NCBI GenBank assembly: GCA_021324415.1
Contig: JAJPJF010000417.1
Span: forward strand, 1-64,000
Direction of reading: 5' to 3'
Source: Nostocales cyanobacterium Centralia_MAG_434
GTDB lineage: Bacteria > Cyanobacteriota > Cyanobacteriia > Cyanobacteriales > Nostocaceae
Length of the DNA stretch: 64,000 nucleotides
Below are positions 1-64,000 of the stretch, one piece after another (within the stretch, counting starts at the first letter, position 1; every line of letters starts with the position of its first letter). The translations under genes and the position numbers were made by a program. The notes beneath the pieces were generated by a model. The model was not told the DNA's origin. It was given only the letters and a program-made list of their open reading frames with translations, and did no database searches.

Positions 1-1
1 A

Positions 2-1840
2 TTCCAATCGACTCAGATTCGAGGAGTATTGGCAATTCCCATCTGTGACAAAGAACAATTTCTCGGGCTGTTGAGCATTTTTCGTGCTGGAATTGACACA
101 ACAACTTTATGGGCAGGAGGTCGTGAACGTGCTTCAGAAAAACAACAGTCCCCGTTTATTTCATTTGACATTTGGCTTGAACAAAAAAAGGCGCAACCAC
201 TTCAATGGCAAGCTGAAGAAATAACAATGGGGCAAGCTTTAGCTGTCCAGTTGTCGAGAGCAATTGGGCAGCAGCAAATGTTCCAACAATTACAGCTGCT
301 AAATACTAACCTGGAACAGTTAGTACAAGAGCGCACAACCCAGTTGCAAAAGTCGTTAGAACTTGCACAAGTGGTGAAGCAGGTAAAAACCCAAATGCGT
401 AGTCATCTGGATTATAAAACCACCCTATGCACTATTGTTCGGGAAGTGCGAAGCCTAATGAAAACTGACCGGGTGTTGATTTATAAACTCGAGCCTGGGG
501 TTGGTGGTGAGGTTTTGGTGGAAGATGTAGGTCCCTACTGGCGATCTATTGAAGGGTTGAAAATGAGCATGGAATGCTTTCCGGATGAGTCGGCTCGTCT
601 TTACATGCAACAAAGAGTCAGGGCGATTAACAATACCTCCAGTGCATCCTTGAGTCCCTGTCATCAAGAATTTCTCAAGAGCATTCAGGTCAAAGCGAAT
701 GTCATTGTACCTATCAACATCAATACACAACTGTGGGGCTTGCTGATTGCACATCAATGTTGTACTCCCAGAAATTGGCAGGATGCAGAAATTGATTTGC
801 TCCAACAGTTGGCTGATGAAGCAGCGATCGCCATACAGCAAGCAATGCTATACGAAAAAAGCCAGACTGCACAGGCAACAGCAAGGGTACAAGCGGGACA
901 GGTAGCGCAAGTGCTCCACGAAATGCAACAAGCACAAGCTCAGTTAGTTCAAACTGAAAAAATGTCCAGTTTTGGTTTGTTGGCATTAGGTGTGGCACAA
1001 GAAATCAACAACTCGGTTAACTTCATCTGTAGTAGGCTATCGACTGCTGACGAGCACATTCAACAGTTGCGGAAACTTTTATACACTCATGCAAGCAGTG
1101 AAATTAGCACTCAAGCCCAAGCACTGAATTTAGACTTTTTGTGCGAAGACTTACCGAAAATCATGTCATCGATGAAAGTACAAGCGGAGCACGTCCGCTC
1201 AACCGTGAGGTCATTACAGAATTTCTCTCGTCTAGATCAAGCGAGTGTCAAACGAGTTAATCTACATCAAAGCATTGATAGAGCTTTGTTAATTTTGCAA
1301 CGTCGGTTGCAACCAAAAGTTGGGGGTTATGAGATTGAGGTGATTAAAGACTATGGTGAGATACCCCCAGTAGAATGTTATGTTGGACCAATCAATCAGG
1401 TATTTCTCACTATCCTGAACGCTGCAATTCATGCTTTGACGAAGCAGATCAGAACAGTTAAATCGGAAGTCAGCCTGACCAAAAATCAACTCGAGGCTTC
1501 TCAAACGGCGTTAGGGGTATTGGAGAACAGGGAAGATAGCAACTACCCAAGTATTAGCCAATCACTTTACATCCGGATCTCGACTGGACTCTCTGCTGAT
1601 GGCTCTCGTGCAGTTATTCGGGTTGCCTACAATGACCCAGGAATGACACAACAGATGAAAGAGCGAATTTTTGAGCCAATGTTTGGGACGAAAGCGATGG
1701 GTAAGGAAATGGAACTAGCAATTAGCTATCACATTATTGTACAAAAGCATGGTGGAGTCTTCAAGTGTGACTCTGAAGTGGGTCAAGGCACACAGTTATG
1801 GATCGAGATTCCACTCAAGCAAACTGTGGAGTATCAATGA
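2..1840 (+). CDS. GAF-domain histidine-kinase-like protein, 5' end cut, catalytic core degenerate
   Basis: The frame is open to the left edge, so the true start lies outside the window; the TTG at 29 is only the first internal start codon. In order it shows the end of a GAF/phytochrome-like domain, a coiled coil, a full GAF domain (about 125-285 residues after the TTG), a second coiled coil, then a DHp-ATPase region. The core is damaged. The H-box reads VAQEINNS, with Gln (codon 998-1000) where the phosphoacceptor His should be. The N-box Asn is replaced in ILNAAIHAL. The G1 box reads AYNDPGM and the G2 box reads GKEMELAISY. The GAF part looks intact. It is probably a pseudokinase that senses or scaffolds, or an early pseudogene, although 600 codons stay open. 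Confidence 0.85.
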   Translation, partial: FQSTQIRGVLAIPICDKEQFLGLLSIFRAGIDTTTLWAGGRERASEKQQSPFISFDIWLEQKKAQPLQWQAEEITMGQALAVQLSRAIGQQQMFQQLQLLNTNLEQLVQERTTQLQKSLELAQVVKQVKTQMRSHLDYKTTLCTIVREVRSLMKTDRVLIYKLEPGVGGEVLVEDVGPYWRSIEGLKMSMECFPDESARLYMQQRVRAINNTSSASLSPCHQEFLKSIQVKANVIVPININTQLWGLLIAHQCCTPRNWQDAEIDLLQQLADEAAIAIQQAMLYEKSQTAQATARVQAGQVAQVLHEMQQAQAQLVQTEKMSSFGLLALGVAQEINNSVNFICSRLSTADEHIQQLRKLLYTHASSEISTQAQALNLDFLCEDLPKIMSSMKVQAEHVRSTVRSLQNFSRLDQASVKRVNLHQSIDRALLILQRRLQPKVGGYEIEVIKDYGEIPPVECYVGPINQVFLTILNAAIHALTKQIRTVKSEVSLTKNQLEASQTALGVLENREDSNYPSISQSLYIRISTGLSADGSRAVIRVAYNDPGMTQQMKERIFEPMFGTKAMGKEMELAISYHIIVQKHGGVFKCDSEVGQGTQLWIEIPLKQTVEYQ

Positions 1841-1942
1841 AACATTTAACAGTTAATTTGTTACTAATTCGTAAAATTTCTTTACACTTCGCTACAATTA
1901 GATGAGATAGCAATCTCATTTGGATTGCAAGGAAGGTCTAAG

Positions 1943-2131
1943 ATGCAGGTACAAGGTATTTCATTGGCAGAAGCCGCAAGGCGATTGGGTGTGAGTCAGA
2001 GTGCTTTGTATGTAGCTGTGCAAAAAGGAGAAATCCCTGCTTTTAGAAGATTTGGCAAAACTGTCATTCCTCCTGGAAGACTAAGAGCGTATCAGCTTAG
2101 ACAACGTCCCACCTCTGATTACAGGCTTTGA
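1943..2131 (+). CDS. Small excisionase/MerR-type helix-turn-helix protein
   Basis: A 62-residue protein. An in-frame TTG lies 18 nt upstream, but the ATG at 1943 follows an AAGGAAGG ribosome site at about 1930-1937 and is preferred. The core LAEAARRLGVSQSALYVAV followed by 'KGEIPAFRRFG' matches the HTH_17/excisionase fold: helix, turn, recognition helix and a beta wing. Such stand-alone proteins bind DNA as small regulators or as recombination directionality factors. No integrase is nearby, so a regulatory role is the more likely one. It follows the kinase-like gene by about 100 bp on the same strand and ends inside a run of GAGACGTTG repeats. Confidence 0.7.
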   Translation: MQVQGISLAEAARRLGVSQSALYVAVQKGEIPAFRRFGKTVIPPGRLRAYQLRQRPTSDYRL

Positions 2132-2164
2132 GACGTTGTATGGAGACGTTGCATGCAACGTCTC
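2130..2164. repeat. GAGACGTTG direct repeat and 22-bp perfect palindrome
   Basis: GAGACGTTG occurs at 2130 and again at 2143. From 2143 to 2164 the sequence is a perfect 22-bp palindrome centred between 2153 and 2154. Such gene-end palindromes are common dispersed elements in filamentous cyanobacteria. The stop codon of the HTH gene overlaps its left edge, and it could act as a transcript-end hairpin. Confidence 0.7.
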
Positions 2165-2241
2165 TACCACCAATTTTTGTTAGTCTTAATGGGTTAAAGT
2201 GCATAGTATAAGGCTGCTTTTAATGGGCTTGTAGTCAGATT

Positions 2242-3003
2242 ATGACAACTACACAGACACTTAACTCTTACATTAGAATCCCTAAACCAAATCCTCGAGC
2301 TTCGGTGCGTTTATTCTGCTTTCCTTATGCAGGTGGTAGCTCTCTGATTTTTCGTACATGGTCTAACAGTTTGCCTAATACTGTTGAAGTTTGTGCCATT
2401 GAACTTCCTGGGCGGGGAATGCAGATACGGTCAGCCCCATTCACAAATCTAGAAAATCTTGTAAGTGCGATCGCCCCTGTCCTTCTCCCATACTTAGACA
2501 AACCATTTGCTTTTTTTGGTCACAGTATGGGTGGGCTGATCAGTTTTGAGATGACCCGTCTACTTCTTAGAAAACATAGTATTATTCCCGTCCATCTTTT
2601 CGTTTCTGCTAGGCGTGCTCCACAAATTGCTATATCAAGCCCACCTATACATACCCTATCAGAACCAGAATTTATTTTGGAACTACGTCGCCTTAACGGC
2701 ACACCTCAAGCTGTACTAGAAAATACTGAACTGATGCAACTGCTCATTCCTACCTTACGGGCAGATTTTGCAGTTCTTGAGACTTATACTTATAGTCCCC
2801 AACCACCCCTCGATTGCCCAATAACTGTCTTTGGTGGTCTACAGGATAGTGAGGTCAGTCACAATGAACTTCAAGCCTGGAAAGAGCAAACAAATGCTAA
2901 GTTCTCGCTACACATGTTTGAGGGTGATCATTTCTTTGTACACTCAGCTCAATCACTCTTGCTGCAGTTCCTTTCTCAAAAGTTGGAGAAAAATTTTCGT
3001 TAA
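2242..3003 (+). CDS. Type II thioesterase (GrsT-like alpha/beta hydrolase)
   Basis: A 253-residue alpha/beta hydrolase. It has the N-terminal 'LFCFPYAGGSS' strand-loop, the nucleophile elbow FFGHSMGGL (Ser near residue 96), an Asp-containing loop 'PITVFGGLQDSEV' and a C-terminal His in 'GDHFFVHS'. This is the layout of type II thioesterases, which remove wrong acyl groups from carrier proteins of non-ribosomal peptide or polyketide synthases. No such synthase lies in the window, so it either acts in trans or hydrolyses another acyl thioester. The ATG start is clear. It stands alone on the plus strand, convergent with the next gene. Confidence 0.85.
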   Translation: MTTTQTLNSYIRIPKPNPRASVRLFCFPYAGGSSLIFRTWSNSLPNTVEVCAIELPGRGMQIRSAPFTNLENLVSAIAPVLLPYLDKPFAFFGHSMGGLISFEMTRLLLRKHSIIPVHLFVSARRAPQIAISSPPIHTLSEPEFILELRRLNGTPQAVLENTELMQLLIPTLRADFAVLETYTYSPQPPLDCPITVFGGLQDSEVSHNELQAWKEQTNAKFSLHMFEGDHFFVHSAQSLLLQFLSQKLEKNFR

Positions 3004-3063
3004 GAGGGAACAGGGAACTAGGAACAGAAAAACAATCCGTGTATGGTTGTAAAAATTACAACT

Positions 3064-3135
3064 CTCAGAATCCCGGTTTCTTCAAGAAACCGGGACTCTC
3101 GTTTCTTACGAATAATTTAGGATTGCTATATAGGC
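3064..3135. repeat. Dispersed hairpin repeat, copy 1
   Basis: A perfect 11-bp-stem hairpin (3072-3094) is followed at 3117-3134 by ATTTAGGATTGCTATATA. The reverse complement of this unit recurs at 51392-51445. The stop codon of the neighbouring methyltransferase (3126-3128) lies inside the unit. The hairpin can also serve as a transcript end for the two convergent genes. Confidence 0.7.
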
Positions 3136-4178
3136 TTGTGAGCAATGAGATACTTGCTCAAAAAGTGTACTTGCATTTCAATGTTTTCAAAGCCTGCTTT
3201 CTCTAAACGCTCTACTAAGTTATCAGTTGTGTAATGCTTGTAGTAGGGTTCATGGTAAGTATCATCGAAAAATTCCATTGTCGGTTGCATTTCAGGAGAA
3301 TCGCTCATTTGAATAGAGTCACAGAGAATAAAAATTCCACCTGGTTTAGTCACCCGGAAACATTCTTCTATCACACGCTGGCGCACGGTTGCTGGTAATT
3401 CATGGAACAGGAAAACAGAAGTCACAGCATGGAAATAGTTATCTAAGTAAGGTAACTCTTCGGCATTAGCTTGCAGCAGTTGTGGCAATTCTCCCGGAAT
3501 TTGGGATAACAGTTCGTTCGCTTTCCGCAAGTAAGCAGGTGATAAATCTGTACCATAGAGTGATGCTTGAGGTAGAGCCGACCGAATCAACTTCAGAGTG
3601 CGACCAGTACCACAAGCTACATCCAGAATACGAATTTGCCGTGGGTGAACAGAAGTTGCGTGCAATGCCAAGACAAGAGGAGCAAGAATTCGCCTTCGCA
3701 TCACGTCTGCTGAGCCACCAAAGAGAAGTTCCACCTGTAAGTCATAGAGATTGGCGGATAAATCGCTTAAGTAGCCATCTGTCTGGTAGTGGAAATTCTG
3801 TACGTAGTAGCTAGGATAATCGAGAGTATCTATTTGAGTGGAAAACTCTTGATATTTCTTTTGATTAGCCCGCAGCCAGCGCTGAGGTAAATCCAGCCAT
3901 TCGGCTGGGTAGTAGCGGAAAAAATCTTCCCAAGGGTTATCAAATAGTAAACTTTTGGGATATATTCCCCGTTCAGCATCTTGCCAATCAACTTCTAGCA
4001 GATCATTCAATTTTTGCTCAAGTATGCGTATAACCTCGTTCGGGATGGGTTTGAACTGTCTGTGTACAGTGGAAATGATGTTCATTAAGCGTACGCTTAA
4101 CGTTTTGTGTGCCAGACTAAAGTAACTTTTACCCTGCTGCAAAGTCTGATAAGTCAATTTGGTTAACGTATCTGACAT
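3126..4178 (-). CDS. SAM-dependent class I methyltransferase
   Basis: A 350-residue protein. Residues about 175-290 form a Rossmann methyltransferase: motif I 'ILDVACGTGRTL', motif II acidic residue in 'ASLYGTDLSP', then 'LLQANAEELPYLDNYF' and the post-motif 'RVTKPGGIFILCDS'. This is UbiE/Methyltransf_11-like. The first 170 residues are helical, not recognised, and look conserved rather than random. The substrate cannot be told from sequence. The ATG start at 4178 is the only good choice. The gene is convergent with the thioesterase, and its last three codons fall inside a dispersed repeat. Confidence 0.8.
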   Translation of the reverse strand: MSDTLTKLTYQTLQQGKSYFSLAHKTLSVRLMNIISTVHRQFKPIPNEVIRILEQKLNDLLEVDWQDAERGIYPKSLLFDNPWEDFFRYYPAEWLDLPQRWLRANQKKYQEFSTQIDTLDYPSYYVQNFHYQTDGYLSDLSANLYDLQVELLFGGSADVMRRRILAPLVLALHATSVHPRQIRILDVACGTGRTLKLIRSALPQASLYGTDLSPAYLRKANELLSQIPGELPQLLQANAEELPYLDNYFHAVTSVFLFHELPATVRQRVIEECFRVTKPGGIFILCDSIQMSDSPEMQPTMEFFDDTYHEPYYKHYTTDNLVERLEKAGFENIEMQVHFLSKYLIAHKPI

Positions 4179-4360
4179 AGGAATAGTCGATTTTTTGTTA
4201 CTTAATATTTATCTAAATTAATCAATTTTAACTAAAATTCCTAATTCTTAGGATAGATGTCTATATGCAAGCATGGATGCTGTTAGAAACATTATAATAG
4301 ATTTATGTAATGAATGTTTCGATTGGTAATATATTAACTTTTATTAAAAGCAACAAAACA

Positions 4361-4374
4361 GTATCACTTGTTAC
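4361..4374 (+). promoter_or_regulatory. NtcA box upstream of gifA
   Basis: A perfect GTA-N8-TAC (GTAtcacttgtTAC). A -10-like TAGATT follows at 4387-4392, only 12 nt after the box. That spacing puts NtcA over the -35 region and fits repression. This agrees with the known repression of gif genes by NtcA under nitrogen limitation. Confidence 0.75.
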
Positions 4375-4451
4375 AGATTGATGTGATAGATTAGTTAAAG
4401 GAAAAAACAAACTCATCAAAATATCACGACAAAAACTGGGAGGGTCTTGGT

Positions 4452-4652
4452 ATGTCTATGGAAGAAAGAGCTCGGGCCTTAATGGTGCGTCACTATCAAT
4501 TGATTAAGAATCGTCAACAATCTTTGCTAGAACGCACGAGTGAAGAACTAGGTCTTCCTGGTGAAATCTCTCACTACTGGAATCCTATTCAAGGGAAAAT
4601 AGACCCTATTGCACGGCAAACTTATGACCGCAGCAATGCCACTATGAGCTAA
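4452..4652 (+). CDS. gifA: Glutamine synthetase inactivating factor IF7
   Basis: A 66-residue, Arg-rich protein with the IF7 hallmarks 'RALMVRH', 'IKNRQQSLLERT', 'EELGLP', 'YWNPIQGKI' and the C-terminal 'YDRSNATMS'. IF7 binds GlnA when nitrogen is plentiful and blocks it without covalent change; the Arg residues make the contact. It sits just downstream of glnA in convergent orientation, the arrangement I recall from Anabaena PCC 7120. The ATG at 4452 follows a GGGAGG ribosome site, and an ATG at 4458 is an alternative start. The perfect NtcA box upstream fits nitrogen-dependent repression. Confidence 0.92.
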   Translation: MSMEERARALMVRHYQLIKNRQQSLLERTSEELGLPGEISHYWNPIQGKIDPIARQTYDRSNATMS

Positions 4653-4696
4653 GCAGTTATAAATTATGAAGCCATTTCAAAAAATCAAATAAAAAA

Positions 4697-4715
4697 GCCA
4701 CCCTAAGTGGGTGGC
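4697..4715. terminator. Shared terminator between gifA and glnA
   Basis: A hairpin with a 7-bp stem GCCACCC/GGGTGGC and a 5-nt loop. An A-run lies to the left and T-rich sequence (ATATTTTAT) to the right, so it can end transcription from both convergent genes. Confidence 0.85.
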
Positions 4716-4738
4716 ATATTTTATGCTAAACAGAGCAG

Positions 4739-6154
4739 TTAAGCATCATAATAGAGAGCAAACTCGTAGGGATGGGGGCGCAAGCGCAAGGGGTTAACTT
4801 CAGTATCCAGCTTGTAGGAAATCCACGTTTCTATGAAGTCTTCAGTAAATACGCCTGATTTCGTCAAGAAAGCGTGATCTTTCTCTAGCGCCTCCAATGC
4901 TAAATCCAGAGAACCTGGCGTTGAAGGAACTTTTGCCAGTTCTTCTGGAGAGAGTTCATAGATGTTTTTATCTAAAGGCTCACCTGGATGAATTTTGTTG
5001 TTAATACCATCCAGACCAGCGCATAGCATAGCGGCAAAAGCAAGATAAGGGTTACAGGTAGCGTCAGGGCAACGGAACTCTAAGCGCTTGGCTTTAGGGT
5101 TGCTGCCAGATAGAGGAATACGGATAGAAGCAGAACGGTTACCTTGAGAATAAGCTAGGTTAACTGGTGCTTCATAACCGGGTACTAGACGCTTGTAAGA
5201 GTTGGTGCTGGGGTTAGTAAGCGCCAACAGTGCTGAAGCGTGTTTAAGAATACCACCAATGTAATACAGCGCTGTTTCACTCAAGCCAGCATATTTATCG
5301 CCAGCAAACAGTGGTTGACCATCTTTCCAAATCGATTGGTGGGTGTGCATACCAGAACCGTTGTCTTGAAATACTGGCTTAGGCATGAAGGTAACAGTTC
5401 TGCCGTATTTATTAGCAACGTTCTTAATGACGTATTTATAAGTCATTAGCCAGTCAGCAGCCTCAATCAGCTTACCAAACCGGAAGCCAAGTTCGCACTG
5501 ACCACCTGTAGCAACTTCGTGATGGTGCTTTTCAATTGGTACCCCACACTCTGCCATGACAAGCAGCATTTCTGTCCGGATATCTTGTAGAGTGTCGGTT
5601 GGGGCAACTGGGAAGTAACCTTCTTTGTAGCGAGGTTTGTAACCCAGATTAGGACCTTCTTGTCTACCAGAATTCCAGCGACCTTCTACTGAGTCTACAT
5701 AGTAGTAGCCTGAGTGCTGGTTCTGGTCGAAGCGAACATCATCAAAGATAAAGAATTCAGCTTCAGGACCAAAAAAAGCTGTATCACCAATACCAGTAGA
5801 AACTAGGTAGTCTATTGCTTTTTGAGCAATGACACGAGGACAACGGTTATAAGGTTCGCCAGTCCGAGGTTCTTTGATACTGCAGATCAAACTGAGTGTC
5901 GGCTCTTTCATGAATGGGTCAATCCACGCTGTGTTTGGATCGAGAACCATTGACATGTCTGATTCGTTGATAGCTTTCCAACCCCGGATACTAGAACCGT
6001 CAAAAGGGACGCCATCACTGAAGGAGCTCTCATCAATTTGGTCTTTGTGCACCGTTAGGTGCTGCCAAGTTCCTGGCATATCGATGAATTTCAGATCGAT
6101 CATCTGAATGTTTTTGTCTTGAATCAGCTTCAAGATTTCTTGTGGGGTTGTCAT
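4739..6154 (-). CDS. glnA: Glutamine synthetase type I
   Basis: A 471-residue GSI that makes glutamine from glutamate, ammonium and ATP; it is the entry point of the GS-GOGAT cycle. Seen motifs: the N-terminal beta-grasp '[15 protein letters not shown]', 'DGSSIRGW' (Asp50 loop), the active-site region '[15 protein letters not shown]', '[12 protein letters not shown]' and the adenylylation-type loop near 'NIYELSPEE'. The frame runs open to 6196, but the ATG at 6154 starts MTTPQEILK and has an AAGGAG ribosome site 6 nt upstream. Regulation is visible: an NtcA box at 6280-6293 with a well-spaced -10, and gifA next door encoding its inhibitor. Confidence 0.97.
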
Positions 6155-6250
6155 TGTTACTCCTTGTCTACCAGATTTTCTAAAGTAGAACCACAATGCT
6201 AAAGCATGCTGACCCTGCTTGATTAAACCAAATTTTGAGATACCTGAAAT

Positions 6251-6293
6251 ATAGTAAAGATTTGAAATTCAGGTATTTTGTAGCTTTTGTTAC
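6251..6293 (-). promoter_or_regulatory. NtcA-activated glnA promoter
   Basis: On the minus strand a perfect GTA-N8-TAC (6293 to 6280) is followed after 23 nt by a -10 TACTAT (6256-6251). This is the classic class II NtcA-dependent architecture, about 95 nt upstream of the glnA start. Confidence 0.85.
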
Positions 6294-6520
6294 AGATATG
6301 CTAGTTTACAGGTTCTATTAACCTTTCCTTAACCATCGGCACAAAACTACTAATGTTCATCTCACAGGGGTCAACTTTGGCATAGAATCCTTAAATAGCG
6401 AATGTTATTTGTTTTTGTGCTGTAGCTTCTTTTTTGAACGGTGGCACAAAAAGTGACACGCTCATAAAAGCGCTCAAATAAATATCAAACCATAGATAGA
6501 ATTGATTGGGAGAAAAAGGT

Positions 6521-7030
6521 ATGCGGGATGCAGTAACAAGCTTAATTAAGAATTATGACGTTGCAGGTCGGTATTTTGACCGGAATGCAATTGACAGTCT
6601 TAAATCTTATTTTGAAAGTGGCACAGCACGAGTACAAGCAGCAGCGATTATTAATTCAAATGCAGCAGCAATTGTCAAGGCAGCTGGTTCTAGGCTATTT
6701 GATGAGCAACCAGAGCTAATCCGCCCCAGTGGCAATGCTTACACGACTCGTCGTTATGCGGCTTGTCTTCGAGATCTGGACTACTACTTGCGCTATGCTA
6801 CCTATGCACTTGTTGCTGGCAATATGGATGTGCTCAATGAACGAGTGTTGCAAGGACTGAGAGAAACCTACAATTCCTTGGGTGTACCCATTGGTCCAAC
6901 AGTTCGTGGTATTCAAATTATTAAGGAGATTGTGAAGGAGCAAGTAGCAGGGTCAGGTGCTGCTGATACTAGCTTTGTGGATGAGCCATTTGATTATCTC
7001 ACTCGGGAATTGAGCGAAAAAGATATCTAA
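6521..7030 (+). CDS. apcF: Allophycocyanin beta-18 subunit (phycobilisome core)
   Basis: A 169-residue phycobiliprotein. The MRDAVTSLIKNYD start, the chromophore Cys in 'YAACLRDLDYYLRYATYA' and 'TYNSLGVPIGPTVRGIQIIKE' mark the ApcF subunit rather than ApcB. ApcF is a minor beta-type subunit of the core cylinder that partners the terminal emitter ApcE and passes energy to the photosystems. The frame can be extended 15 nt upstream, but the ATG at 6521 is the family start. It is divergent from glnA; I recall apcF-glnA-gifA as a conserved order in Nostocales. Confidence 0.93.
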   Translation: MRDAVTSLIKNYDVAGRYFDRNAIDSLKSYFESGTARVQAAAIINSNAAAIVKAAGSRLFDEQPELIRPSGNAYTTRRYAACLRDLDYYLRYATYALVAGNMDVLNERVLQGLRETYNSLGVPIGPTVRGIQIIKEIVKEQVAGSGAADTSFVDEPFDYLTRELSEKDI

Positions 7031-7040
7031 ACTCAGTGAA

Positions 7041-7085
7041 CAGTTATCAGTGAATAGTTATCAGCTAACTGTTCACTGATAACTG
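7041..7085. terminator. Hairpin after apcF built from CAGTTATCAGTGAA repeats
   Basis: A perfect 14-bp inverted repeat (7041-7054 with 7072-7085) and a 17-nt loop, 11 bp after the apcF stop. The ACTGATAACTG units also repeat directly to 7091, resembling STRR elements. There is no T-run, so termination is likely but unproven. Confidence 0.55.
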
Positions 7086-7121
7086 ATAACTGAATCAGTG
7101 TAACCGGATGTAAAGTAAAGA

Positions 7122-7952
7122 TTGGTTAAGCAAAGGTTAGATGTTTTATTAGTAGAGTTGAATTTGTGTTCGTCCCGTCAGCAGGCGCAGCGGTTGATTC
7201 AAGCGGGAGAGGTTACTGTTGATGGGACAGTGGTTGACAAGCCAGGGACTGAGATAGACGTTTCTACACAAATTCAAGTTAAGGAGCGATCGCGTTTTGT
7301 GTCCAGAGGGGGCGAGAAGTTAGCAAAGGCGATCGATGTTTTTGGTATTTCTGTAGAAGGGCGTGTTTGTTTAGATGGTGGCATCTCTACAGGCGGTTTT
7401 ACCGATTGTCTGCTACAGGCTGGGGCAAAGCAAGTTTATGGTGTTGACGTTGGTTATGGGCAAGTTGACTGGGGTCTGAGAAATGATCCTAGGGTGATTT
7501 TGCGCGAACGTACAAATTTACGCTATCTGACGCCAGATGGGTTGTATGGTTCACCTATCTCTGTAGGGGAAGGATATGCTGATTTGGCTGTGGTGGATGT
7601 GTCGTTTATTTCATTAACCAAGATTTTGCCTGCTTTGTGGCAGCTTCTGCAATCTCCTCGTGAGGTGGTTTTGTTGGTAAAACCACAGTTTGAAGTGGGA
7701 AGAAACCGTGTGGGAAAAAAAGGGGTTGTGCGTGACTCTCATGACCAAGCCGATGCTATTTTCTCGGTGTTACAAGCAGGTGGAGAATTAGGTTGGCATT
7801 ACAAAGGTTTAACTTGGTCGCCTGTCACTGGTCCGGCTGGCAATATAGAATACTTATTGTGGCTGGGAATGGACAGTGAAATCCCTTCACCAGATTTAAC
7901 GGCAATTCAGCAGGTGACTCGATTGGCTGCCAGTGAACTTCGCGAAAAATAA
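7122..7952 (+). CDS. tlyA: TlyA-family S4/FtsJ rRNA 2'-O-methyltransferase
   Basis: A 276-residue protein with an N-terminal S4 RNA-binding domain ('RLDVLLVELNLCSSRQQAQ', residues about 4-60) and an RrmJ/FtsJ-like methyltransferase ('GGISTGGFTDCLLQAG', 'DLAVVDVSFISL', 'VLLVKPQFE', 'GPAGNIEYL'). Family members methylate 16S and 23S rRNA riboses at the subunit interface and were once named hemolysin A. The TTG at 7122 is the only usable start, because an in-frame stop (TAA, 7116-7118) lies just upstream. It sits on the plus strand after the apcF hairpin. Confidence 0.88.
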   Translation: MVKQRLDVLLVELNLCSSRQQAQRLIQAGEVTVDGTVVDKPGTEIDVSTQIQVKERSRFVSRGGEKLAKAIDVFGISVEGRVCLDGGISTGGFTDCLLQAGAKQVYGVDVGYGQVDWGLRNDPRVILRERTNLRYLTPDGLYGSPISVGEGYADLAVVDVSFISLTKILPALWQLLQSPREVVLLVKPQFEVGRNRVGKKGVVRDSHDQADAIFSVLQAGGELGWHYKGLTWSPVTGPAGNIEYLLWLGMDSEIPSPDLTAIQQVTRLAASELREK

Positions 7953-7961
7953 GTATTTATA

Positions 7962-9380
7962 CTACAAAAATCCCTCTAATTCTTGCCGTAAACGATACAT
8001 AATTGTGTTTGGTTCCACCTCAGACAGAATTTCTTGAATAACTGTACTTGCCCCTAATTGTCCCCAAGTACAGCCATTTTCTAAATAAATCTGTGCGGCT
8101 CTACCTACTGCGTAGGCACCGTAACCTGCAATACCAGCTTGTGCGATCGCTCCTCCAGCATAGGCAGTGATATTCGTGGGATTTTCACCAGCAGCAATTG
8201 CAGTTGCACTCTTACCCAAACCCAAAAGAAAACTACTGCTTAATTCTCCCAAGAGTAGACCACCGGAACTAAATAAAATCGTTTTTAGCATCTTTCCTGC
8301 TTCGTAACCAGTCATTGGCAAGCCATATAAGCGTGATAGAGAACGAATTAAAGCAAGATCTGCTAAAGTTCCCCCTAAGACATCTAAGAAAGCGATAGGA
8401 TTTAACCCTACTACCAAGGCTTTGTATTTGGTAAATTGCCAGATGAGGTTTTCTGCTTGTTGTTGTCGCAAATCGATGGTTTTTTGTGCGATCGCCTCTT
8501 CGGCTTCTCGTGCTTGGATGAGTGCGTTTAAAGCCAAAAGCGATCGTCCTTCCCGATTCAAAATTTTTAAGATTGTGTGTTTGAGCTCGCTGATTTGCGG
8601 TGGTGATGCCTCCCATTCATATGTAACACGACCATCAGGCCATTCAACTCGCACCTCTATTGGTGCTGGTTCTGCCGCTACCATAACAATTTCATCAGGT
8701 TGTAAAGGAGCAGCAGATGTTCTTGCGTTTGTAAAACCCAAATTTAAATCATCCGTGACCCATCTGTTACCACCCAATTGTTGTAAATTTTTATAAATGG
8801 CTTCTTTATCTGTGTCTGGGTACAGGTCGACTTTATTAAAAACGAGAATGAGTGGTTTTTGTGCCTGTCTTAATTCACACAGTGCTTGATATTCTGTCTG
8901 AATAATATCACCAGACACGACAAACAAGATTAAATCAGCTTGACGCGCTACCTCCCGCGCCATTTGCGCTCGTGCTTCCCCTGCAATTTCATCTAATCCT
9001 GGAGTATCAATTAACTCAACTTGTACTTTGCTACTAGGATTCCAATGGATTGAACGAGGGTACTTAGTCACACCATGAAGAGGACCAGTTTGAAGTATTT
9101 TTTGTCCGACTAAAGCATTCAAGACCGCTGACTTGCCACGACTGACTAACCCAAAGGCAGCAATGCGAATCACGTTATAGTCTAGCTTGTTAAGGGTAGA
9201 GGTCAAAACCTCTAATTCAGGTTTTACCAAACCTGCTAATTGTGAATTGGCTGGCGACTGTCCAGGTTTACGAAGATCTCCATACCAAGACAGTGCTTGT
9301 CTGAGGCTAGCACGAGCACGATTTAAGTGGGTTTCTTGTAGATTGCGCACACTTTTGAGATTCTCTTGGGTTAATACCAA
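7962..9380 (-). CDS. Membrane-associated Era-like GTPase with C-terminal hydrophobic domain
   Basis: A 472-residue protein. The GTPase motifs are complete: G1 'GLVSRGKS' (77-84), G3 'DTPG' (125-128), G4 'NKVD' (182-185). The second half has a long helix followed by hydrophobic, Gly/Ala-rich segments ('LFSSGGLLLGELSSSFLLGLGKS', 'AGGAIAQAGIAGYGAYAVG'), resembling the DUF697/YcjF-type membrane module common in cyanobacterial GTPases. The role is unknown; membrane remodelling or stress are guesses. The start is TTG at 9380 with no clear ribosome site. It is convergent with tlyA with only 9 bp between them. Confidence 0.8.
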   Translation of the reverse strand: MVLTQENLKSVRNLQETHLNRARASLRQALSWYGDLRKPGQSPANSQLAGLVKPELEVLTSTLNKLDYNVIRIAAFGLVSRGKSAVLNALVGQKILQTGPLHGVTKYPRSIHWNPSSKVQVELIDTPGLDEIAGEARAQMAREVARQADLILFVVSGDIIQTEYQALCELRQAQKPLILVFNKVDLYPDTDKEAIYKNLQQLGGNRWVTDDLNLGFTNARTSAAPLQPDEIVMVAAEPAPIEVRVEWPDGRVTYEWEASPPQISELKHTILKILNREGRSLLALNALIQAREAEEAIAQKTIDLRQQQAENLIWQFTKYKALVVGLNPIAFLDVLGGTLADLALIRSLSRLYGLPMTGYEAGKMLKTILFSSGGLLLGELSSSFLLGLGKSATAIAAGENPTNITAYAGGAIAQAGIAGYGAYAVGRAAQIYLENGCTWGQLGASTVIQEILSEVEPNTIMYRLRQELEGFL

Positions 9381-9820
9381 TCTATCTTAAGGGCTGCATG
9401 ATTATTTGTTTTGGGTTTTGGGAACATTTCTGAGGTCATGTTCAGTCTTTTGTGTAAAGACCAACTTTCATAAACTGTAAATGCAAAAAAGCTGGAACCA
9501 CAACAATGGAAACCAGCTGGACTAATTAACAAAAAGTAGAGAAACGCTGCACTATTGACCACAAGATCTTCGAACGACAGCATACTAGAAGTAAGTAAGG
9601 TGCAATACTGACTTTCAAAGCCAGACTTAAAGCCTTTTTTACTTTACTGAGTGCTGATGTGTATAACCAGATAGAACCAGATCCTGTTTTTGGTTAGAGT
9701 TTTGGAGTAAGAAATGTGTATGACAACTTAGAGTTGCTGCACTTGAGCTGTCTTTACACAAAGACAAATCGGGATAAAACTGGATAATAAATTGGTTTAC
9801 TCAAAGGGTTAAGTTCATAG
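9381..9820. other. Intergenic spacer without recognised gene
   Basis: 440 bp between two minus-strand genes. The only structure seen is an AGCTGG/CCAGCT inverted repeat (9490-9518). A 70-codon minus-strand ORF here has no recognisable features and is not called. The spacer must carry the GTPase promoter. Confidence 0.6.
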
Positions 9821-10894
9821 CTACGTCAGTTGTAAAGCATGAATGAGTTTCTCCATCTGATTGAGGTTTTTGCGGCTTTCAATGATTTGTCTATAAGCCG
9901 CTTCATAAGCATCAACCATGTGGGTAACACTAAACCTTTTTTCTACATGTTCTCGGCAGGCTCGCCGATTGAGTTTTAATGCATCAGGAATTCTTTCTAC
10001 CATTTCTTCATAGCTTTGGCAGACAAACCCTGTTTTTCCATGGGCAATGACTTCTGGTACAGAGCCTAAATTCATACCAATCACTGGTGTACCAGTCACC
10101 ATTGATTCTATCATCACCAACCCAAAAGGTTCTTGCCAAGTAATTGGGAAGAGAGTGATAGCTGCATTGCTCAGAAGTTCAGATTTTTGAGCGTGGTTAA
10201 CTTCGCCAAGGAATTCAATTTGTTGACCATCAATATGAGGGGCAATCTCTTGTTCAAAAAACTCAGTATCTACGACATCAACCTTTCCTGCCATTTTCAA
10301 ATGCCAACCTGCTTGCTTTGCAATCGCGATCGCATGGTGTGGTCCTTTTTCTGGTGAGAAGCGTCCTAAGAAAGCCAGATATGGTGGTTCTTGGGGTTGA
10401 GCGACAAAAGGATATTCTTTTGGGTCAATACCGTTGTAAACAGTGCTGATATAGTTCAGACTTAATTCACGCTGTGCATCACTTATGCTGATGAATGGTT
10501 GCGTTCGATACTGGCTAAATATCTTGCTGTTGTCTGCTGTAAATCTGCCATGCAGAGTATGTACTGTGGGGGTTGACACCAAATGTGCCAGAGATAACGT
10601 CCAAAAGCCTACATGGGAGTGAATTATGTCGAAGTCCCCTGCTTGTTGATAAACCTGGCTAGCTGCAAGCATTTCGTAGACCATAGTCTCTTTGATGTCT
10701 GGATCTAAACGCAATGCGCGAGGATAAACCGCTTCTAACTTAGCCAAAGTTTGTGAATCGCCAGTCGCAAACAAGGTGACATCATGACCGCGGCGTACCA
10801 GTTCATCAGTCAAGCGACTCACTACCAGTTCAATTCCTCCATAAGTAGGAGGTGGAACTCGTTCCCACAAGGGGGCTACCTGAGCGATTTTCAT
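9821..10894 (-). CDS. Family 4 glycosyltransferase (GT-B)
   Basis: A 357-residue GT4 protein. The N-terminal 'PTYGGIELVVSRLTDELVRRGHDVTLFATGDS' is the acceptor-domain start, 'FLGRFSPEKGPHHAIAIAK' is the interdomain hinge and 'TWQEPFGLVMIESMVTGTPVIG' carries the E-x7-E donor motif. The family makes exopolysaccharide, glycolipid or sucrose-like glycosides; the acceptor is not determinable here. The ATG start at 10894 is clear. A 14-bp perfect palindrome, TAGACTAGAGTCTA, lies at 10949-10962 in the upstream region. Confidence 0.88.
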   Translation of the reverse strand: MKIAQVAPLWERVPPPTYGGIELVVSRLTDELVRRGHDVTLFATGDSQTLAKLEAVYPRALRLDPDIKETMVYEMLAASQVYQQAGDFDIIHSHVGFWTLSLAHLVSTPTVHTLHGRFTADNSKIFSQYRTQPFISISDAQRELSLNYISTVYNGIDPKEYPFVAQPQEPPYLAFLGRFSPEKGPHHAIAIAKQAGWHLKMAGKVDVVDTEFFEQEIAPHIDGQQIEFLGEVNHAQKSELLSNAAITLFPITWQEPFGLVMIESMVTGTPVIGMNLGSVPEVIAHGKTGFVCQSYEEMVERIPDALKLNRRACREHVEKRFSVTHMVDAYEAAYRQIIESRKNLNQMEKLIHALQLT

Positions 10895-11390
10895 AAGTTG
10901 TTTTGGTTCTGCATGTAAATTGGTCGTTGGACAAAGGTTTATAGACTTTAGACTAGAGTCTAGATACCTCCTTTTCTGAAGTTGTCATTAATCAAAATTG
11001 CCGTTCACAATGTAAACAAACAGCTTTGATTAACTCTACCCTTTGAGCATTTCACTCCAAATTTACACCCTAATTACTAGTGCAGCGACTTTTTATCCTA
11101 GAGGTTGTCCTTTGAATTTTACATCTATCTTAAGGATTATTTATAATTTATCCTCTGATGGCTAAATAATTTTCTAGTAATGCTTTAAAGACCCAAACTA
11201 ATATGGAAAAAGCAACTAAAGATTCATTTCTCATTCACAAATTACTTATTTGCTAAACAACAGGTAGTTATAGTATATTGATGCCATTGTATTGTAAAAT
11301 TTGTCTAGCAAGGGCTAGCAGTAGCCATCCTAACTGCATGATTTAATTTTGTCAGATAAGCTAAAACCAGCAGTTTTAATTCTCAAAACA
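10895..11390. other. Divergent intergenic region with palindrome
   Basis: About 500 bp between the divergent glycosyltransferase and HAD genes. It contains the palindrome TAGACTAGAGTCTA (10949-10962), about 55 bp upstream of the glycosyltransferase start and a candidate operator. The remainder is AT-rich with no ORF or RNA recognised. Confidence 0.5.
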
Positions 11391-12170
11391 ATGATGGCAA
11401 GCACTCCCACAATTCTCGCTTTAGACTTTGATGGTGTCATTTGTGATGGCCTGATTGAATATTTTCAGGTATCGTGGCAAACTTATTCTCAAATATGGTC
11501 ACCAGCCAATGAAACGCCACTAGATAACTTAGCCTCTCAATTTTATCGGCTAAGGCCTGTCATTGAGACAGGGTGGGAAATGCCTGTTTTAATCAAAGCA
11601 CTAGTTGAGGGAATTCCTGAAGAGAAAATTCTTAAAAATTGGGAAAGTATTGCAAAACAAATATTACAGCAAGACAATCTCAAATCAATAGAAATTAGTA
11701 CTATCTTAGATAAAAACCGCGATAATTGGATTAATAAAGATTTAAATGGATGGCTAAAATTACACAAATTCTATCCAGGTGTCATCGAGAAAATCAAAGT
11801 AACTATTGCTGATATCCCTCTATATATCATTTCCACGAAAGAAGGACGTTTTGTAAAGCAACTATTACAACAACAAGGAGTTGATATTAGTAGAGAAAAG
11901 ATTTTTGGCAAAGAGTCTAAGCGTCCAAAATATGAAATTTTGCGAGAACTCATTCAACAAGCAAATCCTTCACCAAAAATCTGGTTTGTAGAAGATCGAC
12001 TGAAAACATTACAATTAGTTAAACAGCAACCAAACTTAGAAGATGTGAAGCTCTTCCTTGCAGAATGGGGTTACAATACTGCAGCAGACAAAGTTATTGC
12101 CCAAAATGATCCACAAATTCAGCTATTATCTCTTTCTCAGTTTGCTGAAGATTTTTCTGCATGGAGTTAA
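11391..12170 (+). CDS. HAD-superfamily hydrolase
   Basis: About 259 residues. Motif I is 'LALDFDGVICDG', with the nucleophile Asp and the acid/base Asp. Motif II lies in 'IPLYIISTKEGRF', motif III is a Lys near 'KESKRPKYEIL' and motif IV is 'IWFVEDRLKTL'. A phosphatase or phosphoglycolate-phosphatase-like role is likely; the substrate is unknown. The frame is open from a TTG at 11349, but the tandem ATG codons at 11391/11394 sit just before the first beta strand and are preferred. No strong ribosome site is visible. Confidence 0.82.
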   Translation: MMASTPTILALDFDGVICDGLIEYFQVSWQTYSQIWSPANETPLDNLASQFYRLRPVIETGWEMPVLIKALVEGIPEEKILKNWESIAKQILQQDNLKSIEISTILDKNRDNWINKDLNGWLKLHKFYPGVIEKIKVTIADIPLYIISTKEGRFVKQLLQQQGVDISREKIFGKESKRPKYEILRELIQQANPSPKIWFVEDRLKTLQLVKQQPNLEDVKLFLAEWGYNTAADKVIAQNDPQIQLLSLSQFAEDFSAWS

Positions 12171-12204
12171 ACCACATCTGTTTTGAGAATCATACTTTTT
12201 AAAA

Positions 12205-12318
12205 GTAGTGGGCGCATCTTGCTCCCGTCTGCTACTAGCGGGCTTTCTAGCCCCCATCTGGTAGTAGTGAAAGCAAGATGTTCCCTTGTGATAGTAGCGG
12301 GCAAGATGCCCGCACTAC
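12205..12318. repeat. Imperfect inverted-repeat element (GTAGTG...CACTAC family), copy 1
   Basis: The outer arms 12205-12222 and 12301-12318 match at 16 of 18 positions as an inverted repeat. Inside are further GCGGGC/AGCAAGATG modules. A shorter relative lies at 29753-29808. It fills the gap between the convergent HAD and Rieske genes. Confidence 0.7.
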
Positions 12319-12352
12319 TCTAGGTTTCAAAATGGATGAAAATTCGTATGAA

Positions 12353-12703
12353 TTATACCTCCACCCATATACTTCCTTCTTCTACGCGGGTTGGAAAAAC
12401 TGACAATGCCTTTTCCTTGGAAATCATACCTACAAGCTTGCCAATTCCAGGCGGCCATGGACTCCATTCCTTAATATTACCAGTAGAAAGGTCAAAGGCA
12501 CTGCGGTGAAAAGGACAGATAATTGCTCCATCATCTGTGATTTTGCCTTTCTTCATAGGTAATCCTAAGTGAGGACAAGAATTTTCAACAGCGTAGATTT
12601 GGTTATTATGGTGAACTAGTAGGATAGTATGTTGATCGACTTTCACGACTTTTCGCTCATTAGCGGGTAATTCATTTTGGGAAAGAACCTTAATCCAACT
12701 CAT
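12353..12703 (-). CDS. Rieske [2Fe-2S] ferredoxin-type protein
   Basis: A 116-residue single-domain Rieske protein. Cluster ligands are in 'CPHLGLPM' (Cys-x-His) and 'CPFHRSAFDL' (Cys-x2-His). It lacks a membrane anchor or signal peptide, so it is cytosolic. It resembles NirD-like or dioxygenase-ferredoxin proteins and probably shuttles electrons to an oxygenase; no partner is adjacent. The ATG start at 12703 is clear. Confidence 0.88.
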   Translation of the reverse strand: MSWIKVLSQNELPANERKVVKVDQHTILLVHHNNQIYAVENSCPHLGLPMKKGKITDDGAIICPFHRSAFDLSTGNIKEWSPWPPGIGKLVGMISKEKALSVFPTRVEEGSIWVEV

Positions 12704-12851
12704 AAATACCTCTGTAATTTTCCCCAGACTATTGCTTAATGGAGGATCTCAAAATTTTATAGGTTTTTAGCCATCAAAAAACCAATTCAGTACATAATGT
12801 CATGCGTACCTTATTTTTAATGCTGGTAAAGTCTTCTATAGACAAAAATGT

Positions 12852-14795
12852 CTACTCCCGCAGTTGTTTTACCAAATCGAGAATTTGTTGATAATACGGC
12901 AAATTTCCTTCTTTATGATAGAGATCAGCTGATTTTTGAAAATCTGCGATCGCTTTTTGAGACTCTCCTAAAGTGCTATAGATATCAGCCCGAATCACGT
13001 ATGCTGCAGCCCACACTGGTTGATGTCGCAAGGCTTGGTTTAAATCTTCCAGTGCTTTTTTTAAATTCCCTAATTGAAAATGGCTCCGACCCCGGTTATA
13101 CCAATCTTCCGCGCAACTAGGATCAATAGCAATAGCTTGATTGTAATCGGCAATTGCACCTTGGTAGTCTTCTAAGGCATAGCGAGCATTACCGCGATCG
13201 CTGTAGATAGCAGCAGAGTTGGGATTTATTTGCAAAGCGTGGGTATAATCTTCAATCGCACCTTGATAGTCTTCTAGAGTGTAGTGGGTAGAACCTCGAT
13301 TGTAGTAAGCCTCTAAAAAATTGGGATTTAATTCTAATGCTTGGTTATAGTCCGCAATTGCACCTGTGTTGTCTCCTAGAGACAGACGAACATTACCTCG
13401 GTTACAGTAAGCCTGAAAAAAGTTAGCATCTCTCTTTAGTACGTGATTATAATCAACAAGTGCGCCATGAAAATCTTTGAGGGCATCACGGACAATTGCT
13501 CGACCATAGTAAGCTTCCACAAAATTGGAATTGATTTCTAATGCCTGATTATAATCTGCAATTGCTCCCTGATAGTCTCCTAGATGGCGACGGATGGCAC
13601 CGCGATCGCAATACCCTTGGGCAAAATAAGGATGAAGTTGCAATAACTGATTGCAATCGGTCATTGCTGCTTGATAATCTCCTAATTGACGGCGAGCATT
13701 CGCTCGAAAGCCATAAACCAAAGCTAAGTAAGGATTTAGCTGTAATGCTTGGTTATAATCTGAGATTGCCGTAGGATAATCTCCTAAATCGGCGCGGATC
13801 AAACCTCGGTGATAATATGCTTGCTCATCATTAGGATTCAGTTGTATTGCTTGATTAAAGTCTGCGATTGCTCCTTGATAGTTTTTTAGGTGAGAATGGA
13901 CAAGACCCCGGTTGTAGTAGGCTGAGGCAAAGCTAGGGTTCATAGAAATAGCCCGATTGTAGTCGGCGATCGCTTGCTCATAGTCTCCTAGACCATAGTA
14001 AGCATTACCTCGGTTATGATAAGCCTCGATCAGATTAGGATCTTTCTGTAGTGCCTGATTCTGATCAGCAATTGCGCCTTGATGGTCTCCCAATACCTGG
14101 CGAACAGTACCACGATTGCTGTAAACTCCTACTAAATTGGGATTTAGCAGCAAGGCTTGATTGAAATCTTCTATAGCTCCTTGATAATCTCCTTGGTTAC
14201 AAAGTGCAAGACCTCGCTGATGGTAGGCATTGGCAAGAGAAGAATTGAGGTAAGTTGCTAATTGTGGATTCATCTGGATTGCTTGCTGATAGTCTAAAAT
14301 CGCTTCATGAAAATCTCCTAAAGCAAAATAGGCACTACCTCGGCTTTGGTAAGCTTCTGCAAGATTGGGATTAATTTCCAAAGCTTGATTATAATCTGTA
14401 ATTGCTTCTTGATAATCTTCTAAAAAATAACGAGCATTGCCTCGATTGCTGTATGCTTCAGCAAAATGAGGACTGATTTTTATTGCCTGATCAAAATCTT
14501 CAATTGCGGCTCGATAATCTTTTCGTTCATGACTTAAAATGCTACCTCGATTGTAGTAAGCTTCAGCACAGTTGGGATTTAGTTTGATCACCTGAGTGTA
14601 ATTGGCGATCGCTTCTTCATAATCTCCTTGGAGATTTTTATTTAATCCCTGATTAAAAAATTCTTCAACATTCATTTGATTTGTTAAGGCATAAACATTA
14701 AAAAATCCTGCCACTGATAAAATTCCAACAGCAGGATTGTATAAAATTCCAAAAAAGGAACCGAGATTAAGCTCCAACAGATTCCTTTGCAGCAT
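12852..14795 (-). CDS. Large tetratricopeptide-repeat protein
   Basis: Almost the whole protein (647 residues from the ATG at 14795) is about 17-18 tandem 34-residue TPRs of the type '[18 protein letters not shown]', which form a superhelical protein-binding scaffold. With the ATG at 14795 the protein overlaps the end of chlB by 29 bp and gains a hydrophobic N-terminal segment (about residues 12-35) that could anchor it in a membrane. The alternative ATG at 14675 gives a soluble protein but has no ribosome site. Repeat units are highly alike at the DNA level, which suggests recent expansion. No enzymatic domain is seen. Confidence 0.85.
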
Positions 14796-16293
14796 ACATC
14801 ACTTCCACAGTGATGACACCAATATTGCGTTCCCGAGCAAATTTTTCGGTGTTGCGCTTGACTTTACCACGTACAAATCCGGGAATCTTGTTTAATTCTG
14901 CTTGCGCTTCTTTGTTCCAGGTCAGGTCAGACTCCGCAGAAATACCCTTAGTAATCACTTCCTTGGTGTCGTGTCCACCAAAGATTTCGAGTAAGTGGTC
15001 TTCCATTCCCAAAGTGAATGAATTATACACTAAATCTGCGATTTGGTTAGTTCCTTCATAACCCATGAATGGCTTATAACCAATTGGGAAGTTCTGAATA
15101 TGGATAGGTGCAGCAATAACACCGCAGGGGATATCTAGCCGTTTACCAACGTGACGTTCCATTTGTGTACCGAAAATGGCAGAGGGTTCAACGCGTGCGA
15201 TCGCATCGCCAATCTGACCATGGTCGTCTGTAACCAGCACCTCATCGCAGTATTCACTGACTTGCTCGCGGAACCAGTCAGCATCATATTTGCAGTAAGT
15301 TCCAGCCCAAACAACATGAATACCCATTTCTCGTGCCAAAATTTTGGTCATAGCAGCAGCGTGGGTGTTGTCACCAAACACGACGGCTTTCTTACCAGTC
15401 AAGTTCTGACAGTCAATTGAACGAGAAAACCATGCAGCCTGAGACACATACAATGTTTGCTCATTGATAAAATCTTCATAGTCAACATCAGCACCTTGAT
15501 TGTTGATCATCTGTTGAATCTTACGGATACAACGAGCAGTTTCTACCACACCCATTGGGGTAATGTCTATATACGGCGTGCCAAATTCTTCCTCTAGATA
15601 ACGAGCTGCCATTAAACCGAGTTCTCGGTATGGTACGAGGTTAAACCAAGCACGGGGTAGATTCTTCAACTGATGAACAGAAGCACCCTCTGGAAGGACG
15701 ACATTGACTTCAATGCCCAAATCAGCCATGAGTCGCTTCAGTTCGGTGCAGTCATGCTGATTGTGAAAGCCAAGGGTAGAAATACCAATGATATTGACTG
15801 AGGGTTTTTCACTTTTGCTTTCTGGAAGTTCGCCCTTTTTGCGAGCTTTCTCAATGTAGAATTGAACGATTTGATGCAGAGTGCGATCAGCAGCTTGCAG
15901 CTCGTTGACGCGGTAGTGGTTCACATCCGCTAGCATGACGTCAGACCTCGCCTCCATCTGCGCCCGTTCCACAAAGTTTTGCAGGTCTTCTTGCAAAATG
16001 CTAGAGGTGCAGGTGGGAGTTAACACAATTAAGTCTGGGTGTTCCTCAGCATCCTTGCGGGTAATGTTATCCACGACTTTTTCTTGAGAACCGCGTGCTA
16101 AAACATTGCGGTCAACAATGCTTGCTGTCACTGGAGTGAAGTTCCTTTCCCTCTCAAGCATAGAGCGCATGACGTTAAAGTAGTCATCGCCTAGTGGCGC
16201 GTGCATAATCGCATGAACATTTTTAAAGGAACTGGCGATCCGCAGAGTGCCAATGTGAGCGGGACCTGCATACATCCAGTAAGCCAATTTCAT
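14767..16293 (-). CDS. chlB: Light-independent protochlorophyllide reductase subunit B
   Basis: 508 residues, the usual ChlB length. The start [18 protein letters not shown] and the motifs '[14 protein letters not shown]' and '[10 protein letters not shown]' are diagnostic. With ChlN it forms the catalytic NB-protein of the dark-operative reductase, which reduces protochlorophyllide without light; ChlL supplies electrons. ChlB is a nitrogenase-fold relative and contributes ligands to the shared [4Fe-4S] cluster. chlL and chlN are not in the window. The ATG at 16293 follows an AGGGAGAA ribosome site. The TPR gene overlaps or closely follows it. Confidence 0.97.
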
Positions 16294-17038
16294 GAATGTG
16301 TTCTCCCTTTAAATGAAACAAACTATGTCCGATTAGAAGTGGACTATGATTGCTTAAATAATTAAATCGTTTCTGATTGTCGCAAAAGTTGTAGACCTTA
16401 AGAAGTAGGAACTGTTGCAGGTTTACATTTCTTCTAAACCCTGAAACCTGGTTATTTATTGAAGTTGGGCTTTCACTTAAACAACATTGATGTTGCTAAA
16501 GTGAGATAAATCTTAATATTTTGACAAACTTCTTATGGAGTTTGTCTTCATTAACGGCTTTGAGCACCCAGATTTCACTACCATAAAAGTTTACAGAGCA
16601 TCCGTCCTTTTACTGTCCAAAGCTGCAAGTGCAGCACTTAGCATACAACTTTTATCTGGACGTAAAAGTTGGTACAGCAATCCCAGTTTCCCAGCCTCAC
16701 CGGTGTTTTCTAAATCTTTAAATTTTGTTTAAAACTTTATTTATCAATTCTTTAAACCGTCTTTAAATTACTTTAATATTTGATTCATCAGTGTTTTTAT
16801 TTAAAATAAAAAGTTGTGAGATTTGCATTATTTCCTAGTCTTTCTTCTGGCAGATAATTAACTCCATGCTTCAGATAGAGCCAGAAAAACGACTGGAAAA
16901 GTTATTCTTAAAATAATTAAATCCAACTAATAAAAATACCAAGGTGCACAGCAAGTGGTTTTTCAAATTTGAAAGACAAGCTTGTGATTTCAATTTTTGA
17001 GTTTTTTAAAATCTATTCAGGACGTTTAATGAGTAGCT
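16294..17038. other. Long divergent spacer upstream of chlB
   Basis: 745 bp. A 65-codon plus-strand ORF at 16535 has no recognisable features and is not called. AT-rich CTTTAAA-like motifs recur at about 16715-16780. Promoters for chlB and for the downstream gene must lie here, but none can be placed firmly. Confidence 0.5.
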
Positions 17039-17737
17039 ATGAATAATCAAAACGAGCAACAAGGTTATAACCGTGAAGTTCGGCAAGATACTTATACCGA
17101 CGCTAATGGTCAAACCTACACTAACGTGACACGAACCACAGAAACATCTGATCTCAATCCTAATTCCTACCAAGATGGTTATATAAACGGTCAAGTTTCT
17201 GAACGTCGTTATCAAGAAGAAAATTTAGCAGCACGTGATAACAGTAGTGCTGCTAGCGGCTTGGTAGTGGGTATTTTCCTAACTGCCCTTGTAGGGTTAA
17301 TAGCTGGTGGTATCTGGTTTTTTACTCAACGTGATGAAGCGGCCAAACATAATGCTACGCCAACTGCAGCTCCTACGACTAGCAGACCATCTCCTCAAGC
17401 CTCTCAAACTCCTCAAAAACAAACCACTATCATTGAAAGAACTAAAGAGGTTCCAGTTCCTGTGGAAAGAACCAAAGAGGTTCCAGTACCTATTTTTGTT
17501 CCTCAACCACAATCCTCGGCAAGTTCAGCACCTACGCAAAATCTCCGAGACAATTCTTCATCATCTCAACCTACGGCAAATCCTACACCTTCAGTGCAAC
17601 AAAACTCCACACAATCAAACAGCAATAGAAATAATGTGACTCAAGGGACACAAGACAATCCTACGAATACAAATGGTCAAACAGATACTAGTTCCTCCAG
17701 TTCTAATAGTGATAGTACGGGGAGTTCTAGCAAGTAA
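17039..17737 (+). CDS. Single-pass membrane protein with Ser/Thr/Asn-rich tail
   Basis: A 232-residue protein of unknown function. A polar N-terminus (1-72) is followed by one transmembrane helix ('GLVVGIFLTALVGLIAGGIW', about 74-95). After it come a Pro/Thr-rich linker, a duplicated 'ERTKEVPVPV' motif (about 133-152) and a Ser/Asn/Gln-rich low-complexity end. The layout suggests a tail exposed outside the plasma membrane. Such proteins are common and poorly conserved in filamentous cyanobacteria. Confidence 0.7.
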   Translation: MNNQNEQQGYNREVRQDTYTDANGQTYTNVTRTTETSDLNPNSYQDGYINGQVSERRYQEENLAARDNSSAASGLVVGIFLTALVGLIAGGIWFFTQRDEAAKHNATPTAAPTTSRPSPQASQTPQKQTTIIERTKEVPVPVERTKEVPVPIFVPQPQSSASSAPTQNLRDNSSSSQPTANPTPSVQQNSTQSNSNRNNVTQGTQDNPTNTNGQTDTSSSSSNSDSTGSSSK

Positions 17738-17757
17738 CTAATGTAGTTACATAGAGA

Positions 17758-18540
17758 TTAGCGAATTTGAAAACGCGCGTTTTTAATCAACACAATCAAA
17801 ACTAGAGCGATCGTACATAAGAGTGCCACTACCTTTACCATTGAGCCATTTGATGGCTTGACGGCAATGGCTACTAATGCCCACACGATCACTGCAGTGT
17901 AAGAGATATCTCGACGCTGGATAGCAATAACCATAGCAATAGCTGCCGCAATAATAGACATTATGATCGTCCATCCCTCGGCAGAAATGCCCCAACCGTT
18001 CCACCCCTGAAAATATAAAGCACATGCCACATTCACGATGGTTGCGACGCTAATCCAACCAAGATAAATGCTAATGGGAAAATGAACACACCACTTTTTA
18101 GTGTTAGATACAGAGTTTGTGCCAATTCCTAGGCGCAAATAGATAGCAATCAGTGGTAACAAAATTAGGAGCATAGCTACCACTGAAAGAACAAAAAGCC
18201 TTGAAAGAAACAAATAAACCCAGACACTTTGAGCAATTAAGGCAATGACTAGTAGGTATCCTGTTTTCCGTAAATCTGAGTCATGTTTCTGGTTTGGAAG
18301 GAATTGGTAAACCCCAAAAGCGAACAAACCAAGGTAAATCAGCCCCCAGATAGCAAAGGCATAATTTGCAGGGATAATCAGGACGTTTTTAAACAAAGTG
18401 TTGGAGATTTCACCAATGTTAGCTCCATTGAGCGGAAAAATGTTAGACATTACATTGATGGTGAAAGCTCCAACAATAGCAGCTAAAGTTGTCAGCTGTC
18501 TCAAAAAATCGCCGTGATTACTTGTAGATGACTGCTGCAT
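17758..18540 (-). CDS. TspO/MBR-like tryptophan-rich membrane protein
   Basis: A 260-residue integral membrane protein with about seven hydrophobic helices. 'NYAFAIWGLIYLGLFAFGVYQFLP', the 'VWVYLFL' segment and the 'HFPISIYLGWISVATIVNV' helix recall TspO/MBR tetrapyrrole-binding proteins. It is longer than classical TspO (about 160 residues), so the assignment is to the broader superfamily. A role in tetrapyrrole or stress signalling is possible. The start is ATG at 18540. It is convergent with the preceding gene. Confidence 0.65.
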   Translation of the reverse strand: MQQSSTSNHGDFLRQLTTLAAIVGAFTINVMSNIFPLNGANIGEISNTLFKNVLIIPANYAFAIWGLIYLGLFAFGVYQFLPNQKHDSDLRKTGYLLVIALIAQSVWVYLFLSRLFVLSVVAMLLILLPLIAIYLRLGIGTNSVSNTKKWCVHFPISIYLGWISVATIVNVACALYFQGWNGWGISAEGWTIIMSIIAAAIAMVIAIQRRDISYTAVIVWALVAIAVKPSNGSMVKVVALLCTIALVLIVLIKNARFQIR

Positions 18541-18575
18541 AGAATGATTGAGTCATAGATCTCACTCACTCTATT

Positions 18576-18791
18576 CTATTTAGTACTGCTGTTTGATTCC
18601 TCATCAGGACGCTGGGTAGCAGGAGGATAGTTAACATATTCATCGGTTCTAAGTGTCTCTGCGTTGGTTATACCTTCAGGCAGAAGTTCTTCAGGTTCTA
18701 CATCTCTATTTGCAGCATCATCGAGCACTCCATTAGCATTAACGTTAGGTTTGTCAGAAGTGCTTTTGTGACTAGCATGACCACTAGGCAT
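18576..18791 (-). CDS. Small acidic hypothetical protein
   Basis: 71 residues, hydrophilic and probably disordered, with 'RDVEPEELLPEGITNAETLRT'. Nothing enzymatic is seen. It has an ATG start and lies about 36 bp upstream of the TspO-like gene on the same strand, so the two may be cotranscribed. The composition looks like a real cyanobacterial small protein rather than random sequence. Confidence 0.55.
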   Translation of the reverse strand: MPSGHASHKSTSDKPNVNANGVLDDAANRDVEPEELLPEGITNAETLRTDEYVNYPPATQRPDEESNSSTK

Positions 18792-18994
18792 AACTGTTGC
18801 CTCTTATTTCCATAGGTGAACAACCCCAGCCTAATCTCTTTAATTGTCAGAAATAAACTATCAGAAGGCTTAGAGCAGAACTTTGGGGATCAAGTCCTGA
18901 GTTATAGGTTGGGAAGAACTTTTCCTTCAAACCCTTGATGAAGCACAAGGTTATGATGATTAACAGATAATCAACCTAAGTAGAGACCGTAAAA

Positions 18995-19600
18995 ATGCTA
19001 GAAAATCGTGACTACACCCTAATTATCGATAAAAGTGGCAGCATGGCTACCCCAGATCAAAAGGGTGGGAGAAGTAGATGGGTAGCAGCAGAGGAATCTA
19101 CCTTTGCCTTAGCTAATAAATGTGAGCAACTTGACCCTGATGGCATCACTGTTTATTTATTTTCTGGGAAATTCAAGCGCTACGAAAATGTGACATCCAG
19201 CAGGGTAGGACAAATTTTTCGCGAAAACGATCCCTCAGGAACGACTGACCTAGCTGCAGTACTCAAACACGCAACAGACAATTATTTTACCCGCAAGGCA
19301 GCAGGGCAAACTCAGCCAAATGGTGAGACTATCTTAGTGATTACCGACGGAGAACCTGATGATCGCAAAGCAGTCATGAAGGTGATTATTGAAGCCTCTC
19401 GTCGTATGGAACGTGATGAAGAACTGGCTATTTCTTTCATTCAAGTTGGTACAGATCCTCAAGCTACCCGTTTTCTCAAAGTATTAGACGATGAACTTCA
19501 AGGAGCAGGTGCAAAGTTTGATATCTGTGACACTGTAACAATGGAAGATATGGAAGATATGAGTTTATCAGAAGTCCTACTGAATGCAATCAATGATTGA
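18995..19600 (+). CDS. VWA-domain protein (TerY-like)
   Basis: A 201-residue, single von Willebrand A domain. The MIDAS is complete: 'DKSGSM' (Asp-x-Ser-x-Ser near residue 12), Thr in 'PSGTTDL' and Asp in 'VITDGEPDD'. It has no signal peptide, so it is cytosolic, as in tellurite/stress-associated VWA proteins that act as metal-dependent protein-binding modules. The partner is unknown. The ATG at 18995 is the only sensible start. Confidence 0.82.
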   Translation: MLENRDYTLIIDKSGSMATPDQKGGRSRWVAAEESTFALANKCEQLDPDGITVYLFSGKFKRYENVTSSRVGQIFRENDPSGTTDLAAVLKHATDNYFTRKAAGQTQPNGETILVITDGEPDDRKAVMKVIIEASRRMERDEELAISFIQVGTDPQATRFLKVLDDELQGAGAKFDICDTVTMEDMEDMSLSEVLLNAIND

Positions 19601-20073
19601 AGGAGAATACAGAACACAGGATATTATGAAAAATTTTTAATAGTCTACGTAAATAATACTACGTATATTTCAAAAATCTAAGTTCTGTTAGAGCATATAT
19701 CGCCTCCACAGCTTTGGAATTAGGTCACATACTTTGATATATCTAGATCACTGTCAAGACCCTATTTTTAGGCCAAGCTTTGACTATATGATTGTGCATC
19801 TATTGAAACTGAAGTTAAATTTAACACAGAACAAAATTAATACCAGAAGATACAGAAAGTGCTTCTGCTCGATTTTCCAATGGGTTGTTATGTTTTGTAG
19901 TTGGCTACATTGTCTTTGTCGTGTTCGTTGTGAACCATTAATTATCAGATATCTTTACTTTTCAATTTAGACATGGCAGACAACTCATTGTAGAAATGCT
20001 TTTTCGTATCACAATTCTGTATCTTCCCTTGTTATGAATCAATAAACAATTTTGATTGTAGAGAGTCACTCTT
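19601..20073. other. Intergenic spacer with TACGTA repeats
   Basis: 473 bp. A short inverted/direct TACGTA pair lies near 19643-19669. A 78-codon ORF at 19734 shows no protein-like features and is not called. No RNA is recognised. Confidence 0.45.
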
Positions 20074-20935
20074 ATGTTCAATGCTACCGAAATTTTAATA
20101 GATGCATTTGTAGATCAAATTCGGCAAGGCTACAGTCGTACTTATGGCTGCTTTAAGAACGATTACCAAGATATCATTGCTTGGGCTGGCAACATGGCTT
20201 TAGAAAACATTGCCAATAGCGATGCTCTCTATCACAATGTTGAACACTCTATTTTAGTAACTCTTGTTGGACAAGAAATTTTACGTGGTAAACACATCCG
20301 TGAAGGTGGTGTTACCAGCGAAGACTGGCTACATTGTATGATTTCCCTATTGTGTCATGACATTGGTTATGTAAAAGGAGTGTGTCGTCAAGATCGGGAG
20401 GACGAAAGCTTTTATGCGACGGGTAAAGATGGCAACTTGATTCATCTTCCGCCAGGGGCATCTGACGCTAGTCTTACACCTTATCATGTTGATAGAGCTA
20501 AACTTTTCATTGAAGAGCGTTTTGGTGGTCATAAACTGATAAATACTGAGGTAATCAAGAGAAATATTGAATTAACTCGATTTCCTGTACCTGCAGTAGA
20601 AGATCACCAAGAAACAAATAGTTTTGCAGGCTTAGTGCGTGCTGCTGATTTGATAGGACAACTGAGTGATCCGCGTTACTTAAAAAAGATTACATCTTTG
20701 TTCTATGAGTTTGAAGAAACCGGCATGACTAAGGTTTTAGGCTATAAAACTCCTGCCGATTTACGCAAGAACTATGCCAAGTTTTACTGGAATGGAGTTT
20801 ATCCTTATATTCAAGATGCTCTAAGTTTCCTTTCTTTGACACAGCAAGGAAAACAAATTACTGCTAATCTCTATTCAAATGTCTTCGTTGTAGAGCATGA
20901 AAGACATCATCAAGAACAGTGGGCGTTGGAAGAGT

Positions 20936-20952
<17 letters not shown>
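20074..20952 (+). CDS. HD-domain metal-dependent phosphohydrolase-like protein
   Basis: A 292-residue HD-fold protein. The metal ligands are seen as His in 'ALYHNVEHS' (about residues 52-59) and the His-Asp pair in 'LLCHDIGYVKG', with a further Asp in 'RAADLIGQLSD'. It matches a cyanobacterial HD family (I recall the label Npun_R2479 family), and its substrate is unknown. The last codons (Glu-Leu-Gly-Val-Arg-Ser-stop) are encoded by the start of a tandem GTTAGGA repeat array, so the native C-terminus was probably altered by repeat insertion. Confidence 0.8.
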
Positions 20953-21025
<73 letters not shown>

Positions 21026-21139
21026 TTAGGTCTTGTTTTCTGCCTATGCCCTATTTTTACGAATAATGGTTTATTCTCACCGACCTACTTAATTTAAAGT
21101 TTATAATTAGGAATTTGCAACTCCTAACTCGTCACTCTT

Positions 21140-22255
21140 ATGAATTGGTGGCAAAGATTACAAAAAAATCCTTTGGCTCGATTTGGGGCAATTGTACTGT
21201 TGGTGTTCTATATGACAGTTATTGCCGCTGATTTTGTTGCTCCTTATGATCCTTACGCATCACAACCAAACGGTTCACTGCTGCCACCAACTCAAATTTA
21301 CTGGTTTTCGCAATCAGGGAAATTCATTGGTCCTCATGTTTATCCAACAACTCAGGGCAAAACCGATCTTAATACAGGCGATCGCGAACTCATTGTAGAC
21401 CGTACAAAACCTTCTCCTTTGAGACTATTTGTTAAAGGTCCAGAGTATCGTTTATTTCATCTAAGTTTACCTCTACCACCTAAGTGGGAAGAAGTGGATC
21501 TCATTCCTGGCATTCTTTTAAATTGGCATTTATTTGGTGCTGTTGGTTCCGCAAAGTTTAATCTTGTGGGTACGGATGATCAAGGTCGCGATCAATTCAG
21601 TCGCTTAGTGCATGGTGGTCGTATAAGCTTGTTTATTGGGATTGTAGGTGTTGCTCTTACCTTTCCCTTGGGGATGCTCATTGGCGGAATTTCTGGCTAT
21701 TTTGGCGGCTGGACTGACAGCGTCATCATGCGTATCACAGAAGTGTTGATGACCTTTCCCAGTATTTATCTTTTGGTGACCTTGGGTGCTGTATTGCCGC
21801 CAGGACTATCGAGTTCTCAGCGCTTTCTACTGATTATTTTAATTACTTCGTTTATTGAATGGGCTGGATTAGCAAGAGTGATTCGTGGACAAGTACTCTC
21901 AATTAAAGAGCGAGAATTTGTCCAAGCAGCACGTGCAATGGGGGGTAAGCCACTGTACATCATTCTTCGGCATGTTTTGCCGCAAACCGCAACATACATA
22001 ATAATTTCTGCCACTCTTACCATTCCCAGTTTTATTGGGGCAGAAGCAATACTTAGCCTCATTGGGTTGGGAATTCAACAACCAGACCCATCCTGGGGCA
22101 ACATGCTCTCTTTAGCAACCAATGCCTCAATTTTGGTGTTACAACCTTGGTTAATTTGGCCTGCAGCAACGCTAATTATCCTGACGGTCTTGGCTTTCAA
22201 CTTACTAGGTGATGGGCTAAGGGATGCTCTTGACCCTCGCAGTTTACAAAGATAG
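21140..22255 (+). CDS. Oligopeptide/dipeptide-type ABC transporter permease (DppC/OppC family)
   Basis: A 371-residue inner-membrane permease. The first helix is at about residues 12-32, followed by a periplasmic segment of about 115 residues that is long for the family. Then come five helices and the EAA loop 'EFVQAARAMGGKPLYIILRH', which contacts the ATPase. DppC-type permeases pair with a DppB-type partner, a binding protein and ATPases; none is adjacent, which is usual for scattered cyanobacterial transporters. The ATG start is clear. Confidence 0.88.
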   Translation: MNWWQRLQKNPLARFGAIVLLVFYMTVIAADFVAPYDPYASQPNGSLLPPTQIYWFSQSGKFIGPHVYPTTQGKTDLNTGDRELIVDRTKPSPLRLFVKGPEYRLFHLSLPLPPKWEEVDLIPGILLNWHLFGAVGSAKFNLVGTDDQGRDQFSRLVHGGRISLFIGIVGVALTFPLGMLIGGISGYFGGWTDSVIMRITEVLMTFPSIYLLVTLGAVLPPGLSSSQRFLLIILITSFIEWAGLARVIRGQVLSIKEREFVQAARAMGGKPLYIILRHVLPQTATYIIISATLTIPSFIGAEAILSLIGLGIQQPDPSWGNMLSLATNASILVLQPWLIWPAATLIILTVLAFNLLGDGLRDALDPRSLQR

Positions 22256-22634
22256 GGAAGCGACACTCTCCCCCTTTTTCTTATTTGCTACCCAGTTGGA
22301 AAGAATTCCTTCTGGGTTCTTGTTTGGGCAAAAAAAAGCAAAAATTGCCCACAAATAGCTTTAAAATCTTTTTTGCAGCCTAGTTAAATTACATTGGGTT
22401 CGTTCAGATAACAGTAAGTAAAGTTAAATCATAATAGTAGCTTGATATCAAATACATAAATAGCAAGATTTGACGACAAGCTACCCCTTTTAGCAATTTG
22501 AAAGGAAGGGTAAATGCTGTCATGCTGATTTTGAAAAATTTATTACATTTTTTTTGTGACAAGTACGCAACATTCCGGAATGGCAGCAATTTTGTCTGTC
22601 AAAGGAATTATGGTTGTTAGTAAAATGAAATACA
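22256..22634. other. Intergenic spacer
   Basis: 379 bp between the permease and the peptidoglycan-binding protein, AT-rich after 22,330. No ORF with protein-like character, RNA gene or clear promoter was recognised. Confidence 0.45.
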
Positions 22635-23213
22635 ATGAGTGATATTGCCCTGCTGATGACAGGCGTGTTAACGACAGGACAACCATCCGCGCCAACTTTA
22701 CCAGAGCAACCACTGGTACAATTGGACAACGGCGTGGAAAACTCAACACGGGGTCAGTTACTTCCATTAGTCCCAAAAGTAGTTCCAACTGCTCAAATCA
22801 CACCTCCTGAATTTATACAGTCAAATGGGACTTTCCTCGGGACCTCGTCAGCATCTCCCCTACAAGAGAACGTTAGCACGCAAGTATTCTCAACGAATAC
22901 TGGTGGGAATACACTTCGAGACTTTTCCCCTACCAAGATTTCTGATAAACCAGAGTTAACAGATTATCAGGGTAGCAAAAGTAAGCTATTTGTAATAAAA
23001 ACTGAACCAGAATTGCCAAGTTTGTCTTTTGGGGATTCCGGCATTGCTGTCAGAATCTTGCAACGGTTATTAATTTCTAATGGTTATCGTATTCAAGTCG
23101 ATGGTATTTTTGGTGGATTGACGGAGATTGCTGTCAAATCCTTTCAGTTTCGACGAAATTTGATAGTAGATGGGATAGTTGGTCAACAAACTTGGTCTGA
23201 GTTGACAAAATAA
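22635..23213 (+). CDS. Peptidoglycan-binding domain protein (PG_binding_1)
   Basis: A 192-residue protein. The C-terminal 65 residues are one PG_binding_1 domain: 'LSFGDSGIAVRILQRLLISNG', 'VDGIFGGLTEIAVKSFQ' and 'VDGIVGQQTWSEL'. The first 125 residues are Pro/Ser/Thr-rich linker without a clear signal peptide, so the export route is uncertain. Such proteins tether to or remodel the cell wall. The ATG at 22635 is chosen; there is no strong ribosome site. Confidence 0.78.
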   Translation: MSDIALLMTGVLTTGQPSAPTLPEQPLVQLDNGVENSTRGQLLPLVPKVVPTAQITPPEFIQSNGTFLGTSSASPLQENVSTQVFSTNTGGNTLRDFSPTKISDKPELTDYQGSKSKLFVIKTEPELPSLSFGDSGIAVRILQRLLISNGYRIQVDGIFGGLTEIAVKSFQFRRNLIVDGIVGQQTWSELTK

Positions 23214-23259
23214 TCAAGAGCTAATAGTTGGTGTTAATGAGAAAAGTAATAACTAACAT

Positions 23260-25680
23260 CTAACAATCCCTATTGTGCTCTAATAGTTGCTGCGCTCTCG
23301 GCTTATAAATTAAATAGAACAAAGCCTCTATATAACGTAATAGATCCTCTCGCTTTTCTTTTGATATAAAGTTCCAGAAGCCATAAATGCGTGCTAAGGA
23401 AAGCAGTTTATTCGTATGGATTTTCCATGTGTAATTGCTTAACACTCTCTCAATACCCTGACGTGAAATCTCATTCCAATATTGAGGATTTTGTTCACAC
23501 TTGCTGACAAACTCTAAAATTTTTTCGCCTGTCTCTTCTAAATGAGTTGGGTTAATATAAAAACCATTGACCCTATCCTGAATGATTTCTAATGGACCAC
23601 CAAATTGTGTAGCAAAAGTTGGTAGTCCAGAAATCATTGCCTCTAAAATCGTCAAACCAAAAGCTTCAAACAAAGCCGATTGCACAAAGATTCCTTGATG
23701 ATCGGCAATGACTCGATAAACTTCACCAGAGTCTGTTTTAGACAAGCGCACACCCAACCAGCGAATCTTGCCTTGAAGATGATACTGTTCAATAATCTGA
23801 TAAAGCTTGACAATTTCATCACGCTCTTCGTTGTCAGTGGATTCTTCCACGCGCAACTTACCAGCTACTAAAATTAAGTTGCAATGCTCCTGCAGTTGTT
23901 TACTCTTACCAAAAGATTCTGCTAAACCAGTTAAATTCTTAATTCGATCCAGTCGTGCCATTGAGAAGAGAGGACGCTTTGTGGGGTCGTCGAGAGTTCC
24001 AAAAATATGGGTAGGATCTTCTAGAGTAAAGAGCATTTTTTCAATTCTAAGGCGATCGCTTTCCACTCGGTCTATAGTGCGTGTGTGGGGGAAAAAGTAA
24101 CTCTCATTGACTCCAGGTGGTACAATATTAAACTTAGGGGAAAAAAGTTCAATTCCATTCACCACGTGGTACAAATCCGGCATAGTGAAGTACTTGTAAG
24201 ACTCGTACTGTCCCACACTATCTTGTGTTCCCACAATTTCTTGGTAGGTGCTGGTGATAATAAAATTGGCAGCATTCATTGCTAACAAATCAGCCGTGAA
24301 CTGTAAAGAAAAATGATATTTATCCTCCAAATCATTCCAGTAAAGGTTACTGAATAAGTATTTAGATTTTTCTAAAGCATGGGCAACGTTACACTGAGTC
24401 ACTTGTAAACGACGTGCCAACAGAAACGCGACTAAATTACCATCGCTATAGTTACCTATGATCAAATCAGGTCTACCTTGAAATTCTGCCAGCAGTTCTC
24501 TTTGTGCATCAATAGCATAAGTTTCTAGATAGGGCCAAATTTCAAACCGGGAAATCCAATTTTGAGTCATCTTGGGATTAAAATCCCGAAAAGGAACTCG
24601 TAAGATCCAGGCATTTTCCGTTCCGTGGACTTTTTCCAAACGTTGGTTACAAAGGGTGCCATCACTATTGGGAATCAGTCTGGTCAGAATTATGACCTTT
24701 GGTTGAACATTTAGTCCTTCTAATCCAGCAAGCTTGGTATCTTCTTGCAGCTGCATTTCCAAAGCCTTTGCTTGGTCAAGAATATAGACCACCTGACCCC
24801 CAGTATCAGGACGTCCTAAAACTCCTTCTTGTCCAAACCAGCCATGGATAGATACAAGAACTATCCTAAAAATCATTGGGATGCGAGAGAGGAATGTTTC
24901 TAAAGCCTGGGGATTAGGAGAGTCTATAAGTTCATCAAGAATGCTGAGGGTTTCGCTAACTCTACTGACTGTGTTACCCCAGCCTGGTTCAAAACCCATC
25001 ATTTGGAGTTCCTGCCGGAATTCTTCGTAAGATTGGTTTTGAGGGCGATCTTTTAACGCAGCTATAGCTTTCTTGACTTGATGAGAAAGTTGTTGCTGTG
25101 AACGAATGCGATCATTGATGAGTAGCTGGACACCATTGTATTGGTGTAGGCTGAGGAAAATAAACAGACGTGCCAACCATTGCGGGGAATCTTGAAAGAG
25201 CTTACTCGATAAATAGCGGTTAAGATACTGTACCCCTTTTCCAATATTTTTGGGATCGCGAATTATCGGAGAGTAATCATAAAATGGACCAAAATCTAGT
25301 TCTAGAATGTCGCCTTCATTAGGATGATATCGGTTAACAAAACGATCTTGTAGGTCTAACAGTTGTTGTACTGTCATCGGCTCAATCCTTAAGTCTGCTG
25401 TTAACCGATAAATTTCCTGACTAGCGATCGCAGGACGGACAACGACACAGATGTCTGAGCCTTCTATAAGAATCTCCTGAGTATGGTCAATAAGTTTGCT
25501 CAGTTGTGAGGAAGTGCAAAACTTCTGAGGCTTTTGATACTTAGAGCAATATTCACTATACAAATTAAGTATATCATTTTGTAGTAAATAGCGATTTTTT
25601 TGCTGGCGTAATTCACTCATCAAGGAGCGTAAATCGCTTTTTTCCTCACTATCTAAGATAGATTGAATCAATTCAATCAT
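23260..25680 (-). CDS. susA: Sucrose synthase
   Basis: 806 residues, full length for cyanobacterial and plant-type SuS. It has the regulatory N-terminal half, then GT-B domains with 'HGWFGQEGVLGRPDTGGQVVYILD', the 'MARLDRIKNLTGL' hinge and 'FEAFGLTILEAM' (E-x7-E). It reversibly cleaves sucrose with UDP or ADP to sugar nucleotide and fructose. In heterocystous species SuS feeds nitrogen-fixing filaments and is known to respond to nitrogen status through NtcA; no GTA-N8-TAC box was found within 300 bp upstream here. It is convergent with the peptidoglycan-binding gene. Confidence 0.96.
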   Translation of the reverse strand: MIELIQSILDSEEKSDLRSLMSELRQQKNRYLLQNDILNLYSEYCSKYQKPQKFCTSSQLSKLIDHTQEILIEGSDICVVVRPAIASQEIYRLTADLRIEPMTVQQLLDLQDRFVNRYHPNEGDILELDFGPFYDYSPIIRDPKNIGKGVQYLNRYLSSKLFQDSPQWLARLFIFLSLHQYNGVQLLINDRIRSQQQLSHQVKKAIAALKDRPQNQSYEEFRQELQMMGFEPGWGNTVSRVSETLSILDELIDSPNPQALETFLSRIPMIFRIVLVSIHGWFGQEGVLGRPDTGGQVVYILDQAKALEMQLQEDTKLAGLEGLNVQPKVIILTRLIPNSDGTLCNQRLEKVHGTENAWILRVPFRDFNPKMTQNWISRFEIWPYLETYAIDAQRELLAEFQGRPDLIIGNYSDGNLVAFLLARRLQVTQCNVAHALEKSKYLFSNLYWNDLEDKYHFSLQFTADLLAMNAANFIITSTYQEIVGTQDSVGQYESYKYFTMPDLYHVVNGIELFSPKFNIVPPGVNESYFFPHTRTIDRVESDRLRIEKMLFTLEDPTHIFGTLDDPTKRPLFSMARLDRIKNLTGLAESFGKSKQLQEHCNLILVAGKLRVEESTDNEERDEIVKLYQIIEQYHLQGKIRWLGVRLSKTDSGEVYRVIADHQGIFVQSALFEAFGLTILEAMISGLPTFATQFGGPLEIIQDRVNGFYINPTHLEETGEKILEFVSKCEQNPQYWNEISRQGIERVLSNYTWKIHTNKLLSLARIYGFWNFISKEKREDLLRYIEALFYLIYKPRAQQLLEHNRDC

Positions 25681-25972
25681 ATTTATTTTTGAGTAAAGTA
25701 TTTATTTTAAATATATTATTGAAATATTAAAGTATTACTCCTCTTAAAGACTTACTCCTTAAGTTTGACAAGAGTTACTCTAACAATCCTTGTAGGTAGA
25801 AGATAGATATGGATGTTTGTCGTAATGCAACAAAAGTTAAATATTCTGATATTGAAAGCATCCAGAGTTTTGAATTAAATAAATTAAAATAACATATTCG
25901 TTATAGTCGAAGAGGCACTTATCTCAAGCTATTTATAATTGCACTAAGGTATTGAAAATAGGGTGGATTTGT

Positions 25973-26089
25973 ATGGATGAACATACACATCAAGTAACCG
26001 TTCAGGACCACAGTATAGGTAACATACTGATTTTCTCCTTGCTTGCCTTATGTGGGTTAACTACCATCTTTCTACTTGGCATCTTTTAG
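25973..26089 (+). CDS. 38-residue single-pass membrane peptide
   Basis: ATG at 25973, stop at 26087-26089. A hydrophilic start (MDEHTHQVTVQDHS) precedes one transmembrane helix ('ILIFSLLALCGLTTIFLLGIF'). A GGGTGG ribosome-like site lies about 6 nt upstream of the ATG. The size and layout resemble small thylakoid or plasma-membrane subunits, but it is not a photosystem or cytochrome peptide that I recognise. It is divergent from susA. Confidence 0.5.
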   Translation: MDEHTHQVTVQDHSIGNILIFSLLALCGLTTIFLLGIF

Positions 26090-26243
26090 TAGAATCTGAC
26101 TATTTTGCATTTATCAAACTCTTTTTTCAACAGCAGCCCAGAAATGTCATACTGATGGCTGCTTTTTTGAGCACCAATGCATGCTGAGAATAGGCAGGCA
26201 AATTCGTCAGCTTGGAAGAGTACGGTATTAAAGGAAGCAAAAG

Positions 26244-26317
26244 GGCGAACGATGGGACTCGAACCCACGAGTGGTGGAACCACAATCCACTGCCTTAACC
26301 ACTTGGCTACGCTCGCC
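26244..26317 (-). tRNA. tRNA-His (GTG)
   Basis: Read on the minus strand it folds as a full cloverleaf: acceptor GGCGAGC/GTTCGCC, anticodon stem GTGGA/TCCAC around the loop TTGTGGT, and T-arm with GTTCGAGTC. The anticodon is GTG. The discriminator base (complement of 26243) is C, and CCA is not encoded. The base before G1 is T, so the usual G-1 of tRNA-His is not encoded. Confidence 0.95.
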
Positions 26318-26436
26318 ATCACTGTTTGTGTTTCTGATTATAACATGTCTCTAGTAAATTGATCCAAAGTTTTTTGTAGGAACGGACTTATTTAATCCGG
26401 AGTCTAGGGACTAAGCGCAAATCACAGTCGAGGAAC

Positions 26437-26817
26437 ATGAAATTTGTAACTATTATTACATGTTTGGGAGTCATTGGACTAGCTGGTTTAGGGGTGGCAA
26501 TGGCAAAGACCAATCCTAATAAGCCTGAATATGAAGATTATGCTGTGCAACAGCTAACAGAATACTTAAAAAAGAATGTCTGTAAGAAAACCACCAACCT
26601 ATTTGAAAATTTAATGAAATTCAATTGCCCGCAAATGGTAGATTCAGCACATCCAAAGATGCGAGCTATCATAGCAGGTAATACACAGAGGCAAAATTTG
26701 ATTCTTTTTAGCATTTACCGTACAGATTTCAAACTGAATTCCTGGTTACCTGCATACAAAATAGAGACTGTGGGTGCGTTTGATAAGTTTTATACTTACA
26801 ATACCCAAAAGCAGTAA
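26437..26817 (+). CDS. DUF4359-type exported protein
   Basis: 126 residues with an N-terminal signal sequence or anchor (about 1-23, ending '...AMAKTNPN'). The body includes 'YEDYAVQQLTEYLKKNVC' and two further Cys-containing segments. It matches a small cyanobacterial domain of unknown function (DUF4359, from memory). It is probably periplasmic. It follows tRNA-His on the opposite strand. Confidence 0.7.
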   Translation: MKFVTIITCLGVIGLAGLGVAMAKTNPNKPEYEDYAVQQLTEYLKKNVCKKTTNLFENLMKFNCPQMVDSAHPKMRAIIAGNTQRQNLILFSIYRTDFKLNSWLPAYKIETVGAFDKFYTYNTQKQ

Positions 26818-27249
26818 AATATTCCTCTAGGGGCAAACAGTGTTTTGCTCCGCACTTTGCTCCTCATAAGAACAAATGTATTATTTGGCAAGCCTTCCGA
26901 AGAATGACAACTTTTGATAGAGACACTTCAATAGCAAGTCCTTCTCTAGATGCAGGTTCCAACTGGCTGCTTCTGTTTAATCTTGTTAATTAGGTGTTCA
27001 AAATACTCAACTTTTAAGAGTTAAGTAGGTGAAAAAAAGTTATTGATTCCATTTGCAGGATGGACGACTCCAGCAAGGGCATAGCTATGTTTCTTTGCTC
27101 ACCAAACTTAGAATCGTAATCTTATTAGATTGGGAAAAGAGATAGAAAAGAACAGAGCTTCTCAATTTCTATAAGGATTACAAAAGTTTAACATAACTTA
27201 CTCTTAATAAGTTGATAACAATTTTCTTTCAAAAGCAAGGAAGTAACCA
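26818..27249. other. Intergenic spacer upstream of Mn-catalase
   Basis: 432 bp without a supported gene. A 29-codon ATG ORF near 26,903 is too short and featureless to call. The Mn-catalase ribosome site (AAGCAAGGAAG) lies at its right end. Confidence 0.45.
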
Positions 27250-27942
27250 ATGTTTTTTCACAAAAAAGAACCAATTCATACTGTTGATGTGAATGAAGCT
27301 AATCCACGTTTTGCCCAACTGCTTTTAGAACAGTTTGGGGGTGCAACAGGTGAATTAACAGCAGCTTTGCAGTACTGGACTCAATCTTTCCACTGTGAAA
27401 ATCCTGGTATCCGGGATATGTTACAAGACATTGCCATAGAAGAGTTTAGTCATTTAGAAATGGTTGGCAAACTCATTGAAGCCCACACCAAAAATGTTGA
27501 CCAAACCGAAGTTTACAAGAGTACTTTATTCGCAGTACGGGGTATGGGACCACACTTGCTAGATAGTCAAGGTAATGCTTGGTCTGCAAAATATATCAAT
27601 GAAGGTGGCGATGTCGTACGTGATCTGCGAGCTGACATTGCTGCTGAAGCTGGTGCACGTCAAACCTATGAAGAGTTGATTAAACTATCGACTGACGAGG
27701 GTACTAAAAATACACTTGTTCATCTGTTAACAAGGGAAGTTTCCCATACCCAAATGTTTATGAAGGCACTAGATTCCTTGGGTAAATTGACTGACCCATT
27801 CTTTGGTAATATCCAACCTGATAATACTGTTGATATCTACTACAATTTATCTACTAATGGGAAAGAAGACCAACGTGGTCCTTGGAACTCAGAACCAACT
27901 TTCCGTTACATTGCTGACCCTGTTAGAGAAGTGAAATCTTAA
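27250..27942 (+). CDS. Manganese catalase
   Basis: A 230-residue di-manganese catalase that disproportionates H2O2 without heme. The four-helix-bundle ligands are visible: Glu35 in 'GATGELTAAL', Glu65 and His68 in 'IAIEEFSHLEM', Glu in 'EAGARQTYEEL' and Glu/His in 'LTREVSHTQMF'. It is a cytosolic hexamer in characterised members, and Nostocales often carry two copies protecting vegetative cells and heterocysts. The ATG at 27250 has a good AAGGAAG ribosome site. Confidence 0.93.
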   Translation: MFFHKKEPIHTVDVNEANPRFAQLLLEQFGGATGELTAALQYWTQSFHCENPGIRDMLQDIAIEEFSHLEMVGKLIEAHTKNVDQTEVYKSTLFAVRGMGPHLLDSQGNAWSAKYINEGGDVVRDLRADIAAEAGARQTYEELIKLSTDEGTKNTLVHLLTREVSHTQMFMKALDSLGKLTDPFFGNIQPDNTVDIYYNLSTNGKEDQRGPWNSEPTFRYIADPVREVKS

Positions 27943-27976
27943 TTTCAGTTTCTCACTGAATTGAGCAAGATTAACC

Positions 27977-28003
27977 GGGGAAGAGAGTATCTGTTTCTTC
28001 CCC
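27977..28003 (+). terminator. Hairpin after Mn-catalase
   Basis: An 8-bp stem GGGGAAGA/TCTTCCCC with an 11-nt loop, 35 bp past the stop. No strong T-run follows, so efficiency is uncertain. Confidence 0.5.
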
Positions 28004-28145
28004 TCCAGTTCTTGGATGCAACTTAGAGCAAAAATGGCTCACAAGCTTACTTGGAGAGCAGTTTTGCATTTATGTATTTTTCTTTATTTTTTATTTATAA
28101 TTTATAATATATCAAAATTCACACCTTCTATTTATACTTTTGTTC

Positions 28146-28922
28146 ATGCCATCTGCTTATCTGTTGGTATCTCACGGTAGTCAAGATCCACGCCAAATTA
28201 CTGCTATGCAGCAATTGGCATCATTGGTATGTAAGAAGGTGCAACAAGATTTGGATGATAGTAACAATCAAAAAGATAGGCCAGCAAGTGGTGTCGTTTC
28301 AGTGCCAAAATGTGAAATATTAGTAGGGACAGCATACCTAGAATTCAGTCCTGAGCCTCTACAAAATCAGATCAAAAAATTTGCAAACATCAATATAGCC
28401 AAAGGATACAATTGCCTAAAAATCTTACCCCTATTTCTCCTACCTGGTGTGCATGTCATGGAAGATATTCCATCTGAAGTCCTGATAGCTAGCCAAGCTT
28501 TGGGTCAAGATATCATGATAAACATACAACCATATTTAGGTAGCCACCCTGGTTTAGGAGCTTTATTAGAGAAGCAGTTAGCGGCTACAAATGTAGAAGC
28601 GAGGATTCTTTTGGCTCATGGTAGCCGTCGTCCTCTCTCACATGAGCCAGTAGAAGCATTAGCTGAGACTTTAAGATCTGTGACTGCTTATTGGTCTGTA
28701 GAGCCAAGTTTAGAATCGCGGGTACAAGAGTTGGTAATTGCAGGATACAAAAAAATTGCCATTGTGCCGTATTTTCTATTTGCAGGTGGAATAACTGATG
28801 CGATCGCTCGCAAGCAACAAGAGCTAAAATTACAATTTCCTGGGGTAAATTTCCACCTAACAGAACCTTTGGGAGCGAGTGTAGAAGTAGCCGATCTGAT
28901 TTGGGATTTAATAAAAAGATGA
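28146..28922 (+). CDS. CbiX-type sirohydrochlorin chelatase
   Basis: About 258 residues, two tandem chelatase half-domains. His motifs begin each half: 'YLLVSHGSQDPR' and 'RILLAHGSRRPL'. It inserts cobalt or iron (or nickel) into sirohydrochlorin, in the cobalamin or siroheme branch. A TTG at 28140 is possible, but the ATG at 28146 is the likelier start. It overlaps cobA by 4 bp (ATGA), so the two are translationally coupled and sit in consecutive steps of the same pathway. Confidence 0.88.
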   Translation: MPSAYLLVSHGSQDPRQITAMQQLASLVCKKVQQDLDDSNNQKDRPASGVVSVPKCEILVGTAYLEFSPEPLQNQIKKFANINIAKGYNCLKILPLFLLPGVHVMEDIPSEVLIASQALGQDIMINIQPYLGSHPGLGALLEKQLAATNVEARILLAHGSRRPLSHEPVEALAETLRSVTAYWSVEPSLESRVQELVIAGYKKIAIVPYFLFAGGITDAIARKQQELKLQFPGVNFHLTEPLGASVEVADLIWDLIKR

Positions 28923-29728
28923 ACTGCAAAGCAGATAGCGAACAAGATGTCAGCCACAATGATGATAAGGAAAATACCAAGACTTTGGGTAAGGTTTACT
29001 TAGTGGGTGCTGGACCAGGAGATCCAGGGTTGATGACCCTTAAAGGAAAGGGGTTATTGGAGTGCGCTGATGTCGTCATCTATGATGCTTTGGTCAGTCC
29101 GGCTGTTTTGTCAATGGTTAATCCTCAAGCCGAAAAAATTAATGCTGGCAAGCGGCGCGGACGTCATTCATTAATGCAAGAAGAAACTACGCAGTTACTG
29201 ATTGATAAAGCACAAGACCATGCTGTTGTGGTGCGTCTGAAGGGAGGCGATCCATTTATATTTGGTCGCGGCGGTGAAGAGATGGAAGAATTGATCAACG
29301 CCGGGATAGCAGTAGAGGTTGTGCCTGGTATTACATCGGGAATTGCAGCTCCAGCATATGCAGGTATTCCTTTAACGCATCGGCTATATAGCTCGTCAGT
29401 AACTTTTGTCACTGGTCATGAAACATCTGGTAAGTATCACCCAGCAATCAATTGGCATGCGATCGCCCACGGCTCAGAAACAATAGTTATTTACATGGGA
29501 ATTCACAACCTACCTTACATCGTAGAACAACTTATAGCAGCCGGGCTGAGTTTAGAAACGCCAATTGCATTGGTACGCTGGGGTACACGACCTGATCAGG
29601 AAGAATTGATTGATCACTTAGGGACAATTGTCGAGCAAGTTGAGAAAACTGGGTTTGAAGCACCGGCAATTGTCGTAGTTGGTGCAGTGGTGAATATGCA
29701 TGCAGTTTTATCAAAGCAAGAGCATTAG
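28919..29728 (+). CDS. cobA: Uroporphyrinogen-III C-methyltransferase (SUMT)
   Basis: 269 residues from the ATG at 28919, whose TG is shared with the upstream stop. SUMT motifs: 'VYLVGAGPGDPGLMTLKG' , 'VVRLKGGDPFIFGRGGEE', 'VVPGITSGIAAPAYAGIPLTHR' and 'VIYMG'. It methylates uroporphyrinogen III at C2 and C7 to precorrin-2, the entry to siroheme and cobalamin. The first 25 residues are a charged extension. It lacks the CysG oxidase/chelatase domains, whose chelation role is filled by the coupled CbiX. Confidence 0.94.
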   Translation: MNCKADSEQDVSHNDDKENTKTLGKVYLVGAGPGDPGLMTLKGKGLLECADVVIYDALVSPAVLSMVNPQAEKINAGKRRGRHSLMQEETTQLLIDKAQDHAVVVRLKGGDPFIFGRGGEEMEELINAGIAVEVVPGITSGIAAPAYAGIPLTHRLYSSSVTFVTGHETSGKYHPAINWHAIAHGSETIVIYMGIHNLPYIVEQLIAAGLSLETPIALVRWGTRPDQEELIDHLGTIVEQVEKTGFEAPAIVVVGAVVNMHAVLSKQEH

Positions 29729-29752
29729 TCCTAAAGTGTTGAGAAACCAGGG

Positions 29753-29808
29753 GTAGTGCGGGCCGGAAAGCTCGCTACTACCAAACGGGAGCAAGATGCT
29801 CCCACTAC
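29753..29808. repeat. GTAGTG...CACTAC dispersed element, copy 2
   Basis: A 56-bp unit starting GTAGTGCGGGC and ending GATGCTCCCACTAC. It shares the outer GTAGTG/CACTAC ends and the AGCAAGATGC module with 12205-12318. It lies between convergent cobA and the CheA-like gene. Confidence 0.65.
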
Positions 29809-29851
29809 ATTTGATAGATGCGGTTCAATTTAAGCTTGGAAAATCACTGAA

Positions 29852-31297
29852 TTACAACGTAAACGGTACTGACAACGTAAAAGTCGTTCCAACCCCTGGT
29901 ACCGTATCAACCGTCATCTCTCCTTGAACAAGTTTCAGCTGGTTGCAAACCGCGTCCATGCCTACACTGTAACAACACATTGCCTTTGCTTGCATAGATT
30001 TACTATACTCAGTCTTCAAAATTACCGATAAGACTTCTTCATCTATCAATTGCGTCAGTAGAGTTGGCTCTAAGCTCATTACTGACTTGCAAGAACGTAT
30101 TTTCTCCTCCCAAAGACCACGACCATCATCTCTGACAGTAATTAAGGTGCGATTTCCATGATGAGTCGCTTTAATTTCAATTAATCCTTGTTCTGGCTTA
30201 CCGCAGGCTCTACGAGTCGTAGGCTCTTCAATACCATATTCAAAGGCATTACGCAACAAGTACATGAGTGGCTCATTCAAAGCCTCCAAAATACTATCCT
30301 CAATTAAGGTATTAGCACCTTCAATTTTCAGATGCACATTCTTACCGTACTCTCTACTCATGTTGTGCAACACTTGAGGAAAGTGCTCAACTAACTCTGA
30401 TAGTGGACGCATATGCACCCGAGTTAAGGACTGCTGCAGCTGCTGTGCAGTTTTATTCAACAAGCAATTAACTTGCTCTGTATCCTCTAAGCTACGTTGA
30501 ATACTAGTTGTAAGTTCTTGAATCTTAACAATAGTTTCTACCAGGGTTTGGTATGAGACATTTAGCTCATTGTGGTTGTCTCTTCTTAAAGAACTATTTA
30601 ATGGATAGTCAGTTTGTACCTGGTGTTGTGTCAATTTTGCATAGGTCAAATGTAGCTGATGATTTTCTCGCTCAATATTTTTAACACGATTGCCTAGGTG
30701 ACGAATGAGTTTATATAGCCTTTCAACTTGCACCTGAAAACTTAGAGGTCGAATAGCAAAATCCTCCAAATCATTCACTCGTTCAAGTTGTGTAACAGAA
30801 ACTTGAAGTTTTTTTTCATGCTGTTCATGTTTCTGTAGCTGTTTGACTAATTTGTCATACTTCACGTGAAAATTTTGCTCAGTTGGCTTGCTTATAAGTT
30901 CATGTAGTTCTTCAAAAACTGGATAGCAAAAGGCAGCCAACCAATGCTCATCAACAGTATGACCTTCTGAATATAACTGTATTATTTGACGTAGCCAATC
31001 TACCCCAGATAGTAGTAGGCTATACAAATCAGTATCAAGCTCTAAAAAGTTTTTGCGGATTTTTAATAGTGTAAATACGTCTTCAAGACGATGAGCTAAA
31101 TCACTTAGAATCCGAAACCCTATTATACTCGCGCCAGAATTAATAGAATGAGTAGCTTCCAATGCAGCATTGATTTTTGGTAAAGCGATCTGATTATTAT
31201 CTCTTGCTTCTGATAAGACGGCTTCCAGTGTATTTAGATAATCTGATGCTTTCTCTAGAAACTGAATCTGGATTTCTAGTTTTTTATCATTAGTCAT
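29852..31297 (-). CDS. CheA-like histidine kinase lacking the CheW-like domain
   Basis: 481 residues. The N-terminal HPt carries His50 in 'ATHSINSGASIIGF'. A long coiled coil and dimerisation region (about 140-300) follow, then an HATPase with N-box 'EPLMYLLRNAFEYGIE', G1 'VRDDGRGL' and a G2-like 'SVGMDAVCNQL'. It ends right after the ATPase and so lacks the usual CheW-like regulatory domain and receiver. The kinase core looks competent. It is the last gene of a minus-strand group with a PatA-like regulator. It may phosphorylate that or another receiver in gliding, pilus or pattern control. Confidence 0.85.
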   Translation of the reverse strand: MTNDKKLEIQIQFLEKASDYLNTLEAVLSEARDNNQIALPKINAALEATHSINSGASIIGFRILSDLAHRLEDVFTLLKIRKNFLELDTDLYSLLLSGVDWLRQIIQLYSEGHTVDEHWLAAFCYPVFEELHELISKPTEQNFHVKYDKLVKQLQKHEQHEKKLQVSVTQLERVNDLEDFAIRPLSFQVQVERLYKLIRHLGNRVKNIERENHQLHLTYAKLTQHQVQTDYPLNSSLRRDNHNELNVSYQTLVETIVKIQELTTSIQRSLEDTEQVNCLLNKTAQQLQQSLTRVHMRPLSELVEHFPQVLHNMSREYGKNVHLKIEGANTLIEDSILEALNEPLMYLLRNAFEYGIEEPTTRRACGKPEQGLIEIKATHHGNRTLITVRDDGRGLWEEKIRSCKSVMSLEPTLLTQLIDEEVLSVILKTEYSKSMQAKAMCCYSVGMDAVCNQLKLVQGEMTVDTVPGVGTTFTLSVPFTL

Positions 31298-31448
31298 TAT
31301 TGGTTAGTTATCAGTCCTTGATTATTGGGAGCCATTGCTACAGAAGGATGAGTCCAACCTAGGCAATTGGCGTTCATTAGTCATTGATATATGACAAATG
31401 ACAAACTTAACTAACTTTGACGTTACTCAACCTTGCTGATAATTTCTG

Positions 31449-31628
31449 CTATATATCTACTATTTTTTTGAAAAAATTTTTGACATAAGAATTACGTAAT
31501 CGTACTCCTTGCCACTCTGCTGACTCAAGTGATACCAATTCACTATCAATTTGATACGCTTGCCAACTGGGAAGACAAGGGAATAAATTTATATCAAAAA
31601 TTTCGTGAAATTGTATGACACCTGGCAT
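31449..31628 (-). CDS. Hidden 59-codon ORF between the PatA-like and CheA-like genes
   Basis: ATG at 31628, stop at 31449-31451. It encodes 59 residues with protein-like composition ('MPGVIQFHEIFDINLFPCLP', 'WQAYQIDSELVSLESAEWQG'). An AGGT ribosome-like site lies about 6 nt upstream. The frame is open further upstream to about 31700 without a start, so it may be the 3' remnant of a longer gene. No family is recognised. It lies where CheY/CheW/receptor genes usually sit in such clusters. Confidence 0.4.
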   Translation of the reverse strand: MPGVIQFHEIFDINLFPCLPSWQAYQIDSELVSLESAEWQGVRLRNSYVKNFFKKIVDI

Positions 31629-31725
31629 TTCATACCTAGCAATCTGTGTTTTCTCTTCTTTGTAGCAATTGGTATATCTAATAGATAGGATTTCTATAAC
31701 CCAAATTTGTAAGACTCACACGTAA

Positions 31726-32802
31726 TCACTTTATGTGTCGAAATATTATTTTTAGTAGTTCAACTGGTGTAAAAGGCTTAGCCAAAGAACCTGATGCTCT
31801 CACCACTTTTGCCTTCCATCTATGTACTAAATGTAACTGCTCGGCAATAAGAATGACAGGCTTTGTTTGGAAATAAGAATGTTTACGTAATAAAGAACAT
31901 AACTCATATCCAGTTAAATGTGTCATTTCAGTATCTAGTAAGATTAGATCTGGTTTGATCCGAATGATTTGTATTAAAGCTTTCAAAGAATTACTAACTC
32001 CAATAAAGCTAAAAAACTGCTCATCCAGACAACTTTTAATGTTACTTAATACTAGTGAACTGTTACTAACACAGAAAACTGTATATGGTTTTTTAGCTAC
32101 AGATTGCTGATGAGATTGCTGACGACCATTACTGTTAATATTTAGACGGGGAGGTAAAATACTATTATGGTTTGGTGATTGTGGCCCACTTTTCGGTTGA
32201 GATGATCGCGGTTGTGGGTTGGAATTTGGAAGGTGTTGATGTTGAGCTTGTGACTGAATGTTGTGAGGATTACGTGATTGCTTATGACAATTTTCGATGA
32301 GTAAGAACTGATCTAAGTGGCAAAATTTGGGCATATTATCTAAAAAACTTTGATGAGTAAATTCATAACTTCCCTCTTGTAATCTTAGGAAAGAATGCAT
32401 AACCTCCAATGACATTTGTTCTATGAGTCTTCCTGCTTGTGGAGGTGTTATGTACTTTTGACTAACTAACCAGCAAATAGCAAGATAATCAGGATTAGGT
32501 ATTGCTTTATTATCAATACCAGTCTCAAATATCGCTCGTACTTGCTTATAGACTCCCTGCTGAAGAGTAGGAATTTGCTTGCTCAGTCGCTGTAAGTTCT
32601 TATAAAGAAGATCAAACATCTTATCAGCATAGCAGGCATAAATCAGCTTACCTTCATCAAAATAGAATAACCAAGAAGCTGAAGCGCTAAAGACTTTTAA
32701 ACAACCTTTAGTAGACTGACCAGTTATTTGAGTTAATAGCGATAGTGGCTGTAAAGCTTGAAAGAATCTGTATCTACCAATAGGAAGGGTATTCATAAAC
32801 AT
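31726..32802 (-). CDS. PatA-like response regulator (PATAN + atypical receiver)
   Basis: 358 residues. The N-terminal 'TLPIGRYRFFQALQPLSLLTQITG' and 'NPDYLAICWLVSQKYITPPQA' closely resemble PatA, the heterocyst-pattern regulator, and its relatives. A Gln/Asn/Pro/Ser-rich linker (about 180-235) leads to a C-terminal receiver. The receiver keeps the phosphoacceptor Asp ('LILLDTEMTHLTGYEL') and the Lys ('GSLAKPFTP'). However, the acidic pair that binds Mg is Ser-Asn in 'VFCVSNSSLV', so phosphorylation is doubtful. It could be patA itself or a paralogue; I cannot decide. The start could be ATG 32802 or the internal ATG two codons later. Confidence 0.82.
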   Translation of the reverse strand: MFMNTLPIGRYRFFQALQPLSLLTQITGQSTKGCLKVFSASASWLFYFDEGKLIYACYADKMFDLLYKNLQRLSKQIPTLQQGVYKQVRAIFETGIDNKAIPNPDYLAICWLVSQKYITPPQAGRLIEQMSLEVMHSFLRLQEGSYEFTHQSFLDNMPKFCHLDQFLLIENCHKQSRNPHNIQSQAQHQHLPNSNPQPRSSQPKSGPQSPNHNSILPPRLNINSNGRQQSHQQSVAKKPYTVFCVSNSSLVLSNIKSCLDEQFFSFIGVSNSLKALIQIIRIKPDLILLDTEMTHLTGYELCSLLRKHSYFQTKPVILIAEQLHLVHRWKAKVVRASGSLAKPFTPVELLKIIFRHIK

Positions 32803-34102
32803 AGTTTAGGGATGAAATAACTTAGTTGTAGCTGCAAGTCTTGAATACTAGTAATAAAGAACTAATTGCTTTAAACGAAAGGACTTCTTCTCAATTACAA
32901 AGAGACTATGTGAACAAATTTCATCAGTTCACATGTGTTGGTCTAATTCTGCTACAAATGGTAGCTACAAAGGATAACAGTATTCTAAGATTTACTGTTC
33001 ATAACTGAAAATGGGACATGGCATACAGTAACTATGCTTTATGATTTATGATTTATGCCCATCATTTCAGTAAAATTTATTGCTGAAATAACGCGAATCG
33101 CAAACTTCTACTAACAGTGACTGAGGTATGCTTGACACCATTTTAAGTAGAGGTACATTTAAATTTTATTCACCTACTCAATTGCGTGTAGTGAAATGCA
33201 AAGGTGACTAACCGAGAAGTATAAATGTTGGAAATGCGCTATACAACGATATTGTATTGGTAGTCACTCTTGAAGCTTAGAGTGTCAAATTTAAGAGTTT
33301 GTAGCGTAAATGAAGAAAGTAGAACATATGAATGGTAGATGGGAACTTATTTATTCATAACATGAGATTAATATATTTTCCGGAAAAAATTAAAAGATGG
33401 CTCAACCCTGATAACTGCAAGTCAAGAAAACATAAAAAATCTTTTTTACATTATTTATGTTTTCCAGTAACAATTGGAATTATTTGATTGTTATCAAATA
33501 ACATATTCTTTACCAAAAATCTCCTGGATTCTTTATCTCTGGAATAGATAAAAAGTTATTCATAATAATTTTTCGCTTCATAATCCTGTTAATAATGCAT
33601 GCTATTTTTTTGATAAATGCAGGTACTCATGATAGTTGCTACAGACACATGAAAAGACGAAATATCCTATAACGGTTAATTTTTGCCATCAACAATTCCC
33701 CATTGCTTCTTTATCCAAGAAGTGTTGGAAACATCTGCTAACTGATAGCAAAAGACCGCATTGGTATTTATTCTCTTCTCAATGTCATATTACCCCTTTA
33801 AGCCGATATAGTGATGGGGTGTCTCTCCCCATTACCCTGACCCCCCTCTATTGCCATCTTTGACGTCATAGGAGCGAGAAAAATCTCCTAGTTATCTATG
33901 AAAAGACACTGAGAGATGTTTAGATGAACAACTCATGCTCGCCCATTAGGAACAAATGTGTAGCTTGAGTGCGTCATAGGTGACATAAGGGCCTAAAGGC
34001 TTATCTGATAAATGATTTACATGACAAAGACGAGGAACACACGTAGTTCCGGACTTCGAGAAGCAATAAACTTTTTAAATCCTATCCAGTCGTATTTGGT
34101 AA
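32803..34102. other. 1.3-kb region without a supported gene
   Basis: AT-rich with many stops in all frames; a 75-codon plus-strand ORF at 33636 is not protein-like. Small structures seen are TGATTTATGATTTATG direct repeats at about 33038-33057 and an ATGGGG/CCCCAT hairpin at about 33814-33832. It could hold regulatory DNA, an unrecognised RNA or decayed genes. Confidence 0.5.
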
Positions 34103-34810
34103 TTACAAACGACCAATCACCAGGTTGTCCTTCTCTTTATATCCCCCAGCATAATTGATCACGCACATGGCTTTGTATTTGGCATGAGTTCCAAAAGCAA
34201 CTCCTGCTACTTTGAAATCGGGGTTAAAGAAATTGTGTCTATGACTGCGTGAAGGAACTCCATCATCAACCATCAACTGAAGAATAATATCTTGAGCAGA
34301 GTGTGAACCGTAGCTGATGTTTTCTCCTGCACTTTCTTCCCAAGAACCATAGCGATTGATTCTACTTGGGGGATCACTACCATCACTGCCGTAATGACCA
34401 ATAATACCTTTTGCACCTTCATCGTTGACAAGATCTCTTGCACCCAAAGACATTCCCTTAGAAACAGTCAGAGGCGCTACAGGAGTGACTCTTTCTAGAA
34501 AAGCGATCGCCTCATCGACAGCTTTTACTCCTTCAGTTGTTTGCAAAAACAAATTATCAGCAATTTTAACTTGATTGCCTTGAAATCGCTTTTTGTAAGC
34601 TTCTAAAACAGGAATATATCCCTGAGGATTGGTTCGTACCTTGTTCATTTCAGCAATTACATCTCGTTCCAACTGTGAAAGATAAGTTGCTTTGGCTAAC
34701 TCAGTTTTAGGTATAGATTGTGCAAAAGAGGGGCTGGGTTTAATGATTTGATAAGACCATATTGACGCCAAAATACTACTTAAAACTACGCAAGTTTTCA
34801 CAGCTCTCAT
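34103..34810 (-). CDS. Secreted CAP/SCP-domain protein
   Basis: 235 residues with a signal peptide (1-30, '[11 protein letters not shown]'...'PSFAQS') and one CAP domain: '[20 protein letters not shown]', '[21 protein letters not shown]', '[10 protein letters not shown]' and '[18 protein letters not shown]'. The fold's His/Glu residues are present. Bacterial CAP proteins are extracytoplasmic and mostly uncharacterised. A close paralogue lies at 50424-51170, sharing long identical stretches such as '[11 protein letters not shown]'. The start is ATG at 34810. Confidence 0.88.
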
Positions 34811-35120
34811 TAATTACCTCACGATTGATGTCTACGTACTAATTCGGTTACTTAGATGCACCGTGAGTTCTAGGAACTCTTTCATGATGCTGATTTTGAT
34901 CAAGAACACTGAAATCCTAACGATATTTATTTGTACCATTAAGAACCAAAAACGTAAAGATAACTTTAAAAATCTATCCCATAGCTTATTTGTAGTAAAT
35001 TTGTCAAGTATATTTCAGTACTTACAGGGAATATCTCTGTAAATCATGGCTCAAGTACCATTATGATCGGTTTGAGCCATGAGTCTTTACATGCAAGTAC
35101 AGTGTGATGATATCAGCTAA
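34811..35120. other. Intergenic region between CAP and DsbA-like genes
   Basis: 310 bp. It holds a probable terminator hairpin for the DsbA-like gene at 35045-35081 and presumably the CAP gene promoter. Nothing else was recognised. Confidence 0.45.
35045..35081 (-). terminator. Hairpin after the DsbA-like gene
   Basis: A perfect 10-bp inverted repeat CATGGCTCAA/TTGAGCCATG with a 17-nt loop, 40 bp past the minus-strand stop. There is no T-run, so intrinsic termination is uncertain. Confidence 0.5.
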
Positions 35121-35894
35121 TTATTTAGAGTTATCAGAGAAAATTTTCTCGATATCAGAGATTTGTACAGCACCCGAGAAATTTTCACTGTTAATGATAA
35201 AGAAGGGTGTACCAGAAAGCCTTAATTTTTCGGCTAGTGCAATATCTTTTTGGATTGCTGTATCAGCAAGACGTCTATCGCGTTCAAATTTTTGAAGATC
35301 CAAATTCAATTTTTTGGCAATATCTATATATAACGCTTCACTCAACTTTTGTTGCTGACTAAATAATGCATCATGATATTCCCAGAATTTTCCTTGCTGA
35401 AATGCAGCCCAAGCAGCTTTGGCAGCAGGTAAAGCTTCAGAGTGAATTGATGTTAGGGGAAAATTTTTATAAACCAGTTTGATGTCATCGTGATGTTTTG
35501 AGATCAGATCTTTTAGCGTTTTATGAGCCTCAGCACAGTAAGGACATTGAAAATCTGAAAATTCTACGAGTACAGTTTTTGCGTTGGGTGATCCAGTCGT
35601 GGGCGATTCGCCAATGACCTTGAGGGGCTCCGTTTTTAAATCCTGTAAGAATGCCTGTCGTGTTTGTTGCAGCTGTTGTTGTTGTTGCTGCTGATATGCT
35701 TGTAAAGACTCCAGAATAACTTCTGGGTGTTGGCGAATGATTTGTAAGACTTGCCGTTCCAATTGTGGATTCGCAGAACTAGCAGCTTGTGCAGGAAGTG
35801 AATAGCCCAAAACCAGACAAAGTAATAATCCTAAAGCTATGCAGTTCTTTAGCCATTGCCGTAGTTGCCCAAAACAGAAGGAGAATGTACGCAT
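35121..35894 (-). CDS. Secreted DsbA-family thiol oxidoreductase
   Basis: 257 residues with a signal peptide (about 1-37, 'CIALGLLLCLVLGYSLPAQA') and a Gln-rich helix (66-80). The thioredoxin/DsbA domain has the active site Cys117-Pro-Tyr-Cys120 in 'SDFQCPYCAEAH' and the cis-Pro loop 'LSGTPFFII'. It probably forms or shuffles disulfides in the periplasm, like the BdbD/DsbA group. A VKOR partner, usual in cyanobacteria, is not adjacent. The start is ATG at 35894. Confidence 0.88.
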   Translation of the reverse strand: MRTFSFCFGQLRQWLKNCIALGLLLCLVLGYSLPAQAASSANPQLERQVLQIIRQHPEVILESLQAYQQQQQQQLQQTRQAFLQDLKTEPLKVIGESPTTGSPNAKTVLVEFSDFQCPYCAEAHKTLKDLISKHHDDIKLVYKNFPLTSIHSEALPAAKAAWAAFQQGKFWEYHDALFSQQQKLSEALYIDIAKKLNLDLQKFERDRRLADTAIQKDIALAEKLRLSGTPFFIINSENFSGAVQISDIEKIFSDNSK

Positions 35895-35963
35895 ACCAAA
35901 ATTCTTTATGGGTGAAACTTCTACACCCTCATAGTATTCCTTGAGATGGACAATAGCGATCGC

Positions 35964-38786
35964 TCAAAATTGCATCTGATCTCGTTTCATCCCGAGTATT
36001 TTCTCAATCAACGCTTGATTTTCTTGACTTTCTGCTTGTTTGAGATATTCAATTGCAATCTGTGCTGCAGCAGGCTGCTCTTTAGCAATAGCAACTAGTG
36101 ATTCCACAGTCTGATAAAGTTGTATTTTTTCTGACTGCCTAGTTGTAGCAATTGGCAGAATCACAGCAGCAAGCACTAAACCAATCATCGGAGGGACAGT
36201 AGGAATCCACCAATTTTGTAAAAAGGCAAGATATGCAATTCCTAGGAGCCCTCCCCCTGTTATCGTAATGCTTGCAATGATCGCTTTAGATGACATAAAC
36301 TGCCAACTTAATACTGCTCCCACTGTAGACCACAACAAAATCCAGAGAAACTCAACTGGCTTAGACCACACGTGCATCATTCCTCTTCCCTCTAAGGCTG
36401 CACTCAAAATTTGACTGATGATATTGGCGTGAATCATCACCCCAGCCATTTGTTTTGAGTGACCCTTGTAGTTCATATAAGGCGTTGAAAATAAATCGTT
36501 GATACTGGAAGCAGTGGTTCCCATTAAAACGACGCGTCCTGTAAAAGCAGTTTCTTCTTGCCCAACAGGGTTTTTTGAAGAGTCGATATCATTCCCTGAT
36601 TGTTGTGGTATTTTGTGAGCTAATAAATTTGTCAGTGAAAAAGTCTGGAACTGTTGCTGGGTACCGTGAAAGTTGAGTAAAACTTCATAGCCCAGTCTAT
36701 CAGCACGGACATAACCCCCGTCATTTCCCCCAAAGGGAACAAGCACTGCTTTCCCTAGCTGTAATTGATAGGGATGATCGCTGAGAGATTTGGGAGTGAT
36801 CCCAAAGTCTTGTAAATAACGTAATGCCAATTGCAAGCCGAAACTGAAACCTAATTTATTGTCGGGTAGTTTAACTGCAAGCAAGGCGCGACGTAGCTTA
36901 CCATCTCCATCTATAACCTGATCAGCAAAACCCACCTGATCTAATTGAGCTAAAACTGGCGCAGGGGCAATTTTTCTCCCCACCACCTTCTCGATACCAA
37001 TGAGATTTGGAGTTGTTTTATACAGTTCTACTAATTCCTGCGAACCTGGTATAATAGGCACATCTCGATACAAGTCTAGCCCAAGTGCTCTGGGTTTATA
37101 GCTCTTTAATATCCGGATTGCTTGTGCTACCACTTGATCCGACAGAGGAGACTGACCAATTTGCTTAAGATCTGATTCGTCTATCGTCACAATAGCAATA
37201 CGAGGATCAATTGGTTCTGGAGGACGTGTTTGAAAAAAGCAATCTAGCAGCGTCAACTCCATTCCCTGTAACAAACCAATAAAACGCAAAAGAATCACGA
37301 AACCGGCAACTGCTCCAGCAATGCTCGCGATACAAGTCTTTGCTAGACGTATTTGCTGGGCATTTTGTTTCGCAATTTTCCGTGCATTTACCAGTATTTG
37401 ATTTGCCTGCTTAGTAGCTTGGATAGTAAACTGAGCTTTTTCTTGTTCAATTTGTCTTGCGCGCTTTTCCGCTGCTAAATCACTTTCAATTTCTCGTTTT
37501 GCCAGTTCTTGACTTGCAGCGAGAAAGTGATAGTCTAGGCTACTTAGCTTTTTATTTTCTGACCAAGCCAGTGCTTCTTGTAATTCTATCCCCACTAACA
37601 ATTGAGACTCGTCTTGCTTACCAGATGCATTCCAATCCTTAAACTTTTTTGCATAGGGACGTAGATTTTGCAGATGGAGAGCAACCCATTCTAAGTTAAA
37701 GACTGCTTTATAAATTTGGTTTTTTACCTTTAGAAGTCCCTTTTCATTGACAACTAAACCAGATAAAAGCAATTCCATATGTTCTCTACTATCATTCGTT
37801 GGCACCTCCTCCCCTGCGAGAACTTGCTGATAAATACCTAGTAAAGATCCTGCCGTTTGTTCATCACATAGGAGGCGATCGCGAATGGTTCGTAAATGTT
37901 GCGGTTCATCCTGCGGTTCCCAGTTGTGAATGATACGTGAGTTAACAAGATTTTCCACCCAAAATGCTTCTGTACCAGGCGGAATAGTCAACGTTCCACT
38001 CACTGTGTCATGACTCGAACTGACAACCAATTGACACAGTTTCTGGGTGAGAAAAGGTTGTCCTCCAGTCCAAGTTAAGATTTCTTCGAGAACAACCTCA
38101 GCCTTACCTGCTCGAACTGCTAGCCCTCTCGCTAAAGGCTGAACTTGATTTAAGTTAAACCCGTGCAGTTCGATAGCCTTCCCAATATTAAACAGGGTGC
38201 GATTTTTATCTCGAATTAAATCACATGGGGTTGCTACACCAAAGATAGCAAATGTAATCCGATGATAATCTGGATTCACTGCCCGTTGGTTGTAGCAGAA
38301 TCTTATCAATCCTAAAAAGTCATCTACTGAGAAATCTAGGTTAAGAATACTGTCTATTTCATCTATAAAAATACATAGTTTTTCGTGAGGAAATTCAACT
38401 AGCAAGACTTGCGAAATAAAGTGACTAACTTTCTGGATTAAAGAGAAATCTTCTTGTTCTTGCCACCAGGTTTTTAGGTTAACTTTTTCTAATAGTTTAA
38501 AACCCAACCATAGGTCTGCGACAACTCCTTTATACCACTGAGACGGAGTAATATTTTCACTACCAATATTGGTGAGATCGACAGTAGTACACTGGAATCC
38601 TTCAAGTTGTAGGCGATGCTTTGTTCTGACCAAGAGGGAGGATTTTCCCATTTGCCGACAGTTGAGTACATAGCAAAACTCACCTCGCTTAAGGGCTTCA
38701 TAAAGTTCCACATCTGCCTGTCGTTCTACGTAACTAGGAGCATCGCTGCTAAGTGTACCACCAACTTGGTAACGATAATTACTCAT
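35964..38786 (-). CDS. AAA-like ATPase fused to CHASE2 sensor and membrane helices
   Basis: 940 residues. The N-terminal AAA-like (STAND-type) domain has Walker A '[10 protein letters not shown]' (42-51) and intact Walker B '[12 protein letters not shown]' (137-148). A winged-helix-like region and coiled coil (about 430-480) follow. Next come TM1 (about 485-505), an extracytoplasmic CHASE2 domain ('[27 protein letters not shown]', '[11 protein letters not shown]', '[18 protein letters not shown]'), three more helices and a short cytosolic tail. It looks like an NTPase switch driven by an outside signal. The upstream ATPase gene ends 14 bp before it, so the two form an operon. Confidence 0.88.
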
Positions 38787-38800
38787 ATGTCATGTTCAAT

Positions 38801-40183
38801 TTATCCAACAGGCACTCCAAGCTGTTGATGAAAATAAAGACGATACAGCTCACAGCTAGGTGTTGCCCGATTGCCCACCAGCTCGATCAGTCCCATACTT
38901 TCAAGCTTGTAAGCGGTGATTGCGTCTAATGGGACGCTCTCTTTTGCCGTCACAATCTGTTGCATCGCTGATGCCAATTGTGGCTCAGTTTTAAGTATGC
39001 TTAAGTGTTCACGTAGATGGTTACTATAAATTCCAGATGGTGTTGGTGCTGCTTGTAATAGCTGTTGAAGTTCTGTTTCCTCTCGACACAGATGATAAAG
39101 TGCAAGATTTACCAAATAAGGATGCCCTCCTACCATGGCGTGTAAAGATGCAAGACATTGCGCCCCAAACTCACTGATTGCCCAATTTAGTCCATAGCGG
39201 ATTGCCAAATCCCGCACCTGCATCATTGTAAACGGTGGCAGCGCAATTACCAACCCAACATTAAAAGGTGATTGGTTGAGCTTCAATTGGATATAAATTT
39301 CTGTGGTGTGAACCACAACCAATCGCAGATTTTTCCAAGTTTGATTTTGCTTTGTCTGTTCATGCCAAAATCTTAGCATTGGCATGAAGTCTTGGGCAAT
39401 TTGCGGATGCTCTAAAATCCGATTGATTTCATTTAAAGCCAAGATAACAGGTCTATCGATTTGCTCTAGCAGATACGCTTCAAAATAGATTTTGCAGCTG
39501 ACCTTACTTCCCATATCTGCATCCCAGTAATCATCCAGCCTTGGAGCTAGGTGCAACTGCCTACTGGTATTGGCACACAACCAACGCAAAAATCTATCGA
39601 GCGATGCAAAAACAAATTCATCAGCTTCGCGGAAGTCTAAATAGACGATGTGATAACCCTGTTCTTTAGCATGAGCAATCAACCGATTGAATAGCGAACT
39701 TTTCCCCATCTTCCTTGGAGCCTTGATCCGCACAAAGCATCCAACTTGTTTAATTTCAGTACAAACAAATTCTTCAAGCGGTGGGCGATTGATATAAAAA
39801 GGAGAATCTAATGGTAAGGGATCGCCAGGAAAGACTATCTCGCTTTCTGCAATTAAGTCTGAAGAACTAATTTCTGCTTGACGATATTGTCTCTGTCCTT
39901 GTTGGAGTTCATTTGCCTCCAACATTGCGTTGTATTGGGCGCAATGTTTTAAGACTAAATGCAGATTTTTTTTTGTTACCCTCCTTCCCAAAGCTCCTGA
40001 AAGATCTTGCCACAATTGAGACCCAACTTCCTTAATATAGTCACTACCATAACCCGTTCCCTGTGCCATCTCACTATAAGTTTGCCCCATCCAGGATTGA
40101 CGAACTACTAATCGCTCAATGGAACCAAATCGCTTATGTGGTAGGATTTGCTCTACCGTTTCCAAAACCTCATCAGGAGTCAT
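38801..40183 (-). CDS. HTH (VMAP-type) AAA-like ATPase
   Basis: 460 residues. The first about 80 residues ('LVVRQSWMGQTYSEMAQGTGYGSDYIK') match the HTH found at the N-terminus of VWA-MoxR-associated proteins. An AAA-like domain follows with Walker A 'APRKMGKSSL' (155-164). Walker B reads 'VILALNEINRIL', with Asn251 replacing the Mg-binding Asp while Glu252 remains. The C-terminal part is winged-helix-like. It is probably a DNA- or partner-binding regulator paired with the AAA-CHASE2 protein 14 bp downstream. The start is ATG at 40183. Confidence 0.85.
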   Translation of the reverse strand: MTPDEVLETVEQILPHKRFGSIERLVVRQSWMGQTYSEMAQGTGYGSDYIKEVGSQLWQDLSGALGRRVTKKNLHLVLKHCAQYNAMLEANELQQGQRQYRQAEISSSDLIAESEIVFPGDPLPLDSPFYINRPPLEEFVCTEIKQVGCFVRIKAPRKMGKSSLFNRLIAHAKEQGYHIVYLDFREADEFVFASLDRFLRWLCANTSRQLHLAPRLDDYWDADMGSKVSCKIYFEAYLLEQIDRPVILALNEINRILEHPQIAQDFMPMLRFWHEQTKQNQTWKNLRLVVVHTTEIYIQLKLNQSPFNVGLVIALPPFTMMQVRDLAIRYGLNWAISEFGAQCLASLHAMVGGHPYLVNLALYHLCREETELQQLLQAAPTPSGIYSNHLREHLSILKTEPQLASAMQQIVTAKESVPLDAITAYKLESMGLIELVGNRATPSCELYRLYFHQQLGVPVG

Positions 40184-40446
40184 TGAAGAATGGTCAATTT
40201 TAATAAAACGTTTAACGTACTTATACTGACATCATAATAAATCCTAGAAAGAGGTTTTCGCAAGTTACAGCTAGCAGTTTATCTAGATTTTTTAGGTACA
40301 CATTATGTTGGTAGTATATTTGTCTACTTGGTAAAGACCTAGCAAAATTATACAGCAATTATTATACTAATTGCTATAAAGTCACTAGCCTTCCAACAAG
40401 ACTTGGTAAAAGTAGTAACTTTAAACCATCTGTTGCTGTACCAGAT

Positions 40447-41232
40447 TTGCTGACTTGGTTTGAGGTGATTGGTTACACTGTCTTGTTAGAGGTAGACGTT
40501 CCCTCGAGAGTTAGGGCACATAGCAACACTGATTCAGGACAGTTTATTCTCAAACATCGTCTGTGTAGTGCATTAAAGCGGATTAACCCCAAGATTACAT
40601 CTGATATAACCAATACCGTCATTTCTCAAGTTACTTTCCAGGAAAATTCAAACCTCTTGGAAAATAACCTGCATTTCCATAAACTATTAACTCAAGGTAT
40701 TGATGTTGAATATCAGGTCAATGACAAAATAATTCAAGACAAAGTATGGTTGATTGATGCAGATAATCTGCTTTTAAATGACTGGCTGGTCATTCATCCA
40801 TTTGTCCTTGTTGAAGACGAAGACTCTTACCATCTTGATGTTGTTGTCTTTATCAACGGACTACCTTTAGCCGTCATTGTATGGATTCATCCAAAAGATA
40901 ATACTGCTAGGCTTCTGGAAGCTTATCATCGACTACAAACCTATAAACAAAAAATTCCAACGCTGTTTTCCTACAATGCATTCCTCATCATTGCTTGTGG
41001 AACAAGGGCAGAAGTTGGGACATTAACTTCTAACTGGAAAGAGTTCTTGCCATGGCGCACGATTGATGGTGAAGATTTTCCACTCCCAGGGGAAACTGAG
41101 CTAGATATATTAATTCAAGGTCTTTTTGATAAACGGCGTTTTTTAGAACTGGTTAAATATTTCATATTCTTTGAGAACACGGAAGTTGGTATCGACAAAA
41201 AGTTGCTCCGCTATCCTTTTTGTACAATTTAG
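40447..41232 (+). pseudogene. Decayed HsdR (type I restriction subunit R) N-terminal fragment
   Basis: 261 codons align to the N-terminal nuclease part of HsdR: 'LLTQGIDVEYQVNDKIIQDKVWLID', 'NDWLVIHPF', 'LDVVVFINGLPLAVI', 'SYNAFLIIACGTRAEVGTLTSNW', 'PWRTIDGE' and 'KYFIFFE'. HsdR is normally about 1000 residues, and the helicase domains are missing. The nuclease ExK motif is destroyed (Val145-Trp-Ile where Glu-Leu-Lys is expected). No ATG exists: the frame is open about 90 bp further upstream and only a TTG serves. No hsdM or hsdS is present. It is almost surely a relic. Confidence 0.85.
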
Positions 41233-41323
41233 AGTCCGGGGAAATTCGTTAAAGAGGGCACAAGAACATGGTATAAACAAATTGCTTACCTAAAAATTTG
41301 GTATTTACAGACAAGGTTGGTAT

Positions 41324-41917
41324 ATGCATTTGACTCGCCGGATTGCACTTATATCGTTATCGCTATCGATATTGGGACTAGCTCAGCCTACTCTGGCTGA
41401 TGGAGACTCTGGCTATAGGCAACACTATGCAAATTGTTCTGGTGGCACCTCACAGAGGTTTCGCTTGAGTGGTGAGGTTGAAGAGAGCAAGACGTTCACT
41501 TTATCAGACCTTGAATCTTTGCCAGCCTCGAAAGTGGCTGTGACATTTCAGTCAGGGCAAGGTCAAGAAAACCATACCTATATTGGAGTTCCTTTGTGGC
41601 AGCTGATCCAGGCAGCCGGAGGACTCAAACCGAATCCGACAGTCAAAAACAACTTTCTTCGGCAGTATGTTGTGATTGAAGGCACCGACTGCTATGAGGC
41701 AGTCATAGCAGTTGGAGAAATTGAACCAACCTTTGAAGGTAAACAGGTACTCGTTGCATATGCAGAAGAAGACTCATCTGAAGCGCAAACACTGTTAACA
41801 TCTCAGGGATTTGCCCGTCTTGTTGTACCTGGCGATCAAAAAGGTGGACGTTACGTTAGCAATATCAAACGTATTCGAGTGCTATCCATTCCAGATTCCA
41901 GTGTCAAACAGTACTAA
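41324..41917 (+). CDS. Exported molybdopterin-binding-fold (sulfite-oxidase-like) protein
   Basis: 197 residues with a signal peptide (1-25, 'RIALISLSLSILGLAQPTLAD'). The body looks like the oxidoreductase molybdopterin-binding fold: 'SGEVEESKTFTLSDLESLPASKV', 'YIGVPLWQLIQAAGGL', 'EGTDCYEAVIAVGEIEP' and 'LVVPGDQKGGRYVSNIKRIRV'. The domain is shorter than in sulfite oxidase, and the expected pterin-ligand Cys is not certain. It may bind a cofactor or only keep the fold. Its stop overlaps the convergent regulator's stop by 4 bp. Mo-related neighbours support the call. Confidence 0.72.
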   Translation: MHLTRRIALISLSLSILGLAQPTLADGDSGYRQHYANCSGGTSQRFRLSGEVEESKTFTLSDLESLPASKVAVTFQSGQGQENHTYIGVPLWQLIQAAGGLKPNPTVKNNFLRQYVVIEGTDCYEAVIAVGEIEPTFEGKQVLVAYAEEDSSEAQTLLTSQGFARLVVPGDQKGGRYVSNIKRIRVLSIPDSSVKQY

Positions 41918-43110
41918 ACAGTAGCCACCACATCTCCAGTACTGCTAGTATCATAGCCACCGAGAACTTCTAACTGTGAGTGAACTCGCCGATGTCCCAA
42001 GGTACTAAGCAACTGTTGTACAGGTGATTCCTCCAGGTATTCCTTAAGAATCACGAGGTCGTATCTTGAGCGATGAAGAGGGATAAATTCTAAGCCAAAA
42101 GCGGTGGCTACAGATGCTGTACTAATGCCTGCATGAGCAACACCTGATACTATAGCTTGAGCAACATCTTGGTGACTTGTCACAACATGTTCATATCCTT
42201 TGACATTGTGAAATGGTATTTGCTCTTGTTGAAGTTTTTGTTCTAGAAGCATGCGGCTACCGGAGCCAACTTCACGATTGACAATAGTGACTCCAGCTTC
42301 TAACAAGTCAGTCATGGTTCTAATTCCTCGTGGATTGCCAGACTGGATCAATAGTCCTTCTTCCCAAACTCCAAGTGTAATCAAAACTGCAGCCTTCCCA
42401 GCCAAGACTTCACGAACGAAGGGTATATTGTGCTCTCCAGTTGCGGGATCATATAAGTGCATCCCAGCAATGTGAACTTCTCCGCGACATAGGCTCTGCA
42501 GTGCAGCAATGCTGTTGGCAAAGTGAAACTGGACTCGTAATTGAGGATGCCAGCGTTCAGTTGCTCTTGCCCATAGTGAAAGCACAGGTGAACAACCAGC
42601 AATGACAACTGTGTTGACAAGTTTGTCAATATCCTCTAACAGCCGAACTCGGACTTTAGCTGTCACTAGTTGGCTCTTGTCTTGAAAGTTGGGCAGTTTC
42701 TCTTTGGAAAGACCACCAAGCTCAGACTGTCTGACTACTGTAACTCCCTCACCATCAGCCAAGATCATCTCTTGGCGAAAAGCATCCTTCCCGATTAAGG
42801 GATAAGCAATCCAATTTCCCCCTACCCTTGCCAGGCTCACTCGCAGTTGCTGACCGTAAGGAACAGATTTGGCAAGCACTGCTTCTATCTCAGGTAAATC
42901 TTGCTCAAACCAGAATAGATCCTCAACTTGACAACCCAATGCCTTTGCTAAACGAAGTGTAATAGCAACTGAAGGCGCATATTGCTCCGACTCTACACCA
43001 CTAATAGTCTGACGAGTCACACCAGCCAAGTTAGCCAAATCTTGCTGGCTCAAACCTAGACGAGTTCTAATTGACTTCAAGTTGTTGCGAAGATGACTAT
43101 CCTGCTTCAT
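41914..43110 (-). CDS. HTH regulator with molybdate-binding-protein-like domain (COG1910 type)
   Basis: 398 residues. The N-terminal XRE-type HTH is 'LRNNLKSIRTRLGLSQQDLANLAGVTRQTISGVE' (about 6-40). The C-terminal half is a periplasmic-binding-protein-like domain ('VVIAGCSPVLSLWA', 'GEVHIAGMHLYDPATGEHN', 'VTIVNREVGSGSRMLLEQ', 'GVAHAGISTASVATAFGL'). This architecture is typical of cytosolic molybdate/tungstate-responsive regulators. With mop immediately upstream it probably controls molybdenum uptake or use. The start is ATG at 43110. Confidence 0.85.
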   Translation of the reverse strand: MKQDSHLRNNLKSIRTRLGLSQQDLANLAGVTRQTISGVESEQYAPSVAITLRLAKALGCQVEDLFWFEQDLPEIEAVLAKSVPYGQQLRVSLARVGGNWIAYPLIGKDAFRQEMILADGEGVTVVRQSELGGLSKEKLPNFQDKSQLVTAKVRVRLLEDIDKLVNTVVIAGCSPVLSLWARATERWHPQLRVQFHFANSIAALQSLCRGEVHIAGMHLYDPATGEHNIPFVREVLAGKAAVLITLGVWEEGLLIQSGNPRGIRTMTDLLEAGVTIVNREVGSGSRMLLEQKLQQEQIPFHNVKGYEHVVTSHQDVAQAIVSGVAHAGISTASVATAFGLEFIPLHRSRYDLVILKEYLEESPVQQLLSTLGHRRVHSQLEVLGGYDTSSTGDVVATV

Positions 43111-43333
43111 GAGATTGAATCTTTCCGTTAGACAAAGTCGTAGCGGATTTAACAGATTTGCAAGAGTAAAAGCCCTGTCTTTGGATAGATGTTAACTCTT
43201 CTTGAAAAACGCTTGCGCTTTTACTTTTTTGATTCCCCTATTGCAAGAATAACACACATTTTGCTAAGATATTTGCTGAAGGCTACAAGCTTTTTTAAAA
43301 CAACCTATTATCTTCTGGTGAATAAATCAAAAG

Positions 43334-43357
43334 CCCCCAGTCGCTACAAACTGGGGG
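43334..43357. terminator. Strong bidirectional terminator hairpin
   Basis: An 8-bp stem CCCCCAGT/ACTGGGGG with an 8-nt loop, followed by TTTTTCTT on the plus strand and preceded by AAAAG, so it works in both directions. On the minus strand it probably ends the mop transcript before the regulator gene. Confidence 0.8.
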
Positions 43358-43426
43358 TTTTTCTTAACTTTAGTACCAAACATAGATATATGGGAGTCCC
43401 AATAAAAGTTAAAAACTGGGGAGCAT

Positions 43427-43515
43427 CCCATTTTGGCAGATTTATTTTGTAGTGCGTTCGCGAAGCATGTGCTTTGCACTCACATCTTGCTTGCGGAATA
43501 TATCACGCGAGCGAG
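43427..43515 (+). repeat. 89-bp flanking repeat, left copy
   Basis: Matches the reverse complement of 46935-47023 at 83 of 89 positions. It contains GTAGTGCGTTCGCGAAGC and TGTGCTTTGCACTCACATCTT. With its partner it brackets mop, nifH and the nifE-like gene. Confidence 0.85.
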
Positions 43516-43579
43516 GCTCTCACACTACTTATTCTATTTAGGGGATGCTTCCAAAAACTGAGTTTCTTAAGAAAAATTT

Positions 43580-43789
43580 TTAGTTAACGGCAACCATCAC
43601 ATCTGATGATTTGATAATGGCGTATGCTTCTTTCCCCTCAGTAAGTTGAAGCTTATCGGCTGATGCTTTAGTAATGATTGCTGTTACCTCTACTCCAGGG
43701 GCAATTTCTAATATGACTTCAGCGTTAACTGCTCCATCCACAACTTTTTTGACAGTCGCTTTGAGAGCATTACGAGCACTTACTTGCAT
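43580..43789 (-). CDS. mop: Mop molbindin (single TOBE domain)
   Basis: 69 residues, one Mop/TOBE domain: 'SARNALKATVKKVVDGAVNAEV' , 'VEVTAIITKASADKLQL' and 'YAIIKSSDVMVAVN'. Such proteins form hexamers that bind molybdate or tungstate and buffer intracellular Mo. The ATG at 43789 has an AAGGAAA ribosome site. It lies inside the inverted-repeat-bounded block, upstream of the Mo-type regulator and divergent from nifH. Confidence 0.92.
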   Translation of the reverse strand: MQVSARNALKATVKKVVDGAVNAEVILEIAPGVEVTAIITKASADKLQLTEGKEAYAIIKSSDVMVAVN

Positions 43790-45463
<1,674 letters not shown>

Positions 45464-45464
<1 letters not shown>

Positions 45465-45491
45465 GGAATGGAGCATAACCCATTCCCTTTT
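45464..45491 (+). terminator. Hairpin at the nifH stop
   Basis: An 8-bp perfect stem GGGAATGG/CCATTCCC with an 8-nt loop followed by TTTT. Its first base is the last base of the nifH stop codon. It may terminate, attenuate or stabilise transcript ends before the nifE-like gene 33 bp further on. Confidence 0.65.
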
Positions 45492-45523
45492 CTCCCATAC
45501 TTTAAATTCACAGGGAATGCCCA

Positions 45524-46918
45524 ATGAAATCCCCAGGAAACATAAACAATCTGTCCAGTGAGGCAGAACGCAAACATAATTGCCAAAAACAGACACAATT
45601 ACCCCAGCCTGGAATAGCTCAAGGGAGTTGTGCTTTTGATAGTGCAATGATGACTCTTGTACCCATCACCGATGCTGCTCATGTTGTCCACGGACCAAGT
45701 GGCTGTGCTACCAGTGCTTGGGGAAGTTGTAGCAGTCTTTATTCTGGTTCCATGCTACACAAGATACGCTTTACCAGTGATATGGATGAGAGCGATATCA
45801 TTTTTGGTGGAGCCAAAAAGCTCTACAAAGGTATTCTAGAGTTGCAAAGACGCTACAAACCTGCTGCAGTGTTTGTTTATTCCACCTGCATCACTGCCTT
45901 AATTGGAGATGACATAGCAGGAGTTTGCAAAGATGTCACCAATCAAACAGGAATACCAACTATCCCTGTGATTGCTCCAGGATTTGTTGGTAGTCAAAAC
46001 TTGGGCACTCGCATTGCTAGTGACGCAATCCTTTCACACGTTATCGGTACAGGCGAACCAAATTATACTACTCCGTATGATATTAACCTTATTAGTGAAT
46101 ATAATATTAATAGTTCCATCAGGAAAGTTCTACCGCTGTTTGAAAAATTAGGTATCCGAGTCTTAGCAAGAATTACGGGTGATGCTCGCTACAGAGAACT
46201 CTGCTATGCCCACCGTGCCAAGCTCAACGTTGTCATTTCTTCTAAGGCATTGGTCAACATGGCACGAAAGATGGAGAAGCGCTTTGGTATTCCCTACATT
46301 GAAGAGTCTTTGCATAGCATTGAAGACATTAGCCTTTGTCTGAGGAATATTGCAACTCACTTGGGTGACGCCGATTTACAGGAACGTACAGAAAAATTGA
46401 TTGCCCAAGAATCTTCTGCCATACAAGAGAAACTAACTCTTTATCGCGATCGCCTTCAGAGTAAGCGCGTTCTAATTATTCCTGACGATTTTAAGAGCTG
46501 GTCCATAATCTCAGTAGCAAAGAACTTAGGTATGGAAGTGATTGCCATTAGCACTGATGCACATAATCAAGAAGATAGAGCCAGAATCAAAAGATTGCTC
46601 AACCAAGATAGCATAATTTTGGAAAAAGACACTCTTGAAGAAATTCAACACCTCATTATAGAAAACAAGGCTGAGATGTTGATTGCTGATGGTCGCTTTC
46701 AAGAGAGTGCCAACAGAGCCAAAATTCCTTTCCTTTCCATTTCGCAAGAACGTCACTGTCTTCATACAGGCTATGCAGGAATTTTAGAAGTTGCACAAGA
46801 ATTATATGCAACTTTCACCAGTCCCATATGGCGGCAAGTGTATCAGCCTGTGGTTTGGAAGAATAGAGGTGGAGAAGGGGAAACAGAAAGCAAAATCCCC
46901 TTGCCACTACAGCTATGA
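45524..46918 (+). CDS. NifE-like nitrogenase cofactor scaffold homologue
   Basis: 464 residues, NifE length. O-cluster-type cysteines are kept: Cys36 'GSCAFDSA', Cys61 'HGPSGCATSAW' and Cys122 'VFVYSTCITALIGDD'. Other NifE motifs are 'LISEYNINSSI', 'GDARYRELCYAHRAKLN' and 'GYAGILEVAQEL'. Where NifE has the cysteine linked to its cofactor precursor (Azotobacter Cys250, 'VCSKAM'), this protein has Ser239 ('ISSKAL'). NifE normally pairs with NifN to mature FeMo-cofactor, and no nifN is here. It could belong to an alternative or nitrogenase-like system, or be an orphan paralogue. It lies 60 bp after the truncated nifH. Confidence 0.87.
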   Translation: MKSPGNINNLSSEAERKHNCQKQTQLPQPGIAQGSCAFDSAMMTLVPITDAAHVVHGPSGCATSAWGSCSSLYSGSMLHKIRFTSDMDESDIIFGGAKKLYKGILELQRRYKPAAVFVYSTCITALIGDDIAGVCKDVTNQTGIPTIPVIAPGFVGSQNLGTRIASDAILSHVIGTGEPNYTTPYDINLISEYNINSSIRKVLPLFEKLGIRVLARITGDARYRELCYAHRAKLNVVISSKALVNMARKMEKRFGIPYIEESLHSIEDISLCLRNIATHLGDADLQERTEKLIAQESSAIQEKLTLYRDRLQSKRVLIIPDDFKSWSIISVAKNLGMEVIAISTDAHNQEDRARIKRLLNQDSIILEKDTLEEIQHLIIENKAEMLIADGRFQESANRAKIPFLSISQERHCLHTGYAGILEVAQELYATFTSPIWRQVYQPVVWKNRGGEGETESKIPLPLQL

Positions 46919-46934
46919 CAGAAGTTGCGACTAT

Positions 46935-47023
46935 CTCGCTCCCGTGATATATTCAGCAAGTAAGATGTGAGTGCAAAGCACACGCTTCGCGAACGCACTA
47001 CAAAATAAATCTGCTAAATTGGG
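46935..47023 (-). repeat. 89-bp flanking repeat, right copy (inverted)
   Basis: Inverted partner of 43427-43515 with six mismatches in 89 bp. It starts 17 bp after the stop of the NifE-like gene. Confidence 0.85.
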
Positions 47024-47109
47024 TCCGTCGAAAATATTTAAATTGCTAGGGTAGATTCACAACAGCGTGATCTACCCTACAAAATCATTCAAGAAAATAT
47101 CAAAACTTA

Positions 47110-47472
47110 TTAACCATCTTCTGATAGTTCATCCATCGCAACTTCCCAAGGCACTCCCTTATCAAGTGGAGAAAAGAGGCGGATTTTGGCAGCATTAGAA
47201 AACTGCTTCAACTTGTTAAGGATATCAGGAATAGCATTCATCATCTGCCAGTACGTTTTGATGTCATAGCAGAAAATGACTAATGTCATCGGATAAGTAT
47301 TAGCCTTGAAATACCAGTGACAACTTGACAATAAAGACCGTAAAGTAGAACCATTCGACGTTTTATGAAACAGACTACCAATTGCTTCTGCAAGTTGTCG
47401 CAGAAGTATTTCATCGAGTAGCGTTGCCTTCACTGGTGGCAGATCATCTGGAGTCAGGGAGTGTTTGTACAT
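47110..47472 (-). CDS. Hypothetical cytosolic protein
   Basis: 120 residues from the ATG at 47472. The frame is open to 47598, but the extra N-terminal sequence is not protein-like. Segments 'PVKATLLDEILLRQLAEAIGSLFHKT', 'YPMTLVIFCYDIKTYWQMMNAIPDIL' and 'VPWEVAMDEL' look like a folded alpha/beta protein. No family is recognised. It is convergent with the nifE-like gene across the right repeat. Confidence 0.55.
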   Translation of the reverse strand: MYKHSLTPDDLPPVKATLLDEILLRQLAEAIGSLFHKTSNGSTLRSLLSSCHWYFKANTYPMTLVIFCYDIKTYWQMMNAIPDILNKLKQFSNAAKIRLFSPLDKGVPWEVAMDELSEDG

Positions 47473-47687
47473 AAATAAAAGCCTTGCTTTCACCCAGTTA
47501 GCCTGAGATGAGTGAGTATACTCCCTCCAAAGGAGAATACTGCTGATATAGTAACAATCAAAGCTAAAATTAATCACCAAGTTTGTATCAGTCGCCACTA
47601 TCTACCAATTATATTGGTAAACTTATATTTCATCTAAATTATGCAGCTGGCACCCCTACAGCTTGAAAATGTAGGAGTGTTAACCAA

Positions 47688-48089
47688 CTACTCGTTTGCA
47701 GGAGGAGGTGTAGGACGATTGCCTGGTGGATGAGGTGGAATACCCAATGCGTCTATCAACTGTTGTTTCGTGACACCTAGCTTTGCAGCGGCACTTTTTA
47801 AATCAGGATGAGGAGGGTGCTGAATGTTCTCTGACTTAGTTGGAGGCTTGGCTGGTACTCCCAGTGCTGCTTTTAATTTTTCTTGTGTGACTCCCAGCTT
47901 TGTCGCTGCTGCTGCAAAATCGATCTTGGGTGGTTTGTGTTGTTCATTCGGTGGTTGGTTAGGCTGTTCTGGAACTTGTGCGACTTGTGCCGATGAATGG
48001 GCAGCATATACCTGACGAGATGCAACAAAACCAGCTGTACCAACCAAAACAGGAATTGCTGCCATAGCTAACACTTGACGAAGATTCAT
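47688..48089 (-). CDS. Secreted Pro-rich protein with duplicated KLGVT...ALG motif
   Basis: 133 residues from the ATG at 48089 (a start 12 nt upstream is possible). The signal peptide 'VLAMAAIPVLVGTAGFVASRQVYAA' is followed by two copies of a helical motif: 'AAATKLGVTQEKLKAALGVP' and 'AAAKLGVTKQQLIDALGIP', separated by Pro/His-rich linkers. It is probably periplasmic. It is divergent from a two-component system, with about 165 bp between them, and may be its target. Confidence 0.7.
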   Translation of the reverse strand: MNLRQVLAMAAIPVLVGTAGFVASRQVYAAHSSAQVAQVPEQPNQPPNEQHKPPKIDFAAAATKLGVTQEKLKAALGVPAKPPTKSENIQHPPHPDLKSAAAKLGVTKQQLIDALGIPPHPPGNRPTPPPANE

Positions 48090-48256
48090 AACAATCAACA
48101 AAAGTACTGGTGTTCACATTTCTGATTAAGCCTCCTCAAAATGACGGTTTGGCTTATTTTTTAATTACACTTTTGTAATTTGAGCCAAAAGACAATGGGC
48201 CTTGGCAAGGTCTCTCTTACAATGAGACATGAAGTGACACAATCAATGCATGGTTT

Positions 48257-48934
48257 GTGAACATTCTGTTTGTCGAAGATGAAGCGAAAATTGCAAACTT
48301 TGTCCGGGCTGGATTAAAAGAACACGGATTTGTCGTGGATTATTGTGATAATGGGAATGAAGGCTATTCGCGCGCATTAGACAATCAGTACGATGTTGTT
48401 GTGCTTGATATTATGGTGCCAGGAAAAGATGGATTATCCGTACTCAAGCATTTGCGGCGGCAAGGTCGGAATGTTCCTGTCATTTTGTTAACAGCGCGGA
48501 ATGAGCTGGATGATCGCCTGGAAGGCTTGAATTTGGGAGCTGATGACTACATTGCCAAACCTTTTTTTGTAGAAGAATTGGTCGCGAGAATTCATGCCGT
48601 CGTTCGCCGGAGTGGGGGAGAACGCCAAAATTTCCTTTCAGTTGGACCACTCACACTGGATCGCATCACCCGAGTCGTCACCTGCCATCAACAGGCAATA
48701 GAACTTACCAGTCGTGAGTTTAATCTTCTGGAGTATCTCATGCGTTCTCCTGGACGAGTCTTAACAAGAACCCAAATCCTTGAACATGTTTGGGGTTATG
48801 ATTTCAATCCCAACACCAATGTTGTGGATGTTTGTATCCAGCGAATTCGCAAAAAAATTGATCCCATTGATAGCGCATGCTGGATTGAAAGCATTCGAGG
48901 GGTTGGATATCGGTTTCGTCAACCAGACCCATGA
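48257..48934 (+). CDS. OmpR-family response regulator
   Basis: 225 residues. The receiver keeps Glu-Asp ('FVEDEAKI'), phosphoacceptor Asp51 ('VVVLDIMVPGKDGL'), Thr ('VILLTARNE') and Lys ('DYIAKPF'). The C-terminal winged helix includes 'LTSREFNLLEYLMRSPGRVLTR' and 'VVDVCIQRIRKKID'. It resembles CopR/CusR/RppA-type regulators. The start is a GTG at 48257. Its stop overlaps the kinase start by 4 bp (ATGA), so they are translationally coupled. Confidence 0.9.
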   Translation: MNILFVEDEAKIANFVRAGLKEHGFVVDYCDNGNEGYSRALDNQYDVVVLDIMVPGKDGLSVLKHLRRQGRNVPVILLTARNELDDRLEGLNLGADDYIAKPFFVEELVARIHAVVRRSGGERQNFLSVGPLTLDRITRVVTCHQQAIELTSREFNLLEYLMRSPGRVLTRTQILEHVWGYDFNPNTNVVDVCIQRIRKKIDPIDSACWIESIRGVGYRFRQPDP

Positions 48935-50427
48935 GTATGCACCTCCGTTCATTTCGGCTACGAGTTGCCCTATTGTCTACAACGCTGGCTGGAAGCGCCT
49001 TAATTGGGTTTGGCACTGTCTCCTGGCTACAGATTTATGATGCCAAGATTAGCCGTCTCGATGCAGAACTGGTTAATGAATTGATGCAGATAAGCCATTT
49101 ACCTGATCGAGAACAATGGCAGATCTATGCCAATTCATCACCCAATGCCTTGGGTACCAATACAAAAACTCCTACCGCACTGCTGGTGCTTGATGCCAAC
49201 GGTACCATACTCTATCAATTCAACTCTTTACCTAAGGATCTCGATGTGAATCGTTTGCTGATTCAGCATCTTCAGTCAGTGCCTTTACCACCTGCTTTTA
49301 CCAGGGAACCACCTCCACCAGCCGATCCAAATCCATCCCTCGAGCAATTGCCTACTGTTCACCCACCCATCCCTAAATTCGTAACTGAGCACACGGCAAT
49401 AACAACTTGGCGGATTGGAGCAATTAACTTTCCTAATGTTCGGGTTGCGATCGCTGTTAGCCTGCAAGCTGTCAATCAGGAAATGACTGCTATTCGCAAC
49501 ATCTTCTTCATTTTAATTCCCGGAGAACTTTTGTTAGTTGCTGGAGGGGCATGGGTGGTTTCTGGTAGCGCATTGCGCCCCATCCGACAGTTAACGGGTG
49601 TTATTCAACAGGTAACCGTCAAAGGGCTAGACCAGCGGATTCCATCGAGGACAACAGATATTGAGTTTGTTGAACTCATTCAGGTGTTTAATCAAATGCT
49701 AGAACGCCTTGAACGTAGTTTTACACAAGCCTCACGCTTCAGTGCTGATGCCGCGCACGAACTAAAGACACCATTGACTATTTTACAAGGTGAACTGGAA
49801 AGAACACTTCAACAGGCTGAACTCGGCTCGGAGGCACAACAGCGCTTGAGCAATTTATTGGATGAAGTGCGCCGCTTAAGTAGCATTATACGTAAACTTT
49901 TGCTACTGTCTCTAGCAGACGCTGGACAAATGAGCTTGTGCCCAGTTGATCTGGATTTGTCAAAGTTGCTAGTCGAAATGCTAGAAGATGTGGATCTGTT
50001 GGCTCCTCAGTTGACTGTACAAAGCAACATTGCTGAAGAGTTGCGGGTACAAGGCGATCGCGATCTCCTCACCCAAGTACTGCAAAATCTATTTAGTAAT
50101 GCTATCAAATACAATCTCCCTGACGGCTGGATCAAGATTCATGCCCAACAAACTAGAACAACTGTGTTCGTTACAATCACCAATGCATCCCAAGATATTC
50201 CCAGGGGCGATCGCGATCGCATTTTTGACCGCTTTCATCGTGGTGATCCAGCGCGAACCCGCAAGGTAGAAGGAATAGGACTTGGGCTCAGCCTTGCTCG
50301 TGAAATTGCCAGAGCACATCGTGGAAACCTCACCCTTGACGCAACACCCTCTGGTCAAATAGCCTTCACCTTAACCTTGCCAATTAGACAACAACTCATG
50401 CAAGATAAATTTTCAGAAACGCTTTAA
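48931..50427 (+). CDS. Transmembrane sensor histidine kinase, partner of the OmpR-type regulator
   Basis: 498 residues. TM1 is at about 10-30 and TM2 at about 190-215. Between them is an extracytoplasmic sensor of about 160 residues with a Pro-rich stretch ('[12 protein letters not shown]'). HAMP, the H-box '[20 protein letters not shown]', the N-box '[10 protein letters not shown]', and G boxes ('[12 protein letters not shown]', '[16 protein letters not shown]') are all intact. The layout is that of metal/envelope-stress kinases (CusS/RppB-like); the ligand is unknown. It is coupled by a 4-bp overlap to the regulator. Confidence 0.9.
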
Positions 50428-51170
50428 TTCTGAGCAGTTGATGCAATTGATTTTTCTTGATACTCTGCTGCGTAGTCAATCACGCACATTGTTTTGTAGT
50501 TGGTATGAGTTCCATAAGCGACTCCAGCCACTTTAAACGCAGAGTTAAAAATGTTTTTTCTATGACTGCGACTCGGCACTCCATCATCAACAATTAACTG
50601 CATAACGATATCTTGAGCCGTACTCAGACCATAGCTGATATTCTCTCCAGCACTAGATTCCCAATTTCCATAGCGATCCATACGGATAGATGGGTCACTA
50701 CCATCGCTACCATTGTGACCCGTTGTACCTTTTGAACCACTATCTTTGACATGATCCATAGCAGCTAAAGACATTCCTTTAGATGACCTGAGAACACTAA
50801 TAGGACTAGCTTTTCGAAGAAATGCAATGGCTTCGTTAACAGGGGCTAAACCTTCATTTGTTTGGATAAACACATCATTAGAAATTTTGACTCGGTTACC
50901 TTGAAAACGCTGTTTGTAGTTTTCCAAAATAGGGATGTACGCTTTAGGATCTGTCCGAACCAAGTTCATTTCATCTATTACTTGCTGTTCTAAGGGTGAT
51001 AGGTAACTGATGCCTGTCTTCGAGGTAGGCTGAGAAGCTTGAGCTATAGTATGGGTAATATTGCGTATATGTTCCGCTCTTGCTAAAAGTGGATTAAATA
51101 GAAACAATAAGAAACTACAATTTGCCATGAAAATAATAGGGAAAAACACACGAAATTGACTGTGATGCAT
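50424..51170 (-). CDS. Secreted CAP/SCP-domain protein, paralogue
   Basis: 248 residues from the ATG at 51170, which starts directly at a signal peptide ('[24 protein letters not shown]'). The longer frame to 51239 adds a hydrophilic leader and is less likely. The CAP domain includes '[20 protein letters not shown]', '[10 protein letters not shown]' and '[16 protein letters not shown]'. It is a clear paralogue of the protein at 34103-34810, which points to a duplication with both copies kept. It overlaps the kinase stop by 4 bp in convergent orientation. Confidence 0.87.
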
Positions 51171-51763
51171 AATGACTTCACAATTCCTGTTATGCTTTGT
51201 TATTGAAGTCTGCTGCTCAATGCACAGATTCTTGAACACGTTAAAAAGTAGAATTCAGTTTTAAAAAATACTTAAACTGAAGTCTTTACCTGTGGCATCA
51301 AAGTAACTTAGCTCATTAAAATCAGCAAACCGTAGACTTACCGAAGTCTGATATGTAAAGAATTTAGGGAGATATGCTGATTACGTAATAGGCTTATATA
51401 GCAATCCTAAATGATTCACAAACACGGAGAAACCGGGTTTCTGAGGGCTAGCAAATTTGTCACTCAAATAGGACTGCTATAGCGATTTGTCTAGTTGCTG
51501 CTAGCAAAAACAATTCCACTATTTTTTGTTAATTATTTAGGTATTTTTCTCTACAATCTTATACCTTACTAATTATTACTTTTGGCTAACTCCTCTTTTT
51601 GACAGCTAAGACTTATGAAAGAGTATAAGTTATTCATTTTTTACTAAAACTCTAGATAATATTGGAGTTTGGACTTAAAAATTTGTCAGACATAAAAATA
51701 AATTTTTATACGTGAACTCCAATAAATAAACGAGAATACTACAAGCACCGGAGACAATAGGTC
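51171..51763. other. Divergent spacer between CAP and SRPBCC genes
   Basis: About 590 bp. It contains copy 2 of a dispersed repeat (51392-51445), enclosed in a larger imperfect inverted repeat (TATAGCAATCCTAAATGA near 51397 against TCAAATAGGACTGCTATA near 51465). The remainder is AT-rich promoter-type DNA. Confidence 0.55.
51392..51445. repeat. Dispersed hairpin repeat, copy 2
   Basis: It shares TATATAGCAATCCTAAAT and GAAACCGGG with the reverse complement of 3064-3135, but lacks about 17 bp in the middle. The central AGAAACC-G-GGTTTCT is a small perfect hairpin. Confidence 0.65.
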
Positions 51764-52246
51764 ATGGACCAGCTAATCAAAGTTGAAAAGACGGTGACAA
51801 TTAATAAGTCGGCAGAGGAACTCTACCACTTTTGGCGTAACTTTGAGAACTTGCCGCGCTTTATGAAGCATCTTAAAAGCGTGAAAGTATATGACGATAA
51901 ACATTCACACTGGATTATCAGAAGATTGTTAGATGGAAGTGCTGAGTGGGATGCAGAAATTGTAGAAGATCGGGAAAATGAATTGATTGCCTGGAATGCG
52001 GTTTCAGGCGGAGACATTGATAACTCAGGTTTTGTCCGCTTCAGACCAGCACCTGGCGAGCGTGGTACTGAAGTCAAATTCGTCACCGAGTATAAACCAC
52101 CTGGTGGTGCGATTGGCTCTTTGATTGCCAAATTATTTGGTGAAGAACCGCAACAGGAGATCAAAGAAGATTTACGCCGCTTCAAAATGCTTATGGAAGC
52201 AGGTGAGATTGCAACAATAGAAGGTCAACCAAAGGGTAAGAGTTGA
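51764..52246 (+). CDS. SRPBCC (START/cyclase-like) lipid-binding-fold protein
   Basis: 160 residues. '[34 protein letters not shown]' is the typical polyketide-cyclase/START N-terminus, followed by '[15 protein letters not shown]', '[19 protein letters not shown]' and a C-terminal helix with '[11 protein letters not shown]'. The family binds hydrophobic ligands, and such cyanobacterial members often lie next to medium-chain dehydrogenases, as here. It is probably cotranscribed with the alcohol dehydrogenase 128 bp downstream. Confidence 0.83.
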
Positions 52247-52374
52247 ATATCTTACCAGTAGCTTTAATCCAAACACAAAAAAGATTACTACATCAAAGTG
52301 AGATTGCAACCCTCACAGAACTGTCACTACTAACAGCTAGTGACCCTGCTTTGATTCATACGGGAGGAAAAATA

Positions 52375-53541
52375 ATGAAAGCAGTTTCCTGGCAAGGCGC
52401 TAAACACGTGGAGGTCGAGACTGTACCTGATCCCAAAATCATGAACCCGCGTGATGCTGTCGTTAAAATCACGACAACAGCGATTTGCGGATCTGATTTA
52501 CATCTCTATAACGGCTACATCCCCACCATGGAAAGGGGTGATATTCTGGGTCATGAATTTATCGGGGAAGTTGTTGAACTCGGCAGTGGGGTTAAAAATA
52601 TACAAATAGGTGATCGGGTGATTGTACCATTCCCTATTGCCTGCGGTAACTGTTTCTTCTGCAAACACCAGTTATGGTCGCTCTGTGATGACTCCAACCC
52701 CAACGCTTGGATGGCAGAAAAAATTATGGGTTATTCCCCATCTGGTATTTTTGGCTACTCCCATATGCTGGGCGGCTATGCCGGAGGACAAGCTCAATAT
52801 GCCCGTGTTCCTTTTGCTGATGTTGGTTTGTTTAAAATACCAGATGGGCTAAAAGACGAACAAGTCATATTTCTGACAGATATCTTCCCAACTGGATATA
52901 TGGCAGCAGACAACTGCAATATTCAGCCCGGTGATACTGTTGCAGTCTGGGGCTGTGGACCTGTGGGACAATTCACCATTCGGAGTGCTTACTTGCTAGG
53001 TGCAACGAGGGTGATTGCGATTGATCGAATTCCCGAACGCCTACAGTTGGCAAAAGAAGGCAAGGCAGAAATTTTGAATTATGAGGAAGTCGATATTGGT
53101 GAAGCCCTCAAAGAAATGACGGGTGGTCGCGGTCCAGATGCTTGTATTGATGCGGTGGGAATGGAAGCCCACGGTTTAGGACTAGATGAATTTTATGACC
53201 AAGCTAAACAGGCAGTGCGTCTAGAAACAGATCGTCCTCATGTTCTGCGGCAAGCGATTGTCGCTTGTCGCAAAGGTGGCACTGTATCCATTCCTGGTGT
53301 TTATGCTGGCTTTGTAGACAAGATACCAATGGGTGCTGCCATGAATAAAGCCTTGACATTTAGGATGGGACAAACACACGTTCATCGGTATATAAAAACA
53401 CTACTCGAGCACATTCAAAATGGGGATATTGATCCATCTTTCGTGATCACCCATCGTCTATCACTAGAGCAAGCACCACTGGGCTACGAAATGTTCAGTC
53501 AGAGAAAGAATAACTGTATCAAAGTTGTCCTTAAACCCTAA
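52375..53541 (+). CDS. Zinc-dependent medium-chain alcohol dehydrogenase
   Basis: 388 residues from the ATG at 52375, which has a GGGAGGA ribosome site; the frame is open back to 52243, but that extension is not family sequence. Catalytic zinc: '[12 protein letters not shown]' and 'GHEFIGEVV'. Structural zinc: '[15 protein letters not shown]'. NAD site: '[12 protein letters not shown]'. It is close to glutathione-dependent formaldehyde-dehydrogenase-like threonine/alcohol dehydrogenases; the substrate is not determinable. It follows the SRPBCC gene. Confidence 0.88.
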
Positions 53542-53546
53542 TTTTG

Positions 53547-53571
53547 TTAGATGGGCATTCTGCTCATCTAA
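53547..53571. terminator. Bidirectional terminator between convergent genes
   Basis: An 11-bp stem (one G-T pair) TTAGATGGGCA/TGCTCATCTAA with a 3-nt loop. It fills the 33-bp gap between the alcohol dehydrogenase and nucleotidyltransferase stops. Confidence 0.8.
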
Positions 53572-53574
53572 ATC

Positions 53575-56331
53575 TTATTTGGGAGGCTTATTGAGAGGAT
53601 AGTGTTCTGCTAAAAACTGCTCTGCCTGAGTGCGATCGCTCACCACTCCATCTAAAGCTGCAGCCCGTAAATCATCTAACATTTGCCGATACATTGGTCC
53701 TGGTTTATAGCCTAGTTGTCTTAAGTCATTCCCATTCAAGGGAGGCTGAACTAGTGACCAAACTGTCAAATATTTCCAAATTGTATGCCTTAGCGGTTTT
53801 GGACTTTGCACAGCAATTAATATCAGTGTTGGTAAGTCGTACTGCCGAAGCAACTGCACAACTTGACTGGGGCGCACCTGTTCGACTCCCTCCACAAACA
53901 AAGAAACATTATTGATATCTGCTCGCACTTGTGCTAAGGACTCTAGCCTAGTAATACTATCCTCTGGCAATTGCAAATTTTTTGCTACCCTCCCTCGGTA
54001 TTCTGGTGCTACGTGGGCAATCAAAGCTTCTAGGCGCATTTGCCAGTAAACTAAGGTTTGCTGAGTGTCAAATCGTCGTAAACACCTCTCCAGTAGGCGT
54101 AACTGGCGCAGAAGTTCTGCATCAAGCTTGAGGGAGGGGTGAATGCACTGCAATGCCCCCAAATCTGCAAGTAGTTCTAAAGCTCTTTTCCAATAGGGAG
54201 CTTCCAAGATGTGTTTCAATTCTGCCTTCAGTCGAGTTTGCAGAGCAGGTGCTTTAGAGTTTTCTTTAGATGTGCGATCATAAACGCCACTGTTGATCGC
54301 ATAGCGGATATATGCTTCTGTTTGATCTTCCAACTGAAATCCTAGCCTGACAGCAAAGCGGACGCCGCGATAAATACGAGTAGGATCTTCGATAAAGCTG
54401 TTAGCATGGAGCACCCGAATTTGCCGACGTTGTAAATCTTGCAACCCACCGAAGAAATCAAGCAACGTGCCTGCACGCGGAGGAGTGAGTCTTAGTGCTA
54501 GTGCATTGATTGTAAAATCACGACGGTATAAATCTTGACGAATAGAACTAGCTTCAACTTCAGGATTCGCGGCTGGATAGGGATAAAATTCTGTTCTGGC
54601 AGTAGCAATATCAACCCACAAAGAGTCTAAATCGGGGTCTTTGTGCCAGAGTAAAGCCGCAGTTTGAAAAGCTCCATGTATTTCTAAGCGTACTCCTGGA
54701 TAAATTTCCTGAAGTGCTCTTGCCAATTCCACGCCAGCACCTACATCCGCAGCTTGATGAAAACCATCAACCACCAAGTCTATATCCTGAATCATCAAAC
54801 TAGCTGAGGCTTCTTCAGCCAGTAGCAAGTCGCGTACTGCTCCCCCTACCAGATAAAGATGCCAACCCCGTTTTGCTGCTGCAAGTGATGCTTGCGTGAG
54901 CAATTCCCACAATTGAGGAGCAAGTCTACGCTGTAGTTGAGAAAGATTAAGACTATTTTCCCCCTCAAGACCTTTCCCTTTTTTCCCCTCTTTCCCTCTT
55001 TTCTTCTCACCCTCACGTTCTTGATGTAATTCCCTTAACACATCTGTACGGGTGACAATCCCCACTAACTGTCCATTCTCCAGTACAGGCAAGCGTCCAA
55101 TATCATATGTCACCATCAACGACTCGATCGCTGGCAGTGTTGTCTGGGGGGTAATTGTCTTCATATTGGTTGTCATGTAACCTTTGACAGGTGCATGACT
55201 AAACCCGTGGTGCAAGGCAATATCCAGATCACGTCGAGAAATAATACCAACAATTTGTCCTTGGGTATCCACAACTGATAAACCAGAGTGCCCGTAGCGT
55301 AATAAAATGCGCTGTGCTTCCTCAATTGTCGTTTCTGGACGAATAGAGCGCACTGGGGAAGACATGAGATCCCGCGCTGTCGGGGGATGGGGGATCTGGT
55401 CTTTGAGTCTATCCAGCAGTTGTTGTAATATGTTTTGTGCATTTGCTCCACGTAAATTGAGAGCAGCTGCTTTTGCATGACCACCGCCACCTAGTGGTTG
55501 AAACAATTGGTTGAGATTAACATTCTTGATTTGCGATCGCCCAATGACTGTTAAGCGTGACGTCTCACCATCTTCTAGAGAATGCTCATGGAGCAGTAGT
55601 AAAGCATCTATCTGTGTTAACTCTACTAGCCGTGTGGCAAGAGTGGATAAACCAGGGACAAAGCTATCTGTTTTGAGATGAACCCAAGCAATCGTATATC
55701 CATAAACTTCTATAGATTGCACATTTTGTAATGCCTCAGTGAACAGCTGCTGTAACTGAGGAGATAAATTTGGTTCAACATACTCAGCAATAACTGACAA
55801 ACTGACACCTTGTTGCATCAACCAAGCCAAAGCTTGAGCATCCCTTGGGGTGGTGTGGTCAAATGTGAGGGAGCCAGTGTCAACATGGATACCCAAAGCC
55901 ATGACAGTTGCTTCTGCTGGAGTTAGAGAAATCTGTTGCTGTTGCAATTGCTCCACGATTAGAGTTGTGGTAGCTCCTACAGAAGAGATATGACATTGCG
56001 TGGCGGGAATATCTCCTTGTTGTTCTAGGTGATGATCGTAAACTACAATTTCCCTGACATTAGGTAAATCTAACCATTCAGCGGCTTTACCCAGGCGATC
56101 GCGCTGTTGTGTATCCACCACAATCAAGGAGCGGATTTTTTCAGGAGCCACAGAACGACGCTCAATCAGTGGATACTCATCCCGGTATAATGCCAGAAAA
56201 TCCCTAACACCGGGGTGAGCTCCACTTGGCAGCACAATCTTACTACCAGGAACCAAGCGCGTTAATCCCACAGCGGCTCCCAGTGCATCAAAATCTGCTG
56301 TTATGTGGCACAAAATTAAATCCATCATCAT
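53575..56331 (-). CDS. DHH-CBS-tRNA nucleotidyltransferase/poly(A) polymerase fusion
   Basis: 918 residues from the ATG at 56331 (three tandem ATGs; upstream sequence to 56397 is not family-like). Order: DHH phosphoesterase ('HITADFDALGAA', 'VVDTQQRDR', 'VYDHHLEQ'), DHHA1 ('PLGGGGHAKAAA'), two CBS domains, a Lys/Gly-rich linker (about 437-458), then a class II nucleotidyltransferase ('LVGGAVRDLLLAEE', 'IQDIDLVVDG', 'RRDFTINALALRL', 'EDPTRIYRGVRFAVRLGF'). This fusion adds A, or CCA, to tRNA 3' ends in deep-branching bacteria and cyanobacteria. CBS may sense adenylates. Confidence 0.9.
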   Translation of the reverse strand: MMMDLILCHITADFDALGAAVGLTRLVPGSKIVLPSGAHPGVRDFLALYRDEYPLIERRSVAPEKIRSLIVVDTQQRDRLGKAAEWLDLPNVREIVVYDHHLEQQGDIPATQCHISSVGATTTLIVEQLQQQQISLTPAEATVMALGIHVDTGSLTFDHTTPRDAQALAWLMQQGVSLSVIAEYVEPNLSPQLQQLFTEALQNVQSIEVYGYTIAWVHLKTDSFVPGLSTLATRLVELTQIDALLLLHEHSLEDGETSRLTVIGRSQIKNVNLNQLFQPLGGGGHAKAAALNLRGANAQNILQQLLDRLKDQIPHPPTARDLMSSPVRSIRPETTIEEAQRILLRYGHSGLSVVDTQGQIVGIISRRDLDIALHHGFSHAPVKGYMTTNMKTITPQTTLPAIESLMVTYDIGRLPVLENGQLVGIVTRTDVLRELHQEREGEKKRGKEGKKGKGLEGENSLNLSQLQRRLAPQLWELLTQASLAAAKRGWHLYLVGGAVRDLLLAEEASASLMIQDIDLVVDGFHQAADVGAGVELARALQEIYPGVRLEIHGAFQTAALLWHKDPDLDSLWVDIATARTEFYPYPAANPEVEASSIRQDLYRRDFTINALALRLTPPRAGTLLDFFGGLQDLQRRQIRVLHANSFIEDPTRIYRGVRFAVRLGFQLEDQTEAYIRYAINSGVYDRTSKENSKAPALQTRLKAELKHILEAPYWKRALELLADLGALQCIHPSLKLDAELLRQLRLLERCLRRFDTQQTLVYWQMRLEALIAHVAPEYRGRVAKNLQLPEDSITRLESLAQVRADINNVSLFVEGVEQVRPSQVVQLLRQYDLPTLILIAVQSPKPLRHTIWKYLTVWSLVQPPLNGNDLRQLGYKPGPMYRQMLDDLRAAALDGVVSDRTQAEQFLAEHYPLNKPPK

Positions 56332-56512
56332 TGGGTTAGGGCGATCGCAGTTTTTTCGGCATGGGCATAGGGTATGCCCCATGCCCAACCTTAACAAAAT
56401 AATTGTTTATTCTCACTCCCCCTACTTAAAGTGTTGCGATTTCTGCTAGCTTAACAAATAAGGAAAAACCTTATCTATTTTTAAGAATTTCACCGTCTTG
56501 GGAGAATCAAAA

Positions 56513-56701
56513 ATGACTATCATATTCCAAATTGCTTTATTAGCTTTGGTCTTTGTATCGTTTGTCCTGGTTATCGGTGTTCCCGTTGCCTATGCCACTC
56601 CACAAAATTGGAATGAATCCAAAAGGTTGCTTTGGATTGGCTCCGGAACTTGGATTGCCTTAGTGCTTTTAGTCGGTGCATTAAACTTTTTCGTAGTTTA
56701 A
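56513..56701 (+). CDS. psbZ: Photosystem II protein PsbZ
   Basis: 62 residues with two transmembrane helices: '[20 protein letters not shown]' and '[19 protein letters not shown]'; the connecting loop '[14 protein letters not shown]' is the PsbZ (Ycf9) signature. It is a peripheral PSII core subunit at the CP43 side that stabilises supercomplexes and antenna interaction. The frame can start 15 nt earlier, but the ATG at 56513 follows a GGGAGA ribosome site and matches the family. It is divergent from the nucleotidyltransferase. Confidence 0.95.
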
Positions 56702-56993
56702 GCGACAGCTGCAAATCAAACAGACAAATAGGATAAAACAGGAGTAGGGGGAGTAGAGGAAGCAAGTTGGGAAGAGAAAGCAGGCTATATGACGACAAAC
56801 TATCTCATCTGCTGATCTTCCTGTCTCCCCATCTCTCTATCTTCTCTAAAGCCTGTTATTTTTTAGTGAAAGTATGGAGATGTAAAGCTGAAAATCCTAA
56901 TAAGTAACAGGACTCACTGAGATGCCTACACCGTATTACTTGCAGTCGGTATAGGAAATTTTACCCAAAATTATAATTGAGTTTGAGGCGATC

Positions 56994-57578
56994 ATGGCAG
57001 TTTTCGAGGGAACTTTTGCTCAGATAGAGCCTTTGCGGTTTGCACTGGTTATTGGACGATTCAATGACCTGGTTACCAACAAGCTGCTAGAAGGATGCCA
57101 AGATTGCTTGAAACGTCACGGCGTCGATATCAATCCTCAAGGCTCTCAGGTAGATTACATTTACGTACCAGGTAGTTTTGAAGTCCCTGTTGTAGCTCGC
57201 CAATTGGCACTCTCCCATCGTTATGATGCAATTATTTGTCTAGGTGCTGTTATTCGGGGTCAAACGCCTCATTTTGATTACGTATCTTCTGAAGTCGCCA
57301 AGGGCATTGCAGCAGCAGCCTTTCAAACTGGTGTACCAGTTATTTTCGGTATTCTGACAACAGATACCATGCAACAGGCTTTAGAACGAGCAGGTATCAA
57401 AAGTAATCATGGTTGGGACTATGCCATGAGTGCTCTAGAAATGGGTAGCCTGATGAAACAATTGCGCTCTAACCTTGTCGCAGAGCAGCCCTATGTAGGA
57501 AACTCTCAATCTTTACCAGCTTCACTTAAAAGTGCAAGTATTGGCAGTTTTTCTACTGAAACTCAAGAACTGGGCTAA
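56994..57578 (+). CDS. ribH: 6,7-dimethyl-8-ribityllumazine synthase
   Basis: 194 residues. Lumazine synthase motifs: '[19 protein letters not shown]', '[15 protein letters not shown]', '[19 protein letters not shown]', '[20 protein letters not shown]' and '[13 protein letters not shown]'. It condenses the ribityl pyrimidine with 3,4-dihydroxy-2-butanone 4-phosphate, the penultimate step of riboflavin synthesis. The C-terminal 35 residues are an extension beyond the fold. The start is ATG at 56994. Confidence 0.96.
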
Positions 57579-57582
57579 ACAT

Positions 57583-57618
57583 GGGAAGTGGTTAGTCACT
57601 CCACACTAACCATTTCCC
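57583..57618. terminator. Strong hairpin after ribH
   Basis: A 14-bp stem (one G-T pair) GGGAAGTGGTTAGT/ACTAACCATTTCCC with an 8-nt loop, 4 bp after the ribH stop. A-rich rather than T-rich sequence follows. Confidence 0.7.
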
Positions 57619-57697
57619 AAAATTCAAAACTAAAATTTCAAATTCGCTATTGACAAACAAGGAGAAATCTGAAATGATTATATATAGTCAAAAAGTC

Positions 57698-57769
57698 GCG
57701 GGTATAGCTCAGTGGTAGAGCGTCACCTTGCCAAGGTGAATGTCGCGCGTTCGAATCGCGTTACCCGCT
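57698..57769 (+). tRNA. tRNA-Gly (GCC)
   Basis: A complete 72-nt cloverleaf: acceptor GCGGGTA/TACCCGC, anticodon stem TCACC/GGTGA around TTGCCAA, T-loop TTCGAAT. The anticodon is GCC and the discriminator is T. CCA is not encoded. Confidence 0.96.
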
Positions 57770-58292
57770 TGTTAAAGAGCAGCAAAAAACTAGTGAATTG
57801 AACAGGGGTGAAAACATCTCCATTGTTGCACCTTATAAAACAATTCCGAGAAAGCTAAGATCAAAAGGGTGTAGCCAGCTACTTTTGAGCAAGGTATATT
57901 AAACTTAAATTAAAAGTGGGAAAAGAGAAGGTCAACAACCCCCACCTCTAAGTCGGGGCATTCAGATTATTCTTGAAGCCCCCATAGTTGACTAAGCTAA
58001 GTACGTTAAGTACTAGGTTAATGGAAGTGATTGAGTCCTATCTACGATTGCGCAGCCAGCTAGTAGCTCTAGAACTGAAGGATTAAACTAAGTGTATGGG
58101 GTTAAGCTAATGTCCTTTAGATAGTATCAAATGTTGATTTTGCTAAGGCTACTTTAACTGGAGTAGCAAGGTGTTCCCGGCATACAGGGAGACGAGATGA
58201 TTCATTGCTAAGATTGCTAGTCTCAAGAATCTTGATCAGGGAATAGCACTCTTATAGTCGTAGATCCACACGCTCAAGTCAGAATATCACTT
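57770..58292. other. Unexplained 0.5-kb spacer
   Basis: About 520 bp with stops in all frames yet higher sequence complexity than other spacers. Visible: a CCCCC...GGGG pairing (about 57938-57960), an AGTAC...GTACT inverted repeat (about 58000-58014) and several G/C-rich clusters. It could hold a structured RNA or the end of a lost mobile element; neither can be proved by eye. Confidence 0.4.
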
Positions 58293-58700
58293 GTGCAATC
58301 ACAAAAAGCAGAAAAAATTGACTTTAATAGCGAATATCCTTGTCCCTGTCGTCGGAAGGGGCAATTGGTTCCGATTACCCTGACAGAAGCATTTGGATGC
58401 GATCGCTGTCAGCAAATATTTGTGGTGGAAGATAATGGTTATGCACTGGAGCAACTTTCTACTACTTATCCTTACAAACGAGCTTGGCACTGGACAGGGA
58501 GTACTTGGCAAGTTGTTCAACCTCGTTTATCAGAAAGCTATCTGCCAGTAGCGCTTGGTATTATTTTCGTGCTAGTGATTATATGGTTACCATTAGCACT
58601 GCGATTGGCCAGTGGTGCCAATATTATTGCTTGGGCAATAGTGGCGGTGCTGTTGGCAATTCTGCCAGCACTGATGGTCTGGCTTACCTACAGACGTTGA
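58293..58700 (+). CDS. Zinc-ribbon two-helix membrane protein
   Basis: 135 residues with a GTG start at 58293. The N-terminal Cys-x-Cys ('CPCRRKG') and Cys-x2-Cys ('CDRCQQIF') could form a zinc ribbon. Two transmembrane helices follow ('VALGIIFVLVIIWLPLALRL' and 'IIAWAIVAVLLAILPALMVWL'). The function is unknown. It ends 4 bp before the proA-like start, so the pair is probably cotranscribed. Confidence 0.72.
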   Translation: MQSQKAEKIDFNSEYPCPCRRKGQLVPITLTEAFGCDRCQQIFVVEDNGYALEQLSTTYPYKRAWHWTGSTWQVVQPRLSESYLPVALGIIFVLVIIWLPLALRLASGANIIAWAIVAVLLAILPALMVWLTYRR

Positions 58701-58704
58701 GTCA

Positions 58705-59970
58705 ATGACAGTGGAAGCTTTTGATGATTATCCTGAACCCATTGCTTGCGCCAAACGCGCTGCTCAAGCTGCTTTTAAGTTAGGAAGCACTAAGGGCGTA
58801 GATCGTAGTCGCGCTGTTTTAGCAATGGCACAAACACTAAAACGTTCCTTCGATGACATTCTAGAGGCAAACACCTTAGATCTAGAAGCCAGTCGAGAAA
58901 TGGCAGTGCCAGACTTGATTTTGGACTGGCTCAAGCTAACACCAAAACGCCTAGAGATGACAGTAGATATTCTGCAACGCTTAGGAGAATTATCAGACCC
59001 ACTGCGACGTGTTAGGCACACTGATTATCAGTTAGAAGATTCTCAAACCTACTCTCAGCTTATGCCTTTGGGTGTGATCGCATTTATTTATGAAGCATTT
59101 CCAGAATTGGCAGCGATCGCAGCAGGTTTATGCATCAAGACAGGTAATAGTCTGATTCTCAAAGGGAGTACAGAAGCCAGTCATTCCAACGCTGCGATTG
59201 GTAACGCACTGCAAACGGCGATTACAGAAGTTGGGTTGCCAACAGGTTGTATAGAGTTGATCACAGCAGAACATGGCACTTCTACTCGAAATTTGGTCAC
59301 CCAAGACCAATATCTCAATCTAGTGATTCCCTACGGACGTTCTAGCTTCATACAACAAGTTGTGCGACAGTCAACTTCTCCAGTCTTAAAGTCAGCAATG
59401 GGCAATTGTTATCTCTATTGGTCGCCTAATGGTAGCTTGGACATGGTTCGCTGGATGATTTTAGATAGCCATCAAAGTGAACCAGATCCAGTCAATGCGA
59501 TAGAAAAAGTACTCATTCACCGCCAAACTCTACCTTCTTCCTTATCGGTTCTGTGGAACAGCCTAAAAGAGCAAGGCTTTGAAATTAGGGGAGATGCGGA
59601 ACTCGTGGAAGCTTTTCCCCAGCTGCGACCAGTTAAAGATGAGGAATGGGGATGTGCTTATTTAACCAAGACAATAGCTTTTAAACTCGTAGATAGTCTA
59701 GATGCAGCAATCCTTTGGATTAACCAATATAGTAGTGGTCATGCTGACTGTATTGTCACTGAGTCCTATCAGGAAAGCCGGCAGTTTGCCTTAGGAGTCA
59801 ACAGCGCCTCTAGCTATATTAATGCTTCTTCACGTTTTTCTCGCCAACTATCGCGGGGAGATGCAGTCTTTCTTGGTATGTCTAATCAAAAAGGTCATCG
59901 CCGGGGATTTATTGGTCTAGAGAGTTTAACGACAACCAAGTATATTGTCCAAGGAAACGGGCGATTTTAG
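58705..59970 (+). CDS. ProA-like glutamate-5-semialdehyde dehydrogenase paralogue lacking catalytic Cys
   Basis: 421 residues, aldehyde-dehydrogenase fold, ProA family: 'PLGVIAFIYEAFPELAAIAAGLCIKTGNSLILKG', 'NLVIPYGRSSFI', 'HADCIVTES' and 'FALGVNSASSYINASSRF'. In true ProA the nucleophilic Cys sits in a 'PSVCNALE'-type motif; here that reads 'PDPVNAIE', with Val263 at the Cys position. It therefore may not reduce glutamyl phosphate. Some cyanobacteria carry two ProA-like genes, and this looks like the divergent one. It follows a zinc-ribbon membrane protein by 4 bp. Confidence 0.83.
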   Translation: MTVEAFDDYPEPIACAKRAAQAAFKLGSTKGVDRSRAVLAMAQTLKRSFDDILEANTLDLEASREMAVPDLILDWLKLTPKRLEMTVDILQRLGELSDPLRRVRHTDYQLEDSQTYSQLMPLGVIAFIYEAFPELAAIAAGLCIKTGNSLILKGSTEASHSNAAIGNALQTAITEVGLPTGCIELITAEHGTSTRNLVTQDQYLNLVIPYGRSSFIQQVVRQSTSPVLKSAMGNCYLYWSPNGSLDMVRWMILDSHQSEPDPVNAIEKVLIHRQTLPSSLSVLWNSLKEQGFEIRGDAELVEAFPQLRPVKDEEWGCAYLTKTIAFKLVDSLDAAILWINQYSSGHADCIVTESYQESRQFALGVNSASSYINASSRFSRQLSRGDAVFLGMSNQKGHRRGFIGLESLTTTKYIVQGNGRF

Positions 59971-60122
59971 CCCAATCGATTCCAAAATTCCACGTCTCAC
60001 CGTTGATTCATAAATCTGGTGCTGAGCATTGTTTTTATAAATTTCATGAGCAGCAGAATGATATCATCTTAATGGTAGGTTAGTCTGAGCAAAACCATCT
60101 TAAGAAAGTTAACGGTGATGCC

Positions 60123-62678
60123 GTGGTCGGAATTGTCATTGTCTCTCACAGTCGCCAGCTTGCTGAAGGAGTCAAAGAACTCGCAGCGCAAATGGTTCAG
60201 GGCAAAGTCCCTCTTGCTGTTGCAGCAGGAATTGACGATCCAGAAAACCCACTAGGCACAGATGCCACGCAGATATATGAAGCGATCGCCTCCGTTTATA
60301 GTGATGAAGGTGTTATTGTGATGATGGATCTGGGTAGCGCTTTGATGAATGCAGAAATGGCACTAGAGCTTTTCCCAGAAGAACATCAGCAAAATGTACA
60401 TCTGTGTGAAGCACCCTTGGTGGAAGGCGTATTTGCCGCTGCAGTGGCAGCAGCTTCTGGTAGCAATGCCGAGCAGGTTATGGCAGAAGCACGGGGAGCA
60501 ATAGTTGCAAAAGCGACTCAATTGGGTGTCATAGCCTCAGATGTATTGTCTACCCAACAACCAACAGCTAACAAAGATCAACAAACAAAAGAAATTCATC
60601 TGATTGTTCGCAATAGGCTAGGGTTGCATGCTCGTCCAGCGGCTCAGTTTGTGTCTACAGTAGCTGGGTTTAAGTCTCAAATAACAGTGCGAAACTTAAC
60701 TAGGGATACGGAACCTGTTCGTGCTGACAGTATTAACCAAGTCACAACCTTGGGTGTGCGACAAGGACATGAACTCGTCATTAGTGCGATTGGCGTTGAT
60801 GCAGATGCAGCACTACGTGCTTTGCAAGCATTGGTCGAAAGTCGCTTTGGCGAAGATAACACTTCTATCCCTCCCTCTCCCCCAATCCCTCACGTTCCAT
60901 CCTCTTTATCATCTCATGCTCTACAAGGAATCCCAGCTTGTCCAGGCGTGGCGATCGCACCTATTTTCCTATACCGTGCAGTTCCTCTGACTGTTCAGGA
61001 ATATCACGTAGACGATCCTGAGGCAGAGTGGCAACGTTTACAAACTGCGATGCAGGTGGCTTTACGAGAAGTTCAGGCGTTGCTTTCACACACATCTACC
61101 CAAATTGGTGATACCGAAGCAGCCATCTTTGATGCTCATATGCTATTTTTAGGAGATCCAGTGCTTATTGAAGCAGCTCAGCAACGTATCTTTGAACACC
61201 ACTTAAATGCTGAAGCTGCCTGGCAAGCAGTCATTGATGAACTGGCTAACAGATACCACACACTTGAAGATGCTTATCTACAAGAACGTGCTACTGATGT
61301 CATTGACGTGGGGCAACGGGTGCTGCGACTATTGTTTCATTCGACGAGTGGATCAGACTATCACCACTTAAACACCACACACCAATTTGAGCAATCCACT
61401 CATCTAAATCTCTCCCAACCAGCCATTTTGGTCGCCACTGACCTCACGCCCTCTGACACAGCTAGATTAGACCCAACACAAGTCTTAGGTATTTGTACTA
61501 CTTCCGGCAGCCCTACCTCTCACAGTGCTATTCTGGCTCGCTCTTTAGGTATACCAGAGGTTGTAGGCTTACCACCCGAGATATTGCAACTTGCAGAAAA
61601 TACCCTAATTGCACTAGATGGTGAAACTGGTGAGGTCTGGATAGAGCCAGAACCTCATATACTAGAAGCAGTTGAGGCAAAGCGACAAGCATGGCAAGCA
61701 TCTCACCAAGAAGCACTGGTATTGGCACGCCGAACAGCAACAACTCGTGATGGTCAAACGCTAAGTGTGTATGCCAATTTACTGAATACGGATGATGCGA
61801 GATTAGCGCTAGAACAGGGTGCAGAAGGTGTAGGACTGCTCCGCACTGAGTTTCTTTATTTACAACGATCAACTGCGCCTTCCGAAGAAGAGCAACTGGC
61901 AATTTATCAGGCGATCGCTCAAGTCCTAGAAACTCGTCCTTTGGTTATTCGCACGTTAGATATTGGCGGAGATAAACCATTGCCTTACCTTGGTGTCCAC
62001 TCAGAACCCAACTCATTTTTAGGCTGGCGTGGTATTCGTTTCTGTCTTGCCCGTCCAGATATATTCAAAACCCAGTTACGGGCAATTTTAAGGGCTAGTG
62101 TTGGACATCAGATGAAGCTCATGTTTCCCATGATTGCAACTGTGGAAGAACTAAGGGCAGCGAAGGCAATTCTCGCTGAGGTAAAAGCTGAACTCAACCA
62201 AGCTGCTATTTCCTTTGATGAAGCAATGAAAGTAGGGATTATGGTAGAGATTCCCTCAGCAGTGATGCTTGCTGAGCAGTTAGCGACTGAGGTAGACTTT
62301 TTCAGTATTGGCACTAATGATCTGAGCCAGTATGTTATGGCTTGCGATCGCACAAACCCACGAGTTGCAAATTTAGCTGATGCTTTACATCCTGCTGTGT
62401 TGCGAATGATTCAACAAACTGTCCAAGCAGGACACAAAGCAGGAATTAAGGTAGGGTTATGTGGCGAAATTGCAGCCGACCCTCTCGCTACACCAATTTT
62501 ACTAGGTTTGAAATTAGATACAGTCAGTCTTAGCCCTCATGCTATACCTGGATTTAAGCAAGCCAGTGTTAAGTTATCCCTGAAAGAATCTGAGGCGATC
62601 GCCCAATTAGCATTAGAACAGGATTCTGCTGCTAATGTCAGAGCTGTTGTATTGAACGCGCTGACTCATAAAAATTGA
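60123..62678 (+). CDS. DhaM-HPr-Enzyme I multiphosphoryl transfer protein
   Basis: 851 residues, a three-part phosphotransferase. First comes EIIA-DhaM with His9 ('IVIVSHSRQLAEG', residues about 1-135). Then comes HPr with His169 ('RLGLHARPAAQF', about 155-245). Last is Enzyme I, with phospho-His467 ('SGSPTSHSAILAR') and a PEP-binding barrel ('GVGLLRTEFLYL', 'DIGGDKPLPYL', 'GTNDLSQYVMACDR', 'GLCGEIAADP'). It relays phosphate from PEP to dihydroxyacetone kinase DhaKL, which is not in the window. All phospho-His residues are kept. The start is a GTG at 60123. Confidence 0.92.
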   Translation: MVGIVIVSHSRQLAEGVKELAAQMVQGKVPLAVAAGIDDPENPLGTDATQIYEAIASVYSDEGVIVMMDLGSALMNAEMALELFPEEHQQNVHLCEAPLVEGVFAAAVAAASGSNAEQVMAEARGAIVAKATQLGVIASDVLSTQQPTANKDQQTKEIHLIVRNRLGLHARPAAQFVSTVAGFKSQITVRNLTRDTEPVRADSINQVTTLGVRQGHELVISAIGVDADAALRALQALVESRFGEDNTSIPPSPPIPHVPSSLSSHALQGIPACPGVAIAPIFLYRAVPLTVQEYHVDDPEAEWQRLQTAMQVALREVQALLSHTSTQIGDTEAAIFDAHMLFLGDPVLIEAAQQRIFEHHLNAEAAWQAVIDELANRYHTLEDAYLQERATDVIDVGQRVLRLLFHSTSGSDYHHLNTTHQFEQSTHLNLSQPAILVATDLTPSDTARLDPTQVLGICTTSGSPTSHSAILARSLGIPEVVGLPPEILQLAENTLIALDGETGEVWIEPEPHILEAVEAKRQAWQASHQEALVLARRTATTRDGQTLSVYANLLNTDDARLALEQGAEGVGLLRTEFLYLQRSTAPSEEEQLAIYQAIAQVLETRPLVIRTLDIGGDKPLPYLGVHSEPNSFLGWRGIRFCLARPDIFKTQLRAILRASVGHQMKLMFPMIATVEELRAAKAILAEVKAELNQAAISFDEAMKVGIMVEIPSAVMLAEQLATEVDFFSIGTNDLSQYVMACDRTNPRVANLADALHPAVLRMIQQTVQAGHKAGIKVGLCGEIAADPLATPILLGLKLDTVSLSPHAIPGFKQASVKLSLKESEAIAQLALEQDSAANVRAVVLNALTHKN

Positions 62679-62752
62679 AAGTGACCTAAGTATTGCCTAA
62701 TACAAACAGAGTAAGATCACTATTCAATTCCCTGTGACATACTCCCACACTG

Positions 62753-63190
62753 ATGCAAGCATACAGTGTGGGCTTCTCACCTAATCCAGCTATTGCTTCG
62801 GAGGCGGTGAGCTTTGTTTTAAATCCACGGAATGCCCTACCGCAGATTGTTATGGAGTTTCTTACCTTGTACCCTACAAATTTTACTGTCCTGGATGAGA
62901 TGCTGGCTTATTCGCGCTATGGGACAAACCTAGAGGTAATTTGTATTAATCAAGATGTGCTTACTTACTTCTATGCTGTGCAACGGAGTCGCTTACCAGT
63001 AATCGTAATGCTACTGGACAGAGGCTTATCAGACACCAATATGGGTGAAGTCAACCAAGTCTATTGTATCATATTTTTGGAATATTCTGCTCTTTTCCTC
63101 CATGTTTTCCTTCCTCGCCTAACGGCATTGGTCGGAAAACTGTCGTCAACTCACTCGCAATTCATCTCATCACTCGTCCTAACGGACTGA
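62753..63190 (+). CDS. Hypothetical ORF, possibly a decayed gene
   Basis: 145 codons from an ATG at 62753. The first about 100 residues look protein-like ('LNPRNALPQIVMEFLTLYP', 'VQRSRLPVIVMLLDRGL'), but no family is recognised. The last about 15 residues are encoded by a long palindrome (63157-63206), and the stretch before is hydrophobic and odd. It may be a remnant whose end was replaced by a repeat. Confidence 0.3.
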   Translation: MQAYSVGFSPNPAIASEAVSFVLNPRNALPQIVMEFLTLYPTNFTVLDEMLAYSRYGTNLEVICINQDVLTYFYAVQRSRLPVIVMLLDRGLSDTNMGEVNQVYCIIFLEYSALFLHVFLPRLTALVGKLSSTHSQFISSLVLTD

Positions 63191-63206
63191 GTGAGAGATG
63201 AATTGC
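63157..63206. terminator. 50-nt long hairpin
   Basis: The outer stem GCAATTCATCTC/GAGATGAATTGC is perfect (12 bp). The inner stem TCACT/AGTGA plus GTCC/GGAC surrounds a 4-nt loop. TGTTTAAGC follows. It lies 37 bp upstream of the next gene and may end transcription of the preceding ones. Confidence 0.6.
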
Positions 63207-63242
63207 TGTTTAAGCTAAAAATAGAATCATCAACACAACTTC

Positions 63243-64000
63243 ATGTTAAATCGTCGCCAGTTTCTCACCAATTGTGCTGCAACTGCCGTTGGTGCAGCTT
63301 TAGCTTCAGCATCAAAATCAGTGATGGCGATAGACCGTCATTATCTTAAACCTGCAAGGCTACAGCGTGGTGCTGGAGTGGGGTTGATTAGTCCAGCTAG
63401 CGCAGTATTTTTACGTGAAGAAGTCGATGTTGTTGTTGATGCTGTTCGCGCACTAGGACTGGTTCCTTATCTTGCTCCACATTTGCGCGATCGCTACGGT
63501 TATTTGGCGGGAAAAGATGTAGATCGGGCTGCTGACGTCAATCGGTTTTTTGCTGATCCAAAAATTGCCGCTTTAATGCCTATTCGCGGTGGGTGGGGAT
63601 GTGCCCGAATTTTGCCATACCTAGATTACCAAGTGATCCGCAAAAATCCCAAAATCATTGTGGGATTTAGCGACATAACTGCCTTAATTCTGGGAATTCA
63701 TGCCCAAACAGGTCTGGTTACCTTTCATGGTCCCAATGGTTTTACCTCTTGGCGAACTGAACCCACCGACGTTTTCCGCCGCGTTTTATTTTCTGGTGAG
63801 ATGGTAACTTTCCAAAATCAAAAAGATAGTGATGATGCCAACCGTCTCATGCAGGTCAAAAATCGCATCCAGACGATCCATCCTGGAAAAGCCAGAGGTA
63901 GACTAATTGGTGGTAATCTTTCGGTGCTTTCTGGGATTGTTGGTTCTCCGTATGTGCCTGATCTTAAGGGGGCAATTCTGTTTCTAGAGGATGTCAATGA
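63243..64000 (+). CDS. LD-carboxypeptidase (peptidase S66), Tat-type signal, 3' end cut
   Basis: The frame runs from the ATG at 63243 past the right edge (252 codons seen of an expected 330-350). The N-terminus MLNRRQFLTNCAATAVGAAL has a twin-arginine motif, so it is probably exported folded. S66 motifs: 'GVGLISPAS', 'ALMPIRGGWGCARILPYLDY', the nucleophile elbow 'VGFSDITALI', 'TFHGPNG' and 'RLIGGNLSVLSGIVG'. LD-carboxypeptidases trim the terminal D-Ala from murein tetrapeptides during recycling; MccF-like members degrade microcin-type conjugates. The catalytic Glu/His region is partly beyond the window. Confidence 0.87.
   Translation, partial: MLNRRQFLTNCAATAVGAALASASKSVMAIDRHYLKPARLQRGAGVGLISPASAVFLREEVDVVVDAVRALGLVPYLAPHLRDRYGYLAGKDVDRAADVNRFFADPKIAALMPIRGGWGCARILPYLDYQVIRKNPKIIVGFSDITALILGIHAQTGLVTFHGPNGFTSWRTEPTDVFRRVLFSGEMVTFQNQKDSDDANRLMQVKNRIQTIHPGKARGRLIGGNLSVLSGIVGSPYVPDLKGAILFLEDVN

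Follow-up and report, generated by a model that had tools for sequence, protein, structure and literature searches.

Organization of the locus

The window, by which we mean the whole 64,000-nucleotide stretch of Nostocales cyanobacterium Centralia_MAG_434 that was analysed, carries two genes on its minus strand, A upstream and B downstream according to the ORF coordinates (Table 1). The original prediction placed here two related ATPases 14 bp apart, and both ORFs were recovered with exactly the predicted limits, each product matching PF14516. Apart from the VMAP type assigned to the HTH, which stays putative, the details given for the two proteins also held. The helix-turn-helix (HTH) of A corresponds to the first three helices of the model, predicted with high confidence, and the Asn replacing Asp in its Walker B motif (LALNEI) is present and is, by alignment, a trait of the A family. 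The intact ATPase motifs of B (FIDEID) are likewise a B-family trait by alignment, and its joined CHASE2 domain is identified by the match to PF05226. Pfam and hydropathy together place this CHASE2 between membrane helices, and after the last of these helices no Pfam domain scores above its cut-off. The spacing of the two genes is like that of other A-B pairs.

Table 1. Coordinates of the A-B pair and its features in the window
Feature	Position	Strand	Basis
Gene A, N-terminal HTH and AAA_35 ATPase, 460 aa	38801..40183	-	ORF; PF14516; model mean pLDDT 91.7
A, HTH region and start of long helix, aa 1-100	39884..40183	-	model helices 21-31, 36-43, 47-65, 74-113
A, AAA_35 ATPase domain, aa 119-453	38825..39829	-	PF14516 E=1.4e-144; SSO1545/PABY2304-, NLR- and CED-4-like fold
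A, Walker A APRKMGKSS, aa 155-163	39695..39721	-	GK in 72/73 A, one gap
A, altered Walker B VILALNEI, Asn for Asp at aa 251	39425..39448	-	alignment of 73 A
Gap from A stop to B start, 14 nt	38787..38800		ORF coordinates
Gene B, AAA_35-like ATPase, membrane helix, CHASE2, further membrane helices, 940 aa	35964..38786	-	ORF, Pfam, hydropathy
B, AAA_35-like ATPase domain, aa 10-363	37698..38759	-	PF14516 E=2.5e-31; ORC2-, 2qen- and 2fna-like fold
B, Walker A, aa 42-50	38637..38663	-	RQ and GKSS invariant, 119/119 B
B, Walker B CIFIDEID, aa 138-145	38352..38375	-	DE Asp and Glu invariant, 119/119 B
B, first membrane helix, aa 485-503	37278..37334	-	hydropathy
B, CHASE2 sensor domain, aa 494-824	36315..37307	-	PF05226 E=6.5e-64
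B, C-terminal membrane helices, aa 835-853 and 861-879	36150..36284	-	hydropathy

Active-site asymmetry and membrane anchoring

In the alignments the Walker B Asp is found in 119 of 119 B proteins versus 31 of 73 A proteins, the other A carrying Asn (36) or another residue (6) at this position. The residue that follows is Glu in 62 of the 73 A, and the window A reads Asn-Glu. The P-loop is kept on both sides (72 of 73 A, with one gap, and all 119 B). The G and P of the GxP motif past the ATPase core, a trait of STAND or MNS-type NTPases, are present in all 73 A and all 119 B. B proteins are mostly membrane-anchored: hydropathy reveals a hydrophobic helix behind the ATPase in 64/68 and 36/40 other B in two sets, versus a hydrophobic helix anywhere in 4/49 and 1/39 A.

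Linkage and parallel divergence of A and B

The association of A with B was analysed in ten cyanobacterial genomes picked for their few contigs (1 to 30). For 26 of 42 B, an A lies ahead on the same strand at no more than 1500 nt (0.035 expected); two of these genomes (G013 and G019) carry A without B. The count was based on 89 of 111 matches, the 22 left out all scoring below 35 bits and including all 8 of genome G012; A and B were assigned by Pfam score, and one A is a 79.9-bit fragment. With our own profiles, built afterwards, 47 ORFs were assigned to A and 44 to B, two of the latter being the same genes seen in overlapping stretches. A second set, skewed towards the window B, was made up of the 80 best among at least 556 relatives; once 9 N-fused and 4 edge loci were removed, A lay within 250 nt of B at 31 of the 67 eligible loci.

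The distances within the two families are correlated (Mantel r 0.71, p 5e-5, 31 thinned pairs). Within single genomes, the A and B paralogues also diverge in step (r 0.83, p 5e-5, 20 pairs); for this test 23 of the 26 pairs were taken, then the 20 belonging to genomes with three or more. Block duplication without physical contact could also yield such parallel divergence. Chance adjacency, named in the original prediction as what would refute it, fails for the A-B family on both linkage and divergence in step, and the A-then-B pairing of the family is not due to chance. The claim of linkage is sustained for the family in general but is weaker for the exact combination of HTH-A with CHASE2-B.

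Output modules on A and sensor modules on B

A proteins are fused at their N-terminus to TIR, trypsin, CHAT, patatin, kinase or HTH domains, and at their C-terminus to GGDEF or cyclase domains. The CHAT domains show both the HxxGHG and the NAC motif in 14 of 15 cases. B proteins bear WD40, TPR, CHASE2 or GUN4 modules, and short B proteins stop soon past a single membrane helix. Some B also carry enzymes (trypsin, kinase, histidine kinase, amidase), so that the division into sensor and effector between the two families is blurred. Kinase assignments come from just three loci (L098, L034 and L095), and in L034 A does not adjoin its B on the same strand. The one N-fused B that was checked (L076) has receiver and PAS domains, which suits the sensor side.

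B carries many other modules besides CHASE2, for which at least five gains or losses are forced on a quick B tree, computed without bootstrap; some CHASE2 genes appear twice in it, as identical rows, having been drawn from two collections. At two loci (L146 and L147) a pair of tandem HTH-A-GGDEF genes lies directly ahead of a CHASE2-B, so that CHASE2 adjoins an output domain carried by A; L148 and L100 resemble them and are near-copies. Sensors and outputs are interchangeable among recurring cyanobacterial A-B pairs.

Folds and nearest known systems

The two best fold matches found by VIA-align are 2qen and 2fna (SSO1545) for both proteins, with Z 20.7 (309 residues) and 20.4 (304 residues) for the A model and Z 19.4 and 18.2 for the B model, which supports an ATPase plus winged-helix fold for each. 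The B model, with a mean pLDDT of 68, is weak beyond its ATPase part, and its first-ranked Foldseek matches are ORC and RuvB proteins, 2qen and 2fna being absent among the 50 matches listed. The next matches of A are plant NLRs (Z 18.3) and CED-4 (Z 17.8), and 8bob, an entry on maltose-system regulation, is also among them (Z 14.3). Searching PDB sequences returned nothing for the B profile and 16 weak matches (E 0.014-0.87) for the A profile, 15 of which we take to be HTH-domain regulators.

An "MNS clade (Npun2340/2341 family)" is named, after Leipe et al. 2004, in the passages of PMC8195603 concerned with these NTPases; the architecture given there is a central NTPase with FGS domains and EADs, not a two-gene asymmetric pair. 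A and B resemble MNS-clade STAND NTPases in their effector and repeat fusions and in having 2qen and 2fna as best folds, and this family of ATPases has probably been described before, as MNS-clade STAND. SSO1545 is presumably a member of this clade, and Npun2340/2341 may be A and B themselves.

The MoxR-vWA ternary systems with VMAP and iSTAND, as presented in the relevant sections of PMC7159879, are also modular, paralogous and cyanobacterial, and TIR, trypsin, cyclases, GUN4 and EADs are common to both repertoires. Unlike them, the window pair consists of two STAND-like ATPases, and a Pfam scan of the nine proteins at 29.8-43.1 kb detected no MoxR or vWA gene. With CED-4/Apaf-1 and plant NLRs, A-B pairs share the ATPase plus winged-helix fold (Z 16-18) and, on A, TIR and caspase-like effectors; they differ from CED-4 and plant NLRs in that sensor and effector are in separate genes, that B is membrane-anchored, and in sequence, the identity being about 8-14% in the fold alignments. 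They may also resemble the sensor-helper pairs of plant NLRs in having one partner with an altered site. The window B has the membrane helix, CHASE2 and C-terminal membrane helices of CHASE2 receptors; these usually have their output at the C-terminus, whereas B has its ATPase at the N-terminus, and no Pfam domain lies past its last helix.

A proposed two-gene signalling switch

We give about an even chance to the proposal that A and B together constitute a two-gene, NLR-like (STAND-type) signalling switch, and that the window copy probably relays a signal from outside the cell to a domain that binds DNA or a partner. B would be a membrane-tethered ATPase, catalytically competent as predicted from its motifs, with a C-terminal module that senses the signal, in the window an extracytoplasmic small molecule recognized through CHASE2. 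A would be the soluble partner, keeping its P-loop while tending to lose the Walker B Asp, and would bear the output, here the N-terminal HTH. Binding of the ligand to CHASE2 would act through the membrane helix to change the nucleotide state of the B ATPase; upon this, B and A would come together or move apart, and the HTH of A, thereby freed or clustered, would bind DNA or a partner protein and change gene expression. We infer that A and B touch, that signalling runs from B to A, that ATPase activity and a ligand are involved, and that DNA binding may be the output. Concerning the relay first suggested, from outside signal to NTPase switch to regulator, the paired ATPases, the sensor on B and the regulator-like output on A are retained, the conflict or stress role being only plausible. 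A more tentative extension is that of a cyanobacterial "split NLR", in which a membrane sensor B with an invariant site would license an effector A with a decaying site, sensors and outputs (for killing or for signalling) being freely swapped between pairs and the window copy being wired from outside to DNA.

It is possible, although somewhat doubtful, that the dyad is instead a conflict or programmed-death system, in which B senses phage or damage and the effector of A brings about cell death or arrest, with the HTH of the window copy recruiting or regulating a separate effector. The CHAT domains with their motifs and the TIR, trypsin and patatin domains of other A are consistent with it, as are the matches, mostly weak, of PADLOC effector models to A effector domains. 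EAD8 (27.3 bits on a B, for a cut-off of 27) and GUN4, both found on B, are named in the pertinent parts of PMC7159879 and PMC8195603. Of the 8 plasmid stretches inspected, 6 carry A-B pairs. The window pair itself, however, has no recognised enzymatic effector in Pfam; PADLOC gave no match on its B and a single one on its A (mad8, 16 bits, E 0.0015), and an outward-facing CHASE2 is better suited to a small-molecule signal than to the sensing of phage inside the cell. A conflict role is plausible for the family, and a regulatory output is our first choice for the window copy.

The CHASE2-B lineage

CHASE2-B genes mostly lack an adjoining A: 17 of 26 loci have none inside 2 kb, and among the 9 that do, 4 have it on the same strand at about 200 nt or less; in the other set, A is absent inside 250 nt at 9 of 10 loci and present at one. 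The exact pairing of the window is thus a minority arrangement, and CHASE2-B may act alone. On the quick tree the window B falls in a CHASE2 clade, whose other members are mostly without adjoining A, and the closest A relatives examined pair with short B devoid of CHASE2. The window copy is thus unusual in joining an A from a lineage pairing with short B to a B from a lineage mostly without A.

A conserved third partner, which the original prediction had proposed to look for, was not found by clustering 727 neighbouring proteins; the output is instead fused to A and varies with the locus. The cluster with the most members, present at 44 loci of which 15 have the pair, was set aside as a promiscuous response-regulator-like linkage, judging by one example sequence, and another, at 12 loci, seems to consist of WD40 fragments. 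DUF928-family, CHAT-TPR and TPS neighbours, whose domains were checked on examples, were rejected as partners of the pair because they go with CHASE2-B (13 of 16, 7 of 8 and 7 of 7 loci, respectively). The DsbA-like gene downstream of the window B has no phmmer match near the 26 CHASE2-B loci.

These neighbours, together with the scarcity of A in the CHASE2 clade and the short-B partners of the nearest A relatives, suggest another explanation, which we consider unlikely: CHASE2-B would be an independent receptor within a module for surface or secretion functions, along with DUF928, CHAT-TPR and TPS hemagglutinin proteins, and the window B would have come to follow A by a secondary rearrangement of no functional meaning. 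Against this, phmmer finds no DUF928, CHAT-TPR or TPS gene in the window, the 14-nt spacing matches the one seen at other pairs, and the combination of HTH-A and CHASE2-B is met again in Planktothrix (L014) and, in same-strand or divergent orientation, at L143, L145-L149 and L156.

The helix-turn-helix of A

HTH of the window type are found on other A proteins and, in the three genomes searched, on 11 non-A proteins, all 11 of which are STAND-type NTPases (NB-ARC, NACHT or nSTAND). Hmmscan of aa 1-114 of A gave one sub-threshold match, to an unrelated family. A second type of HTH-like N-terminus, retrieved with a query from L073, occurs on 4 of the 26 paired A, and the N-termini of two other A have sub-threshold matches to HTH_26 (L021, E 4e-4) and HTH_30 (L206, E 0.008). 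This variety of HTH-like N-termini, the short B ending soon past one membrane helix and the 8bob match could be read as indicating that A acts simply as a transcription factor dependent on ATP, MalT-like, titrated by B as a mere membrane anchor, but we regard this as improbable, since the invariant ATPase motifs of B exceed the needs of an anchor and an HTH that in 11 of 11 scanned non-A proteins is borne by an NB-ARC, NACHT or nSTAND protein fits an adaptor equally well.

Significance and distribution

The literature searched on AAA_35/PF14516, STAND, CHASE2 and DUF928 yielded no description of an asymmetric A-B dyad, and, for the domain name AAA_35, a passing entry in one relevant paper. If the dyad reading is true, many "AAA-like domain" annotations would correspond to one modular signalling, perhaps self-killing, system; it would provide a bacterial parallel to the paired NLRs of plants and would pose a simple biochemical question, that of a catalytic B controlling an altered A. 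Relatives of the window B, through its ATPase or CHASE2 part, are present in 178 of 195 genomes of the host order (E 1e-60). Of 117 genomes of the phylum, 40 encode A-type proteins, and every one of these 40 belongs to the class (57 unmatched genomes being outside the listing).

Linkage of the two ATPase genes

The arrangement of the soluble AAA_35 ATPases that carry outputs (family A) and of the mostly membrane-anchored AAA_35-like ATPases (family B) was analyzed in ten genomes with 1 to 30 contigs each. A B gene followed a same-strand A within 1500 nt in 26 of 42 cases, against 0.035 expected (domain-to-domain distance, expectation from uniform placement). A was found downstream of B within 6 kb only twice, at 3.8 and 4.8 kb, and three further B genes have an opposite-strand A beside them. 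Chance adjacency, the rival of the two-gene system proposed in the original prediction, therefore fails for the A-B family. Among the best 80 of at least 556 relatives of window B, a set that leans towards window B, 67 loci were usable, with A upstream of B within 250 nt in 31 and within 1.2 kb in 37. The spacing in the window is 14 nt, A being upstream, and the same genome contains a second A-B pair on another contig (C42).

The distances among A and among B proteins are correlated (r 0.85 over 43 adjacent pairs; r 0.71, p 5e-5 after thinning to 31 pairs). Because shared species history could produce such a correlation, which is impossible inside one genome, the test was repeated within single genomes, with r 0.83 and p 5e-5 over 20 pairs. 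This parallel divergence shows co-inheritance or joint duplication of A and B; it suits, and does not prove, a physical partnership. The superfamily of these ATPases is already known, as are CHASE2 and the modules; no description of the asymmetric, co-diverging two-gene unit turned up in the open-licence literature searched.

Asymmetry and fold of the partners

Across all 119 B proteins neither the Walker A core nor the acidic pair DE of Walker B varies. In A, Walker A is kept in 72 of 73 proteins (one gap) and the Walker B Glu in 62, and the Asp position is occupied by Asn (36), Asp (31) or another residue (6). The window proteins read LALNEI (A, where Asp is usual) and FIDEID (B). The altered Walker B residue first noticed in window A is thus real and, given the counts across 73 A and 119 B, a family trait. 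To judge from these motifs, B looks catalytic and A tends to resemble an altered partner. In two sets of B, 64/68 and 36/40 have a hydrophobic helix after the ATPase (up to two genes being counted twice in the set of 40); among A, 4/49 and 1/39 have such a helix.

The A model is confident (mean pLDDT 91.7) and its ATPase unit best matches two archaeal ATPases by VIA-align, 2qen (Z 20.7) and 2fna (SSO1545, Z 20.4), followed by plant NLRs (Z 18.3), CED-4 (Z 17.8) and ORC proteins; Foldseek also places 2fna and 2qen on top. The whole B model is weak. VIA-align again gives 2qen and 2fna as its top two, whereas Foldseek gives ORC and RuvB proteins first, 2qen and 2fna being absent among the 50 matches listed. 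The window-type helix-turn-helix (HTH) of A was also found on 11 non-A proteins of three genomes, all of them NB-ARC, NACHT or nSTAND by Pfam (in one, L219, NACHT is below cut-off and a NACHT-associated domain well over). Because of these fold matches and the shared HTH, A is grouped with the STAND NTPases, and B probably belongs there too. We take SSO1545 to be a member of the MNS clade; if so, AAA_35 is this clade's family or close to it. The name 'MNS clade (Npun2340/2341 family)', after Leipe et al. 2004, appears in a passage of PMC8195603.

Modules and probable function

N-terminal modules on A are TIR, trypsin-TIR, CHAT, CHAT-TIR, patatin and kinase, some A having the HTH alone; C-terminal modules are GGDEF and class III cyclase, and a kinase on a single unpaired A. 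B carries WD40, TPR, CHASE2, kinase, histidine kinase, trypsin, amidase or GUN4. EAD8 at a B N-terminus was seen once, just over cut-off (locus L158), and is a tie to described effector-associated domains. Of the CHAT copies on A, 14/15 keep HxxGHG and NAC. In the ten genomes CHAT is present on 13 of 26 paired A by phmmer, with a 14th (L168) by Pfam. The window-type HTH is present there on 1/26 paired and 11/21 unpaired A, 3 of these 11 with GGDEF; it occurs on 15/31 paired A in the set of the best 80 of at least 556 relatives, which is weighted towards window B. An output of the window's kind is thus not rare in its nearer relatives.

The effector list of the family strongly recalls conflict and cell-death systems. 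By Pfam the window pair has none of the conflict or cell-death effector enzymes seen on other dyads, and the PADLOC anti-phage models gave a single match of 16 bits; for this copy we therefore rank a regulatory role above a conflict role. Our guess for pairs with CHAT or TIR is the reverse order.

We infer a route from ligand through complex to output. CHASE2 of B would bind a small molecule outside the cell and the signal would cross the membrane helix to the B ATPase, whose nucleotide state would control the B-A complex; the HTH of A would then act on DNA or on a partner. At loci L146 and L147 a CHASE2-bearing B comes directly after two HTH-A-GGDEF genes, which supports the direction from sensor on B to output on A. 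These are two cases, not four, because the B of L100 is the same as that of L146 and the B of L148 nearly the same as that of L147. One A of L100 has PEEF as its GGDEF signature, and this domain may be inactive.

Origin and neighbourhood of the window pair

Window A is nearest to proteins in two relatives' genomes (72% and 68%) and at four Nostoc loci, where the match is 68% across the ATPase; in all six cases the partner B is short, at 507-533 aa, and lacks CHASE2. Window B falls in a clade of 17 rows, 16 with CHASE2 (SH-aLRT 99, quick tree), most other members of which have no A next to them; this tree forces at least five CHASE2 gains or losses. The simplest reading of these relationships is a partner or module exchange that would have brought an HTH-A lineage beside a CHASE2-B. 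At 26 other CHASE2-B loci, A is same-strand and close in four, at 517 nt in one, 1.7 kb away past another ORF in one and divergent in three; 17 have no A within 2 kb, some stretches ending at contig edges.

A phmmer search near these 26 loci did not find the DsbA-like gene of the window. Receiver-PAS N-terminal fusions like that of L076 were recognized by similarity to it in L074, L081, L092, L096 and L101; N-fused B occur in 9 of the 80 loci taken as the best of at least 556 relatives, 7 of them without a visible same-strand upstream A.

Coordinates of the genes and loci discussed
Feature	Locus	Position	Strand	Description
Gene A	window	38801-40183	-	460 aa; helix-turn-helix region, then full AAA_35 domain
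Gene B	window	35964-38786	-	940 aa; AAA_35-like domain, membrane helix, CHASE2, C-terminal membrane helices
DsbA-like thioredoxin	window	35121-35894	-	same strand as B, 69 nt downstream of it
HsdR N-terminal domain	window	40447-41232	+	261 aa, stand-alone (PF04313, E 2.2e-28), adjoins gene A; ORF without the remaining parts of a type I restriction enzyme
Molybdopterin-binding protein	window	41324-41917	+	small, oxidoreductase molybdopterin-binding domain; adjoins the XRE gene
XRE-type HTH	window	41914-43110	-	fused to PBP-like domain
A-B pair	L158	3637-5991, 6158-8107	-	patatin on A, EAD8 and amidase on B
B with GUN4	L168	3058-5568	-	partner A bears CHAT
N-fused B	L076	4915-7095	+	receiver and PAS domains before the ATPase (Pfam)
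DUF928 loci	L014, L022-L024, L027, L031, L042, L122, L132, L134-L136, L142, L144, L154, L155

A DUF928 gene lies beside many CHASE2-B genes, usually next downstream, and CHAT-TPR or TPS-secretion genes often lie past it. It is present in 9 of the 26 CHASE2-B stretches, and its family covers 16 loci, 13 with a CHASE2-B.
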